From: Verrucomicrobiia bacterium
GTDB taxonomy: Bacteria > Verrucomicrobiota > Verrucomicrobiia > Limisphaerales > CAIMTB01
Reading direction: 5' to 3'
Assembly (NCBI GenBank): GCA_019634625.1
Contig: JAHCBA010000043.1
Span: 1-54,002, forward strand
DNA length: 54,002 nucleotides
The notes beneath the pieces are model-generated. The model was not told where the DNA came from. It worked only from the letters and a program-made list of their open reading frames with translations, and did no database searches. The translations under genes were made by a program, and so were the position numbers. Positions 1 through 54,002 of the stretch are shown here, one piece after another; the stretch's first letter is position 1; the number at the start of each line of letters is the position of its first letter.

Positions 1-89
1 TCCGGCACCCCCGCCCCATTCGTTCCCGGCTTCAGCCGGCCAATGCCGTGCTCCAACGCCCCGCTCCATTCCAGTCCCTATCAAACTAA

Positions 90-130
90 GAGGCCCGCCA
101 CGTAGCACACGTGGCGGGCCTCGGGTTTTT
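90..130 (+). terminator. Rho-independent terminator of a gene left of the window
   Basis: A 14-bp perfect stem (GAGGCCCGCCACGT, loop of 5, complement) is followed on the plus strand by GGGTTTTT. The T-run lies to the right, so it should stop plus-strand transcription entering from outside the window. The minus-strand side is followed by TTAGTTTGAT, so the same hairpin may also serve the minus-strand prepilin gene that ends at 163. Confidence 0.85.
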
Positions 131-162
131 CGATTCAGGACCCCAACAGTTCCGGCAGGAGG

Positions 163-1047
163 CTATCGGATCGGCGCCGATGTCCGATCCCGGATCCATG
201 CGTAGTCCACGCTGCCCGGCACCGAACGTCGGGAGACACCCGCCGCTCCCACCGCGGTGCTGCCGACCTTCCACTTCTTGATCTCGGAATGGCCATCCGC
301 GAAGGCGAAGCCGCAGGCCATGTTGTGATAGGTCCCCGGAAAATCGATCCATTCCGCCCGAACCATTCCCACCGCAAACCCGGCGTCGTTGATGCTGCGA
401 TCATCTTCGTCGATCAGCACCCAAGTCTGGGCCGGACCCGGATCCACAAAATCCGTCTCACGCCCGTAGGTTCGATACGTGCGACCCAACGTGTGCGAGT
501 GGTTGTTGTCCAACCACGGACCGTCCACAGGAGTCTTGCCACGATTGACCCGCGGATTCGTGCCCACCGCCTGGTTCATCGCCACCGACCGTGCGGCCGG
601 AACCTTGAGGCGGGCCGTCCGCTTGGCCGCATCGGGGCCATTGTAGAATCCCACCCTCTTGTCCGCCGGACACTTGTACACCTCGACGTTCCCACCGATG
701 TAGGTCGCCATCATATTGTTGGTGGTGCTGCGGAGGATGTCGGAATTGAACTCCTGCCCGCCGCCGCGACCGGCCTGCCCCGGGCACCAGTTGAACCCGG
801 GCTGGGTGTTCCCGTCGTCCGGATTGGGAGGAAACCAGTCCTCGTTGTCGCCCGCGTACAACTTGATGGCCAGCATCAGTTGCTTGGTGTTGTTCATGCA
901 CTTGATGCCGTCAGCCTTGGACTTCGCCTTGGCCAGGGCCGGGAGGAGCATGCTCGCCAGAATGGCGATGATGGCGATCACCACCAGCAGTTCGATCAGC
1001 GTGAAACCGCGGCGCTTGGCTGCACCGGCGGGAAGAGTTGCGTTCAT
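163..1047 (-). CDS. Prepilin-type N-terminal cleavage/methylation protein (type II secretion pseudopilin-like), copy 1
   Basis: A 294-aa protein. A short basic leader ending in RRG precedes the type III signal [18 protein letters not shown], which would be cut after the glycine by a prepilin peptidase; Glu+5 of the mature protein is present. The hydrophobic helix runs to about residue 40, followed by the helix [19 protein letters not shown]. The C-terminal half is a globular domain with an [11 protein letters not shown] motif (the 'H-X9-DG' type found in planctomycete and verrucomicrobial pseudopilin-like proteins). It would sit in the inner membrane or a short pilus-like fibre. It is a paralogue of the next gene (1232-2080), with near-identical N-termini and divergent globular parts. 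The role of these expanded families is not known; surface filament or secretion substrate are both possible. Confidence 0.85.
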
Positions 1048-1121
1048 AGGGTTCGCAGACGTTTCCGGGTGATCGCCAACGCCCAGGCTGGCGCACCGCC
1101 CGACCGCGGCAGGCTACCGGG

Positions 1122-1168
1122 AACGAAAGAGGCCACGCAATGCGCCTTTCGGCGCACAGCATGGCCTC
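1122..1168 (-). terminator. Terminator between the two prepilin genes
   Basis: An interrupted hairpin (GAGGCCA and TGCGCC arms with their complements, loop TTTC) at 1129-1168. On the minus strand it is followed by TTTCGTTC. It would end the transcript of the prepilin gene at 1232-2080 before the second copy, so the two paralogues may be separate transcription units. Confidence 0.55.
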
Positions 1169-1231
1169 CGCTTCGCTTAACCAACCAAACTCCAACCCGA
1201 GCACCCGGCCGGGAATCTGCGCGGCAACCCA

Positions 1232-2080
1232 CTACTGGCGCGCAACCGTGGTGTTATCCTTCATCCACCGCACATCCACCCACGAATCCCGCGCCGGGAC
1301 GTTCAGGGACATGGTGCCATTGTATCGAACCGGAGCGTTGCGGATGGTCGAACCCTTCCACGACTTGATTTCCGCATGGCCGTCCGCGAACGAGAACCCG
1401 CAGGCCCCGTTGTGATAATTGGCCGGGAAATCGATGATCTGCGCCGTGGCCATGGCGTCCGCCCCCGTGCACGCATTGGCGAAGGCCGCGTCGTTGATGC
1501 TGTCCGGATGCTCATCCACGAACACGAACGTGTTGGCGGGCCGATGGATGGTATCCAGCTTCTCATAGGTGAACCAACGGGTCTGGTTCCGATTGTTCAC
1601 CCGGTCCAGCCACTCGCCGAATCCGAACACCTGGCTCATCGAGTTGCTCCGAATCCGCGGGTGGCGGCCGGTCACCCCGTTCACCGTCGCCCGCACCGTG
1701 GCCTTGTCCGCCGGGCACTTGAATACCTCGAACGAGTTCCCGACGTAGTTGAACAACGGGCTGTTGGTGATCCAGCGCTTGTCCGCGCTCCCGGCCCCGA
1801 AATCCAGGCTGCCCGAAATCCAGTTGGGCCGGCCGTTCGGCAACCCGTCCTGGCACCCCAGCACCCGCTCCTCGTTGTCGCCCGCCTCGATGATCCACCC
1901 GAGGTTCAACTGCTTCAGGTTGTTCATGCACTTGATGCCGTCGGCCTTGGACTTCGCCTTGGCCAGGGCGGGAAGCAGCATGCTCGCCAGAATCGCGATG
2001 ATGGCGATCACCACCAGCAGTTCAATGAGGGTAAAACCGCGCCGGTCGCGGCTTGAGTTACGAAGAGGGGTCAGGTTCAT
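1232..2080 (-). CDS. Prepilin-type N-terminal cleavage/methylation protein (type II secretion pseudopilin-like), copy 2
   Basis: A 282-aa protein with the leader [15 protein letters not shown] and the cleavage/methylation segment [19 protein letters not shown], Glu at mature position 5. The 42 residues from RRG to MNN are the same as in copy 1 (163-1047). The globular half has the equivalent [11 protein letters not shown] motif and a conserved [14 protein letters not shown] segment ([16 protein letters not shown]-like in copy 1). The conserved signal with a variable exposed domain suggests duplication and diversification of surface-displayed pseudopilins. Processing would need a prepilin peptidase encoded elsewhere. 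The nearby pilus operon on the other strand (3309-10303) is a candidate assembly machine, but that link is inference. Confidence 0.85.
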
Positions 2081-2189
2081 AGTTCGTTGTGGGGTCCGGC
2101 GCCGACGCCACGCGCCGCACGCCTCTGCCCTCTAGGTTATTCCACGCCACTCGCCCGGCAATGGGTGTTACCCGGCACAGCCCCGCCGA

Positions 2190-3101
2190 TCACGACCACC
2201 GCGCCGCCATCCATCGACCCCACAGCACTCCGGCAACCAACCCCACCCCGTGCGCCGTATTCGCCACCGGCACCCCCAGTGCCCCGCTCAGGCAGATCAC
2301 GAACCACACCAGCATCATCACGACCATCTGCGGATGCAGCCCCAAGCCGGCCCTGGGACAATACCTCCCCATCATCCACACGAACCCCAGCAATCCGTAA
2401 ATCACCCCCGAAACCCCCCCGAACCGCGGGCCGCTCATGAAGTATTGACCCAGGTTCGAGACCACCCCCAGCACGGCCACCAGCAACGCCAGCCAACGCG
2501 GCCCCAACCGGCCCTCCACCGCCCGCCCCAAATCCCACAGAATCCACATGTTGAACAGGAGATGTGGCCACCCGAAATGCAGCAGCACCGGTGTAAACAA
2601 CCGCCAGAACTCGCCCCGCCTCGCCTCCGGCAGAAACAGTTCCGCACTCATCCCCCACCGGTAGGGCACCTCCGAGATCTGCAGGCTCCGCACCAGCGGA
2701 TGCTCCCCCGTCAATCCCGTCACCATCGCCACTGCCACACACACCACCATCCACGCCACAGTCTGGGAACCCGTCCCCGTCCCCGCCGCCCATCCCGGAA
2801 CCCTCCGTCCCCCGCCGCTCCGGCGCTCCACCGGCGGTGCCGCTCGGGAGGGCGTGCGCCCGGGATCCCCAACCGCGGAGGCCGCCACGGGCACGGTTGC
2901 CGCCCCGGCCACCCGCTCGGGATCCGCCCGAAACGCCGCGAACAACGCCTTCGCCCGGTCAAGATCCTCCTCCGCATGAACCCAAAGAGCCCAGCGCGGC
3001 CCATCGTCGGCCTCGACCAGGTGATGAATCCCCTCCGAGCCCATCAATCGGCTGATCCGCTCCGCCAGCCCCGCGCTTTCCAAGTATCCAATCAGTCTCA
3101 T
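2190..3101 (-). CDS. Rhomboid family intramembrane serine protease (GlpG-like)
   Basis: About 303 aa. The start chosen is the Met of MRLIGYLESAGLAERISRLM, because this matches the beginning of the GlpG cytosolic N-domain; the frame stays open to 3176. After a proline/arginine linker come about six membrane helices. HLLFNMWILWDLG matches the rhomboid HxxxN helix, GVSGVIYG carries the GxSG catalytic serine, and NTAHGVGLVAGVLWG carries the catalytic histidine and the GxxxG of the last helix. It should cleave transmembrane helices of partner proteins within the inner membrane. Substrate unknown. It is transcribed divergently from the pilus operon. Confidence 0.9.
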   Translation of the reverse strand: MRLIGYLESAGLAERISRLMGSEGIHHLVEADDGPRWALWVHAEEDLDRAKALFAAFRADPERVAGAATVPVAASAVGDPGRTPSRAAPPVERRSGGGRRVPGWAAGTGTGSQTVAWMVVCVAVAMVTGLTGEHPLVRSLQISEVPYRWGMSAELFLPEARRGEFWRLFTPVLLHFGWPHLLFNMWILWDLGRAVEGRLGPRWLALLVAVLGVVSNLGQYFMSGPRFGGVSGVIYGLLGFVWMMGRYCPRAGLGLHPQMVVMMLVWFVICLSGALGVPVANTAHGVGLVAGVLWGRWMAARWS

Positions 3102-3202
3102 CCATGCCCCGCCGTCCGCAGGGAGCCGCGAAGATAGGCCCGCAACGCCCCGGGCCAAGCGGGAAGTGCGGGCCATGGGCCGCTCACCAACCGAATCTCG
3201 GC

Positions 3203-3232
3203 TTGGCTTGCCCTCGCACCCGTCGCTACAAA
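3203..3232 (+). promoter_or_regulatory. Possible sigma-70-type promoter for the pilus operon
   Basis: TTGGCT at 3203-3208 and TACAAA at 3227-3232, 18 bp apart, lie about 75 bp before the secretin start. Each box matches consensus at four of six positions. Position fits, but such matches arise by chance, so this is tentative. Confidence 0.3.
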
Positions 3233-3308
3233 GGGATTGCGGTTCGGACCCGGTAACGTCTTCTCATCGGACCTGAACGATGACCCGACGGAGCGCGTCC
3301 TCTATCCC

Positions 3309-5315
3309 ATGATGATTTCCAGCGGCGCCAGCACCCGAATCCTCCTCGCCATTCTGCTGGTCTCCGTCCTGGCGTCCTGCCGCTCGCCCAGCCCCGGCCC
3401 CGGCCGCCCGGGCACCACCTCGCCCGCCCCACGCCAGGACCCCGACGCTCCCGCCACTCGGGAATCCTCCTCCCGGTCCGCCGATCGTTCCGACCCCGCC
3501 CCGCGCCGGCCACGCGTGCGGTACGACGCCGTCCACGACGAGGACATCAAGGCCGTCTTCAAGCTCGCCGAAAACAACGACTGGGAAGGAGCCGAACTGC
3601 TCGCCAGCGAACTTTACGAAGAGAACCCCGGCGACCCCGCCCTCGATCGCATCTACAAGTGGGTCCTTCAGCAGCGCCGTCTCCGCCGCGCCCAGCAGAT
3701 CGAGGACCAGATCCGCGAAATCGACGCCAAGAACTCCGTCTTCAACCCCACCGTTCCCCGCCTGCTCACCGAAAAAAAGGACCGCGGCCTGCCGCCCCGC
3801 AAGGACATCCGCGACACCGTCGAGCAGATCGAGAACACCCCGTACATCCCGGAAAGCTACGGCAAGACCATCATCCGCCAGGGACCCATGTTCGACATCG
3901 AGGCCGTCCGCGGCCGCATGGCCAACCTCCTCGAGAAAGAGGTCTCCGTGCACCTCGAAAACGCCCCGCTCGAAACCATCATCTTCAACCTCGGTCAGGC
4001 CGAGGGGATCAATTTCGTCGCCGACAAAAACCTCCCCGCCTTCCAGCAGACCCTCTCCGTCAACCTCGACCGGGTGAAGCTCGACGAGTTCCTCCGCTAC
4101 GTCTCCCGCAACCTCGACATCCAGTTCCAGATCGGCTCCGACCTCATCTGGATCGTCGATGGCAAGGACCCCAAGGGCCTTCAGGAGGAAACCCGTTTCT
4201 ACCGCCTCCGCCACGGGTTCATTCTGCCCGCCGAGTTCGGCGCCACCCAGATCACCCAGACCCGGGCCATGAACCCTCAGGGCCAGGTCACATCCATCAC
4301 CGAAAACCGCGTCATCAAGCAGTTCGTCAAGGACAACGCCCCCATGGCCACCGCCATCGAGCAGGCCATCAAGGAGTTCTTCAAGGGCAGCAAGTACCTC
4401 ATCGACTACGAACGCAACGTCATCCTCGCCTCGGGCACCGCCGACCAGCTCCAGGTCATGGACCGCATCATCCAGGAGTTCGACAAGCCCGTCCAACAGG
4501 TCCTCATCGAGGCCCGCTTCATCACCATCACCGAGGCCGCCTTCCTCCAGCTCGGCGTCCAGTGGGAATCCAGCCGCGGCGCCCGTATCGAAGGTTCCCC
4601 CATCGACTTCACCGGCTTCGGCTTCAACGTCGGTCGCGGCATCCAGGAGGTCTTCACCAACGTCCTAGACCGCTCCACCCTCAGCGCCACCCTCAACGCC
4701 CTCGAACAGTCCGGCGAAAGCCAGACCCTCAGCGCCCCACGCCTCGCCCTGATGAACAACCGCCCGGCCACCATCGAGGATGGCAAGGTCCAGTACTACT
4801 ACGAGGAGTATCAGGTGAAGACCCAGACCCTCGAACGCCGCTCCTCCTCCGCCCTCGTCCCCTCCGGCAAACCCAGCAAACTCACCTCCGGCGTCACCCT
4901 CGATGTCCTCGCCAGCATCGGCGGCGACGGCCAGACCGTCCTCCTCGCCCTCAATCCCAAGGTCAACAGCGACGTCCGCCTCGCCACTTTCGCCACCATC
5001 ACCGATGTCGATGACGCCGGCCGCCCGGTGAGCACTTTCGACATCAAACTTCCCGAGTACCGCACCCAGGAGATCGCCACCCGCGTCGCCGTCCGCTCCG
5101 GCGAAACCGTCGTCATGGGCGGCGTCCTCTCCCGCGAACAAACCACCTTCGTCGAATCCGTCCCCATCCTCGGCAGCCTCCCCATCATCGGCGCCGCCTT
5201 CCGCAATCGTACCGAGGTGGACCGGCCCCGTTACCTCCTCATCTTCGTCACCGCCACCATCCTCTCCGATTCCGGCGAATTCATCCGCTACCTCTCGGCC
5301 GACGAGGACCTCTAG
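3309..5315 (+). CDS. Lipoprotein secretin of a type IV pilus / type II secretion-like system (GspD/PilQ family, Amuc_1098-like)
   Basis: 668 aa from ATG 3309 (the frame is open from 3237). The chosen start gives a lipoprotein signal ending in the lipobox L-A-S-C24. A proline/arginine-rich linker leads to a short helical repeat region (about 60-110), then N-domains (VHLENAPLETIIFNLGQAEGINFV), a linker domain and the secretin beta-domain. The end, VPILGSLPIIGAAFRN followed by YLLIFVTATIL, is the typical secretin signature. It should form the gated outer-membrane channel. It is the first gene of a five-gene operon with the PilM/N-, PilO-, PilP- and PilB-like genes. The order recalls the Akkermansia Amuc_1098-1102 pilus cluster (family knowledge; orthology not tested). 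Confidence 0.9.
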   Translation: MMISSGASTRILLAILLVSVLASCRSPSPGPGRPGTTSPAPRQDPDAPATRESSSRSADRSDPAPRRPRVRYDAVHDEDIKAVFKLAENNDWEGAELLASELYEENPGDPALDRIYKWVLQQRRLRRAQQIEDQIREIDAKNSVFNPTVPRLLTEKKDRGLPPRKDIRDTVEQIENTPYIPESYGKTIIRQGPMFDIEAVRGRMANLLEKEVSVHLENAPLETIIFNLGQAEGINFVADKNLPAFQQTLSVNLDRVKLDEFLRYVSRNLDIQFQIGSDLIWIVDGKDPKGLQEETRFYRLRHGFILPAEFGATQITQTRAMNPQGQVTSITENRVIKQFVKDNAPMATAIEQAIKEFFKGSKYLIDYERNVILASGTADQLQVMDRIIQEFDKPVQQVLIEARFITITEAAFLQLGVQWESSRGARIEGSPIDFTGFGFNVGRGIQEVFTNVLDRSTLSATLNALEQSGESQTLSAPRLALMNNRPATIEDGKVQYYYEEYQVKTQTLERRSSSALVPSGKPSKLTSGVTLDVLASIGGDGQTVLLALNPKVNSDVRLATFATITDVDDAGRPVSTFDIKLPEYRTQEIATRVAVRSGETVVMGGVLSREQTTFVESVPILGSLPIIGAAFRNRTEVDRPRYLLIFVTATILSDSGEFIRYLSADEDL

Positions 5316-5320
5316 TCGTT

Positions 5321-7162
5321 GTGCCACCCCATCCCGCCACCGCCCGCTTCGCCAACCTGCTCGCCCTCCCGGCCCGCGATTTCGCCGTCGTCGATGTCGG
5401 CCACCTCCGCGCCCGCATCCTCCTCGCCACCGTCGCCCGCGGCCGCCCCCGCTTCGTCCGCACCGAGGTGGTGGACGGCCATGAGGAGGGCTTCACCTCG
5501 ACCGACGAACTCCGTCAGGAGGTCCGCCAGCGCCTCGAACAACTCGCCCCCGAAGCCCTCGTCCTCGTTCTCCCCCAGGATCGCGTCCTCCGGCATGTCC
5601 TCGATGTCCCCCCTTCGGACCCCGCCACCACCCGCGCCCATGTGGAACGGGAGGCCGGCGGCATCGGAGGCCTCAGCGACAGTCCGTGGGTCTTCGATGC
5701 CGCCCGCCTCGAACCCTTCGGCCATCCCGCCCACCCCGTCGCCGCCGCCTTCTGCCGCCAGGACGATCTCCAACGGCTCCTGACCGCCTACCTCGACGAC
5801 GATTCCCTCGTCTTCGATGTCCGAACCGCCGCCGATGCCCTTGCCGCCGCGTTCCTTCAGGCCGCCCCGGCCCGGCGTGACACCATCCTCGTCGATCTCG
5901 GCGCCCGCCACACCGCCGTCACGCTCCTCATCGCCGGTCAGGTGGCCCACGCCACCTCCTTCCCCACCGGCTCGGCCGCCTTCACCGATGCCCTCGCCCT
6001 CGATCGCGGCGGCTCCCTCGAGACGGCCGAGATCCTCAAACGCGCCGAACCGCCCCGCCCGTCCCTCGCCGACACCCCCCGCCTCCACGCCACACTCGCC
6101 GCCTGGCTCGCCGAAATCGAACGTACCCTCCGCGAATGGCAGGCGGATCACCCGGGCACCCCTTCCGTCGCCTCCTGGGACGTCCATCTCGCGGGGGGCG
6201 GCGCCCTCCAGCCCGATCTCCCGGAACGCCTCTCCGAATTCGGGCGCCGCCATTTCCTCCCCTGGCCCGCCCCCGTCCCTGGCTCCCCTCCCATCCCCCC
6301 CGACCAGGCCGCCTGCTGGGGAGCCCTCCTCCTCGCCCTTGGCCTCGCCGGACCCGCCCCATCCCTCCTTCCCGCCGACCGCCAGGCCCGATGGCGGCAG
6401 CGTCGTGGCTGGCGCGCCCTCGTCACCGCCAACCTCGCCCTCGCCGCCATGCTCGCCATGGCCATCACCACCGCCACCTTCCACCAGTCCCGCGTCCTCT
6501 CCGAAAAGGCGTCCTGGGAACGCCAGGCCACCGAAGCCCTCGGCAAGGCCCGCGAACTTCGCATCGTGTCGGAGGGCCTCAACCGCCGCTTCGACACCTT
6601 CCGCCCGGTCCTCGAACGTCAGCGCCAGACCGTCGAAACGCTCCAGCTCCTCGCCGCCCTCCAGGCCTCCCGAACCAACGACCAGCATTGGTACGTCCTC
6701 CTCGCCGACGCCGCCAGCTACGCCGCGGGCAGCAACCGCTTCTCCACCAGCCCCCTCCCCCGCCCCACAGAGCCCCGCCCTCCCCTCGCCCTTTCCGGCT
6801 CCCATACCAACCCCCCTCCCTCTCCCCGCACCTTCATTGCCGAGGTCTGCCTCGTGCCCGAAGGCGAACGCATGCGCCAGGCCCTCAGCGAACTGGTCGC
6901 CGAACTCAAACGCCATCCCCTCCTCCGTAATGTCGATGTCCTCCCCCCAGAACGCCGCCGCGACCTCGTCGCCACCAACCTCATCCTTCCCTCCCGCCAC
7001 TTCGCCCTCGAACTGACCCTCCCGGAAACCGAACTCCTCGCCCCCATCCCCATCCCCCGCCTCGCCACCAACCGCGAACCCCGCACCGCCGCCCCCTTCC
7101 GCACCCCCGTCCGCCCCCTCACCAACGGCCCGCGCGTCCTCCGCACCCCCATCGCGCCATGA
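5321..7162 (+). CDS. PilM-PilN-like fusion protein (actin-like pilus assembly protein, Amuc_1101-like)
   Basis: 613 aa from a GTG start 5 bp after the secretin stop. Residues about 1-340 read as an actin-like ASKHA fold: FAVVDVGHLRARIL near the N-terminus resembles phosphate-1, DTILVDLGARHTAVTLL phosphate-2 and VHLAGGGAL the adenosine motif, as in PilM. A transmembrane helix follows at about 364-388 (ALVTANLALAAMLAMAITTA), then a coiled coil and a periplasmic domain of PilN type. PilM is normally a separate cytoplasmic protein that binds the PilN tail, so here the partners appear to be joined. Proline-rich segments around 480-500 look like linkers. The stop overlaps the next start (ATGA). Confidence 0.75.
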   Translation: MPPHPATARFANLLALPARDFAVVDVGHLRARILLATVARGRPRFVRTEVVDGHEEGFTSTDELRQEVRQRLEQLAPEALVLVLPQDRVLRHVLDVPPSDPATTRAHVEREAGGIGGLSDSPWVFDAARLEPFGHPAHPVAAAFCRQDDLQRLLTAYLDDDSLVFDVRTAADALAAAFLQAAPARRDTILVDLGARHTAVTLLIAGQVAHATSFPTGSAAFTDALALDRGGSLETAEILKRAEPPRPSLADTPRLHATLAAWLAEIERTLREWQADHPGTPSVASWDVHLAGGGALQPDLPERLSEFGRRHFLPWPAPVPGSPPIPPDQAACWGALLLALGLAGPAPSLLPADRQARWRQRRGWRALVTANLALAAMLAMAITTATFHQSRVLSEKASWERQATEALGKARELRIVSEGLNRRFDTFRPVLERQRQTVETLQLLAALQASRTNDQHWYVLLADAASYAAGSNRFSTSPLPRPTEPRPPLALSGSHTNPPPSPRTFIAEVCLVPEGERMRQALSELVAELKRHPLLRNVDVLPPERRRDLVATNLILPSRHFALELTLPETELLAPIPIPRLATNREPRTAAPFRTPVRPLTNGPRVLRTPIAP

Positions 7163-8025
7163 CGCTCCGCCTGACCACCCTCCACCGCCTCGTCGTCCTC
7201 GCCACTCTCGCCCTGGCGATCGCCTGCCTCGCCCTCCTCGCCCCCCTGTCCCGCCGCAGCCGCGACCGCGACATCCCCCTCCGCGATCTCCGCGATCAAC
7301 TCGCCCGCGCCACCCTCGAAGCCGGTCTTCCCGACCAGACCCCCTTCGCCTCCATCGACGAACACCTCGCCGCCCTTCGCGCCGCCTCCCTCGATTTCGC
7401 CGACGCCGAACGCGCCGCCCTCCTCCGCCTCGAACTCCCGGAGGATGTCCGACGCTACCTCGCCCAACCCTTCCAACTCCTCGACTTCCTCAACGAATCC
7501 CAACGCCGCATCGAGGAACTCACCGCCCTCGCCAAAGCCTCCCGCGTCTCCCTCACCCCAGGCCTCCCCGCCGGTTTCCCCCGCTACCAACCCGATCTCC
7601 TCCGCCCGGAACTCCTCTGGGTCCAGCTCGTCACCGTCAATCGCCTCGTCCGTACCGCCATCCAGGTCGGCGTCCGCGACATCTCCGAGGTCTCCGTCGA
7701 ATCCCTCCCCGTCTTCGAACCCGACGACTTCGGCCCTGCCCCACCCCCGCCCCTGACCCCGCCCGTCCCGACCAACGCCTGGTCCGCCCTCCGCGTCCAT
7801 CTCACCGCCAGCGGCTCCGTGGACGCCCTCCACCAGCTCCTCCTCGCCCTCACCCTTACCCCGGCCCAGCTCCCCGCCGTCGGCCTGACCGAGGACCTCG
7901 GCGCCCAGCCCGCCCTCTTCATCGACCGCATCCTCCTCCACCGCTCCGAGTTGTCCGCCCCCGAACAGGCCCGCCTCGAACTCGTGGTCAGTACCGTCGT
8001 CCCCAACGCCCGGCCCTCGCCATGA
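7159..8025 (+). CDS. PilO-like inner-membrane pilus alignment protein (Amuc_1100-like)
   Basis: 288 aa, starting in a 4-bp overlap with the preceding gene. One N-terminal transmembrane helix (about 10-30), a predicted coiled coil (SRDRDIPLRDLRDQLARA, then LLDFLNESQRRIEELTALAKA), and a C-terminal ferredoxin-like region (VHLTASGSVDALHQLLLAL ... FIDRILLHRS) interrupted by a proline-rich loop. This is the topology of PilO/GspM and of the verrucomicrobial Amuc_1100 family, which bridges the PilN part and the periplasmic PilP/secretin ring. The position between the PilM/N and PilP-like genes supports the role; sequence similarity alone is weak. Confidence 0.65.
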   Translation: MTLRLTTLHRLVVLATLALAIACLALLAPLSRRSRDRDIPLRDLRDQLARATLEAGLPDQTPFASIDEHLAALRAASLDFADAERAALLRLELPEDVRRYLAQPFQLLDFLNESQRRIEELTALAKASRVSLTPGLPAGFPRYQPDLLRPELLWVQLVTVNRLVRTAIQVGVRDISEVSVESLPVFEPDDFGPAPPPPLTPPVPTNAWSALRVHLTASGSVDALHQLLLALTLTPAQLPAVGLTEDLGAQPALFIDRILLHRSELSAPEQARLELVVSTVVPNARPSP

Positions 8026-8552
8026 ATCGCGAATCCCAGCTCTTTCAGTGGGCCATGGTCCCCGCCGCCCTCCTCATGGCCGGCCTCCTCGCCTTCTCCC
8101 TCGCCCGCCTCCGCCACGACGATCCCGCCCTCGCCGGCCTCCGTCCCACCCCCGCCCCGCCCCCCCGGCATGCCGCCGCCGATCAGACCCGGCGCCATTT
8201 CGGCTGGCCCGATGAAGCCGTCCGCCAGCCCATGACCCAACTCGCCAATCCCTTCTTCACCCTCGCCATCCAGGCCGCTCCCCCGCCGCCCCCACCCGCC
8301 CCGCCGCCCCCGCCCGCCACCCGCACCGTCTCCGTCACCTACCGCGGCTACTTCGAAACGTCCGCCGGACTCCGCCGCGCCGTCGTCCAGGTCGATGACC
8401 GCCAGCTCCTCGTCGCCCGCGGCGAAATCGTCGTCGCCAGTTTCGCCGTCGCCGAAATCGAACTCCGCCACCTCTCCCTCACCAACACCGCCGGCGCCTC
8501 CGTCCGCGGCGAATTCTCCAAACCCGTCCCCGTCGAGATTCCCGCCCAATGA
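8022..8552 (+). CDS. PilP/GspC-like periplasmic protein of the pilus operon
   Basis: 176 aa, starting in an ATGA overlap with the PilO-like gene. One transmembrane helix (about 10-28), a flexible Pro/Ala segment (about residues 85-105, nearly pure proline), and a C-terminal beta-rich domain (VSVTYRGYFETSAGLRRAVV and VDDRQLLVARGEIV) that resembles the small HR domain of GspC/PilP, which contacts the secretin. No lipobox is present, unlike classical PilP. The assignment rests mainly on topology and operon position; it could also be counted as an Amuc_1099/1102-type accessory protein. Confidence 0.6.
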   Translation: MNRESQLFQWAMVPAALLMAGLLAFSLARLRHDDPALAGLRPTPAPPPRHAAADQTRRHFGWPDEAVRQPMTQLANPFFTLAIQAAPPPPPPAPPPPPATRTVSVTYRGYFETSAGLRRAVVQVDDRQLLVARGEIVVASFAVAEIELRHLSLTNTAGASVRGEFSKPVPVEIPAQ

Positions 8553-10303
8553 ACCCCGAGCCCGCCCCCGCCCGACGGGACGTCGGTGAACTCCTCCTCG
8601 AACAGGGCCGCATCTCCGAACGCCAGCTCGAACTCGTCCGCCATCGCCAGCGCCGCCTCAACACCTCCCAGCATCAGGCCCTCGTCGATCTCGGCTACTC
8701 CTCCGAGGACGACACCTGGCGCGCCCTCGCCCTCGCCCAGGGACTCGAATTCGCCGACCTCGCCGCCCGCGAGTTCACCCGCGAGGAACTCGACGCCATC
8801 CCCCTCAAGGTCATCCTCCACTTCCGTACCCTCCCCCTCCGCACCGAAGGCGATGAACTTGTCCTCGCCTTCGCCGAACCCCCGCGCCAGGTCGATCTCG
8901 CCAACCTGCGCATGCTCCTCAACCGCCGCCTCAAGGTCGTCCTCACCACCCCCGCCGCCATCCGCTCCGTCATCCAGAAACGCTTCGGCCTCGGCGCCGA
9001 AACCGTCGAACGCCTCCGCGAGGAACGCGGCGCCGCCGACGCCAGCCCCGACGTCGTCTTCGATGTCCCCACCGCCCCAGGCCCCACCCACGCCGCCATC
9101 GAGGCCACCATCGCCGATTTCGTGGACCAGGTCGTCGCCGATGCCATCCGCCAGCGCGCCACCGATCTCCACCTCGAACCCTACTACTCCTCCATCCGCC
9201 TCCGCTACCGCATCGACGGCGTCCTCGTCCCCGTCCCCGTCCCCCCAGGCCTCCGCGAACTCCATGCCGCCATCGTTTCCCGCCTCAAAATCATGGCCGG
9301 CCTCAACATCGCCGAACGACGCCTCCCCCAGGACGGCCGCATCTCCCTCAAAACCGAATCCGAGGAGTTCGATCTCCGCGTCTCCGTCATCCCCACCAAA
9401 CACGGCGAGGCCGTCTGCCTCCGCGTCCTCGGACGTCACAGCCTCCTCCTCGACCTCGCCCAGCTCGGCATGGAACCCGACCAGGAATCCCTCCTGCGTC
9501 AGGCCGTCCAGCTCCCCCAGGGACTCGTCCTCCTCACCGGCCCCACCGGCAGCGGCAAGACCACCACCCTCTACGCCGCCCTCGCCCAGGCCAACGACGA
9601 GGGCCGCAAAATCATCACCATCGAGGACCCCGTCGAATACCAGCTCGAAGGCATCGCCCAGATCCAGACCCGCGACGACATCGGCCTCTCCTTCTCGACC
9701 GGCCTCCGCGCCGTCCTCCGCCACGACCCCGACGTCGTCCTCATCGGCGAAATCCGCGACGCCGAAACCGCCGAAATCGCCGTCCGCGCCGCCCTCACCG
9801 GCCATCTCGTCCTCTCCACCCTCCACACCAACGACAGCATCAGCAGCGTCGCCCGCCTCCTCGAAATGCGCGTCGAACCCTTCCTCGTCGCCTCCTCCCT
9901 CGTCTGCTGCCTCGCCCAGCGCCTCGCCCAGCGCCTCTGCCCCGCCTGTTCCCATCCCGATCCCCTCCTCCCCGATCCCGTCCGCGCCGAAATGGCCGCC
10001 GCCCTTCACCTCCCCCCCGACCAGGTCCGCGCCTTCCGCGGCGCCGGCTGCCCCGAATGCAGCGGTCGCGGCTACCGCGGCCGCGTCGCCATCTACGAGG
10101 TCTTCACCGTCACCGACCCCATCGCCGACCTCATCACCCCAGGCGTCCGCACCGGCCAGCTCCGCGACGCCGCCCGCCGGGAAGGCTGGCTCTCCCTCCG
10201 CCAGATCGGCTGGCGCAAAGTCCAGCACGGCGTCATCGCCGCCTCCGAACAACGCCGCCTCACCCACCGCCTCGACGCCGCGCCTTTCACCACGAAGGTG
10301 TGA
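8549..10303 (+). CDS. GspE/PilB-family assembly ATPase
   Basis: 584 aa, overlapping the previous stop by 4 bp. An N-terminal GspE/PilB N1-type domain (DVGELLLEQGRISERQLELV) is followed by the hexameric motor domain: Walker A GPTGSGKTT at about 331-339, Asp box/Walker B region DVVLIGEIRD at about 395-404, and His box LTGHLVLSTLHTND. A zinc-binding tetracysteine, CPAC at 464-467 and CPEC at 501-504, is typical of GspE/PilB rather than the retraction ATPase PilT. It should power pilus or pseudopilus polymerisation from the cytoplasm. It is the last gene of the operon; no PilC/GspF platform protein or prepilin peptidase is encoded in the window. Confidence 0.93.
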   Translation: MNPEPAPARRDVGELLLEQGRISERQLELVRHRQRRLNTSQHQALVDLGYSSEDDTWRALALAQGLEFADLAAREFTREELDAIPLKVILHFRTLPLRTEGDELVLAFAEPPRQVDLANLRMLLNRRLKVVLTTPAAIRSVIQKRFGLGAETVERLREERGAADASPDVVFDVPTAPGPTHAAIEATIADFVDQVVADAIRQRATDLHLEPYYSSIRLRYRIDGVLVPVPVPPGLRELHAAIVSRLKIMAGLNIAERRLPQDGRISLKTESEEFDLRVSVIPTKHGEAVCLRVLGRHSLLLDLAQLGMEPDQESLLRQAVQLPQGLVLLTGPTGSGKTTTLYAALAQANDEGRKIITIEDPVEYQLEGIAQIQTRDDIGLSFSTGLRAVLRHDPDVVLIGEIRDAETAEIAVRAALTGHLVLSTLHTNDSISSVARLLEMRVEPFLVASSLVCCLAQRLAQRLCPACSHPDPLLPDPVRAEMAAALHLPPDQVRAFRGAGCPECSGRGYRGRVAIYEVFTVTDPIADLITPGVRTGQLRDAARREGWLSLRQIGWRKVQHGVIAASEQRRLTHRLDAAPFTTKV

Positions 10304-10368
10304 TCCGGCCAAGACCATCTGCGCTGGCCTGCAACCATCGCGGTCACGCTCCACGCCATTTTGTCCCT

Positions 10369-10593
10369 TTACGACTTCAGGTGCTTTGCCATGTGGGCGA
10401 GCCCTCTACGGCCGCACGTCGAGGCCCGGCGGAAGGTGCACCCCTGCTTTCCAAACCCGAAATCCTGATGCCGCACCGGGCAGGTGAAAGCTGCCAGCTC
10501 GGCTTCCAGCATCCGCGCCACAGCTTGCTTGGCCCGGGCATCGCCCCGCCGCCGCAGGAACTCAATCCACAGGGACGTATCAACGAGCATCAT
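10369..10593 (-). pseudogene. Truncated VapC-type PIN-domain toxin
   Basis: The 74-aa frame starts MMLVDTSLWIEFLRR, the PIN-domain opening with the first catalytic aspartate, and continues to about LAAFTCPV. After that the sequence (RHQDFGFGKQGCTF...) no longer looks like a PIN domain: the E, D, D acidic residues expected in a 130-aa VapC are missing. The gene is therefore probably broken by replacement of its 3' two thirds. The start ATGATG overlaps the end of a short upstream frame, the usual VapB-VapC arrangement. Loss of nuclease activity is expected. Confidence 0.6.
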
Positions 10594-10699
10594 ACAGGTC
10601 CCGGGCCTCGATCTCCTCGTGGGTCAGCGGGTAATCCGATGGGATGCAACGCAGCAGGCACTCAAGCCTCAAGGCGCGGCCGCCATGTCCGTCGGGCAT
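10580..10699 (-). pseudogene. Remnant of a VapB-type antitoxin
   Basis: A 39-codon frame beginning MPDGHGGRALRLECLL and ending LTHEEIEARDLYDAR, whose stop codon overlaps the ATG of the VapC-like fragment by several bases. Translational coupling of this kind is typical of vapBC. The frame is short for an antitoxin and lacks a recognisable DNA-binding N-terminus, so it may be only the 3' part of the original gene. Identification rests on position rather than on a diagnostic motif. Confidence 0.35.
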
Positions 10700-10756
10700 C
10701 CCTGAAGGGTCAGGATGGCCGCCCGCCTGTGCAGCAGGTCATCGGCCGGGACCGCT

Positions 10757-12286
10757 TCACGAGCCCGGCCATTGCGGCGTCCGGCCCGTGGCCGCCGCCG
10801 CTTCCGCCACCATCTGCTCGAGAGCGGGGCGTCCGCCAAAAACCGCGGGGTTCAAGGGCTTGATGGTGGGCAGGATGTCCAGGAACACCCCGAACTGCCC
10901 GCACTTGTGCGCATACCGCGCGAAGTTGTTCCGGATCTGGGTCGCCCCCGGATTGAGTTCGAAGAACCGATCGTAACTCGCCTTCACATCCTTCCAGACC
11001 CCCGGCTGGGTCCAATGGCGCTCCTTCAATCCGGTGGCCCCGTCGGCCGCCAGCATGTCATGCACGTCCACCAGGACCAGCGGCACATCGCCCTTCCATG
11101 CCTGGTTCTCGACACAGCGGCGCCCAAAGGAGAGCGCCTGCTCGACCGACCCATGCCACTTGGGTTGGAGATACCATGCCATGTGGCGCGCCGCCTGGTA
11201 ACACGCCGGGTCCGCCTCCATCGCCCGGTTGAACCAAAGCCGCGCCCGGGCAATGTCCGTTTCACGGCCCAGCATCACCCTGAGCATGGACGCCGCCGCA
11301 TCGGGCACGGTCGGGTCCAACCGCCAGGACTTCTCGAGATCGCGCCCGGCATTCTCGATATGGGCGGCAAACCCCTCCCAACCGGCGTCGGACACCGTGT
11401 CCGCGTAGCCGGAGCCCCGCCGGTTCCAGGCCAGCGAAAGCTGCAGATTCCCCCGGACCAGCAGCGCCCGGGCATGGTCCGGCCACCTCCGGCCCAGGCA
11501 GTCGATGAGGGTCGGCAGCGTCCCGTCCTCGATCGCAACGCTCGCCGCCACCGCCGCCGCAAAGTCCCGAATGCCCTCCACCCCTTCCTCCGCCGGAAGC
11601 TCCGGCAACTTCAGCATCTCAATCAGAAACGTGTGGGCCTGTTCCCGATAACGGTTGTAAACAGCCCCGGTCTCCCGGCCATGGGCCGCCTTCCAGCTCT
11701 CCGAGGCACGAAGTGCGGCGTAGAACTTGCGCACCGCGGAGTATCCGGAAGCCAGCAACCGGTCGGCCGCGAGACGAAGATCCTCCGCACGTTGTGCCGG
11801 GGTCCGGTCCCGTTCGTCCGGACGGAACCGCACGAGCAGATACAGAACCATCGGATCGGTGCATCCGGCTTCCATCAACGCATGGGCAAGCTCCCCCATC
11901 CGCGACGCGGCCGGATGGGGCGTCCGGCACCGAATGTGCCCGAAACCTGTCAGGAACTCCCGGGCAACGGCATCCCACCGTGCATCGCGACTCCCCGCCC
12001 GGTCATAATCGCCGACCAGCGTCTCGAGGTTCCATGCAAGCCGGTCCATCGCCGGTTGATTTGCCGCCGGCCAATCGGTGAATACCGGCGCCTTCTCGAA
12101 GGATCGCGAAGATCGGTCGGGCCGGCGTGCCTGACGCTCCTCCAGGGGCGCCCCTGCCTCCGCTTCGGAATCCCTCCGATCCGAGCAGCCCGTGCAACAC
12201 GCCGCCAAGCCGACGGCCGATACCCACAACCACCCGGAAAACCGTCGCCAGAACACGCTGCTCAGTTGAATCGCTGGGTGGAACAT
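10757..12286 (-). CDS. Lipoprotein with TPR-like helical repeats
   Basis: 509 aa from the ATG at 12286; the frame is open upstream to 12646 but that part is basic, low-complexity and antisense to another gene. The chosen start gives a signal peptide (FSGWLWVSAVGLAACCTGC) with a lipobox ending at Cys. The rest is helical, with paired helices such as ARALLVRGNLQLSLAW, DIARARLWFNRAMEADPACYQAARHMAWYL and VKASYDRFFELNPGATQIRNNFARYAHKCG that look like tetratricopeptide repeats. Probably anchored to the periplasmic face of a membrane. The function is not recognised. It is transcribed divergently from the ceramidase-like gene. Confidence 0.7.
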   Translation of the reverse strand: MFHPAIQLSSVFWRRFSGWLWVSAVGLAACCTGCSDRRDSEAEAGAPLEERQARRPDRSSRSFEKAPVFTDWPAANQPAMDRLAWNLETLVGDYDRAGSRDARWDAVAREFLTGFGHIRCRTPHPAASRMGELAHALMEAGCTDPMVLYLLVRFRPDERDRTPAQRAEDLRLAADRLLASGYSAVRKFYAALRASESWKAAHGRETGAVYNRYREQAHTFLIEMLKLPELPAEEGVEGIRDFAAAVAASVAIEDGTLPTLIDCLGRRWPDHARALLVRGNLQLSLAWNRRGSGYADTVSDAGWEGFAAHIENAGRDLEKSWRLDPTVPDAAASMLRVMLGRETDIARARLWFNRAMEADPACYQAARHMAWYLQPKWHGSVEQALSFGRRCVENQAWKGDVPLVLVDVHDMLAADGATGLKERHWTQPGVWKDVKASYDRFFELNPGATQIRNNFARYAHKCGQFGVFLDILPTIKPLNPAVFGGRPALEQMVAEAAAATGRTPQWPGS

Positions 12287-12411
12287 GGGTACCTCGCGGT
12301 TGTCCTGCCAGCGTTGCGCCGCCCGTGGAAAAGTTGAAGCCCTGATTGCCGGCACTGGATTCGGTCGCCATGCCCGGAACCCCGTTGCGCCCCACGACCG
12401 GGACCGCTTCC

Positions 12412-13911
12412 ATGGGAGCCATGCGCCGCGGCTTCCGTCCATGGGCCAGGGGATTGGCCGGCCTGGCCTCCGCCGGGCTCCTCCTTCTCGCCGGTTCGCT
12501 CCAAACGGTGGACCGCTCCCCCTGGCACGATCTGCCCTCCGCCCAACCGGCCCTCGCGGACGTCGCAACCCGCCTCGCCCACGCATCCCCACCCAGCCCC
12601 GACTTTGTTCGGGCCGGATTCGGCCGGGCCCGGCTCCTGGTCGCACCCGCCGACCCGGTGCCGGGAGATCTCTCGACGGCCGGGCCCATGAGCTGGCCCC
12701 TGGCGGGATACGGTCAACGTCGCGGCCAGCCGGCCCAGGGCGAGCACGATCCCCTCTGGGCCAAGGCGGTGGCCTTCACGGTCGCCGGCCGCACCAGCGT
12801 GGTGGTCTCGGCGGATCTGCTCATCGTCCCCCGCGAAGTCGCCGGGGACGCCGCCGAAAGAATCCGGGCCCGAACGGGCGTCGGCGCAGACGCCATCTAC
12901 TTCGGGGCCACGCATACCCACGGCGGTCCCGGAGGCTGGGGAGAGGGCCGGGTGGCCGAGGCGTTCGCCGGTCCGTTCATTCCCGGCGTCCGGGAATGGC
13001 TGGCCGGCCGCCTCGCCGACGCCGCCATCTCCGCCCTGACCGATCTGGCTCCGGCCGAAATCGGCCACGGCTCGTTCGCCGCGCCGGAATGGGTGCGTCA
13101 TCGACTGGTCGGCGACGCCGGCCGGGTGGACCCGGAGTTCAGCCTGCTGGTCGTCACCCTGGGTTCCGGCGAACAGGCCGTCATCGGCAGTTACGCGGCA
13201 CACGCCACCGTGCTCCCGGCAAACATCATGCATTTCCACGGCGACTACCCCGGCGCATGGCAACGCTCGGTCGAGGCTGGCGGCATCCGGCTGGCCGTCT
13301 TCCTCGGCGGTGCCATGGGCAGCCACGCCCCCCGCGCCCCCTCCAGCGACTGGGAGGGAGCCCGCGCCATGGGCGAACGCCTCGCCCAACGCACCCTCGA
13401 AACCATCCCCCGCCTCGCCCGTACCAACCGCATCGCCTTCGGCTTCGAAACCCTTCCCTTCGACCTCCCCGAACCCCAGGTGCGCCTCGCCAACAACCTC
13501 CGGCTCCGACCCTGGCTCGCACGCCGCCTCCTCCCCGTGCGCCCGGATACCCGCCTCCAGGCCTTGAGATTGGGAAACGCCATCTGGCTCTCGACGCCTG
13601 CCGACACCAGCGGCGAACTGGCTCTCGACCTCAAAACCCTCGGCCGCCTCCACGGCCTCGACGTGGCAGTCACCAGCTTCAATGGGGATTACGTGGGCTA
13701 TGTCGTGCCCGCCCACTACTACGACCTCAACACCTACGAGACGCGCACCATGTCCTTCTTTGGCCCCCAACTCCCGATGGCGTTCGAGCACCTGCTCGCC
13801 AGTCTCGTCCGGATCCTTGCCGGATCCAACGGACACCCGGACCCCGTCGTCACGCCCCCTCCGCCCGCACCAACGGCGCCTTCACGAACGCTGTCGGACG
13901 CAGGTAGATAG
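12412..13911 (+). CDS. Neutral/alkaline non-lysosomal ceramidase N-terminal domain protein
   Basis: 499 aa from ATG 12412; GGGA lies 8 bp upstream, and ATG 12421 is an alternative. A signal or anchor helix (GLAGLASAGLLLLAGSL) is followed by the neutral ceramidase fold: RARLLVAPADPVPGD, GYGQRRGQPAQGEHDPLWAKA, then the metal/active-site segment FGATHTHGGPGG. SYAAHATVLPANIM and FNGDYVGYVVPAHYYDLNTYE also fit this family. It lacks the C-terminal immunoglobulin-like domain of full-length ceramidases (usually 650 or more residues). It may hydrolyse an amide-linked lipid in the periplasm; substrate unknown. Its 3' end overlaps the convergent tsaB gene by 62 bp. Confidence 0.8.
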   Translation: MGAMRRGFRPWARGLAGLASAGLLLLAGSLQTVDRSPWHDLPSAQPALADVATRLAHASPPSPDFVRAGFGRARLLVAPADPVPGDLSTAGPMSWPLAGYGQRRGQPAQGEHDPLWAKAVAFTVAGRTSVVVSADLLIVPREVAGDAAERIRARTGVGADAIYFGATHTHGGPGGWGEGRVAEAFAGPFIPGVREWLAGRLADAAISALTDLAPAEIGHGSFAAPEWVRHRLVGDAGRVDPEFSLLVVTLGSGEQAVIGSYAAHATVLPANIMHFHGDYPGAWQRSVEAGGIRLAVFLGGAMGSHAPRAPSSDWEGARAMGERLAQRTLETIPRLARTNRIAFGFETLPFDLPEPQVRLANNLRLRPWLARRLLPVRPDTRLQALRLGNAIWLSTPADTSGELALDLKTLGRLHGLDVAVTSFNGDYVGYVVPAHYYDLNTYETRTMSFFGPQLPMAFEHLLASLVRILAGSNGHPDPVVTPPPPAPTAPSRTLSDAGR

Positions 13912-14500
13912 GCTGCATGGGCGTCTCCCCCTCCAGTCCGGTCACCCCACGCGCCCACACCGCCAAATCCGCCGCGTCCGGAAACACCGTCTCCGCCTCG
14001 GATCCGAGAATCCCCTCATGTGTCCGTACCAGTCGAACCCCCGGCCCCACATCCCGCATCAATGCCTCCCGTGATCCGATCCGCAGCGGCACGCTCGAAA
14101 TAACCCGCTCCGCCCCAACCTCGAATCGCTCCCAGTAGTACTCGCCCCGCTGCGCGTCGGTGGCGATCACCACCGAACCCAGCCGTCCCAGGCGCCGGCA
14201 GCCCAGCGCCACCAGCAGGGTCGATCGGCATCCAACCAACCCGGCGCCCGTCGCCAGCCGCCACCCCTCCGCCACCGCCAGCGCGGCCCGGATGCCCGTG
14301 TAGGAACCGGGCCCCAACCCGACCGCGATCCTTTCAACCGCCCCCCGTCCAACCCCCGCGGTTTCCAGCACCTGCCGGATCATCTCGAACAGCGGCACAC
14401 TGCGCAGCGCGTTCTCCGCCACCCCGGCCGGCACCCCCTCCCCCGCAGACACCGCCACCGACCGCCTGGATGTCGCACATTCAATGGCCAGGCAGTTCAT
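13850..14500 (-). CDS. tsaB: tRNA threonylcarbamoyladenosine biosynthesis protein TsaB
   Basis: About 216 aa from the ATG at 14500 (MNCLAIECATSRRSVAV); an upstream open frame to 14608 is antisense-like and was excluded. IECATSRRSVAV is the first ASKHA phosphate-type motif and GLGPGSYTGIRAALAVAEG the TsaB/TsaD signature. It partners with TsaD and TsaE in placing t6A at position 37 of ANN-decoding tRNAs. Its start overlaps the end of tsaE by 20 bp, giving a tightly coupled minus-strand operon CPBP protease-thiL-tsaE-tsaB. The 3' end runs 62 bp into the opposite-strand ceramidase-like gene. Confidence 0.92.
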   Translation of the reverse strand: MNCLAIECATSRRSVAVSAGEGVPAGVAENALRSVPLFEMIRQVLETAGVGRGAVERIAVGLGPGSYTGIRAALAVAEGWRLATGAGLVGCRSTLLVALGCRRLGRLGSVVIATDAQRGEYYWERFEVGAERVISSVPLRIGSREALMRDVGPGVRLVRTHEGILGSEAETVFPDAADLAVWARGVTGLEGETPMQPIYLRPTAFVKAPLVRAEGA

Positions 14501-14924
14501 ACTCGATGCGTCGTCGCCATTCACCCTCCCCATGAAACCATACCCGGCACAGCCCTCGCGGATCCGGCCCCGGCCAGCGTTCGTACCATTCGATGGCCGC
14601 CACCCCATCTTCCGGCGGCAGATAGGCGCCCAGCCCGGCCTCCAGAATCTGCCCGGCCCCTTCCAACCGGTACAGGTCGAGGTGAAAGAACGGCAGCCGT
14701 CCCCTCCGATACTCGTTCACCAGCCCAAAGGTCGGCGACACAATCCGCGCCCGCACCCCCAATCCCCGAGCCAGCCCCTTGACCCATTGCGTCTTGCCCA
14801 TGCCCAGCGGACCCGTCAGCCCAAACACCCACCCCGGTTGGGCCAGTCGCCCCAGCCGCTCCCCAAGCCGCTCCGTGTCCTCGGGACTATCCGAAATGCA
14901 GGTATCCATACTCGGGAAGTTCAT
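14481..14924 (-). CDS. tsaE: tRNA threonylcarbamoyladenosine biosynthesis ATPase TsaE
   Basis: 147 aa, normal length for TsaE. Walker A GPLGMGKT lies at 38-45, SPTFGLVNEY follows, and HLDLYRLEGAGQ carries the family's acidic active-site segment. WYERWPG is the C-terminal aromatic patch. TsaE is the ATPase that resets the TsaB-TsaD complex in t6A synthesis. It overlaps thiL by 38 bp (or 23 bp if the second Met at 14909 is used) and tsaB by 20 bp, so translation is likely coupled. Confidence 0.93.
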   Translation of the reverse strand: MNFPSMDTCISDSPEDTERLGERLGRLAQPGWVFGLTGPLGMGKTQWVKGLARGLGVRARIVSPTFGLVNEYRRGRLPFFHLDLYRLEGAGQILEAGLGAYLPPEDGVAAIEWYERWPGPDPRGLCRVWFHGEGEWRRRIEYELPGH

Positions 14925-15819
14925 GCACCCCTTGCGCGTCGCGCAATCGCAGGCCGCCCTCGGACGTCACCCGCCCCACACACGTCAGGCGCACCTTCGG
15001 AAAACGCTCCTTCCATCCATCGAGAACCCGGACCGCGTCGCCCGGAGCCACCGCGAACAGCAGTTCAAAGTCCTCCCCATCGGTCAGGGCCGCCAGCAGC
15101 GGCGGCTTCGCCCCGTTGCCCGATCGCGACCGAACCTTCGCCGCCCGGTGGATGGGTACCGACCGCGCCAGCAATTCCGCCCCCACGCCGCTGGCCCTCA
15201 AGATGTGCCGCAAATCCCCGGCCAGCCCGTCGCTCACGTCGATCATCGCTCGAACCCGGAAGTGCTCCGCCAGCCACGCCGCCTCGGCCAGTCGTGGCTC
15301 GAAGTTCAGATGATGCCCCGCCAATGACCCCCCCAGTTCGCCGCTGACGAAAATCGCATCCCCCGCCCGCGCCCCCGAACGCCGGACCGCACGCTCCCGC
15401 GCCACCGTCCCCACCGCCGCCACCCCCACCGTCAACCCCCCGGTTGACCGGCCGGTCTCCCCCCCGACAATCGCCACCCCCCACCGTGCCGCCAACGCTT
15501 TCAGCCCCCCGTACAACCCCTCCAAACGGACCGGATCCGGCGGCGCCGGCACCCCCAGCGTGATGACCGCCGCCACCGGCCGGGCCGCCGCCGCCGCGAA
15601 ATCGCTCAGGACCCGCCCCAATGCCTTGTGCCCGATCCGTTCCGGATCCGCATCCGGCGTGAAATGGACCCCCTCGACCACCGCGTCCGTCTTGAACACC
15701 AGCCAGCAGTCCGGAATTCCCAGGTCCAGCAACGCGCAGTCGTCCCCCGGCCCCGCCACCACCGAAGCGTTGGTCGGCAAATCCCGCGTCAACCGGGCAA
15801 TCAATTCAAACTCGTTCAT
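14887..15819 (-). CDS. thiL: Thiamine-monophosphate kinase ThiL
   Basis: 310 aa. MNEFELIARL, GPGDDCALLD (ATP/Mg binding), TDAVVEGVHFTPDADPE and IGHKALGRVLSDFAAAAARPVA are the ThiL hallmarks, and IDVSDGLAGDLRHILRASGVGAEL and LTDGEDFELLFAV the C-terminal ones. It phosphorylates thiamine monophosphate to the coenzyme thiamine diphosphate in the cytosol. It starts 2 bp after the CPBP protease stop and overlaps tsaE, a gene order often seen in bacteria. Confidence 0.96.
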   Translation of the reverse strand: MNEFELIARLTRDLPTNASVVAGPGDDCALLDLGIPDCWLVFKTDAVVEGVHFTPDADPERIGHKALGRVLSDFAAAAARPVAAVITLGVPAPPDPVRLEGLYGGLKALAARWGVAIVGGETGRSTGGLTVGVAAVGTVARERAVRRSGARAGDAIFVSGELGGSLAGHHLNFEPRLAEAAWLAEHFRVRAMIDVSDGLAGDLRHILRASGVGAELLARSVPIHRAAKVRSRSGNGAKPPLLAALTDGEDFELLFAVAPGDAVRVLDGWKERFPKVRLTCVGRVTSEGGLRLRDAQGVHELPEYGYLHFG

Positions 15820-15821
15820 CG

Positions 15822-16547
15822 TCAGCCGCCCGGCTCAACCCCCAGCAGCCAGGCAAAGTTGATCCCATTGAACAGCGCATGGCTCAGGATCGGTACCGTC
15901 AGATCCCCCGTCCGCTCATACATCCAGGTCCAGAACAGACCCAGCACCCAAAGCGGCAGAATCGCCGCCGCATTCAGGTGGATCAGCGCAAACAAGAGCG
16001 ATACCCCCATCGCCCCAGCCACCCGCCACCCCCGGTCCCGCACCACCGGCCACAGTATCCCCCGGAACAACACCTCCTCCACCACCGGCGCCGTCACCAC
16101 CGCAAACAAAAACAACACCCCGATCTCCCATCCCGCCCCCGCCCCCGCCCGCCGCACAGCCTCCACCGACGCCTGGGAATCGTAAGGAATCGATGCCCAC
16201 TCCAGCAGCCAGATGCTCCCCTGGTGAATCCCCCAAGCCCCAACAAGGGCCGGCACGGTCCAGAACATCGCCGCCCTCCATCGCCCCGGCCAGCCCGCCC
16301 GAAACAACCCAAACGCCCCCCGCCACCGAAGCCCGTGCGCCCGCACGATCCCGTGCACCACGCAAAGAGCCACCCCATGGAACAGCCCCGTTCCCACCGC
16401 CAGCAACCACGCAGGTCGCGGCACCTCGGTCACCCCAACCCCTCGGGCCAACCCCTCCATCGCCAGTCCGCTCAACGCCATGCCCACCGGCAACAGCAGC
16501 AGAAAGCGCAGGGTCGAGTCGGATTCCCACAAACGCACGGACGACAC
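15822..16547 (-). CDS. CPBP family intramembrane metalloprotease
   Basis: 241 aa with about seven hydrophobic helices. The catalytic motifs of the CPBP/Abi family are present: PVVEEVLFRGIL (EExxxR), LLFALIHLNAAAILPL (FxxxH) and LSHALFNGINF (HxxxN). It is probably a Rce1-like membrane endopeptidase. First gene of the minus-strand operon with thiL-tsaE-tsaB, ending 2 bp before thiL. Substrate unknown; some relatives process bacteriocins or peptides. Confidence 0.88.
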   Translation of the reverse strand: MSSVRLWESDSTLRFLLLLPVGMALSGLAMEGLARGVGVTEVPRPAWLLAVGTGLFHGVALCVVHGIVRAHGLRWRGAFGLFRAGWPGRWRAAMFWTVPALVGAWGIHQGSIWLLEWASIPYDSQASVEAVRRAGAGAGWEIGVLFLFAVVTAPVVEEVLFRGILWPVVRDRGWRVAGAMGVSLLFALIHLNAAAILPLWVLGLFWTWMYERTGDLTVPILSHALFNGINFAWLLGVEPGG

Positions 16548-16649
16548 CCGCTCAGGCTATCGGCCCCGAAGCGCCCCGAAAAGCCGCGTCTCCACGCCTC
16601 CATCCCCTTTTTATCCACTTGAACTTCAACTCCAAGCGGCACTATCGCA

Positions 16650-16677
16650 TTGACACCGGGAGGCAGATTTTTAGATT
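16650..16677 (+). promoter_or_regulatory. Sigma-70-type promoter for the FecR-domain gene
   Basis: A perfect -35 box TTGACA at 16650-16655 and TAGATT at 16672-16677, 16 bp apart, sit 43 bp before the start codon in an AT-richer patch of the gap between divergent genes. This is the clearest housekeeping-type promoter in the window. Confidence 0.6.
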
Positions 16678-16719
16678 GCCCCCCGCTGGATCACGAATCG
16701 ACTATCTAGGAACACCGCT

Positions 16720-17511
16720 ATGAATTCTTTTCTCTCGATGGGTGGGATCGTTGCGCGCCTGACGGTGGGCGCCGCACTTGTGGGCATGGCCGCAGTCGCG
16801 TCAGTGGCGCAAGCGTCCGTGGAGAAGGGCTCGGCCAAGGTGGTCGCCGTCTATGGCTCGGTGGAAGTCTCCGTGGACGGCTCGACGTGGACCTCCGCCC
16901 AACGCGGCGAAACCCTCCGCGAAGGCGCCCGAATCCGCACCGCCGACGCTGCGGCCCTCGACCTCGACCTCGGTCGCAATGGTTCCCTCCTCCGCATCCT
17001 CCAGGACTCCAGTGTCGCCTTGACGGCTCTCTCCTATCAGCAAACGGGGGTCGAGACCATCGTCAATACCCAGATCGACCTCGAAGCCGGTCGCGTCGCC
17101 GGTCACGTCCGCAAGCTCTCCGCCGCTTCCAAGTACGAAATCAGAACCCCCAAGGTGCTCGCCGCCGTGCGTGGCACCCGCTATGAAGTCTCCTCCGAAG
17201 GAGATGTGGTCGTCGCCGAAGGTTCCGTGGTCGTGGTCTCCTACCAGGAAGACGGCACCCTCCTCACCCGCGTGGTGAATGGCGCCGAGGCTTTCAGCCC
17301 CGTCTCCGGCAACGTGGACGTCGCCTCCGACCAGGCTCTGGCCGACATCGGCGGATCCGCCTCCTCCGTTCCGGGCATCGTCGCCCTCCCGGGCCTTCAA
17401 GGGAAGCTGTTCGATGACGGCACCTCGGTGGATCGCGTGCTCCTCCCCGTGGCCGTTCATGTCTCCCGCAGTCAGCCGTCCGACGCTGGCTACTCCACGG
17501 GCGGCGAATAG
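16720..17511 (+). CDS. Exported FecR-domain protein
   Basis: 263 aa with a signal peptide (about residues 1-33, ending VASVAQAS). The FecR-like beta domain spans about 35-170: VVAVYGSVEVSVDG, LREGARIRTADAAALDLDL, LEAGRVAGHVRKLSAASKYEIRTP and VLAAVRGTRYEVSSEGDVVVAEG match the family. There is no anti-sigma N-terminal helix bundle and no sigma factor gene next to it, so it is probably a periplasmic or surface structural protein rather than a FecR regulator. It has its own promoter-like sequence and a terminator, so it is monocistronic. Confidence 0.8.
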   Translation: MNSFLSMGGIVARLTVGAALVGMAAVASVAQASVEKGSAKVVAVYGSVEVSVDGSTWTSAQRGETLREGARIRTADAAALDLDLGRNGSLLRILQDSSVALTALSYQQTGVETIVNTQIDLEAGRVAGHVRKLSAASKYEIRTPKVLAAVRGTRYEVSSEGDVVVAEGSVVVVSYQEDGTLLTRVVNGAEAFSPVSGNVDVASDQALADIGGSASSVPGIVALPGLQGKLFDDGTSVDRVLLPVAVHVSRSQPSDAGYSTGGE

Positions 17512-17605
17512 TGCATCGCTGGGGCGGGAACGAAGCGCTGCTCGCACGGGCCCGTACCGGGCCGGACGCTTCAAAGCCCCCGCCCTCCCACTCGGCTCTC
17601 CATGC

Positions 17606-17638
17606 AACCCGGGGTGAATGAACCCCGGGTTTTCCTTT
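17606..17638 (+). terminator. Rho-independent terminator after the FecR-domain gene
   Basis: A perfect 10-bp stem, AACCCGGGGT at 17606-17615 and its complement at 17622-17631, is followed by TTCCTTT. It separates the FecR-domain gene from the coaD cluster. Confidence 0.75.
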
Positions 17639-17698
17639 GGTGGGAACAACACCCGGCATCAGACCCACCGCCGTTCGCAACCGCTTCCAAGGCCACGA

Positions 17699-18196
17699 AT
17701 GCCCGCCATGCGCATCGCCGTCTGTCCCGGCAGCTTCGATCCCATCACCAATGGGCACTTGGACGTCATCCAACGCGCCTCTCGCCTCTTCGATCGCGTG
17801 GTGGTGGCCATCGCCGCCAGTGAAGCCAAGGGACCCCTGTTCACCCTGCCCGAACGGATCGAACTGGTCCGCCAGTCCGTCAACCACCTCCCCAACGTGG
17901 ACGCCGAAGACTTCTCCGGGTTGCTGGTGGAGTACGTCGCCCGCCGCGGTGCCCATGTCATCATCCGTGGCCTGCGGGCCGTCTCCGACTTCGAGTTCGA
18001 GTTCCAACTCGCCCTGATGAACCGAAAACTCAACGAGTCGGTCGAAACCCTCTTCATGATGCCCCGCGAATCCTACACCTTTCTGAGCTCGCGCCTGGTG
18101 AAGGAAATCGCCAGACTCGGAGGCGATGTGACCGAGTTCGTCCCGCCGCCCGTCCTGACGGCGTTGCGGAACCGGCTAACCTCCAACCCCCTATGA
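17699..18196 (+). CDS. coaD: Pantetheine-phosphate adenylyltransferase CoaD
   Basis: 165 aa from ATG 17699, chosen because AAGG lies 6 bp upstream; ATG 17708 is an alternative. CPGSFDPITNGHLDVIQRA is the nucleotidyltransferase motif (T/HxGH type), IIRGLRAVSDFEFEFQLALMNR the substrate loop and YTFLSSRLVKEIARLGGDV the C-terminal ISSTxVRE-like motif. It converts 4'-phosphopantetheine and ATP to dephospho-CoA. It heads the cluster coaD-yceD-rpmF-plsX-fabH, with 6 bp to yceD. Confidence 0.96.
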   Translation: MPAMRIAVCPGSFDPITNGHLDVIQRASRLFDRVVVAIAASEAKGPLFTLPERIELVRQSVNHLPNVDAEDFSGLLVEYVARRGAHVIIRGLRAVSDFEFEFQLALMNRKLNESVETLFMMPRESYTFLSSRLVKEIARLGGDVTEFVPPPVLTALRNRLTSNPL

Positions 18197-18202
18197 GGTG
18201 TT

Positions 18203-18730
18203 ATGGCCATCCTCCTCTCCCTTGCCGCCCTCCGTCAGGGCGCCGTTCAGTTGTCGGGCGAAATCTCCCCGGAGACCTTGGGGTTCGAAACCTTGGATCC
18301 CTGCGTGGAATCCCATCGCCCCTTCCAATACGACCTGCGCGCCGAATTGCTGGGCTCTGAAATCCTGCTCGAAGGACGCCTGGAAACCCTGCTCGACTGC
18401 CAGTGCGTGCGCTGCCTCGAACCCTTCGAGTGGCGCCTCCTCGTGGAACCTTGGACAGCCCTCCTGCCGTTGGAAGGCGAAGACGCCCCGCCCATGATCA
18501 ATGAGTCGGTGGACTTGACGCCCCAGATTCGTGAGGATAGCCTCCTCGCCCTTCCGCAGCACCCTGTGTGCCGGCCGGAGTGCCGGGGGATCGCAGGGCA
18601 AGCAGGGCTCGATCCGAATCACAGCTCCGCGGAAGGCCCACCCGGGAAGTCCGCCCCGGCCCGTACCCCCGGTACGGCCGTGTCGGCCCATTCGGCGTGG
18701 AGTGCACTCGATACCTTGAAACTGGATTGA
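18203..18730 (+). CDS. yceD: YceD family (DUF177) protein
   Basis: 175 aa. The stop of coaD forms part of a GAGGTG ribosome-binding site before ATG 18203, so the two are coupled. The family core is visible: RAELLGSEILLEGRLETLLDCQCVRCLEPFEW with its CxxC-type cysteines, then INESVDLTPQIREDSLLALPQHPVCRPEC. The usual second CPxCG knuckle after CRPEC is replaced by IAGQAGLDP. YceD proteins lie before rpmF in most bacteria and are linked to 23S rRNA or ribosome accumulation. Confidence 0.88.
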   Translation: MAILLSLAALRQGAVQLSGEISPETLGFETLDPCVESHRPFQYDLRAELLGSEILLEGRLETLLDCQCVRCLEPFEWRLLVEPWTALLPLEGEDAPPMINESVDLTPQIREDSLLALPQHPVCRPECRGIAGQAGLDPNHSSAEGPPGKSAPARTPGTAVSAHSAWSALDTLKLD

Positions 18731-18737
18731 AGATTTT

Positions 18738-18926
18738 ATGGGAGTTCCCAAGCGCAAACCGTCCCGCAGCCGCCAACGCATGCGGCGGGCCTACAACAGC
18801 GTCCTGCGCCTGCCGCAGTTGAGCACCTGTCCCCAATGCAGCGCCCCCTACGTGCCTCACCGGGTCTGCCCCGCCTGTGGCTACTACAAGGGTCGCCAGG
18901 TCATCACCGTCCAGGCTTTCGCCTGA
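18738..18926 (+). CDS. rpmF: 50S ribosomal protein L32
   Basis: 62 aa, typical length. MGVPKRKPSRSRQRMRRA is the conserved N-terminus, and the zinc ribbon CPQC...CPAC with CGYYKGRQV completes L32. It keeps all four zinc ligands (C+ type). It lies 7 bp after yceD and is followed by a strong hairpin with a U-tract. Confidence 0.97.
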   Translation: MGVPKRKPSRSRQRMRRAYNSVLRLPQLSTCPQCSAPYVPHRVCPACGYYKGRQVITVQAFA

Positions 18927-18942
18927 TCCCAGTCCAGCTCAG

Positions 18943-18980
18943 GGCGCGGACGCCAACCGGGTGATCCGCGCCTTTTGTTT
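18943..18980 (+). terminator. Terminator/attenuator between rpmF and plsX
   Basis: GGCGCGGA at 18943-18950 pairs with TCCGCGCC at 18965-18972, followed at once by TTTTGTTT (18973-18980). The next base is the A of the plsX start codon. This is a textbook intrinsic terminator, but it fills the place of the plsX ribosome-binding site, so it may act as an attenuator controlling read-through into plsX-fabH. Confidence 0.75.
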
Positions 18981-20081
18981 ATGCGCCTGGCGGTGGACGT
19001 GATGGGCGGTGATCACGGCGCTGGCGTCGTGGTCGCCGGCGCCGTCGCCGCCCTTGACCCATCACCCGCTCCCGCCCCCGCATCCTCTGCCTCCGCATCC
19101 TCCGCCTCCGCGTCCCCTGCCTCCATCCGCGAACTCATCCTCGTCGGCAACGAGGCCGAGATTCGCCGCCACCCCATCGCTCCTGAACACCTCGCCCGCG
19201 TCCGAATCCTGCACGCCTCCGAGGTGGTCACCATGGACGATGGACCCCGCGATGTCCTCCGTCGCAAGAAGGACTCGTCCATGGTCCGTGCCATCGAACT
19301 CGTCTCCCGTGGCGAGGCCGACGCCGTCCTCTCCTGCGGCAACACCGGTTGCCTCCTCGCCGCCTCCACCATCCGCCTGCGCCGGCTCCCGGGCATCGAC
19401 CGTCCCGGCATCGCCACCGTCATCCCCACCCCCGAAAACGAATTCGTCCTCCTCGACGCCGGCGCCAACGTCGAGTCCAAACCCATCCACCTCGCCCATT
19501 ACGCCATCATGGGCTCGGTCTATTCCTCCCAGGTCCTCGGCTACAAGCACCCGCGCGTCGGCCTCCTCTGCAACGGAACCGAGGAAACCAAAGGCAACGA
19601 ACTCACCCAGGATGCCTACCGCCTCTGCCGCCAGCTCAACCTCAACTTCGTCGGCAACGTGGAAGGCCACGACCTCTTCGCCGGCCGCGTGGATGTGGTG
19701 ATCTGCGACGGCTTCGTGGGGAACATCACCCTCAAGACCGCCGAAAGCCTCGCCAAAGGCATGTTCCGCCTCCTCAAACGCGAACTCATGGCCAGCCCCT
19801 GGCGGCGCCTGGGCGCCTGGATCGCACGCGGCGCCTTCCGTTCCATTCGCAACCGCATGGACCCCGATATGTACGGCAGCGCCCCCCTCCTCGGCCTCAA
19901 TGGCGTGGTCTTCAAAGCCCATGCCTCCGCCACCGAACGCGCCGTCCGCAACGGCATCCGGCTCGCTGCCCAGGCCTTCCAGCACCACCTCAACGACCGC
20001 ATCGCTGCCGGCATCGCCGACGCGGCCCGCCGCCTCGGTGCGGACCCCCTCGCCTCCGCCCCCTCCTCGGCCCCCGAATGA
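18981..20081 (+). CDS. plsX: Phosphate acyltransferase PlsX
   Basis: 366 aa from ATG 18981 (MRLAVDVMGGDHG, the family N-terminus). MDDGPRDVLRRKKDSSMVRAIELV, AVLSCGNTGCLLAAS, GLLCNGTEETKGNELTQ, EGHDLFAGRVDVVICDGFVGNITLKTAE and APLLGLNGVVFKAHASA are PlsX motifs. It makes acyl-phosphate from acyl-ACP, the first step of bacterial phospholipid synthesis with PlsY. Oddity: a low-complexity Ala/Ser/Pro insertion at about residues 30-50, between VAGAVAAL and IRELILVGNE, encoded by 15-bp near-repeats. The stop overlaps the fabH start (ATGA). Confidence 0.95.
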   Translation: MRLAVDVMGGDHGAGVVVAGAVAALDPSPAPAPASSASASSASASPASIRELILVGNEAEIRRHPIAPEHLARVRILHASEVVTMDDGPRDVLRRKKDSSMVRAIELVSRGEADAVLSCGNTGCLLAASTIRLRRLPGIDRPGIATVIPTPENEFVLLDAGANVESKPIHLAHYAIMGSVYSSQVLGYKHPRVGLLCNGTEETKGNELTQDAYRLCRQLNLNFVGNVEGHDLFAGRVDVVICDGFVGNITLKTAESLAKGMFRLLKRELMASPWRRLGAWIARGAFRSIRNRMDPDMYGSAPLLGLNGVVFKAHASATERAVRNGIRLAAQAFQHHLNDRIAAGIADAARRLGADPLASAPSSAPE

Positions 20082-21115
20082 CCGAACTGCCCAACGCCTC
20101 GTTCCGCAACCCCCGGGCCCGACACGGCTTCAGGGCCCGAACCTGTTCGATCACCGGCGTCGGCTCCTACCTCCCCGAACGCATCCTCACCAACGCCGAC
20201 CTGTCCGCCATGGTGGAGACCTCGGACGAATGGATCACCACCCGTACCGGCATCCGGGAGCGCCGCCTCGCCGCCCCCAACGAGGCCACCTCTGACCTCG
20301 CCTCCCAGGCCGCGCTCCGCGCCATGGAGTCCGCCGGCGTTCAACCCGCCGAAATCGACCTCATCATCGTCGCCACCATCACCCCGGACATGCTCTTCCC
20401 CTCGGTGGCCTGCCTCGTGCAACAAAAGATAGGGGCCCACCGCGCCGCCGCCTTCGACATCGAAGCCGCCTGCTCCGGCTTCATCTACGCCCTCGAAGTG
20501 GGACAGCAGTTCATCATGTCCCACACCTACGAAACCGTGCTGGTCATCGGCGCGGAGAAACTCTCCTCCATCATCGACTGGACCGACCGCAATACCTGCG
20601 TCCTCTTCGGCGACGGCGCCGGAGCGGTGGTGCTCCAAAACCGGCCCCGCTCCCACGGACTCCTCACCGCCTGCATGGGCTCGGATGGCTCCAAAGCCGA
20701 TCTCCTCAACATGCCCGCCGGCGGCAGCCGCATCCCCGCCACCCACGACTCCGTGTCGGCCCGCCTCCATTTCCTCCGGATGGATGGCAGGGAAACCTTC
20801 AAGAACGCGGTCCTGGCCATGACCACCGCCGCTGCCGAGGCCCTTCAACGATGCGATCTCACCGTCGATCGCATCGCCTGCATCATCCCCCACCAGGCCA
20901 ACATGCGCATCATCCGGGCCGTCACCCAGCGCCTCGGCGCCTCCCCGGACCGCGTCTTCATCAACGTGGACCGTTACGGCAACACCTCCGCCGCCTCCGT
21001 TGCCATCGCCCTCGACGAGGCCGTGCGCCAGGGCCGGATCCAGCGCGGCGACCTCCTCCTGCTCCTCGTCTTCGGCGCCGGCCTCACCTGGGGCGCTGCC
21101 ATCATCGAGTGGTAG
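20078..21115 (+). CDS. fabH: Beta-ketoacyl-ACP synthase III FabH
   Basis: 345 aa starting at ATG 20078 in a 4-bp overlap with plsX; the frame is open far upstream but that part is antisense or out of frame to plsX. The catalytic triad is visible: Cys132 in EAACSGF, His272 in IPHQAN and Asn302 in YGNTSAAS. TSDEWITTRTGIRERR is the typical N-terminal segment. It starts fatty-acid chains by condensing acetyl-CoA with malonyl-ACP. An N-terminal extension of about 20 residues precedes the usual ITGVGSYLPE. Confidence 0.96.
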   Translation: MTELPNASFRNPRARHGFRARTCSITGVGSYLPERILTNADLSAMVETSDEWITTRTGIRERRLAAPNEATSDLASQAALRAMESAGVQPAEIDLIIVATITPDMLFPSVACLVQQKIGAHRAAAFDIEAACSGFIYALEVGQQFIMSHTYETVLVIGAEKLSSIIDWTDRNTCVLFGDGAGAVVLQNRPRSHGLLTACMGSDGSKADLLNMPAGGSRIPATHDSVSARLHFLRMDGRETFKNAVLAMTTAAAEALQRCDLTVDRIACIIPHQANMRIIRAVTQRLGASPDRVFINVDRYGNTSAASVAIALDEAVRQGRIQRGDLLLLLVFGAGLTWGAAIIEW

Positions 21116-21258
21116 CTCGAGGGGTGGCCGCCCCCACCCCGGAGCACCTTCCTTCCGTCGCTCCGAGGAAACGAGTTCCGCGACTCTGCCCTCCCATGGA
21201 TGGATCCTCCTGACCCTGCACCCATCGGCTCGCCATCCCCCATTCACCGGCCCGGCTT

Positions 21259-21897
21259 TCAACGGAGGTACTTGAGCAGCACAAACCCGCCGATCAGCAG
21301 GATCGTGAAGACGATCGCCACCAGATCGAAATAGCGCTCCAGCAACGCCTTGATCGTCGGCCCGCACAGACGCAGCAACCCCGCCACCGCAAAGAAACGC
21401 AGCGGCCGCCCGATCACCGACGCCAGCACGAACTGCCCGAACGAAAACTCGAACACCCCCGACGCGATCGTGAACACCTTGTACGGGATCGGCGTCACCG
21501 CCGCTGCCAGATTCCCCCAAAAGCCGTAGGCGTCGTACCAGGCCTTGATCTTCGCCATCACCACCTCCCCGCGGTAGAACTCCACGATCGGTCGCCCGAT
21601 CGCCTCGTACCCCCAATACCCAATCCCGTACCCCGCCATCCCCCCCAGCACCGACCCCGCCGAACAGATCAGCGCAAACCGCCACCACCGCGTCACACTC
21701 CCCACACACAACGCAATCAACAGCACATCCGGCGGTACCGGAAAAAACGACGACTCCACAAACGCAATCGAGAACAACGCCCACGCCCCTCCCGGACGGT
21801 CCGCCCACGACACCGTCCAGTCGTACAACCGACGCAGCGGCTTCAATCGCACCGGGGCTGAGGCGGGGGCCGGGGTGGGGGCGGAGACCAGACTCAT
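21259..21897 (-). CDS. YqaA/DedA-like (VTT domain) membrane protein
   Basis: 212 aa from the ATG at 21897 (the frame is open to 21972). Several hydrophobic helices; FVESSFFPVPPDVLLIALCVG and GSVLGGMAGYGIGYWGYEAIG are characteristic of the YqaA/SNARE-associated family. YGFWGNLAAAVTPIPYKVFTIASGVFEF carries the re-entrant P-rich loop, as in undecaprenyl-phosphate or phospholipid flippases of the DedA superfamily. Probably an inner-membrane transporter or lipid scramblase; the specific substrate is unknown. It is convergent with fabH and divergent from the TIM-barrel gene across a 415-bp gap containing a palindromic repeat. Confidence 0.82.
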   Translation of the reverse strand: MSLVSAPTPAPASAPVRLKPLRRLYDWTVSWADRPGGAWALFSIAFVESSFFPVPPDVLLIALCVGSVTRWWRFALICSAGSVLGGMAGYGIGYWGYEAIGRPIVEFYRGEVVMAKIKAWYDAYGFWGNLAAAVTPIPYKVFTIASGVFEFSFGQFVLASVIGRPLRFFAVAGLLRLCGPTIKALLERYFDLVAIVFTILLIGGFVLLKYLR

Positions 21898-22010
21898 GGG
21901 CGCAGAGTGGACCGGATGCGACGGCGCACCGTCAAGATGTCGAAGTTCATGCGTCCGCCAGCCCGCAACCATTCGGAAGGACCCGCTTCGTCACCTGGAA
22001 TGCCCCGACA

Positions 22011-22193
22011 GGGCTTATGCCCAGTGCATCCCGGAGTTGTCGGTAGAGGTGCGAACTCCGCCAAGCGGCGCTTCGGAGGGCCGAGGTCCACGAGGCCGCA
22101 ACGGTGTGGAGCGTTGGGTTGAGGACTCGCGGAGCTCGTCCCTCCGGTTCGCTGGCTCGGTACCGACAACTTGGGGATGCACCGGCTTATGCC
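22011..22193. repeat. Nested palindromic intergenic repeat, full copy 1
   Basis: The outer arms contain GCATCCCGGAGTTGTCGGTA (22025-22044) and its imperfect complement at 22162-22182, flanked by matching GGCTTATGC segments. The inner arms are CGGAGGGCCGAGGTCCACGA (from 22074) and GCGGAGCTCGTCCCTCCG (ending 22145). About 52 bp from 22094 to 22145 are identical to copy 2 at 39231-39283. The rest of the 415-bp gap between the divergent YqaA-like and TIM-barrel genes (21898-22312) shows no gene. Confidence 0.75.
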
Positions 22194-22312
22194 GCCGCCA
22201 ACCCTTCTCCTTTGACACCCTTGCCCGCCGCAGGTTGGACTACCCCCAATACGGTGCCCGGTCTCAGTGTCCGCGATCGCCGCGACCGCCCCGGCGCCGT
22301 CCGTCCCGTGCC

Positions 22313-23194
22313 ATGAAGATGCCCATCCCAGTCCAAACCCTTGTCTTCACAGCCGCCCTCGGCAGCCTGTTTGCCGCCTCCGCCCTCGCCCAACCGGCCA
22401 TCCCCGACGCCTACAGGATCAACGGCTTCGCCATCGGCTGCCAGGCCTACACCTTCAACCGCTTCACCGCCTTCGAGGCGATCGAGAAGACCGCCCAGGC
22501 CGGCGGGCGCGTCATCGAGTTCTATCCCGGTCAACGCCTCAGCCGCGAAGACGGTGACCTTCGCGTGGATCACAACTCCCCCGAACTCGACACCGTCATC
22601 GCCAGGCTGCAGGCCAAGCTCAAACAGCACGACATCCTGGCAGTCAACTACGGTGTCGTCGGCATCCCGAAGGAGGAGGCGCCGGCCCGCAAGGTCTTCG
22701 AATTCGCCAAACGCATGGGCATGATCGCGGTCACCACCGAGTCCGCCGAATCCATCAACACCCTCGAAAAGCTCGCCCGCGAATTCGATCTCGGAGTCGC
22801 CTTCCACAACCATCCCGGCGATTTCTCCAATCCCAACTACAAAGTCTGGAGCCCCCACTACATCGCCGGACTGGTCGAAGGTCGCGATGCCCGGCTCGGT
22901 GCCTGCGCCGATACCGGCCACTGGATGCGCTCCGGTATCAAACCCGTGGAGGCCCTCCGCGTCCTGCGGGGACGCATCATCAGCGCCCACCTCAAGGACC
23001 TCAATGAGTTCGGCGTGCGCCGGGCCCACGACGTGCCGTTCGGACAGGGCCAGGCGGACATGAAGGCTGTCCTCGATGAACTCAAGGCCCAGGGCTTCCA
23101 GGGCAACCTCTCGATCGAGTACGAACACAACTGGGACAACAGCCTTCCCGAGGTCACCCAGTGCGTGGACTTCATCAAGGCCTACGGGCGCTGA
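22313..23194 (+). CDS. Exported sugar phosphate isomerase/epimerase (TIM-barrel, xylose isomerase-like)
   Basis: 293 aa from ATG 22313, which gives a signal peptide (TLVFTAALGSLFAASALAQ); the open frame upstream is repeat sequence. The AP endonuclease 2/xylose-isomerase-like barrel shows FAIGCQAYTFNRFTAFEAIEKTAQAGGRVIEFYPG, VAFHNHPGDF, LGACADTGHWMRSGIKPVEALRVLRGRIISAHLKDLNE and GNLSIEYEHNW. These supply the usual metal ligands (E, D, H, E). It probably isomerises or cleaves a sugar in the periplasm; secreted members are common in Verrucomicrobia and Planctomycetes. Substrate unknown. Confidence 0.85.
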   Translation: MKMPIPVQTLVFTAALGSLFAASALAQPAIPDAYRINGFAIGCQAYTFNRFTAFEAIEKTAQAGGRVIEFYPGQRLSREDGDLRVDHNSPELDTVIARLQAKLKQHDILAVNYGVVGIPKEEAPARKVFEFAKRMGMIAVTTESAESINTLEKLAREFDLGVAFHNHPGDFSNPNYKVWSPHYIAGLVEGRDARLGACADTGHWMRSGIKPVEALRVLRGRIISAHLKDLNEFGVRRAHDVPFGQGQADMKAVLDELKAQGFQGNLSIEYEHNWDNSLPEVTQCVDFIKAYGR

Positions 23195-23556
23195 CCCGCG
23201 TCCGGACCCGGGAACTGGCCCTCCTGGGAGTCCTGCTCATCCTTCCCATCCTGGCCCTGGCTCAATGGCCCCAGGCGGCCCGTTGGGTGGCAGCCTGGGG
23301 CGCCCTTGTGGGACTCCTCACCTGGACCCTCTACGCCCTCGACAAGCGACAGGCGGGAATCGGAGGCCGCCGCATCTCCGAACGGACCCTGCACGGCTGC
23401 GAACTCGCCGGCGGCTGGCCCGCTGCCTTCCTCGCCCAACGCCATTTCCGCCACAAGTCCGCCAAGGGCCGCTATCGCCTCGTCTTCTGGGGCATCGTCC
23501 TCCTTCACCAAGCCATCGCCGCCGCCGCCCTCCGCGGCTTTCCCAGCCCCGGCTGA
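23161..23556 (+). CDS. DUF1294 family membrane protein
   Basis: 131 aa from GTG 23161, the only plausible start codon upstream of the domain; it overlaps the preceding gene by 34 bp. Three or four hydrophobic segments surround the family signature YALDKRQAGIGGRRISERTLH and GGWPAAFLAQRHFRHKSAKGRY. DUF1294 proteins are small membrane proteins, sometimes fused to a cold-shock domain; that domain is missing here. Function unknown. The overlap suggests translation coupled to the TIM-barrel gene. Confidence 0.75.
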   Translation: MRGLHQGLRALTRVRTRELALLGVLLILPILALAQWPQAARWVAAWGALVGLLTWTLYALDKRQAGIGGRRISERTLHGCELAGGWPAAFLAQRHFRHKSAKGRYRLVFWGIVLLHQAIAAAALRGFPSPG

Positions 23557-23690
23557 CTCATCCCTTTCCATCCAACCCAGCGCATCGACAGAAACGCCAC
23601 GCCCACCCATTGTCCTCTCCGCGCTTCGCCCGCTGGCCTTGGCCCGGTTCCTCGGTCCGCGTCCTGCGGCGCAACACCCGAGGCTCTCTC

Positions 23691-24248
23691 ATGCGGCTCG
23701 TCATTGCCATCACCGGCGCCAGTGGTGCGCTCTACGCCCAGCGGCTTCTCGACGCCCTGGACCCCGCCATCCACGACGTGCATGTGGTCCTCAGCCGATA
23801 CGCCCCCGTGGTGCTCCAGGAGGAACTCCCCGACGGTCTCCGCCTCGCCCCAGGCGTCGTTCAGCACAACCTCCGCAGCATGAACGCCCCGTTCGCCAGC
23901 GGCTCGAACGCCTTCGACGCCATGGTGGTGATCCCCTGCAGCATGGGAACCCTCGGCCGCATCGCCCACGGCCTCAGCGATGACCTGCTGCTCCGGGCCG
24001 CCGACGTCATGCTCAAGGAACGGCGTCGCCTGATCCTCGTCCCGCGCGAAACCCCCCTCAACCTCATCCACGTCCGCAACTTCGAACTCCTGATCCAGGC
24101 CGGCGCCACCATCCTGCCCGCCAACCCCTCCTTCTACAGCCGGCCCACCACCCTCGAAGCCCTCGCCGACACCGTCGTCGCCCGGGTCCTTGACCATCTC
24201 GGACTGCCCCACCAACTCGCCCCCCGCTGGCGCGAGGAATCCGAGTAA
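23691..24248 (+). CDS. ubiX: UbiX family flavin prenyltransferase
   Basis: 185 aa from ATG 23691; the longer frame to 23076 overlaps other genes in the wrong frame and was discarded. MRLVIAITGASGALYAQRLLDAL is the FMN-binding N-terminus, MVVIPCSMGTLGRIAHGLSDDLLLRAADVMLKERRRLILVPRETPL the core and MLPANPSFYSRPTT-like (ILPANPSFYSRPTT) the C-terminal motif. UbiX makes prenylated FMN for UbiD-type decarboxylases. Next to the UbiA-like prenyltransferase it fits menaquinone (futalosine MqnL/P-type) or ubiquinone synthesis. No UbiD homologue lies in the window. Confidence 0.93.
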   Translation: MRLVIAITGASGALYAQRLLDALDPAIHDVHVVLSRYAPVVLQEELPDGLRLAPGVVQHNLRSMNAPFASGSNAFDAMVVIPCSMGTLGRIAHGLSDDLLLRAADVMLKERRRLILVPRETPLNLIHVRNFELLIQAGATILPANPSFYSRPTTLEALADTVVARVLDHLGLPHQLAPRWREESE

Positions 24249-24285
24249 TCCACCCGCCTCCGCCCCTTCAGCCCCTCCCGGTTCC

Positions 24286-25185
24286 ATGTTACGCGACATC
24301 CAGAAATGGTTCTCGTTCGTCAAGTTCAGCCACACCGTCTTCGCCCTCCCGTTCGCCCTCGCCGCCATGGCCGTGGCGGCCCGCGACAACCGCGGCTGGC
24401 CCGGCCTCCGCCTCTTCCTCCTCATCCTCGCCGCCATGGTCGCCGGCCGGACCTGCGCCATGGCCTTCAATCGAATCGTCGATCGCAAATTCGACGCCCT
24501 CAACCCCCGCACCGCCGGTCGTCACCTCCCCGCAGGAACCGTCTCCCTTCCCGGTGCCATCACCCTCTGGGCCCTCAGCGGCGCCGCGCTCGTCCTCGTA
24601 AGCTGGGCCATCAACCCCCTCTGCTTCGCCCTCTCGCCCTTCGCCCTGCTCGTCATCTGCCTCTACTCCCTCACCAAACGCTTCACCGACTTCACCCACA
24701 TCTACCTCGGCGTCGCCCTCGCCCTTGCCCCGGTCGGCGCCTGGCTTGCCGTCCGGGGAACCGCCGTCACCTGGATCGAAGGCCTCCAGATGACCCTCCT
24801 CGCCCTCGCCGTGGTGTTCTGGTTGATCGGCTTCGATCTCATCTATGCCCTCCAGGACTACGACTTCGACCGCCGCCACGGTCTCGGTTCCCTCGTCGTC
24901 CGCTGGGGCCCCAAAAATGCCGTCATGGCCGCCTTCCTCGCCCATGTCGTCATGATCCTCCTCCTCGCCCTCTTCGGCGTATTCTGCCGGTTCCGGCTCC
25001 CTTACTGGGTCGGGCTTGGCCTCATCAGCGGCTGCCTCATCCTCGAGCACTTCATCGCACGACGCCGCAGCCTCGACTGGATCCATGTGGCCTTCTTCCG
25101 CATGAACGCCCTGGTCAGCACCATCTTCCTCGTCGTCACTGTCGCCGAAGTCGTCTTCCCCTTCTTCCGACCCCAGCGGTTGTAA
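24286..25185 (+). CDS. UbiA-like prenyltransferase (putative 4-hydroxybenzoate polyprenyltransferase / MqnP)
   Basis: 299 aa from ATG 24286, with about eight or nine membrane helices. The first Asp-rich motif NRIVDRKFDALNPRTAGRHLP and the second, YALQDYDFDRRHGLGS, are the magnesium-diphosphate sites of the UbiA superfamily. IQKWFSFVKFSHTVFALPFAL is typical of the MqnP subgroup of the futalosine pathway, where the enzyme prenylates a naphthoate. It lies 37 bp after ubiX. Verrucomicrobia generally make menaquinone, which favours MqnP over UbiA (inference). Confidence 0.9.
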   Translation: MLRDIQKWFSFVKFSHTVFALPFALAAMAVAARDNRGWPGLRLFLLILAAMVAGRTCAMAFNRIVDRKFDALNPRTAGRHLPAGTVSLPGAITLWALSGAALVLVSWAINPLCFALSPFALLVICLYSLTKRFTDFTHIYLGVALALAPVGAWLAVRGTAVTWIEGLQMTLLALAVVFWLIGFDLIYALQDYDFDRRHGLGSLVVRWGPKNAVMAAFLAHVVMILLLALFGVFCRFRLPYWVGLGLISGCLILEHFIARRRSLDWIHVAFFRMNALVSTIFLVVTVAEVVFPFFRPQRL

Positions 25186-25551
25186 AGCCGTGTTTCCGCC
25201 CGTGTTGGGTCTTGTCGGTTTCGTGGATCCTGCGTCCCCATAGCCCGCCTCGCGGAACCCGCCCCCTCCCCGCGCGGGTACATGCCCCTCAACGACCATG
25301 ACGGGCCCATCTCCATGGTGTCGTTGCCCCTTCCGACAACTCGCCAATGCGCCCCGGGGTCTCCCCCACGCTTGCGCCGCATCCCCGACTCCGATATCAC
25401 CTCTCCACACTCCCAACCCCGCGCCCTCGGCTCGACGACACCCAGGATGCACGGCACCCCGTAGCGCAATGCCCCAAGGCATCCCCCGGTCATTCGCCAT
25501 CCGTCCGCCCGGATCCGCGTCGCGACACCTCCCTCCCCCCTACTCCCGTCC
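25186..25551. other. Intergenic region before the patatin operon
   Basis: 366 bp between the UbiA-like and patatin-like genes. No convincing gene is seen; a 60-aa open frame at 25282-25464 has no recognisable features. No clear promoter or terminator hairpin was found by eye. The operon promoter should lie here. Confidence 0.5.
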
Positions 25552-27099
25552 ATGAGCTCCTCCACTCCGATCCCGGGAGCGCCGCCCCCCGGGTACGACG
25601 GCCCCCGCCGCTGCCTCATCTTCCCCGGCGGCGGCATGCGGACGGCCTACCAGGCGGGTGCCGCACGAGCCCTCATCGAGTCGGGCCTGGTGTTCACCCA
25701 CATGGATGGAACCTCCGGAGGCGGCATCAACCTGGCCATGCTCCTCTCCGGACTCACGCCCGCCGAAATGGCCGCCCGCTGGAGCAGTCTCCCGATCCGC
25801 GACTTTGTCTCCTTCCTCCCCCTGACGGATTACCTCAAATCCCCCCAATGGCCCGCGCTCGGTTCCCACCGCGGCGTGGTGGAAAAGGTCTTCCCTCACC
25901 TCGGAATCAACCTCGACCAGGTCCGCCGCGCCCAAGGGGTCGAAGCCGTCTTCAATGTCCTCAACTTCTCCCGCAAGACGGTGAAGACCCTCCCGTCGCG
26001 GGATCTCACCCTCGAAATGCTCCTGGCCGGCATGTCCCTTCCCATCGCCATGCCCGCCATCGAGCACGACGGGGAATGGTACTGCGATCCGGCGTTCATC
26101 CGGGATGCCAATCCCCTCGATGCGATCCGCCGCGGCGCCGGGGAACTCTGGATCCTCTGGGTCATCGGCAACACTCCCGAATACCGCAACGGCGCCTTCC
26201 ACCAGTACGTGCACATGCTCGAAACGGCGGCCAATGGCTCCCTCTTTTCCGACCTCGATCGCATCGCCGAATGGAACGAACGCATCGCCCGCGGCGAAAC
26301 CGTGTGGGGTCATACCCGCCCCATCCGGGTCCATGTCATCCGCCCCCCCCGCGCTCTTCCCCTCGATTCCGACCTCTACCTCGGCCGTACCGACACTGCC
26401 ACCCTCGTGGAGCAGGGTTACCGCGACGCCAAACAGTATATGAACACCATGGATCCCCAGGGCACCCCCCTCACCCCCGACGCCACCCGTATGCCCGCCG
26501 AACAGCTGGGCTACACCTTCCGCGAAATGATGCAGGGCCCCTTCGCCATGGGCCCCACCGAACCCGAGGCCGGCGCCGCCGAAGGTTCGCGTCTCCGCAC
26601 CCAGTTCACCATGCGCGCCACCATCACCATCCATGATCTCGACCGCTTTCTGAACACCCCCGAACACCCGGGTGACCTCGTCGGCACCATCGACTTCCCC
26701 CCCCTCGGCACCGCCCTCCCCTCCACCCGCGGTGTCTTCAATCTCTTCCTGCCCGGCAACGACCCATCCCTCAAACTCATGGTGTACGAACTCGGCTTCG
26801 AAAGCGGCGGCCAGCCCTACTACATGGCCGGTAAGAAACTCGTCCGCCAGCACAGCGTCCTCGACCTCTGGAAGGACACCACCACCCTCTACACCCGGCT
26901 CCACCAGGGCACCGACCCCTCCGGCCCCGTCGTCGGGGCCGGCATCCTCAGCCTCTCCCTCCCCGAACTCCTCAAGATGATCCCCACCATGCGCGCCACC
27001 AACGCCCGCTCACCCAAGGAAGGCCTCGAAGCCGCCGCCCGCTTCGGCAGGTTCTTCCTCGGCGAACTCTGGGAAACCTACGTGAAAAAGGGCTCCTGA
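25552..27099 (+). CDS. Patatin-like phospholipase with C-terminal cholesterol-oxidase-type accessory domain
   Basis: 515 aa. The patatin domain (about 15-330) has the oxyanion loop GGGMR (26-30), the nucleophile motif DGTSGG with Ser55, and a probable catalytic Asp179 in CDPAFIRDANP (family consensus DGG/DGA). It should be a serine acyl hydrolase acting on lipids. The last about 170 residues are separate: FTMRATITIHDLDRFL, TRGVFNLFLPGNDPSLKLMVYELGF, GGQPYYMAGKKLV and LDLWKDTTTLYTRL resemble, from memory, a domain found after the GMC part in actinobacterial ChoD-like oxidases. The next gene is a ChoD-like GMC oxidase without this domain, 17 bp away. There is no signal peptide, so a cytoplasmic location is likely. 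First gene of a five-gene operon. Confidence 0.85.
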   Translation: MSSSTPIPGAPPPGYDGPRRCLIFPGGGMRTAYQAGAARALIESGLVFTHMDGTSGGGINLAMLLSGLTPAEMAARWSSLPIRDFVSFLPLTDYLKSPQWPALGSHRGVVEKVFPHLGINLDQVRRAQGVEAVFNVLNFSRKTVKTLPSRDLTLEMLLAGMSLPIAMPAIEHDGEWYCDPAFIRDANPLDAIRRGAGELWILWVIGNTPEYRNGAFHQYVHMLETAANGSLFSDLDRIAEWNERIARGETVWGHTRPIRVHVIRPPRALPLDSDLYLGRTDTATLVEQGYRDAKQYMNTMDPQGTPLTPDATRMPAEQLGYTFREMMQGPFAMGPTEPEAGAAEGSRLRTQFTMRATITIHDLDRFLNTPEHPGDLVGTIDFPPLGTALPSTRGVFNLFLPGNDPSLKLMVYELGFESGGQPYYMAGKKLVRQHSVLDLWKDTTTLYTRLHQGTDPSGPVVGAGILSLSLPELLKMIPTMRATNARSPKEGLEAAARFGRFFLGELWETYVKKGS

Positions 27100-27116
27100 T
27101 TCCCCACCCCGCTCCC

Positions 27117-28697
27117 ATGGACTACGACGCCATCATCATCGGCAGCGGCTTCGGCGGCGCCATCGGCGCCTGCCGCCTCGCCGAGGCCGGCTACAAGGTC
27201 CTCATCCTCGAACGCGGCCGGCGCTGGGACAAAAAGGACTACCCCCGCTCCCCCGGCGACGCCTGGTTCTGGGATCACAAGGCCCCCGAACGCCACAACG
27301 GATGGATCGACTTCCGCATCTTCCCCAACATGAGCGTCGCCCAGGGCGCCGCCGTCGGCGGCGGTTCCCTCATCTACGCCAACATCTCCTGCGAGGCCCC
27401 CGCCTCCGCCTTCCAGTCCGGCTGGCCGCCCGAACTGACCTTCGCCGAACTCAAACCCCACTACGACCGCGTGGCGTCCTTCATGAACGTCCAGAAGGTC
27501 CCCCCCAATCAGTGGTCCCGCCGCATGCTCCTCATGCGCGAGGCCGCCGAGCGCCTCGGCCAGGGACACCGCTTCACCCCGCTCGAACTCGCCGTGTCCT
27601 TCGACCCCGATTACTCCTACAACCTGCCCGACCCCCACAGCCTCGCCCACAGCAAACCCTTCGTGAACGCCCAGGGCGTCCAGCAGGGCACCTGCGTCCA
27701 CATCGGCAATTGCGACATCGGCTGCGATGTCCTCGCCAAAAACACCCTCGACCTGAATTACATCCCCTGGGCCGAAAAACACGGCGCCGAGGTCCGCGAT
27801 CTCCACCTCGTCTCCAACCTCGAACCCGTCCCCGGCGGCTACCGCGTCTCCTTCGACCGCATCGCCAGCCGCCAGCGCATCCCCGGCAGTGCCACCGCCC
27901 GGATCGTCTGGATCGCCGCCGGCTCCCTCGGCTCCACCGAACTCCTCCTCCGCTGCCGCGAGGAAACCCGCTCCCTCCCCAACGTCAGCCCTTTCCTCGG
28001 CCGCAACTGGAGCAGCAACGGCGATTTCCTCACCCCCGCCTTCTACCGCGACCGCGACATCTCCCCGTCCCGCGGCCCCACCATCGGCTGTGCCATCGAC
28101 TTCCTCGACGGTTCCCGCGACGGCCAGTCGTTCTGGATCGAGGACGGCGGCTTTCCCAACCTCCTCGCCGACCTCCTCCGCCGGGCCGACACCGCCGGCA
28201 GCCTCAACCCCAAACTCCAGTTGATCGTGTCCGGCATCCGCCACCTCCTCCGCGATGTCGAACCCTTCCGCAATGTCATGCCCTGGTTCGCCCAGGGCGT
28301 GGACGCCGCCAACGGGGTGCTCTCCCTGAAACGGCCCCTGCTGGGCAGGACCACCGATCTCCACCTGGCCTGGGACATCCGGAAATCCCGCGAGGTCATC
28401 GACGCCATCGTCTCCACCCACCTCCAACTCTCCAACGCCACCGGCGGCAACGCCGTCATCCCCCCCACCTGGACCTTCCTCCAGGACCTCGTCACCCCCC
28501 ATCCCCTCGGCGGCTGCAACATGGGCTCCTCCCCCGCCGACGGCGTGGTGGACCACACCGGCGAGGTCTTCGGTCATCCCAATCTCTTCGTCTGCGACGG
28601 CGCCATCATCCCCCGCGCCCTCGGCGTCAATCCCTCCCGCACCATCGGCGCCCTCGCCGAACGCACCGCCGCCCTCCTCGCCGCCGCCTCCCGCTGA
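27117..28697 (+). CDS. GMC family oxidoreductase (cholesterol oxidase ChoD-like)
   Basis: 526 aa. The FAD dinucleotide motif GSGFGG lies at 9-14 (YDAIIIGSGFGGAIGACRLAEAGYKVLILERG). AVGGGSLIYANISC, then GTCVHIGNCDIGCDVLAKNTLDLNYIPWAE and HPLGGCNMG (462-470), VFGHPNLFVCDGAIIPRALGVNPSRTIGALAERTA are typical of the cholesterol-oxidase/ChoD branch. It probably oxidises an alcohol on a hydrophobic substrate with FAD. No export signal is present. Second gene of the operon, placed between a lipase and a phosphoesterase; this suggests a shared lipid substrate, but the actual substrate cannot be read from sequence. Confidence 0.9.
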   Translation: MDYDAIIIGSGFGGAIGACRLAEAGYKVLILERGRRWDKKDYPRSPGDAWFWDHKAPERHNGWIDFRIFPNMSVAQGAAVGGGSLIYANISCEAPASAFQSGWPPELTFAELKPHYDRVASFMNVQKVPPNQWSRRMLLMREAAERLGQGHRFTPLELAVSFDPDYSYNLPDPHSLAHSKPFVNAQGVQQGTCVHIGNCDIGCDVLAKNTLDLNYIPWAEKHGAEVRDLHLVSNLEPVPGGYRVSFDRIASRQRIPGSATARIVWIAAGSLGSTELLLRCREETRSLPNVSPFLGRNWSSNGDFLTPAFYRDRDISPSRGPTIGCAIDFLDGSRDGQSFWIEDGGFPNLLADLLRRADTAGSLNPKLQLIVSGIRHLLRDVEPFRNVMPWFAQGVDAANGVLSLKRPLLGRTTDLHLAWDIRKSREVIDAIVSTHLQLSNATGGNAVIPPTWTFLQDLVTPHPLGGCNMGSSPADGVVDHTGEVFGHPNLFVCDGAIIPRALGVNPSRTIGALAERTAALLAAASR

Positions 28698-28747
28698 ACC
28701 CATCCCTCATCCCAACCCCGCCCGCCCACCCATCCCTCCTCCGTCCC

Positions 28748-30148
28748 ATGATCAAAGACCTCATCGTCTGGAATTCCCTCCGCGCCCAGGTCACCTCCTG
28801 GCGCGAACTCGCCGAACAGGTCGTCACCGCCCACCAGGCCGGCGGCGAGGATGCGAAAAAGCTCCTCGCCAAGGGCTGGACCCCGGACGACGGCAAGGTC
28901 TTCCTCGACTTCGTCCGCCGCGCCGAGGACGAACTGAACCAGTTCGCCGCCCCCGAGGAGGCGGAGATCGAGGACGACACCGACGGCGCCATCATCCTCA
29001 GCGCGCCCGCCCTCAGCGCCCTCCAGCACCTCGTCGAGCAGGCCAACATCGATGCCAACCTCGTCCTCCGCGCCACCGCCCAGGGCGCCGTCGGCGACCG
29101 CGCCGGCCTGACCGAACATGAACTTCATCCCGCTGCCAAACCGCCGCCCGGTCAGCGCCTCTTCTACAGCCCCTTCGATGAACCCGGCGTCCTCTACCTC
29201 ACCGAAGGTGCCAAGGCCGTCGCCTATCGCATGCTCAAGGGCTACCATCCCTTCTCCCAATCGCCCCCCTCCGTCCCCCTTGCCCCCAAGGCCCGCATCC
29301 TCCTCGTCGGCGACTGGGCCACCGGCGTCGGACGCGCCCGCGACATCGCCGCCCTGATGCGCAAAGAACTCGATGCCGCCCCCGCAGTCGAACGTCACGT
29401 GGTCCACCTCGGCGACATCTACTACTCCGGCTGGGCCGCCGAATGCCGCAAACGTTTCCTCGATCCGTGGCCGGTCCGCCCCGGCGAGTCCGGCGTCTTC
29501 AGTTGGTGCCTCAATGGCAACCACGACATGTACTGCGGCGGCGACGGCATCTTCCAGGTGGTCCTCGGCGATTCGCGCTTCGCCCGTCAGGCCGGCTGCA
29601 CCTACTTCGCCCTCGGCAACGAACACTGGCAGATCCTGGGCCTCGACACCGCCTACGACGAATGGAACCTCCAGCCCGGCAACCTGGACCAGGTGGCCTG
29701 GGCCCGAAGCGTGCTCAACGCCAATCCCGGCGCCCGCGGCATCCTCCTCAGTCATCATCAGCCCCACAGCGCCTATGAAGGCACCGGCCCGAAAAAGGCC
29801 GGCCGCATCGCCGCCCAGGCCTTCCCCCTCCTCGAAGGCCGCCGCACCCACGCCTGGTTCTGGGGACACGAACATCGCTGCGCCGTCTATGATCCCATCG
29901 ACTTTTCCGCCGCCGGGGGCACCGCCAGCCTCCCCCTCGGCGCCTGCCTCGGCCATGGCGGTGTCCCCACCCGCCCCACCCGCGACTCCAAACCGGGCGT
30001 GCGCCACGTCCTCACCGACATCGTCCGCTACGGCATCGAGAACTTCGCCATGATGGGCTTCGCCGTCCTTGACCTCGACAACGACCACGGCCAGCTCCGC
30101 TGCATCAACGAACGCGGTGTCGAACATTTCCGCGCCGACCTCGCCTGA
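28748..30148 (+). CDS. Calcineurin-like metallophosphoesterase with extra N-terminal domain
   Basis: 466 aa from ATG 28748, 50 bp after the GMC gene. Residues 1-180 form an unrecognised, mostly helical and acidic region. The metallophosphoesterase core follows with all metal-binding blocks: GDWATG (D189), HLGDIYY (D223), GNHD (258-261 region), SHHQPH (H336/H337) and WGHEHR (H374, H376). It should hydrolyse a phosphomonoester or phosphodiester using two metal ions. There is no signal peptide. The substrate could be a lipid head group, a nucleotide signal or a nucleic acid; the operon context does not decide. Confidence 0.85.
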   Translation: MIKDLIVWNSLRAQVTSWRELAEQVVTAHQAGGEDAKKLLAKGWTPDDGKVFLDFVRRAEDELNQFAAPEEAEIEDDTDGAIILSAPALSALQHLVEQANIDANLVLRATAQGAVGDRAGLTEHELHPAAKPPPGQRLFYSPFDEPGVLYLTEGAKAVAYRMLKGYHPFSQSPPSVPLAPKARILLVGDWATGVGRARDIAALMRKELDAAPAVERHVVHLGDIYYSGWAAECRKRFLDPWPVRPGESGVFSWCLNGNHDMYCGGDGIFQVVLGDSRFARQAGCTYFALGNEHWQILGLDTAYDEWNLQPGNLDQVAWARSVLNANPGARGILLSHHQPHSAYEGTGPKKAGRIAAQAFPLLEGRRTHAWFWGHEHRCAVYDPIDFSAAGGTASLPLGACLGHGGVPTRPTRDSKPGVRHVLTDIVRYGIENFAMMGFAVLDLDNDHGQLRCINERGVEHFRADLA

Positions 30149-30174
30149 CCGCCCGCCCCCCGCTCCCATCCTTC

Positions 30175-31524
30175 ATGGACACCTGGACCGAACGGCAGCG
30201 CGTCTCCCTGACGCGCTGCCTCGAAACCTTCGAAGACCAGTTCCGCGAATGGGAGGCCCGGACCGAACGCGCCCCCTGGGAAATCCACTACTCCCAGGTC
30301 CGCGCCGCCACCGCCCACCTCGGCGTCCTCCGCGATCGCCTCCGCCAGACCCTCGATGAAGGCCAGGACAACCAGATCGAACTCCGCGTCCTCTCCGCCT
30401 GGCGCGTCTGGGAGGCCTTCCGCAACCGCCTCGGTCAACGCCAGGAGGAGATGTTCCGACCCGGCCTCACCGCCGCCGACGAAGTCGCCTGGGCCTGCCG
30501 CATCCCCATCGCCAACGCCTTCGAACGGGCCAAAGTCCCCACCCCCAAACAACCGCCCCTCGCCTTCCTCAACGGCTCGGTCAGCCCCAACGCCCTCGTC
30601 CGCGCCCGCCCCTTCCACGCCGAACCGGTCTTCGGCGAACCCCTCTCCCGTGCCGCCGAACGCCTCCTCGAAAGCCTCCCCGTCCCCCTCATCGGCCTGC
30701 CCTGGCACGAGGCCTTCCATGCCCCCGCCATGGTCTCCATCCCCCATGAGGCAGGCCATGTCGTCGAAGCCGATTTCACCCTCACCGCGGCCCTCGACCA
30801 GGCCCTCGCCGCCGCCGCCCCCGCCAGGGCCGACGACTGGAAACGCTGGCGGGCCGAGGTGTTCGCCGATCACTTCGCCGTCCGCCATTGCGGCCCCGCC
30901 TTCGTCGGCCTCCTGATCGATCTGCTCGCCCCGCGCTTCGCCACCACCCCGGCCAATGCCTATCCCCCCCATGTCGTCCGGATGGAACTCTGCCTCGTGG
31001 CGCTCGAGGAACAGGGCCTCGCCTCCCAAGCCGCCCACCGCCGCCTTCAATGGCTCCAACGTGTCGGCCCGGCCAATGGCACCCCCGACGCCCCGCTCGC
31101 CGCCGAAGTGCGGCAGATCGTCCGTGCTCTCGGCGACCTCCGCGTCGGCAACGACCGGCTCGCCGATGTCGTCGCCTTCCATGCCGACCGCAACCGGCTG
31201 GTGACCGAACTCGCCGCCGATGTCCGCGCCGGAAGCTGGACCAACGGCGAGGCGGATCCCACCACGGTGATCGCCACCGCCTGGCAGGTCTTTGAAGAGG
31301 ATCCCAACTTCTTCGCCCGCCAGGATGCCACCGAGGAGATCTACGCCCGCATCCTCAAGGCCCCCGGCGCCGGCGCCCGACGCGGCCGCGACCCACGCCG
31401 GTCCGCCGCCCCCGGACAAGCCCGCCGTTCCTCTCCCGCCGACACCACGGACTCCTACGCCGATCAGGCCCGCCGCTTCGCCGACCAATGGCTGGCGGAA
31501 CGGCTCGACGATCGCCCGGAATGA
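30175..31524 (+). CDS. Uncharacterised HExxH metalloprotein of the patatin-GMC-CHAT operon
   Basis: 449 aa. The N-terminal about 150 residues are helical. The zinc motif HEAGH lies at 191-195 within MVSIPHEAGHVVEAD, and WRAEVFADHFAVRHCGPAFVGLLIDLL follows with Glu228 as a likely third ligand, giving a gluzincin-like HExxH...E spacing of about 33 residues. I cannot assign it to a named peptidase family. The C-terminus is a basic Arg/Pro/Ala tail. No signal peptide. Fourth gene of the operon; its stop overlaps the start of the CHAT/transglutaminase gene by 4 bp, so the two are translationally coupled. It may be a protease that acts with, or on, the next protein (inference). Confidence 0.6.
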   Translation: MDTWTERQRVSLTRCLETFEDQFREWEARTERAPWEIHYSQVRAATAHLGVLRDRLRQTLDEGQDNQIELRVLSAWRVWEAFRNRLGQRQEEMFRPGLTAADEVAWACRIPIANAFERAKVPTPKQPPLAFLNGSVSPNALVRARPFHAEPVFGEPLSRAAERLLESLPVPLIGLPWHEAFHAPAMVSIPHEAGHVVEADFTLTAALDQALAAAAPARADDWKRWRAEVFADHFAVRHCGPAFVGLLIDLLAPRFATTPANAYPPHVVRMELCLVALEEQGLASQAAHRRLQWLQRVGPANGTPDAPLAAEVRQIVRALGDLRVGNDRLADVVAFHADRNRLVTELAADVRAGSWTNGEADPTTVIATAWQVFEEDPNFFARQDATEEIYARILKAPGAGARRGRDPRRSAAPGQARRSSPADTTDSYADQARRFADQWLAERLDDRPE

Positions 31525-34106
31525 CCCCGAAGCCTCCCCGTCCCATGGCCCCCGCCCAACGACGCCGACGCGCCCCTTCCAACCCGCTGCGCCTTCTCGC
31601 TCTCGATGCCGACGGCCATGTCCTCGGCCCGTTTCCCCTCACCGGCCGTCCCGAAAAGCCTACCCTGCCCGAGGTTGCCATGTCCTGGTCGAACCTCGTC
31701 GCCCGCCGCCGGCAGTGGAGCGAGGCCGGAAAAGACCTCAGCACGTCCCTCGAAGAGGCGGTCAAGATCCTCCTGTCCTTCGGCCTCTCGGACGCCCACC
31801 TCGAATCCCTGGCCCGCTGCAGGATCATCCAGGTCTGCATCCCCTGGACCGGTGAGGAGGAAGGCTGGCCCGAACGCATCCTCCCCTGGGAGTTCCTCAT
31901 CGTCCTCGCCCTCCGCGCCCGCCACCCCGGCTTCCGCAGTCCCACCGTCGTCCGCCACCTCGAAGTCCCGCACCTCCCCGACGATCCGCCCCGCACCAGC
32001 CCCACCCGCGCCCGTGCCTGGATCGCCTGCCCCGGCGATCGCGCCTACGCCGCCACCCGCGAACGGTTCCAGCAGGAGGCCGAACTCGTGCGGGAACACC
32101 TCGAATCCCCCCCCATGGAGGTGACCTTCGGCCACGAATCCTCCTCCCTGGAATGCGCCCTCCACCAGGCCTCCGAACTCGATGCCGCCCTCGTGATGCA
32201 TTTCCTCGGCGTCGTCGAAACCCGCCCGTCCGCCCGCCCGCCCCATCCTCCCAGACCCCACGTCTGGTTGCCGGAACCCGCCACCGATCGCACCCCCTCC
32301 CGTCGATCCGCCACCTCCCCGGCTTCCGACCCGCACCGCCTCCAGTCCCCACCCCCGGCGCCCGGCTGGCGCGAATTCGACGATGCCGCCACCGTCCTCG
32401 CCGGTCCCCGGAGCCGGCATCCCCGCCTGGTGACCTTCGGATTCCGGGACACCGGGCCCCGCCTGGCCGCCCTGACGGTCGCCGCCGGGGCCCACGCCGC
32501 CATCGGATTCCAGGACCAGGTCTCCAGCGAGGTCAGCGAGTCGTTCTATTGCCTCTTCTACCGGAAATGGCGGGAGACCGGCTGGGACCTCTGCCGCGCC
32601 TTCTCCGAGGCGCGCCGCGAGATCTCTTCCCAGTTGCGCGGCACCGGCATCGTCCTCTGGTCGCGGCATTCCCTCATCGGCCACGCCCCGCGGCCGGTCG
32701 CTACACCCCGTCGCGCCGGCGCCACCTCCGCCCCCCCCCAATCCGCCCCCGCCGCCCCCGCCGCCTCCGTCGCCCCCGTCGCCTCTGCCTTCTTCGTCCA
32801 GATTCCCCCCACCTCAGCCCCGCCGCCTGTTCCCCCGCCGCCGCCGATCCCCATTCCGGCGCCCGCCCAGACCGCTCCCGGGACCCTCCCCTTCCCGTCC
32901 CTCCTCACCACGGGCATCACCGTCACCGCCGTCGCCGCCCCTGCCCTCAATTACTCCGTCCTCCACAACCAGCGCGGCACCTCCCTCCTCGAAGGCCTCG
33001 ATGCCTCCGGCATGGACCCCGCCTCGGCAGCCAGCCCGGGCGGCGGAGTCGCCCCCATCCGCCTCTTCTCCACCTTCGCCCTGCGTCGCAGCCCCCTCCT
33101 CCCTCCCGATACCGCCGTCGAGGTCGAGGTCACCCTCTTCGCCGGCGACGAAGTCTGCACCTGGCGCCAGCTCGAACGCCTCGACACCCCCTCGAAAGAC
33201 ATCAGCGCCCATATCCGCGTCCCCCTGACCTCCACCCTCGCACGCACCCTCCGCGAAAGCCTCCGCACCACCGTCGAAACCAGCGTCCGCCACCTCGGCT
33301 GCCTCGTGCATCGCCAGTCCCACGCGGTAACCCTCCTCGCCATCGACGAATGGCGCGACGACGGCGTGTGCCACGTCTTCCTCCCCTCGTTCGTCATGCC
33401 GCGCGATCCCGCCGCCATCGAACTCGTCCGCCTGGCCCGTCGCTGCCTCGGCGCCCTGACCGACGATTTTTCCGCCGGCTTCGACGGCTACCAGAGCGGC
33501 CGCACCACCGCCGTGGATCTCCAGGTCCGCGCCATCTGGGCGGCCATCGTCCAGGAATGGCAGCCCGGCTACATCAACCCGCCCCCCAGCTTCTCCCGCA
33601 GCTCCCAACGCCTCCGCACCCCGTCCGCCATCCTTCGCGAACGCGCCGGCACCTGCATCGACCTGTCCCTCCTCCTCGCCGCCTGCCTCGAATACGTGGA
33701 CATCCACCCCTTCCTCGTGCTCGGCCCCGGCCATGCCTACGTCGGCTACTGCCGCGAAAACCGGCCCCACGGGGAACGCCTCATCCCCATTCAGGACTCC
33801 GAACTCGCCCCTCCTCCCAGCCAGTCCCTCGACAACCGCCAGACTCCCCAGGCCTCCCAACGCATCCCGCCCCCCTGGGTGTACGACCGCGCCTACCACC
33901 GCGCCATCGTTCGTCAACTCGACCAGGGCCGCATCGTCGCCATCGAGGCCACCGGACTCTCCCGCCCGCTTCCCTTCGAGGAAGCCTGCCGCCTCGGCGC
34001 CCGCACCCTCTGCAAACGCCTCGAGTTCGACTGCCTCATCGACGTCCCCGGCGCCCGCGCCCCGGGCCACGATGTCACCCCCCTCCCCACCGTGACCTCC
34101 GCCTGA
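31521..34106 (+). CDS. Degenerate CHAT domain fused to a DUF4011-type transglutaminase-like domain
   Basis: 861 aa from ATG 31521 (ATGA overlap). Residues about 20-400 have the CHAT layout: LPWEFLIVLAL, ARAWIACPGDRAYAATRERFQQEAELVREHL, ALVMHFLGV (H227), then LVTFGFRDTG and LAALTVAAGAHAAIGFQ. The usual HG and Cys catalytic positions appear replaced (VV after HFLG; Arg309 in FRDTG). A Pro/Ala linker (about 400-470) leads to a region like the N-terminal part of DUF4011 proteins: IDEWRDDGVCHVFLPSFVMPRDP, DGYQSG, then LRTPSAILRERAGTCIDLSLLLAACLE with Cys712, GHAYVGY with His738 and IQDSE with Asp759, a plausible transglutaminase triad. It may be a sensor/scaffold fused to a papain-like effector. 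Last gene of the operon. Confidence 0.7.
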   Translation: MTPKPPRPMAPAQRRRRAPSNPLRLLALDADGHVLGPFPLTGRPEKPTLPEVAMSWSNLVARRRQWSEAGKDLSTSLEEAVKILLSFGLSDAHLESLARCRIIQVCIPWTGEEEGWPERILPWEFLIVLALRARHPGFRSPTVVRHLEVPHLPDDPPRTSPTRARAWIACPGDRAYAATRERFQQEAELVREHLESPPMEVTFGHESSSLECALHQASELDAALVMHFLGVVETRPSARPPHPPRPHVWLPEPATDRTPSRRSATSPASDPHRLQSPPPAPGWREFDDAATVLAGPRSRHPRLVTFGFRDTGPRLAALTVAAGAHAAIGFQDQVSSEVSESFYCLFYRKWRETGWDLCRAFSEARREISSQLRGTGIVLWSRHSLIGHAPRPVATPRRAGATSAPPQSAPAAPAASVAPVASAFFVQIPPTSAPPPVPPPPPIPIPAPAQTAPGTLPFPSLLTTGITVTAVAAPALNYSVLHNQRGTSLLEGLDASGMDPASAASPGGGVAPIRLFSTFALRRSPLLPPDTAVEVEVTLFAGDEVCTWRQLERLDTPSKDISAHIRVPLTSTLARTLRESLRTTVETSVRHLGCLVHRQSHAVTLLAIDEWRDDGVCHVFLPSFVMPRDPAAIELVRLARRCLGALTDDFSAGFDGYQSGRTTAVDLQVRAIWAAIVQEWQPGYINPPPSFSRSSQRLRTPSAILRERAGTCIDLSLLLAACLEYVDIHPFLVLGPGHAYVGYCRENRPHGERLIPIQDSELAPPPSQSLDNRQTPQASQRIPPPWVYDRAYHRAIVRQLDQGRIVAIEATGLSRPLPFEEACRLGARTLCKRLEFDCLIDVPGARAPGHDVTPLPTVTSA

Positions 34107-34116
34107 TCCCCGATCC

Positions 34117-34235
34117 CCCTCCAGCCTCGCCCCGCTCGTCCCTCCGAACGTTCCAGGCGCACGATGCCTTCGGAGGGCCGAGTTCCACGAGGCCGCCCAG
34201 CCAACGCAACAAACCCCTCCAGCCTCGCCCCGCTC
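34117..34235. repeat. Partial palindromic repeat flanked by 21-bp direct repeats
   Basis: CCCTCCAGCCTCGCCCCGCTC occurs at 34117-34137 and again at 34215-34235. Between them lies a hairpin whose arms CTCGTCCCTCCGAA and TTCGGAGGGCCGAG (34135-34182) match the inner arms of the full palindromic repeats at 22011 and 39171. It lies between the convergent CHAT-fusion and recD2 genes and could double as a bidirectional transcription stop, although no T-run is present. Confidence 0.6.
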
Positions 34236-36486
34236 AGCCACCCAACGATCCCGCCCCCCGCAATCGCGCCAGCAATCCCGAATGCCGCGCCTCGACCCGG
34301 TCCTGGGCCAGCGCCCGCGCCAGCGCCTGCTTCTGCCCGATCACCACCACCAGCCGCCGCCCCCGCGTCACCGCCGTGTACACCAGGTTGCGACGCAGCA
34401 GCACGTACTGCTGCATGGCCACGGGAATCACCACCGCCGGAAACTCCGATCCCTGCGCCTTGTGAATCGTGATCGCGTACGCCAGTTCCAGCTCGTCCAG
34501 CTCCCCGAAATCGTACCGCACCTCGCGCCCGTCAAACCGCACCGTCACCTCCCGCTCCTCCGCATCGACCCGTTCGATCTGCCCGATGTCGCCGTTGAAC
34601 ACCTCCTTGTCGTAGTTGTTCTCCGTCTGCAGAACCTTGTCCCGCGGCCGGTAACGCCACCCGAACTTCTCGACCGCGGGCTCCCCGTCCCGCGCCGGAT
34701 TCAGCGCCTCCTGCAACCGGCCGTTCAGCTCCCGCACCCCCAGCGAACCCCGGTGCATCGGACACAACACCTGGATGTCCCGGATCGGATCCAACCCGAA
34801 CCGTCCCGGAATCCGCTCGCGCACCATCCTCAACAGGGTCTCCGCAATCCGGTCGCTCTCCTCCCGCTCGATGAAGTGAAAATCCGATTCCATCCCCGCC
34901 GGCACCGCCTCCGGCGGCAGCCCCTGCCGGAACCGGTGCGCCGTCGTCACAATCCGGCTCCCCGCCGCCTGCCGGAACACCTCGGTCAGCCGCGCCACCG
35001 GCACCACCCCGCTCTCGATCAGGTCCCGCAGCACGCTCCCCGGCCCCACCGACGGCAATTGATCCACGTCCCCGACCAGCAGCAGCGCTGCGTCCGGCGG
35101 CAGCGCCCGCAGCGTGTGGTGCATCAGGATCACATCCACCATCGAACACTCGTCCACCACCAGCAGGTCCGTCTCCAACGGATTCGACTCGTTCCTCCCA
35201 AACCCGCCCCCGCCCGGCTGTGCCTCCAGCAGACGATGCAGCGTCCGCGCCGGCAGACCCGACGCCTCCGACATCCGTTGCGCCGCCCGCCCCGTTGGCG
35301 CCGCCAGCAGACATCGCACCTTCTTCGCCCCCAGAATCCCCAGAATCGCCCGCACCAACGTCGTCTTCCCCACCCCCGGCCCGCCCGTCAACACCAGCAC
35401 CCGCGATCCCAACGCCCGCCCCAAGGCCTCCCGCTGGCTGGGCGCCAGCACCTCACCGGTCCGTTCCTCGTACCACCCGATCGCCTTGTCCCGGTCGATC
35501 GGCGGAAAAGGAGCCGTTCCCGACGCCAGTCGAAGCACCCGCGCCGCCACCCCCCGTTCCGCCCGCAGCAACGCCGGCAGGTACACCAGCTCCTCGTCAC
35601 CCACCGTCTCCTCCACCAAAGCCTTTCGCTCCACCGCCCCTTCCAGCGCCGCCGTCACCAGACCCTCCTCCACCCCCAGCAGAGCCATCGCCCCTTCAAC
35701 CAGCCGCCCCCGCGGCAACGCGCAGTGCCCCTGCGACGTCGCCTCCCCCAGCGTGTGATCCAATCCCGCCTCCGCCCGCGCCAGCGAATCCCGCGGTATC
35801 CCCAGCCGCTCCGCGATCCCGTCCGCCGTCCTGAACCCGATCCCCGGAATGTCCCGCGCCAGCCGATACGGATCGGACCGCACCGTCTCGATCGCCGCGT
35901 CCCCGTAGGTCCGGTGGATCCGCACCGCCCGCGCCGTGCTCACCCCATGCGCGTGCAGGAACACCATGATCTCCCGGATCGCCTTCTGCTGGCCCCACGC
36001 CTCCCGGATGGTCCGCCGCCGCTTCGGCCCGATCCCATCCACCTCCTCGAGCCGCGCCGAATTCTCCTCGATGACCTTCAGCACCCCCTCCCCAAACCGG
36101 CCCACCAGCTTCTTCGCGCACACCGGCCCCACCCCCTTGACCAGGCCGCTCCCCAGAAACCGCTCGATCCCCTCCCGCGTCGTCGGCGCCGTGCACTGCA
36201 TCCGCTCCGCCCGGAACTGGCGTCCGTAGTGCCGGTCCTGAATCCACCCCCCTTCCGCGTGCAGCCATTCCCCCGGATTCACCGCCGCCACCGTCCCCAC
36301 CACCGTCACCAAATCCCGGTGCCCCCGCGCCTGCACCTTCACCACCGCAAACCCCGTGTCCTCCTGGTGAAACGTCACCCGCTCGACCAGGCCCGACAGC
36401 GTCTCCGCCCCGGACCGTGCCGCCGCCGCCCCCTGTTTCCCGGTTCGATGCAAGTTCCCCACGGCCTCCGCCCCGATCCTAGCCAC
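34234..36486 (-). CDS. recD2: ATP-dependent RecD2-type DNA helicase
   Basis: 750 aa. The N-terminal OB-like and helix-hairpin-helix region (GSGLVKGVGPVCAKKLVGRFGEGVLKVIEE, VDGIGPKRRRTIREAW, IPGIGFRTADGIAERLGIP) is typical of RecD2. The SF1B motor has Walker A GGPGVGKTT (Lys374), Walker B VVDECSMVD (Asp445/Glu446), LVGDVDQLPSVGPGSVL and the C-terminal YAITIHKAQGSEFPAVV and RRNLVYTAVTRGRR. It is a 5'-3' helicase of organisms without RecBC, used in repair. No recB or recC lies nearby. It may be unrelated to the convergent five-gene operon. Confidence 0.95.
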   Translation of the reverse strand: MARIGAEAVGNLHRTGKQGAAAARSGAETLSGLVERVTFHQEDTGFAVVKVQARGHRDLVTVVGTVAAVNPGEWLHAEGGWIQDRHYGRQFRAERMQCTAPTTREGIERFLGSGLVKGVGPVCAKKLVGRFGEGVLKVIEENSARLEEVDGIGPKRRRTIREAWGQQKAIREIMVFLHAHGVSTARAVRIHRTYGDAAIETVRSDPYRLARDIPGIGFRTADGIAERLGIPRDSLARAEAGLDHTLGEATSQGHCALPRGRLVEGAMALLGVEEGLVTAALEGAVERKALVEETVGDEELVYLPALLRAERGVAARVLRLASGTAPFPPIDRDKAIGWYEERTGEVLAPSQREALGRALGSRVLVLTGGPGVGKTTLVRAILGILGAKKVRCLLAAPTGRAAQRMSEASGLPARTLHRLLEAQPGGGGFGRNESNPLETDLLVVDECSMVDVILMHHTLRALPPDAALLLVGDVDQLPSVGPGSVLRDLIESGVVPVARLTEVFRQAAGSRIVTTAHRFRQGLPPEAVPAGMESDFHFIEREESDRIAETLLRMVRERIPGRFGLDPIRDIQVLCPMHRGSLGVRELNGRLQEALNPARDGEPAVEKFGWRYRPRDKVLQTENNYDKEVFNGDIGQIERVDAEEREVTVRFDGREVRYDFGELDELELAYAITIHKAQGSEFPAVVIPVAMQQYVLLRRNLVYTAVTRGRRLVVVIGQKQALARALAQDRVEARHSGLLARLRGAGSLGG

Positions 36487-36534
36487 CCCTCCCCCCCGCC
36501 GTCACCACCGCCCTCAATCCCCCCCTGCTTCACC

Positions 36535-36560
36535 CTTCGGAGGGACGAGCTCCGCGAGTC
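36535..36560. repeat. Fragment of the palindromic repeat (single arm)
   Basis: A 26-bp segment, CTTCGGAGGGACGAGCTCCG followed by CGAGTC, is identical to 36965-36990 and equals the reverse complement of the inner right arm of the full repeats. Both fragments are preceded by CTTCACCC-type sequence and followed by CATC(C/T)ATCGC, so about 45 bp are related. Confidence 0.7.
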
Positions 36561-36597
36561 GGCAATCCATCGCTCCCCACCCTTTCCCCCTCCCCGC

Positions 36598-36797
36598 TAC
36601 TCGTACTCAGCCCGGAGGGCGGTACTCGTACTCGTACTCGGTCCTCGACTCGCAGGCACACCGCTTCAGCGTCGCCTCATCGCTGGCCCGATCGGTTCGA
36701 TCGTCTTCGGACCTCCCATCGCGCCTGCGAACCGGGCAGGGCGATTACGATTACGATTACGATTACGATTACGATTACGAGTACGAGTACGAGTCCT
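36598..36797. repeat. Hexamer tandem repeat (CGATTA/CGAGTA) with inverted GTACTC tract
   Basis: Six tandem CGATTA units run from 36742 to 36777 and continue as CGAGTA, CGAGTA, CGAGTC to about 36795. About 100 bp to the left, TACTCG units at 36598-36609 and 36622-36640 are the reverse complement of the CGAGTA units, so the two tracts can pair as a long hairpin. The 565-bp gap 36487-37051 between recD2 and the GH127 gene holds this, the two repeat-arm fragments and a 14-bp inverted repeat; no gene is seen. Confidence 0.8.
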
Positions 36798-36872
36798 GCT
36801 GCGAAAGACTGGGGTTCGCTGGCGGGGTGGGGACGTGGGGGCCAAAGCCTGGGTCGGACTCTGTTGGGTGTG

Positions 36873-36921
36873 CACGCTTCAGCGTGTCGGGACGGATCTG
36901 GGAGGCTCACGCTGAAGCGTG
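36873..36921. repeat. 14-bp perfect inverted repeat (CACGCTTCAGCGTG)
   Basis: CACGCTTCAGCGTG at 36873-36886 and its exact complement at 36908-36921, with pairing that extends a few bases outward (GTGTG/GTACG). A related CGCTTCAGCG segment occurs at 36662-36671. Each arm is itself partly self-complementary (CACGCT...AGCGTG). It lacks a T-run, so it looks like a REP-type element or binding site rather than a terminator. Confidence 0.65.
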
Positions 36922-36964
36922 TACGCCCAACCGTCCCTCCGACTTCACCCCCCCCACTTCACCC

Positions 36965-36990
36965 CTTCGGAGGGACGAGCTCCGCGAGTC
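36965..36990. repeat. Fragment of the palindromic repeat (single arm), second copy
   Basis: Identical over 26 bp to 36535-36560 and in the same orientation. Together with the 430 bp between them, the two fragments look like remnants of a once larger duplicated repeat array next to the 3' end of the GH127 gene. Confidence 0.7.
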
Positions 36991-37051
36991 CTCCATCTAT
37001 CGCACCCCCTCCATCCCCTGGAGGCGCGGACGTCACGACGCGAACTTTCCC

Positions 37052-39088
37052 TCAGCCAGGCAGCCCCGGAAACTCCGTCACCCGGAGATTCGTGCATCCG
37101 TAGGGAATGAGTTCGACTTCCTCGACCGGCTCGCTCGAGGCGACCCCGCCCAGCGGCACCTCCTCCGCCCACCCGTGACGCAGGCTCCATCGCGGCAGGC
37201 GTCGGGCCCGGGCCCGGGCCACCATGCCGGCGCCATCCGGTGAAAACGGGCGTTCCCCCACGGGTCGTTCCTCGAACCGCAGACTTTCCTCCGGGCGCGC
37301 TTCGTCCAGGACCAACCCGTAGTTCCAGGGTGTGGACGGGCGCACCTCGAAGTCGGCATGGGGCAGTTCCCGGTGCGGCATGCCCTCGTGAATCCGCGTC
37401 CACGTCTCCCCCATCCGCAACGCATAGACCAGCGGGCCGCGCTCCACCGACATCGCCCCGTGGTAGCGCCGGGTCACCTGGGCGGACATGGGAAAGCGCA
37501 ACTCGATGGCGGTGGTGCCACGCCAGGTTCGCGCGAGGCGATGGTAGGTCCCGGGATCCAGCCCGCGCTCCGACCCGCCCGCCACCCGCACCGTCGCCCC
37601 ACGCGTCCAGCCGGGCACCCGCAACAGCAACGGAAAGCGCACCGCGCCCTCCGTCCTCACGCTCAGGCGCAGTGTCTCCCGGAACGGATACTCCGTGTCC
37701 ACCGTCACCCGCACCGGCGTGCCGCCCACCTCCAGGCGCACCTCGCCGGGTGCGTAGGCCACCGCCGCCAGGCCGCCTTCCGGGGTCCTCATCCACAGGT
37801 GCGCCGCGAACTTCGGCCAGCCCTGGTGCATGTTGGCCGTGCAGCAGCCGTAGTGGGGCTCCAGGCCGAAGATGTTCGAGTCGTCGCCATTGGTGGTCCA
37901 CATGTGGTCGGGATTGACCGTGCACTGGACCTGGTTCGCCTGCTGGTCGTACTGGTGCGACCACATGTCGGGCGCGAAGGCCGCCGGCAGCGCGTTGAAG
38001 GCCATTCGTTCCAACCGGTCTCCGATCGCCGGGTCGCCCGTCACCGATGCCACCCACTCGAGTGAGTACAGGGCCTCCACGACGGCACACAGCTCCGTCC
38101 CCTGCGTCGGGCTCCGCCCCGCCAGGCATTCGTCACCCGTGAACATCCCGTTCGCCTGACCATGATGCCGGTCGAGCAGCGCCAGCATGCGCGCCGGAAA
38201 CGACCGGTCCTCCGGATCGCCGGACAGACGCCACGCCAGCGCGTACGCCTTCAGCGCCATCGCGGTGTTCACCACGTGCTTCTCGAACGTCCACAACCCG
38301 CGCCGCGGCGTCGGCGCCGTCACGTCCGCCCCCTCGTAGAACGCCCGATAGTCGAACCCCTGGCGCCGCAACGTGCCCGCCAGCTCCAGCAGCCAGGTCT
38401 CCCCCGTCCGTTCCCAGGCGTGGAAAACCGGGATCAATCCCTCGAACCATCGGAATCGGCCCCAGTCGAACAGCGGCCTCCGCTCCAGCGCCTCCCGGAC
38501 CGCCCGAAGATTCCGGATGACCGCCTTCAGCACCCAGTCGTCGCCCGTGGCCTCGTGGTATTGCACCAGCACCTTGTCCGCCAGGAGTATGGCCCACAGA
38601 TCGTAAGGCCGGGCCGCCGCATCGGCCGGATAGGGCGCGAACCATCCGTCCGGACGCTGGCGCGCCACAATGTGGTCCACATACCCCCGCAGGCGCGTCT
38701 GCAACGCCTCGTGGCCCAGCAGCCAGGCCAGCGGAATCGCCCCGTCCATCCAGTACGGCGCCCGTTCCCACCCCTCCGCCTGCCCGCCGAACCACTGGCT
38801 CTGCGCCACATCCGGCCAGAAGGTGTCCAGATGCCCCGTCAATCCGTCCGCCTGAATCCGCAGTTGCCGCTCCAGCCAGCCGGACGGACGAATCGATCCC
38901 AGCGGCAACGGACGCCACGCCGGTTCAATCAGTCCATCCGAAAGGGCCCGGCGCCGCCCACGGGATGATGTCGTTCCCGTCCCGTCGGCCGGGCGTGCGA
39001 CAGGAACCGCAGCCAGGGTGGCGGTCCCCGCGGAGAGTCGGGCCAGGAAGGTGCGTCGCGGCAGTTCGATGGGGTTCATGGGCGTCAT
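37052..39088 (-). CDS. Glycoside hydrolase family 127 protein (beta-L-arabinofuranosidase type)
   Basis: About 678 aa from the ATG at 39088 (39079 is an alternative; the upstream open frame is repeat sequence). A Tat-like signal, PRRTFLARLSAGTATLAAVP, indicates export. The (alpha/alpha)6 barrel shows the zinc site described for GH127: the Glu-x-Cys of QGTELCAVVEALYSLEW and the Cys-Cys of HYGCCTANMHQGWPKF. WFAPYPAD, YDLWAILLADKVLVQYHEATGD and WTFEKHVVN are also family-like. It probably removes beta-L-arabinofuranose or a related sugar from plant glycans in the periplasm. No other carbohydrate genes are adjacent. Confidence 0.88.
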   Translation of the reverse strand: MTPMNPIELPRRTFLARLSAGTATLAAVPVARPADGTGTTSSRGRRRALSDGLIEPAWRPLPLGSIRPSGWLERQLRIQADGLTGHLDTFWPDVAQSQWFGGQAEGWERAPYWMDGAIPLAWLLGHEALQTRLRGYVDHIVARQRPDGWFAPYPADAAARPYDLWAILLADKVLVQYHEATGDDWVLKAVIRNLRAVREALERRPLFDWGRFRWFEGLIPVFHAWERTGETWLLELAGTLRRQGFDYRAFYEGADVTAPTPRRGLWTFEKHVVNTAMALKAYALAWRLSGDPEDRSFPARMLALLDRHHGQANGMFTGDECLAGRSPTQGTELCAVVEALYSLEWVASVTGDPAIGDRLERMAFNALPAAFAPDMWSHQYDQQANQVQCTVNPDHMWTTNGDDSNIFGLEPHYGCCTANMHQGWPKFAAHLWMRTPEGGLAAVAYAPGEVRLEVGGTPVRVTVDTEYPFRETLRLSVRTEGAVRFPLLLRVPGWTRGATVRVAGGSERGLDPGTYHRLARTWRGTTAIELRFPMSAQVTRRYHGAMSVERGPLVYALRMGETWTRIHEGMPHRELPHADFEVRPSTPWNYGLVLDEARPEESLRFEERPVGERPFSPDGAGMVARARARRLPRWSLRHGWAEEVPLGGVASSEPVEEVELIPYGCTNLRVTEFPGLPG

Positions 39089-39170
39089 GGAACTTGGGGG
39101 AACGCCCCCCTTTTCCCGCGGGCCATCGTCCCGTGCAAGCCTTCGGGGAGCACCCGGACCCTGCATCCCG

Positions 39171-39319
39171 AAGTTGTGGGGAGAGCTGCGACCTTCGCCA
39201 GGCATCGCTTCGGAGGGCCGAGTTCCACGAGGCCGCAACGGTGTGGAGCGTTGGGTTGAGGACTCGCGGAGCTCGTCCCTCCGATTCGCTGCCTCCTCAC
39301 CCTCAACTCCGGGATGCAT
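39171..39319. repeat. Nested palindromic intergenic repeat, full copy 2
   Basis: Outer arms CTGCATCCCGAAGTTG (from 39171) and CAACTCCGGGATGCA (ending 39318). Inner arms CGGAGGGCCGAGTTCCACGA (from 39211) and GCGGAGCTCGTCCCTCCG (ending 39283). The central part is identical to copy 1 at 22094-22145. Like copy 1, it lies between divergent genes (GH127 and the porin). The rest of the 651-bp gap 39089-39739 holds the sigma-54 promoter at 39600 and no recognisable gene. Confidence 0.75.
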
Positions 39320-39599
39320 CCGTCGATGACGCCCAAGGATGTGCAGGCTTGAGCCTTGGCCCCTGGTTTGAATTGCCCACGGTGAACCATCTTCCGCACG
39401 GCCCCTCAGAACCCTTGAGCCGGCGATTGGACTCCAGCCTCCGCAAACAGGTCTCGCTGAAGGCGATGCCAAGGCGACTTCTCAGGAGTCCCGGAATCGC
39501 AGCGCCAAAGCAGCCGCACGCGGTGGCCATGGTGTGAACAGAATTCATGGCAGCGATGACGAAGTTCCATTGGATTCATGGAGGGGAGGGAGCGGCCCA

Positions 39600-39615
39600 T
39601 GGCATGACCGTTGCT
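39600..39615 (+). promoter_or_regulatory. Sigma-54 (RpoN) -24/-12 promoter for the porin-urea transporter-urease unit
   Basis: TGGCATGACCGTTGCT fits the RpoN consensus TGGCAC-N5-TTGCW at ten of eleven defined positions, with GG and GC exactly 10 bp apart. Transcription would start near 39626, giving a 5' leader of about 115 nt before the porin start. Sigma-54 control of urea uptake and urease through NtrC is well known in other bacteria. No clear NtrC enhancer palindrome was found upstream by eye. Confidence 0.7.
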
Positions 39616-39739
39616 AATGGATCGAACGGGCTGCGATCGGAAACGTGGACTTTCCTCATCAACGGGCAATCTCCTGGGCAACTCCGCTCTTGGAACACTT
39701 CTCCCGCACGTTCCCGGAGCCGCTCAATCAACCAAACTC

Positions 39740-41065
39740 ATGAAATCCAAGACAGTCATTCGCGGGACCGGCGCCTGGCGCCGGATGACCCATTGCGGTT
39801 TGCGCGTGGGAGGCGGCGCACTGATTGCCGGTGCGGCACTCGCTCCGGAGGCGGCGTTGGGGGCGGACCCGACGCGCATCGACCGGATTGAGCGCGAGAA
39901 CCGGGAACTTCGGGACCGCCTCCAATCCCTGGAGAATGTCGCGCAACGGGCCGGCATCCTTCCCAGCGGGCAGCCAGCCCCAAGGATCGTGTCCTCACTC
40001 TCCGAGATCTCCCTCTCCGGCATGGTGCAGGCGTCCTACTTCTACAACTCGAACGAACCGGTCGATCAGGACATCGACGGCAACCCGATCAAGGGCGCGT
40101 CGGACGGCTACCTCTGGAACACCACCCACAATTCCTTCTCGATCAACAAGGTGAAGCTCACGCTGGCCAGCAAGCCGGTCGAGCGCAGCGGGGACACATG
40201 GGACGCCGGATTCCGGGTGTCGATGATCTGGGGCGAGGACGCTCCGGTGCTCAACACCGGCGGCGAACGACAGGGCCTCGAGGATCTCCGCGAAGCCTAC
40301 ATCGAACTCAATGCCCCCATCGGCACCGGCCTCAACATCCGGGCCGGCCAGCTCATCTCCCTGCTGAACTTCGAATCCGGCGACGGCGGCGCGGTCAATC
40401 CCAACTTCTCCCAGGGGTACCAGTGGTTCTTCACCGGCAATGGCCCGGCCGCCGGCGTGCAACTGGGATACACCTTCACCGACTGGCTCGACATGAAGGT
40501 CCGCGTCCAGAACGGCATGTACGCCGGCGCCGTGGACAACAATGACGCCAAGACCGTGATGGGCAGCATCGGCCTCAAACCCGACGACAAAACCTGGATC
40601 AATCTGATCGGGTTCGGCGGACGTGAGAACGCCTCGACCTCCGTCGCCGGCGGCTCGGTTCTGGCCGGCCGCAAGTTCGGGGAACGCCTCAACACGGGCT
40701 TCGAGTTCGACTACTTCAACTTCGACCCGGTCTCCGGTCCCTCCGCCGACCTGTGGTCGGTCGGCGCCTGGATCTGGTACGAGTTCAATCCGAAGTTCGG
40801 CATCGCCCTCCGCGGTGAGTACCTCGACGATCCGGACGGCGGCGGCCTCAAGGGCATCACCCTCCCCGGCCGCCCGGGCAGCGCCATCCTCTCGGCCGAC
40901 CCCGACGGCAGCCTCTCCAGCCTGACTCTCACCCTCAATTTCAGCCCGGCGCCGAATGTCCGGATCCAGCCCGAAATCCGGTACGACCACACCTCGTACG
41001 CGGGCGGCTTCGACGGGCACCGGGACCGCTTCATCTTCGGGGCGGGGGTGAGTTACCTCTTCTGA
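39740..41065 (+). CDS. Outer-membrane beta-barrel porin preceding the urea transporter genes
   Basis: 441 aa from ATG 39740, which gives a signal peptide (VGGGALIAGAALAPEAALGA); the frame is open to 39611 through the promoter. A short coiled coil (IDRIERENRELRDRLQSLENVAQRAG) follows, as in trimeric porins. The rest alternates aromatic and polar beta-strands (ISLSGMVQASYFYNSNEP, FRVSMIWGEDAP, LNIRAGQLISLLNFESG, VGAWIWYEFNPKFGIALRGEY) and ends in a terminal aromatic strand FGAGVSYLF. Outer membrane location is likely. Placement 66 bp before urtA and behind a sigma-54 promoter suggests a role in urea or short-amide entry (inference). Confidence 0.78.
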   Translation: MKSKTVIRGTGAWRRMTHCGLRVGGGALIAGAALAPEAALGADPTRIDRIERENRELRDRLQSLENVAQRAGILPSGQPAPRIVSSLSEISLSGMVQASYFYNSNEPVDQDIDGNPIKGASDGYLWNTTHNSFSINKVKLTLASKPVERSGDTWDAGFRVSMIWGEDAPVLNTGGERQGLEDLREAYIELNAPIGTGLNIRAGQLISLLNFESGDGGAVNPNFSQGYQWFFTGNGPAAGVQLGYTFTDWLDMKVRVQNGMYAGAVDNNDAKTVMGSIGLKPDDKTWINLIGFGGRENASTSVAGGSVLAGRKFGERLNTGFEFDYFNFDPVSGPSADLWSVGAWIWYEFNPKFGIALRGEYLDDPDGGGLKGITLPGRPGSAILSADPDGSLSSLTLTLNFSPAPNVRIQPEIRYDHTSYAGGFDGHRDRFIFGAGVSYLF

Positions 41066-41131
41066 ACCCAGTTCCCTACCAAACCTCACAACCTCACTCG
41101 AAACGAATATCCTTACACTCACGTATCCATC

Positions 41132-42388
41132 ATGAAGCTCACCCTCCAACGAATCCTCTGCGCGCTGGGACTGACCGTTCTGGCGACCACCGCCCAGGCT
41201 GCCGCCGCCACCGTGAAGGTCGGGGTGCTGCACTCCCTCAGCGGCACCATGGCCATCAGCGAGACGTCCCTCAAGGACGTCCTCCTGTTCACCTTCGACG
41301 AGATCAACAAGGCCGGCGGCGTGAAGGCCGGCGGCCAGTCGTACATGATCGAGCCGGTGGTGATCGATCCCGCCTCCAACTGGCCCCTGTTCGCCGAAAA
41401 AGCCCGGCAGCTCCTCGAACAGGACAAGGTCGCCGTGGTCTTCGGCTGCTGGACGTCGGTGAGCCGAAAAGCCGTGCTGCCGGTGTTCGAGCAGCTCAAC
41501 GGCCTCCTCTTCTATCCCGTCCAGTACGAGGGCGAGGAGCTGTCCCGTAATATCTTCTACACCGCCGAGGCGGTGAATCAGCAGGCCATCCCCGCCGTGG
41601 ATTACATGCTCGGCGAGGGCAAGAGGAAATTCTATCTCCTCGGCTCGGATTATGTCTATCCCCGGACCACCAACAAGATCCTCAAGGATTATCTCCGCCT
41701 GAAGGGAATCCCCGATTCGGATATCCACGAGATCTACACCCCGTTCGGTCACACCGACTACCAGACCATCGTCGCCGAGATCAAACGGTTCGCCGCCGGC
41801 GGCGGGGCCTGCGTCATCAGCACCCTCAACGGCGACACCAATGTCCCGTTCTTCAAGGAGTTCGCCAACGCCGGCCTCACCGCCGTCAACTGCCCCGTGG
41901 TGTCGTTCTCCATCTCCGAGGATGAGTTCCGCGGGCTGCCCGCCAAGGACCTCGCCGGCCATCTCGGCTGCTGGACCTATTTCATGTCCATCCGCACGCC
42001 CGAAAACACCCGGTTCGTCCGTGACTTCACCGCATGGCTCCGGCGGCCGACCATCACCGGGGTGAATTACCGCGTAACCGGCATCGACTCGCGCCGGCGC
42101 GTGACCTGCAGCCCCATGAACCTCTCGCGCATCGGTGTCCACCTCTGGAAACAGGCCGTCGAGAAGGCCGGAACCTTCGATGTGGACAGGGTCCGCGAAG
42201 CCATGATCGGACAGACCTTCCTGGGCCCCGCCGGCCAGGTCACCATGCAGGCCAATCATCACCTGGTGAACAACGTGTACATCGGCGAAACCCTGGCCTC
42301 GGGGCAGTTCAAGATCATCAAGACCATCCCCGGCGTCGCCGCCGAACCCTTCAGCGAGAAATTCCTGGGCGCGATGGCCGCGCGTTGA
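41132..42388 (+). CDS. urtA: Urea ABC transporter substrate-binding protein UrtA
   Basis: 418 aa with a signal peptide ending [86 protein letters not shown] and [17 protein letters not shown] are the conserved UrtA segments (Leu/Ile/Val-binding fold). It binds urea or short amides in the periplasm and delivers them to UrtBC. First gene of urtABCDE; a strong hairpin separates it from urtB, as often seen when the binding protein is made in excess. Confidence 0.96.
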
Positions 42389-42420
42389 CGCGCCGCTCCG
42401 CCCGGACGAGGGACAGAAAG

Positions 42421-42452
42421 GGAGGCGGGCCCAGTGCTCGGGGCCCGCCTCC
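42421..42452 (+). other. Intercistronic hairpin between urtA and urtB
   Basis: A perfect 12-bp G/C-rich stem, GGAGGCGGGCCC at 42421-42432 and its complement at 42441-42452, with an 8-base loop and no T-run after it. Probably an mRNA-stabilising or partial-termination element raising urtA relative to urtBCDE, rather than a full terminator. Confidence 0.65.
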
Positions 42453-42494
42453 TGATGACGACCGGTTCCCATTCCATTTCCGAACTCTGACCGC

Positions 42495-44195
42495 ATGGTG
42501 GCCCGATTCCTTCCCGCATGGTGGGCGCTGCTCCTGGTGATGACCGCTCCCGCTGTCTCGGGAGCCCTCCCCGCCAGCCCCGCGCCGGTGCCGGCCTCCC
42601 GGGCCACCCTGGTCGAGGCGATCCTCGGCGACGATCCCGACGAACGCGCCGAACGGCTCCGGGAACTCGCCGACGCCGAGGATCCCATGCTGGTTCCCGT
42701 GCTGACCGCATGGCGCGGCGGCTCCCTTTACCTGGATGATTCCGCCGAGCCCCCGGTCCCCTTCCTCCTCGACCCGCAGGAGGACGAGGAGGGCCGCTCC
42801 CGCGGAATCCGCGTGGCCGACGGCGCCTTCCTCCTCGATGAGGACGGCAACCCGCGCTGGTTCGAGTCGTTCGAACTGTTTCCCGTGGACTCCGACAACG
42901 ACGTGCGCCGGCTGGTCAAGACGATCCTCGACCTGGCCACCATGTCGTCCGGCACGGCCCGCGCCCGGGCGGACGCCATCCGGACCCTCGGGCTCGAACG
43001 GAACCCCGAATATCTCCCGCGGTTCGAGGCGCGTCTCGAGATCGAGGAGTCGGCCATGGTCCGAAGGGCCTTGCGCGAGGCCCAGGCGGTGACGCGCATG
43101 GCGGGCGACGATTCCCAGGAGCGGCTCGAGGCCGTCCGGGAACTCGGCCTGCTCAGATCGATCGGCGCACTCGGCCTGCTTCGTGACCTGAGCAACCAAC
43201 TCGAGACCGATCCGGACTCCGGCGACCCGGAACTCCGCCGGGCGCTGCGCCGCAGCATCGCCGCCATCGAGAATCACATGGCCTGGGGCAGCTTCTTCGG
43301 AACCGCCTTCCGCGGCCTGAGCCTCGGCGCCGTCCTGCTGATCGCCGCCCTTGGCCTGGCCATCACCTTCGGCCTGATGGGCGTCATCAACATGGCCCAC
43401 GGGGAGGTGATGATGGTGGGGGCCTACTCGGCCTATGTGATGCAGACCGTCTTCGCGGGCTGGTTCGGCACCTCGGGGACGGGCTTCGACCTCTACTTCC
43501 TCGCCGCCATTCCCTTCTCGTTCCTGACCGCCGGACTGGTGGGACTGGCGCTGGAACGTGGCGTGATCCGCTTTCTCTACCGCCGCCCCCTCGAGTCCCT
43601 GCTGGCAACCTGGGGAGTCAGTCTCCTCCTCCAGCAACTGTTCCGGCATGTGTTCGGCGCGGCCAACGTTCAGGTGAGTTCCCCAAGCTGGCTCAGCGGC
43701 AGCCTGGTGATCCGGGACGTCCTCCTGGCCTACAACCGGATGTTCGTCATCGCCTTCGCGCTCTCCATCGTGCTCGGCACCTACCTCCTGCTCACCCGCA
43801 CCTCCCTCGGACTTCAGATCCGGGCGGTGATGCAGAACCGGCCCATGGCCTCCGCCCTCGGCGTCCGCACCGAACGGGTGAACATGCTCACCTTCGCCTT
43901 CGGCTCCGGCCTCGCCGGAATGGCGGGCGCCTGCCTGTCCCAGCTCGGCAATGTCGGCCCGAGCCTCGGCCAGAGTCACATCGTGGACTGCTTCATGGTG
44001 GTGGTCCTCGGCGGGATCGGCAGCCTGGTGGGCACCGTGTTCGCCGCCCTGGGAATCGGATTCGCCGACCAGATTCTCCAACCCTGGATGGGGGCGGTCA
44101 TGGGCAAGATCACCGTGCTCACCGCCATCATTCTCTTCCTGCAATGGCGCCCCTCCGGCCTGGTCGCCATCCGCAGCCGCAATCTCGAAGGATGA
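42495..44195 (+). CDS. urtB: Urea ABC transporter permease UrtB
   Basis: 566 aa. A signal peptide and a periplasmic helical domain of about 250 residues (HEAT-like: [26 protein letters not shown] and [26 protein letters not shown]) precede the LivH-type permease, as is normal for UrtB. The membrane part starts near [38 protein letters not shown]. It forms the inner-membrane pore with UrtC. The stop overlaps the urtC start (ATGA). Confidence 0.95.
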
Positions 44196-45355
44196 GTTCA
44201 ACCCGACCCATTTCCCGTCTCGAGGCGTGCGTGGTGGCCGCCCTGGCCCTGCTCGGCCTCGTGGTGCTGCCGTGTCTCAACGCCTTTCTCGAACCCGGCC
44301 ATCCGCTGCATGTCAGCAATTTCACCATCACCGTGTACGGGAAATACCTGTGCTACGCCGTGCTGGCCGTCGGGGTCAACCTGCTCTGGGGCTATACCGG
44401 CCTCCTCAGCCTCGGCCAGGCACTCTTCTTCTCCCTCGGCGGATACGCCCTGGGCATGCACCTCATGCTCATGATCGGCAACCTCGGACAATACCGCGCC
44501 GACATCCCGGATTTCATGGTCTTTCTCGAGTTCCCCAAACGCTACCCGGACACCGGCGGATTGCCGCCCCACTGGGTGCCGTTCCGGAGCTTCTGGTTCG
44601 CCGCCGCCGCGGTGCTCTGGGTCCCCGGCCTGGTGGCCTTCGTCTTCGGCTGGCTCGCCTTCCGCTCCCGCATCAAGGGCGTGTACTTCTCCATCCTCAG
44701 CCAGGCCCTCACCTACGCGGCCACCCTCATGTTCTTCCGGAATGACTTCACCTTCGGAGGCAACAACGGCCTGACAGACTTCAAGTTCATCCTGGGAGCC
44801 GACATCAATTCCCCCGCCACCAAGCGTGCCCTCTACATCGCCTCCGGCGTCCTCCTGCTCGGCGTGTATCTCCTCTGCCGCTGGCTCACCTCCACCCGCT
44901 TCGGCCTCATCCAGCGGGCCATCCGTGACAGCGAAAACCGCGTCCTCTTCTCCGGGTACGCGACGGCCAATTTCAAACTCTTCGTCTTCGTGCTGTCCGC
45001 CATGATCTGCGGCCTCGGCGGGGCCCTCTTCGTCCCCCAGGCCGGCATCATCAATCCCAGCGAGATGGCACCCGACAAGTCCCTCGAGGCCGTGGTCTGG
45101 TGCGCCGTCGGCGGTCGCGGCAATCTCTTCGGACCCATCCTCGGCGCCGTGACCGTCAATGCCCTCAAAAGCTACGCCACCCGCGCCTTCGCCGAACAAT
45201 GGCTCTATGTCCTCGGCGCCCTGTTCATCGGGGTCACCCTCTTCCTCCCGGGCGGCCTCATCGGCCTCCCCGCCCAGATTCGCGATGCCCTCCGCCGGCG
45301 CCGCGCCGCGAAACAGCCGGAGCCAGGCTCCCCAGCCCCGGAGGACCGGCCGTGA
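44192..45355 (+). CDS. urtC: Urea ABC transporter permease UrtC
   Basis: 387 aa from ATG 44192 in a 4-bp overlap with urtB. A LivM-type permease with about ten helices: [45 protein letters not shown] and [51 protein letters not shown] is the UrtC cytoplasmic coupling segment. Its stop overlaps the GTG start of urtD. Confidence 0.95.
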
Positions 45356-46137
45356 TCACCCCCAAGCCGTTCCGCCTCGCCCTCGAGGGCGTGGACAAGG
45401 CCTTCGACGGCTTCAAGGCCATCACCCAGCTCAGTCTCTACCTCGAGGACGGTGAACTCCGGGTCATCATCGGCCCCAACGGCGCCGGGAAGAGCACCAT
45501 GCTCGATCTCATCACCGGACGCACCCGCCCCGACCGGGGCAGTATCGAGTTCGCCGGCTCGATCGATCTCACCCGCCTCAATGAGTATCAGATCAACCGG
45601 CTCGGCATCGGCCGGAAGTTCCAGACCCCGTCGGTCTATGGATCTCACACGGTCTTCGAAAACATCTGGTTGTCCCTCGAGGGGCCCCGCGGCGTCTGGC
45701 ATTCCCTCTTCGCCCGCATCACCCGGACCCAGCGCGAACGCATCGCCGAGGTCCTCGAGATCGTCGGCCTGTCCGCCCACGCCAACCGCGCCGCCGGAAC
45801 ACTCTCCCACGGCCAGAAACAGTGGCTCGAAATCGGCATGCTCCTCGCCCAGAATCCCAAGGTGCTCCTCGTCGATGAACCCGCCGCCGGAATGACCGAC
45901 GAGGAAACCGCCCGCACCGGCGAACTCCTCCTCAGCCTCGCCGGACAACACACCATCGTCGTCATCGAACATGACATGGCCTTCGTCCGCCAGATCGCCC
46001 GCAAGGTCACCGTCCTCCACCAGGGCAGCGTCCTCTGCGAAGGCACCGTCGATGAGGTGCAGAACGACGAACGCGTCATCGAGGTCTATCTCGGCCGCAA
46101 GAAGAAATCCCAGCCTGTCCCCGGATGCTCAACCTGA
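45352..46137 (+). CDS. urtD: Urea ABC transporter ATP-binding protein UrtD
   Basis: 261 aa from a GTG start at 45352 (GTGA overlap with urtC). Walker [10 protein letters not shown], signature [13 protein letters not shown] and Walker [17 protein letters not shown], with the H-loop VIEHDM, define an ABC ATPase of the LivG/UrtD type. It energises urea import with UrtE. Its 3' end overlaps urtE by 13 bp. Confidence 0.95.
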
Positions 46138-46886
46138 ACGACATCACCGTCGCCTACGACGGCTCCCGCATCCTCCGCGGGGTGAGTCTCACCGTGGGTC
46201 GCGGCGAGGTGGTCTGCCTCATGGGCCGCAACGGCGTCGGCAAAACCACCACCCTCAAGGCCGTCGTCGGCCATGTCCGACCCGAATCCGGCTCGGTCCG
46301 CCTCGGTGACGCCACCCTGACCGGACTTTCCCCGGACCGGCGCGCCCGCCTCGGCCTGGGCTATGTGCCCCAGGGACGCGACATCTTCCCGAACCTCACC
46401 GTGGACGAAAACCTGAGGATCGGCGCCATCGCCCAGGGACGCCGCCTCAACGGTGAACTCGAACGGGTCTTCGACCTGTTTCCCGTCCTCCGCGACATGC
46501 CGTCCCGCAAGGGCGGCGTGCTGAGCGGCGGACAACAGCAGCAACTGGCCATCGGCCGGGCCCTCCTCACCAACCCTTCCGTCCTCCTCCTCGACGAACC
46601 CACCGAGGGCATTCAGCCGAATGTCATCGACCAGATCGGGGACACGATCAAAAAACTCCGCACCCACGGCCTGTCCGGCAGTCACGACTACGCCGGCGAG
46701 ATCGGCGACGCCATCCGGCGGCTCCGGGCCGAGGGACGCCTCGGGATCCTGCTGGTCGAACAGTATCTCGATTTCTGCCTCGAGGTCGGAGACCGGTTCT
46801 ATGTGATGGACCGCGGTGCTGTGGTGGCCCAGGGACCGATCGGAAGCCTCGATGAGGCAATCGTGAAGCGGTATCTCACCGTATGA
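46125..46886 (+). CDS. urtE: Urea ABC transporter ATP-binding protein UrtE with internal duplication
   Basis: 253 aa, about 22 longer than usual. Walker A GRNGVGKTT (34-42), LSGGQQQQLAIGRAL and Walker B VLLLDEPTEGIQPNVI identify UrtE/LivF; VEQYLDF is the H-loop equivalent. Oddity: IGDTIKKLRTHG at 171-182 and IGDAIRRLRAEG at 193-204 are repeats 22 codons apart, so the helix after the D-loop appears duplicated in frame. The gene is otherwise intact. The stop overlaps ureD by 4 bp, so transporter and urease genes are co-translated. Confidence 0.93.
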   Translation: MLNLNDITVAYDGSRILRGVSLTVGRGEVVCLMGRNGVGKTTTLKAVVGHVRPESGSVRLGDATLTGLSPDRRARLGLGYVPQGRDIFPNLTVDENLRIGAIAQGRRLNGELERVFDLFPVLRDMPSRKGGVLSGGQQQQLAIGRALLTNPSVLLLDEPTEGIQPNVIDQIGDTIKKLRTHGLSGSHDYAGEIGDAIRRLRAEGRLGILLVEQYLDFCLEVGDRFYVMDRGAVVAQGPIGSLDEAIVKRYLTV

Positions 46887-47758
46887 CCGGTCCCCTGCGC
46901 GACGCCGATCTCCTGTCCGCGTCTCCCTCTCAGACCGGCGCGGAATCCGGAGCCGCGCGGCTCGAGGTCGCATGCGTGGACGGTGCGACCGCCGTGACCT
47001 CCGCGTACAGCCGCAGCCCGATGCGGCTGCTCGTCCCGGTGGCGCGCGGGGCAAGCGTCTGGGCCTACACCGCCAGCTTCGGCGGCGGATGCGTGGCCGG
47101 TGACCGCTCCTCCCTCGACCTCCAGTTGGGCGCCGGAACGCGCTGCTTCGTCGGCACCCAGTCGTCCGGCAAGGTCTATCGCAACCCCGAGGCCAGACCT
47201 TCCGGTCACCTCACCCGGGCCACGCTCGGCCCCGGCTCCCTGCTGGTGTTCGCGCCGGACCCGGTGCAGGCCTTCGCCGACTCGGTGTATCTCCAGCGGC
47301 AGGTGTTCTCCCTCGAGGCCGGTGCCGGCCTGGTGCTCCTGGATGGACTGACGGCCGGACGGGTGGCCCGCGGGGAACGCTGGGCCTTCACCCGCCTCCA
47401 AAGTCACAACGAGATCGTGGTCGAGGGACGTCGCCGGCTCCTCGATTCGCTTCGGCTCGATCCCGCCGACGGACCCCTGGGACTGCCTCATCGTCTCGGT
47501 CACTGCAATGCCCTGGCCGTCATGCTCCTCATCGGCCCGCCCGTGCGGGAGGCCGCGGCGCAACTGGCGGCAGCGTGGGCCTCACGACCGATTCCCGGTC
47601 GCAGCGCATCCCTCATCGCCAGCGCCAGCCCGGTTTCCGACGGCCTCCTCCTGCGCTTCGCCGGCCGGGATCCCGGGGAGGTGTTCCGCGAATGCCGGCG
47701 CCAGCTCGATTTCGTTCCGGGATTGCTCGGAGACGATCCCTGGGCCAGAAAGCGCTGA
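46883..47758 (+). CDS. ureD: Urease accessory protein UreD (UreH)
   Basis: 291 aa. [88 protein letters not shown] and [20 protein letters not shown] are the UreD beta-helix motifs. UreD binds apo-urease with UreF and UreG during nickel insertion. It overlaps urtE by 4 bp and lies 20 bp before ureAB. Confidence 0.94.
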
Positions 47759-47778
47759 GGCACACCCCGTCCGTCGCC

Positions 47779-48540
47779 ATGCATCTCTCGCCCCGCGAAC
47801 TCGACAAGCTGATCCTCCACAACGCCGGGTTCCTGGCCCAGAAACGCCTCGCCCGCGGCGTGCGCCTCAACCATCCGGAAGCGGTCGCCCTCATCGCCAC
47901 GCAGCTCCTCGAGTTCATCCGCGACGGTCGCCGCGTGGCCGAGTTGATGGATCTCGGTCGCCAGTTCCTCGGAAGGCGTCAGGTCCTGCCCGGCGTGCCT
48001 TCCATGATCCACGAGGTCCAGGTCGAAGGCACCTTCCCCGACGGCACCAAGCTCGTCACCGTGCACCATCCGGTCTCCCGCGAACACGGAGACCTCGCGC
48101 TCGCCCTCTACGGCAGCTTCCTTCCCGTCCCCGATCCGGAACGGTTCCCGGCAATGCCCGATGAACCCGAACCCGGCGCCTTCGAAATCGCCGACGGTGA
48201 CCTCGACCTGAATGCGGGCCGCACCACCATCGAGCTTCCCGTCACCAACCTGGGCGACCGCCCCGTCCAGGTCGGCAGTCACTACCACTTCATCGAAACC
48301 AACCCCCGCCTCGAGTTCGATCGCGAAAAGGCCTACGGGCGCCGCCTCCACATCCCCGCCGGCACCGCCGTCCGCTTCGAGCCGGGCGAGACACGCACCG
48401 TGACGCTCGTGAACATCGGCGGCGACCGGGTGATCCGGGGCGGCAACGGACTCGCCTCGGGCCCGGTCTCGGAAGCCGGGCGTCGCGCCGCCATGGAAAC
48501 CGTCCTCGCCCGCGGCTTTGCCCACCGTCCCCAGCCATGA
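47779..48540 (+). CDS. ureAB: Urease gamma-beta fusion subunit UreAB
   Basis: 253 aa from ATG 47779. Residues 1-100 are the gamma subunit ([71 protein letters not shown]). From about 150 on is the beta subunit ([50 protein letters not shown]). Fused gamma-beta subunits are known from Helicobacter and some actinobacteria. The linker of about 35 residues carries [18 protein letters not shown]. The stop overlaps the ureC start (ATGA). Confidence 0.95.
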
Positions 48541-50240
48541 ACCGACGCCACTACGCCAGCATGTTCGGCCCCACCACCGGGGACCGCGTCCGACTGGGCG
48601 ACACCGACCTGATCCTCCAGGTGGAACACGACCACACGGTGTACGGCGACGAATGCAAGTTCGGGGGCGGAAAGACGATCCGTGAAAGCATGGGCCAAGC
48701 CACCGGCGTGGCCCCCGAAGACGCCCTGGACTGCGTCATCACCAACGCCCTCATCCTCGATGTCACCGGCATCTTCAAGGCCGATGTGGGGATCAAGGAC
48801 GGCCGGATCGCCGGAGTCGGAAAGGCCGGGAACCCCGACGTCATGGCCGGGGTGACGAAGGGGATGATCGTGGGCGTGACCACCGAGGTCATCGCCGGCG
48901 AAGGCCTGCTGCTCACCGCCGGCGGACTCGATGTCCACATCCATTTCATCTGCCCCCAGCAGGCGTATGAGGCGGTGGCGTCGGGCCTCACCACCATGGT
49001 CGGCGGCGGCACCGGCCCCGCCACCGGGACCTGCGCGACCACCTGCACCCCGGGCGCCTTCCACCTCCGCGCCATGCTCCAGGCGACCGATGCGTTGCCC
49101 CTCAACTTCGGCTTCACCGGCAAAGGCAACACCGCGCTGCCCGCGGGATTGCCGGAACAAATCCTCGCCGGGGCCATCGGCCTCAAGCTCCACGAGGACT
49201 GGGGCACCACACCCGCCGCCATCGACTGCTGCCTGCGCGTCGCCGACGACGAAGACATCCAGGTCACCATCCACACCGATACCCTCAACGAGTCCGGCTT
49301 CGTCGAAACCACCCTGGCCGCCATCGCCGGGCGCACCATCCACACCTACCACTCCGAAGGCGCCGGGGGCGGTCACGCACCGGACATCCTCCGCGTCTGC
49401 TCCGAGCCCAACGTCCTCCCCAGTTCCACCAACCCGACCCGCCCGTACACCGTCAACACCCTCGATGAACACCTCGACATGCTGATGGTGTGTCATCATC
49501 TGGATCCCGACCTGCCGGAGGATGTCGCCTTCGCCGAAAGCCGCATCCGCGGAGAAACCATCGCGGCCGAGGACATCCTCCACGACCTCGGCGCCATCAG
49601 CGTCGTCTCCAGCGACAGTCAGGCCATGGGCCGGATCGGCGAGGTCATCACCCGCACCTGGCAGACCGCCGACAAAATGAAGCGCCAGCGGGGCCGGCTG
49701 CCGGAGGAGTCCGGCCCCAACGACAACCTTCGCATCAAACGGTACCTCGCGAAGTACACGCTCAATCCCGCCCTCGCCCATGGCATGGGCCATCTCCTCG
49801 GCTCGATCGAGGTCGGCAAACTCGCCGACCTGGTCCTCTGGCGCCCGGCCTTCTTCGGAGCCAAACCCGAACTCGTCCTCAAGGGCGGCTTCATTGCCTG
49901 GGCCCAGATGGGGGACCCGAACGCCAGCATCCCAACGCCGCAACCCGTGCTCATGCGCCCGATGTTCGGAGCCTATGGCCGGGCCGTCGGCCCGCACTCG
50001 ATCGCCTTCGTCAGCGAACGCTGCCGCGCCGAGGGTGTCGCCGCACAGTATGGCCTCTCCAAACGCATCGAAGCCGTCCACGGCTGCCGCGGAATCGGCA
50101 AGAAGGACATGCGCTGGAACAACGCCACCCCGCGCATCCACGTCGATCCCGAAACCTACGCCGTGACCGCCGACGGCGTGCCGCTCGTCTGCGAACCGGC
50201 CACGGTCCTGCCGCTGGCCCAGCGTTACTCCCTGTTCTAG
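48537..50240 (+). CDS. ureC: Urease alpha subunit UreC
   Basis: 567 aa. All catalytic residues fall on the standard Klebsiella numbering: nickel ligands His134 and His136 (DVHIHFI), carbamylated Lys217 (GLKLHEDWG), His246 (VTIHTD), His272 ([11 protein letters not shown]), Asp360 (SSDSQAMGR), and the flap residues Cys319-His320 (MVCHHLDP). It hydrolyses urea to ammonia and carbamate in the cytosol. It is preceded by ureAB (4-bp overlap) and followed by ureF after 7 bp. Confidence 0.98.
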
Positions 50241-50247
50241 CCCGGCG

Positions 50248-50943
50248 ATGGAGGGAAGCGCCGGTCCGCATCGAGGGGAGCAGGGCGCGCCCCCCGCCGC
50301 CGGCGCATCCGACTGGCTCCTGTGGCAGTTGGTGGATTCCGCACTGCCCACCGGCGGATTCGCCCACTCGGGCGGCCTCGAAGCCGCACGCCAGTTCGGG
50401 GCGGTCACCGGAGGCGCCGAACTGGCGGCCTTCCTCGAAACCAGCCTGCGCCAGACCGCCCGCGCCGCACTGCCCTACGTCAATGTCGCCTTCCGGGAAC
50501 CTGACCGCCTCGCCGAGTGGGACGCCCACTGCGACACCTGGCTGAGCAACCACGTCGCCCACCGCGCCAGCCGCCTTCAGGGCCGGGCCTTCTGGACCGC
50601 CGTCGGCCGCGCGTTCCTTCCCGGCATCGGATCGGCCCCCGAACCGGGCCACCTGGCACCCGTCTTCGGCTGGATCGCACACCGGCTTGGATTGTCCGCC
50701 GCCCAGACCGTGCGGGTGTTCCTCTTCCTGCATCTTCGGGGACTGGTCTCGGCCTCCGTACGCCTCGGAATCGTCGGCCCCCTCGAGGCCCAATCCATCC
50801 AGGGTCGCCTGGCGCCCCTCGCGGAATCCCTGGCCCGGGACGGGGCGCCCTTCGGACTCGACGACCTCGCCCAAACCGCCCCGCTGCTCGAAATCTGGCA
50901 GGCCGCCCACGACCGGCTCTACTCGCGGCTCTTCCAGAGCTGA
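50248..50943 (+). CDS. ureF: Urease accessory protein UreF
   Basis: 231 aa. LLWQLVDSALPTGGFAHSGGLEAARQFG is the UreF N-terminus, VGRAFLPG and HLAPVFGWIAHRLGLSAAQTVRVFLFLHLRGLVSASVRLGIVGPLEAQ the conserved helices. UreF works with UreD and UreG to load nickel and regulates UreG GTPase activity. Last plus-strand gene of the unit; ureG follows 16 bp away on the other strand. Confidence 0.93.
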   Translation: MEGSAGPHRGEQGAPPAAGASDWLLWQLVDSALPTGGFAHSGGLEAARQFGAVTGGAELAAFLETSLRQTARAALPYVNVAFREPDRLAEWDAHCDTWLSNHVAHRASRLQGRAFWTAVGRAFLPGIGSAPEPGHLAPVFGWIAHRLGLSAAQTVRVFLFLHLRGLVSASVRLGIVGPLEAQSIQGRLAPLAESLARDGAPFGLDDLAQTAPLLEIWQAAHDRLYSRLFQS

Positions 50944-50959
50944 ACCCACCCGACCGGAA

Positions 50960-51820
50960 TCAATGCGGCACACCCATCGCATGCTGCCAGGCATGCACCA
51001 CGTGGTCCCGGATGATCCCGATCCCCCGGCCCTCCCGCACCGCGGCAAACACCCACGGACCGGCGCCTCGCATGGCCAGCGTGTCCCGTTCCATGACGGC
51101 AAGATCCGCACCCACGGCGGAGGCGAGATCGATCTTGTTGATGACCAGCAAATCGCTCTGGGTGATCCCCGGGCCGCCCTTGCGCGGGATCTTGTCGCCC
51201 CCGGCCACATCGATCACCTGGATCGTGAAGTCCGCCAGTTCGCGGCTGAAGCAGGCCGCCAGGTTGTCGCCGCCGGATTCAATCAGCAGCACATCCGGCC
51301 GGAACAGGCGGTGAAGCTCCTCCAGGGCCAGCAGATTGGCGGTGATGTCCTCGCGGATGGCCGCATGGGGACATCCGCCAGTCTCGACGGCGCGAATGCG
51401 TTCCGCAGACAGCGCCTCGTTCCGGATCAGGAACTCCCCGTCTTCCCGGGTGAAAATGTCGTTGGTCACCACCGCCAGGCTCAACCGGTCGCGCAGGCTC
51501 CGGCAAAGCTGCAGGACCAGGGCCGTCTTGCCGCTGCCAACCGGCCCGCCAATCCCCACGGTGAAGGCGCGGGTGCTGAAGTCGCGTTCCAGGGGACGCT
51601 CCCGCTCATGGAAATGCCCGGGATGATCCAGGATCTCGTGCGTGTGCCCATGACCCTCCTCATGGGAGTGCCCGACTCCGGGCGGATGCGGATGCGGATG
51701 CGGATGCAGGTGCGGATGCGGATGCGGATGCGGATGCGGATGCGGATGCGGATGCGGATGCGGATGCGGATGCGGGTGCGAATGCGGGTGCGAATGCGGG
51801 TGCAGGTGCGGGGCGCTCAT
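50960..51820 (-). CDS. ureG: Urease accessory GTPase UreG with His-Pro repeat tail
   Basis: 286 aa from the ATG at 51820; the frame is open to 51925 but upstream codons show no family similarity. Residues 4-75 are almost entirely His-Pro dipeptides followed by [12 protein letters not shown] and [11 protein letters not shown], far longer than the short His stretch of typical UreG (about 205 aa). The GTPase part has Walker [38 protein letters not shown] (CPH nickel motif), [25 protein letters not shown] and NKIDL. No ureE is present, so the tail probably stores and hands over nickel. Unusually, it is inverted relative to the other urease genes. Confidence 0.96.
51683..51810. repeat. Hexanucleotide tandem repeat inside ureG
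   Basis: About 21 units of GGATGC and variants (GGGTGC, GAATGC, AGGTGC) encode the His-Pro dipeptides of UreG on the minus strand. The central part, about 51715-51770, is nearly pure GGATGC and so is likely to vary in copy number by slippage without frameshifting. Confidence 0.9.
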
Positions 51821-51942
51821 GATGCCGTCGTCCGACACCCCACGCTGATGGATTTGCCGCGTTCTGCCAATCCGGGATCGACCTCCCCAAGCCCCAGGGG
51901 GCAGGGGCTTTGGCATCGTCCCCAAGGATGATCCGAGGTTTT

Positions 51943-52072
51943 TTGGACAGGATGAACAGGATCAACAGGATCCAGAAGAGCCGCTTGCCTGCCGGATTTC
52001 GCGGTGAGTCGATGGATCCCTGTCTGTTGCTCCGCTCCATCCTTCATCCTGTCGAAAGACTTCAGACCAGAC
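51943..52072. repeat. Direct repeat copy 1 with ACAGGAT motif
   Basis: A TTGGACAGGATGAACAGGAT-type start at 51943 is followed by a 70-bp unit (51973-52042) that recurs at 52520-52589 with two mismatches. It continues as TTCATCCTGTC...CAGACCAG. ACAGGATnnACAGGAT-type tracts are widespread intergenic repeats in environmental bacteria (general knowledge). No gene is seen in this 1,168-bp gap (51821-52988). Confidence 0.7.
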
Positions 52073-52131
52073 GCTTCATGACGTTGTGAATCGCCCCGGA
52101 GGGCCGGCAGCTTCCCCTTCGATCGGGTCCA

Positions 52132-52365
52132 GGCCCCAAAGGGGCCAGATGAGATAGCCCAGGGCGACCGAGCCCTGGGATGTGGCGGGTAAAGGTTCGG
52201 GCAAGCCCTGAAGGGGCGCGACCTCGCCGCAAACTTGCTCCGGGTTGTTCGATGAACGTTCGCGGTGGGTTTGGGCAGGTCGCGCCCCTTCAGGGCGCCG
52301 ATGATTTCACATTGCGCGTACCCAGGGCGTTGCCCTGGGCTATCTCATTTGGCCCCTTTGGGGCC
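52132..52365. repeat. 234-bp nested palindromic repeat element
   Basis: The left arm, 52132-52224, contains GGCCCCAAAGGGGCC, ATGAGATAGCCCAGGGC and GCCCTGAAGGGGCGCGACCT. The right arm, 52277-52365, contains their complements in reverse order (AGGTCGCGCCCCTTCAGGGC, GCCCTGGGCTATCTCAT, GGCCCCTTTGGGGCC). Several arms are palindromic by themselves, so the transcript could fold into a multi-branched structure. It lies between two 70-bp direct repeats. No reading frame is convincing. Confidence 0.8.
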
Positions 52366-52519
52366 CCCCCGGTTTGCCAGTCAAATGGCCAAACTCCAGG
52401 GAAACCCGGAGGGTTTCCAGAGATTAGCCGGGGGTCGGACCCGGCTCCGCGGGTTCGACCCCCGGGAAGAAGTCCCACCTCGCACACGACCCCGCCAGGG
52501 GTCGCAGATCGACAGAATG

Positions 52520-52612
52520 CAGAAGAGCCGCCTGCCTGCCGGATTTCGCGGTGAGTCGATGGATCCTTGTCTGTTGCTCCGCTCCATCCTGTTCATCCTG
52601 TCCAATACCTCA
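52520..52612. repeat. Direct repeat copy 2
   Basis: Second copy of the 70-bp unit (52520-52589), followed by TGTTCATCCTGTCCAA, the reverse complement of the TTGGACAGGATGAACA that opens copy 1. The pair therefore carries terminal inverted sequence around the 234-bp palindrome, giving a composite of about 670 bp. Confidence 0.7.
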
Positions 52613-52786
52613 AACCAGTAATGCGTCGCCTTGTCCCTCCGAGTCCGGCAATTCCCGGATCAAGCCTTCCTGAGAAGACTTGGATTCACCACAGCGCAAC
52701 CACCCATAAGGAAAGCCCGATTATTATCCAGGCAGCACGGATCCACCAACGTTCAATCCAGACAGGCGATCTGGATGCACCTTGGA

Positions 52787-52815
52787 CTTTGTGACCTTCG
52801 TGGCTTCGTGGTTTC
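52787..52815. repeat. CTTCGTGG-type short repeat
   Basis: CTTTGTGACCTTCGTGGCTT followed by CGTGGTTTC contains tandem CTTCGTGG units, a common intergenic repeat in environmental bacterial genomes. The remaining sequence from 52613 to 52988 shows no gene; an open frame at 52631-52978 reads through this repeat and has no protein-like features. Confidence 0.45.
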
Positions 52816-52988
52816 TCATGCGGCCACCCTGCTGGCGGCAAATCCCTTGACACACCCTCAACCGATCGCGGCACATTCTTCCCCGTACCCGATTGGGCAG
52901 TGCTGTTTTGGCCTGTCATCATGGTCCTTCGAGCCTCACTCCGATGTTCGAAGGACCCAAAAGCAACGACTCAGTTAGCAACAACATC

Positions 52989-54002
52989 ATGATCCTGAAC
53001 CAATCGTCCGCCTCGCGCGGGCGCCGCACCGCATGGCTGGCCATTGCCTGGCTGGCCGCCGGGTCCGCGGCGTTCGCACTCTCCGACGTCACCCAACCCG
53101 GCGATCCCATCTTCGCCTCGTCGGCCAACAGCCCGGGCTCCGAAGGCGTGGCCAATGCCATCGACGGGCAGCCGACCAAGTACCTCAACTTCGATTCCGG
53201 TCGCGACGGCGCCGTCAACGGCTTCTCCCCCTCCGGCTTCGCCGTCTCCCCGACGGTCGGCATGACGCATGTGACCGGGATGCTGATCCAATCGGCCAAC
53301 GACGGCCCCGAACGCGATCCCAAGATCGTCCTCCTCGAGGGCTCCAACGACGAGTCCATCGAGGGGTACGGTGACGGCAACTGGGAGGAAATCACCACGC
53401 TGGAGTTCCCCGCCTTCTCGGCCCGGTTCCAGACCCAGACGCTCTTCTTCGAAAACCTGCGGCCCTACCGGCACTACCGCTGGACGGTCCTCGAAACCTC
53501 CGCCCCGAACACTTGCTGCATGCAGGTTGCCGAGGTCGAACTGCTCGGCACCACGCTGCCGACCGACGTCACCCAGCCCGGCGATCCGATCTTCGCCTCG
53601 TCCGCCAACAGCCCCGGCTCCGAAGGCGTGGCCAATGCCATCGATGGGCAGCCGACCAAGTACCTCAACTTCGATTCCGGTCGCGACGGCGCCGTCAACG
53701 GCTTCTCCCCCTCCGGCTTCGCCGTGAGCCCGTCCATCGGGCGAACCCTCGTGACCGGGATCTCGATGCAGTCCGCCAACGACGCCCCCGAACGCGATCC
53801 CCGCACCATCCGCATCGAGGGTTCTCATGATGAGACCATCGATTCCTACAGCGGCGGCAACTGGGAGGAGATCGTGACCCTCGAGGACCTCCCCGCCTTC
53901 ACCGCCCGGTTCCAGACGCAGACGTTCCTCTTCGAGAACTACACCCCCTACCGGCACTACCGCTGGACGGTCCTCGAAACCGCCGCCCCCAATACCTGCT
54001 GC
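52989..54002 (+). CDS. Secreted protein of tandem discoidin-like repeats (partial, runs off the window)
   Basis: 338 codons from ATG 52989 with no stop before the window end. A signal peptide (AWLAIAWLAAGSAAFA) is followed by two repeats of 160 residues beginning DVTQPGDPIFASSANSPGSE at about residues 33 and 193. Each contains AIDGQPTKYLNFDSG (the N-terminal signature of discoidin/F5-8C-like domains), GNWEEI, and RPYRHYRWTVLE or TPYRHYRWTVLE. The DNA unit is exactly 480 bp, and a stretch of about 70 bp around the YLNFDSG region is identical in both, so the duplication or conversion is recent. Probably a surface or carbohydrate-binding protein. More repeats may follow outside. Confidence 0.75.
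   Translation, partial: MILNQSSASRGRRTAWLAIAWLAAGSAAFALSDVTQPGDPIFASSANSPGSEGVANAIDGQPTKYLNFDSGRDGAVNGFSPSGFAVSPTVGMTHVTGMLIQSANDGPERDPKIVLLEGSNDESIEGYGDGNWEEITTLEFPAFSARFQTQTLFFENLRPYRHYRWTVLETSAPNTCCMQVAEVELLGTTLPTDVTQPGDPIFASSANSPGSEGVANAIDGQPTKYLNFDSGRDGAVNGFSPSGFAVSPSIGRTLVTGISMQSANDAPERDPRTIRIEGSHDETIDSYSGGNWEEIVTLEDLPAFTARFQTQTFLFENYTPYRHYRWTVLETAAPNTCC

Follow-up and report, generated by a model that had tools for sequence, protein, structure and literature searches.

A REPIN-like palindromic element with Acido-Lenti-1 units at its ends in a repeat mosaic of a Verrucomicrobiia genome

The 670 bp studied here (positions 51943-52612 of the window, the whole analysed stretch of 54,002 nucleotides) are a mosaic, or nest, of three repeat families, designated T, R and P, and not one element. 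P, the inner palindrome, is very probably a non-autonomous REPIN-like miniature element, in which two inverted REP-type units surround a short core, and which would have been mobilised as single-stranded DNA by a Y1 (HUH) transposase of TnpA-Y1 subclass 1.2. It is best read as a derivative of the autonomous form found in relatives, where hairpins A, B and C flank a Y1 gene of about 150 amino acids on each side; P has the same hairpins, with a 52-bp core replacing the transposase gene. Throughout, G000 is the window's own genome (6.74 Mb) and the C-numbers are its contigs, G001-G004 are genomes of the window's genus, and the L-numbers are individual loci that were compared.

A sequence-only reading of the region had described a palindrome, 70-bp direct repeats with two differences (51973-52042 and 52520-52589) and complementary ends. 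Arm mapping and comparison of the fold with shuffled sequences confirmed these features and their positions. The third hairpin repeat, R (52400-52508), and the Rfam matches had not been listed there. In the palindrome, the outer arms (37 nt; 52132-52168 and 52329-52365) are 95% complementary, and the inner arms (20 nt; 52205-52224 and 52277-52296) 100%. The direct repeats extend to an 84-nt pair (51960-52043 and 52507-52590; 94%), with two differing positions in its 70-bp core, and 52586-52605 is the exact complement of TTGGACAGGATGAACAGGAT (51943-51962). Folded as RNA, the palindrome reached -184 kcal/mol against -103 +/- 5 for the shuffles (z -16, 0/200), and as DNA -99 against -48 (z -12). 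Since both values lie far below those of the shuffled sequences, the fold is more than chance.

The region is situated upstream of a minus-strand ORF (50960-51925), which we take from its translation to be ureG. The 5' part of this ORF contains a (GCGGAT)n-like tract (51683-51800) that reads on the minus strand as an N-terminal His-Pro repeat. ORFs on the plus strand (52180-52554) traverse P and encode RALPWAI-type peptides; their annotation as hypothetical proteins is likely.

Table 1. Features of the region in window coordinates
Feature	Positions	Strand	Description
T copy 1	51943-52057		interspersed repeat of ~115 bp, bounded by inverted repeats TTGGACAGGATGAACAGGAT ... ATCCTTCATCCTGTCGAA; contains the first 70-bp direct repeat
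Spacer	52058-52131		ends in CTTCCCCTTCGATCGGGTCC, the R left flank, which P separates from R
P	52132-52399		268-bp palindromic REPIN-like element: palindrome 52132-52365 and tail hairpin 52366-52399
Left Acido-Lenti-1 (RF01687) unit	52132-52179	-	hairpin A 52132-52146, linker, foot ATAG 52154-52157, hairpin B 52158-52179
Hairpin C, left arm of inner inverted repeat	52205-52224
52-bp core	52225-52276		occupies the place of the transposase gene in relatives (cf. L119)
Hairpin C, right arm	52277-52296
Right Acido-Lenti-1 unit	52321-52365	+	hairpin B 52321-52339, foot CTAT (minus strand ATAG) 52340-52343, hairpin A 52351-52365
R	52400-52508	-	~108 bp, three hairpins 52400-52418, 52428-52465, 52487-52504; diverged single unit, plan A - ATTAG - B - C
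T copy 2	52509-52605		left-truncated; contains the second 70-bp direct repeat

Both ends of P were matched by the Rfam family RF01687, Acido-Lenti-1, in mutually inverted orientation (cmscan; 28.7 bits, E 4e-4 at 52321-52365 on the plus strand; 28.5 bits, E 4.6e-4 at 52132-52179 on the minus strand). The gathering score of this family is 37 bits, and the window copies, at 28-29 bits, fall short of it; since a copy on C20 of the same genome exceeds it (37.9 bits), the window copies can be regarded as relatives below the line. With our own covariance model (R1), which was built from 45 relatives and trained partly on transposase-flanking copies, the left unit of P scored 49.3 bits (E 4e-12) and the right unit 47.3 bits. 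The same model also gave a minus-strand match in R (52401-52466; 27.7 bits, E 4e-6); thus R shares the plan of hairpin A, a linker with a TTAG end, hairpin B and then C.

P holds two inverted REP-type units in one hairpin, the arrangement of a REPIN. The palindrome with a 5' GTAG-like tetranucleotide that marks a REP was likewise found, with a match model that includes the foot. Among 131 copies the foot before hairpin B was NTAG in 112 and GTAG in 40, and since the model contains the foot position, it overstates the NTAG count. By reading, the feet in the window are ATAG twice in P and TTAG in R. Rfam matches to miRNA and telomerase families at or near the palindromes stayed below their own gathering scores and were taken as chance. 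The sbcD RNA (RF01757) matched P weakly (52116-52297, E 0.073) and is perhaps another REP-type unit labelled as RNA.

Acido-Lenti-1 units beside Y1 transposase genes

Two sets of Y1 transposase loci were examined. A PF01797 search of 20 RF01687-rich genomes yielded 30 loci, and with the Rfam model (E <= 0.1) 16 of them had a unit no farther than 600 bp from the gene and 9 showed the inverted '- gene +' arrangement, both tallies having been counted by eye. The second set comprised 80 loci chosen by transposase protein alignment alone and encoding IS200-like Y1 proteins of about 150 amino acids. Here our own model (E <= 0.01) detected a unit at most 600 bp from the gene in 63 of the 80, and '- gene +' in 39. 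Such flanking is one half of what defines a REPtron, the other being mobilisation of the REP by that gene. At least L168 and L190 occur in both sets, which are therefore not fully independent. Around the 80 genes the units numbered 3.0 per kb up to 100 bp from the gene, 4.3 from there to 200 bp, 1.8 to 400 bp and 0.26 to 800 bp; beyond 800 bp their density dropped about 100-fold, to 0.02-0.035 per kb. At its gathering score the Rfam model matched 8 of 15 second-set loci, seven of them no more than 200 bp from the gene and L188 at about 730 bp.

At L119 hairpins A, B and C stand on both sides of the Y1 gene, in arms of 49 and 40 nt that are 94-95% complementary. At L061 (G031) units of the window's type (AGCCCCAAAGGGGC - GATAG - CCCAGGGCAACGCCCTGGG ... 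AGCCCTGAAAGGGCG) form an alternating array around the gene. According to the record titles, among which are many MAGs so that single assignments may be wrong, the unit-bearing hosts of the 80 loci belong to Verrucomicrobiota, Planctomycetota, Acidobacteriota, Lentisphaerota, Kiritimatiellota, Bacteroidota, Calditrichota, Zixibacteria, Thermodesulfobacteriota and Chloroflexota. Subclass-1.2 transposases were also noted at L177 (titled Klebsiella pneumoniae) and L211 (titled Akkermansia muciniphila), both MAGs that may be mis-binned.

In 17 of the 80 loci, including a clade of seven mostly from Bacteroidota, no unit was detected within 600 bp of the gene. On the tree of the 80 proteins hairpin presence took 11 changes compared with 15.7 after shuffling; presence is thus clustered, with no single origin of either presence or absence. 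Gene-side units were closest to the dispersed units of the same genome in G025, G101 and G087 and failed this cognate test in G072, G124 and G036 (three of six clear), the overall rank being 10 of 720 permutations.

All 80 proteins contain [DN]HxH and 75 contain YxxxQxxHH, while the YxxNP motif of RAYT class 2 was present in none of the 80. The combination of HUH with Y---Q--HH is that of TnpA-Y1 subclass 1.2, as judged by motifs. The Y----Q motif and CnGA foot of TnpA-Y1 class 3 were not observed, Y---Q--HH and NTAG being found instead.

It would be conceivable, though in our view unlikely, that P is the MITE of an ordinary IS200/IS605 insertion sequence, which would be the autonomous form, with no REP-type relationship. 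P is indeed MITE-like, the NCBIfam IS200/IS605 model exceeded its cut-off in four of the five proteins tested with REP_Tyr_transpos remaining below cut-off, and comparison with the PDB matched IS608 and ISDra2-type structures, some of the matched chains presumably being ISDra2. However, the units are far more numerous than the genes, and the NTAG foot, the doublets and the tandem arrays are features of REPs. In addition, the protein belongs to subclass 1.2, which Quentin 2018 (PMC6006769) describes as not sharing IS properties.

For a REPIN-like element served by a subclass-1.2 transposase the following mechanism can be proposed. The hairpins would extrude in single-stranded DNA; the transposase would recognise hairpin B together with the NTAG foot on its 5' side, cleave beside this hairpin and paste the element into new single-stranded targets. 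In G000 a P copy would have entered an R repeat lying beside an unrelated T repeat, and the composite would be the result. That this transposase moves the Acido-Lenti-1 unit is suggested by their association, and the single-stranded route of transposition is likewise inferred.

The transposase with matching ends that the sequence-only reading had envisaged is present in relatives, in the form of Y1 genes flanked by RF01687, and absent from the host: G000 has no subclass-1.2 gene. Mobility here would thus be historical, or would depend on a gene that was lost or is unassembled, and P is presumably immobile in this genome now. Elsewhere in the genus, two subclass-1.2 genes were found in G002 and another two in G003, and each of these four has, on one side or both, a weak unit match no more than 350 bp away; only a fragment is present in G001, and no such gene in G004. 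The 30 PF01797 (Y1_Tnp) matches of G000 were rejected as partners, the loci read being of other types, among them two RAYT-like genes of about 350 amino acids, and no Acido-Lenti-1 was found near the Y1 genes at the six G000 loci scanned. A gene of about 980 bp common to the G000 loci L035-L038 (~89-94% identity) is probably a multi-copy mobile gene.

Acido-Lenti-1 as a repeat population

Of 146 genomes belonging to the order, 105 contained RF01687, 84 of them above the gathering score, and none of 14 control genomes did; the copies scored per genome numbered up to at least 38. The family behaves as a REP, being widespread in the order and often arranged in inverted doublets about 150 bp apart. 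Such doublets were found at all ten places sampled in G040 (starts 145-152 bp apart), at 10 of 13 in G083 and at five of six in G003, of the window's genus. The ten places sampled in G025 comprised one inverted doublet, one direct tandem and otherwise single units. The outer inverted end common to the G040 and G083 doublets is about GGGCGCATCTCAGTTTCTTGCA. In the one orthologous pair tested between these two genomes, the G040 locus (L276) holds a doublet where its G083 counterpart (G083:C307) has only one hairpin, the flanks being 91-92% identical. This pair shows change, by loss or gain of the inverted arm, and is neither an insertion nor an empty site. REPs are of high copy number and lie mostly outside genes. 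The copy number of the family is high in the relatives; in G000 there are only three full copies of P and at least 41 copies of R.

In the alignment behind our own model 92% of the cells were paired and 12 of the 13 pairs had changes on both sides (0/500 shuffles), while sliding the alignment by one column lowered the pairing to 40-54%. This strong covariation would also be expected if Acido-Lenti-1 were a true small RNA, or a terminator or attenuator, placed around the Y1 genes in order to regulate them, an explanation that we regard as improbable. Its Rfam entry is of the sRNA gene type, REP-like hairpins are able to act in RNA, and passages of a 2026 paper (PMC13298647) suggest a regulatory role for Acido-Lenti-1 near proteases in Tannerella. 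However, covariation cannot separate DNA from RNA hairpins, the copies far exceed the Y1 genes in the rich genomes, and inverted doublets and alternating arrays occur; furthermore the unit is inverted on both sides of the gene, and P interrupts another repeat. The suggestion of a structured RNA gene, made from the sequence alone, thus agrees with Rfam's label for the end motif, but a DNA element fits better on account of the copy number, the inverted doublets, the site inside another repeat and the position around transposase genes.

Acido-Lenti-1 is probably the REP of TnpA-Y1 subclass 1.2 and not an RNA gene family; it would constitute, with its transposase, a further REPtron class in about ten or more phyla, and the CCCAGGGCGTTGCCCTGGGC-type palindromes that are common in environmental genomes would be its non-autonomous copies. 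If so, this widespread Rfam family would gain a concrete function, as would a class of environmental palindromes, automatic annotation (sRNA calls, spurious ORFs across the palindrome) could be corrected, and the missing DNA partner would be supplied for a Y1 transposase subclass. The elements would also be seen to insert into one another, which would explain composites such as that of the window.

Copies of T, R and P in the host genome

Elsewhere in G000 full copies of P are located on C4 (93%) and C35 (90%), a partial copy on C33 and a diverged one on C20. R has at least 40 further copies with identities of 82-98% (best 40 of 106 candidates scored). Related copies of T were found on C39, C35, C12, C10 and C9. 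On C39, T is complete with both inverted ends and without P (L039 947-1071), and T, spacer and R follow one another with the spacer directly on R; in the window P occupies that point. In 17 of 33 distinct R copies, the window's being among the 33, the P junction is uninterrupted, the left flank (match of at least 10 of 14 positions) adjoining the R hairpin directly. On C35, P adjoins the same R hairpin in the opposite orientation.

By reading, the P junction shows no long duplication, and the P tail abuts a hairpin in the window and on C35, C4 and C33; these four cases are a lead only. Since the tail motif is also present in three R copies without P, the right boundary of P is uncertain. No orthologous empty site was found at ureG: four same-genus ureG loci have no repeats beside the gene, and since their neighbours or gene order differ the comparison is uninformative. 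A tandem array of CACGCTTCAGCGTG / CACGCTAAAGCGTG hairpins at L041 (G000:C4:82800-84600) has a P copy inserted into it. In the same-genus genomes G003, G004 and G001 many copies of TTTTGGACAGGATnAACAGGATnAACAGGAT, the end motif of T, were found.

That the whole 670 bp is one composite transposon bounded by TTGGACAGGAT inverted ends is highly improbable even though the 20-nt ends are perfectly complementary and T and R adjoin on C39 and C35 too, because each end comes from a different copy of T, the complete T of C39 lacks P, P and R occur without T, and the search of G000 for a second copy of the entire arrangement gave none and so largely refuted it. The label of a non-autonomous mobile element fits the inner palindrome and is not supported for the whole, and in the genome-wide count P, R and T are each multi-copy, and found apart, while their joint arrangement is single.

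Comparison with known systems

The Acido-Lenti-1 RNA was described by Weinberg 2010 (PMC2864571), is listed in Rfam among the small RNAs with no assigned function and is named also in PMC10059132. A paper linking it to REPs was not found in a search that lay mainly outside subscription papers, supplements and figures, so that priority is not established. The units described here share its hairpins B and A, with the same spacing, and its CTA foot, and their hosts include Acidobacteriota and Lentisphaerota. They differ in that Rfam lists an sRNA whereas we find a probable mobile-DNA unit beside a transposase, and in the scores of the window copies.

In TIRtrons (TIRYT), according to passages of Di Nocera 2013 (PMC3733652), a Y1 gene lies between inverted repeats, some of them self-complementary and genome-repeated, and some are from Acidobacteria. 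The Y1 gene between inverted repeats is common to both systems, as compared by description, but 20 of 26 TIRtron proteins were placed in subclass 2.1 by Quentin 2018 (PMC6006769). The GTAG REPs of Opitutus terrae (GTAG-17, -19 and -20; PMC3733652, same passages) are also GTAG-tagged palindromes of a verrucomicrobium; compared by description, they may overlap with Acido-Lenti-1.

Subclass 1.2 is defined by Y---Q--HH in passages of Quentin 2018 (PMC6006769), where it is mostly from Cyanobacteria and Bacteroidetes and generally without IS200-type end structures. Our proteins share this motif and the small size; in contrast, they are flanked by hairpin units and come from Verrucomicrobiota, Planctomycetota, Acidobacteriota and others.

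With the REPIN, as defined in passages of Bertels and Rainey 2011 (PMC3116915), and with the REPtron of RAYT (TnpA-REP class 2) the present system has in common the inverted doublets, the high copy number in relatives, the Y1 transposase at the unit and a foot like the GTAG of E. coli-type REPs (PMC8266576). Unlike those, it has YxxxQxxHH in place of YxxNP, and hairpins A and B plus C per unit instead of one palindrome. P resembles a REPtron product and, because the Y motif of the protein differs, is outside the classical RAYT systems.
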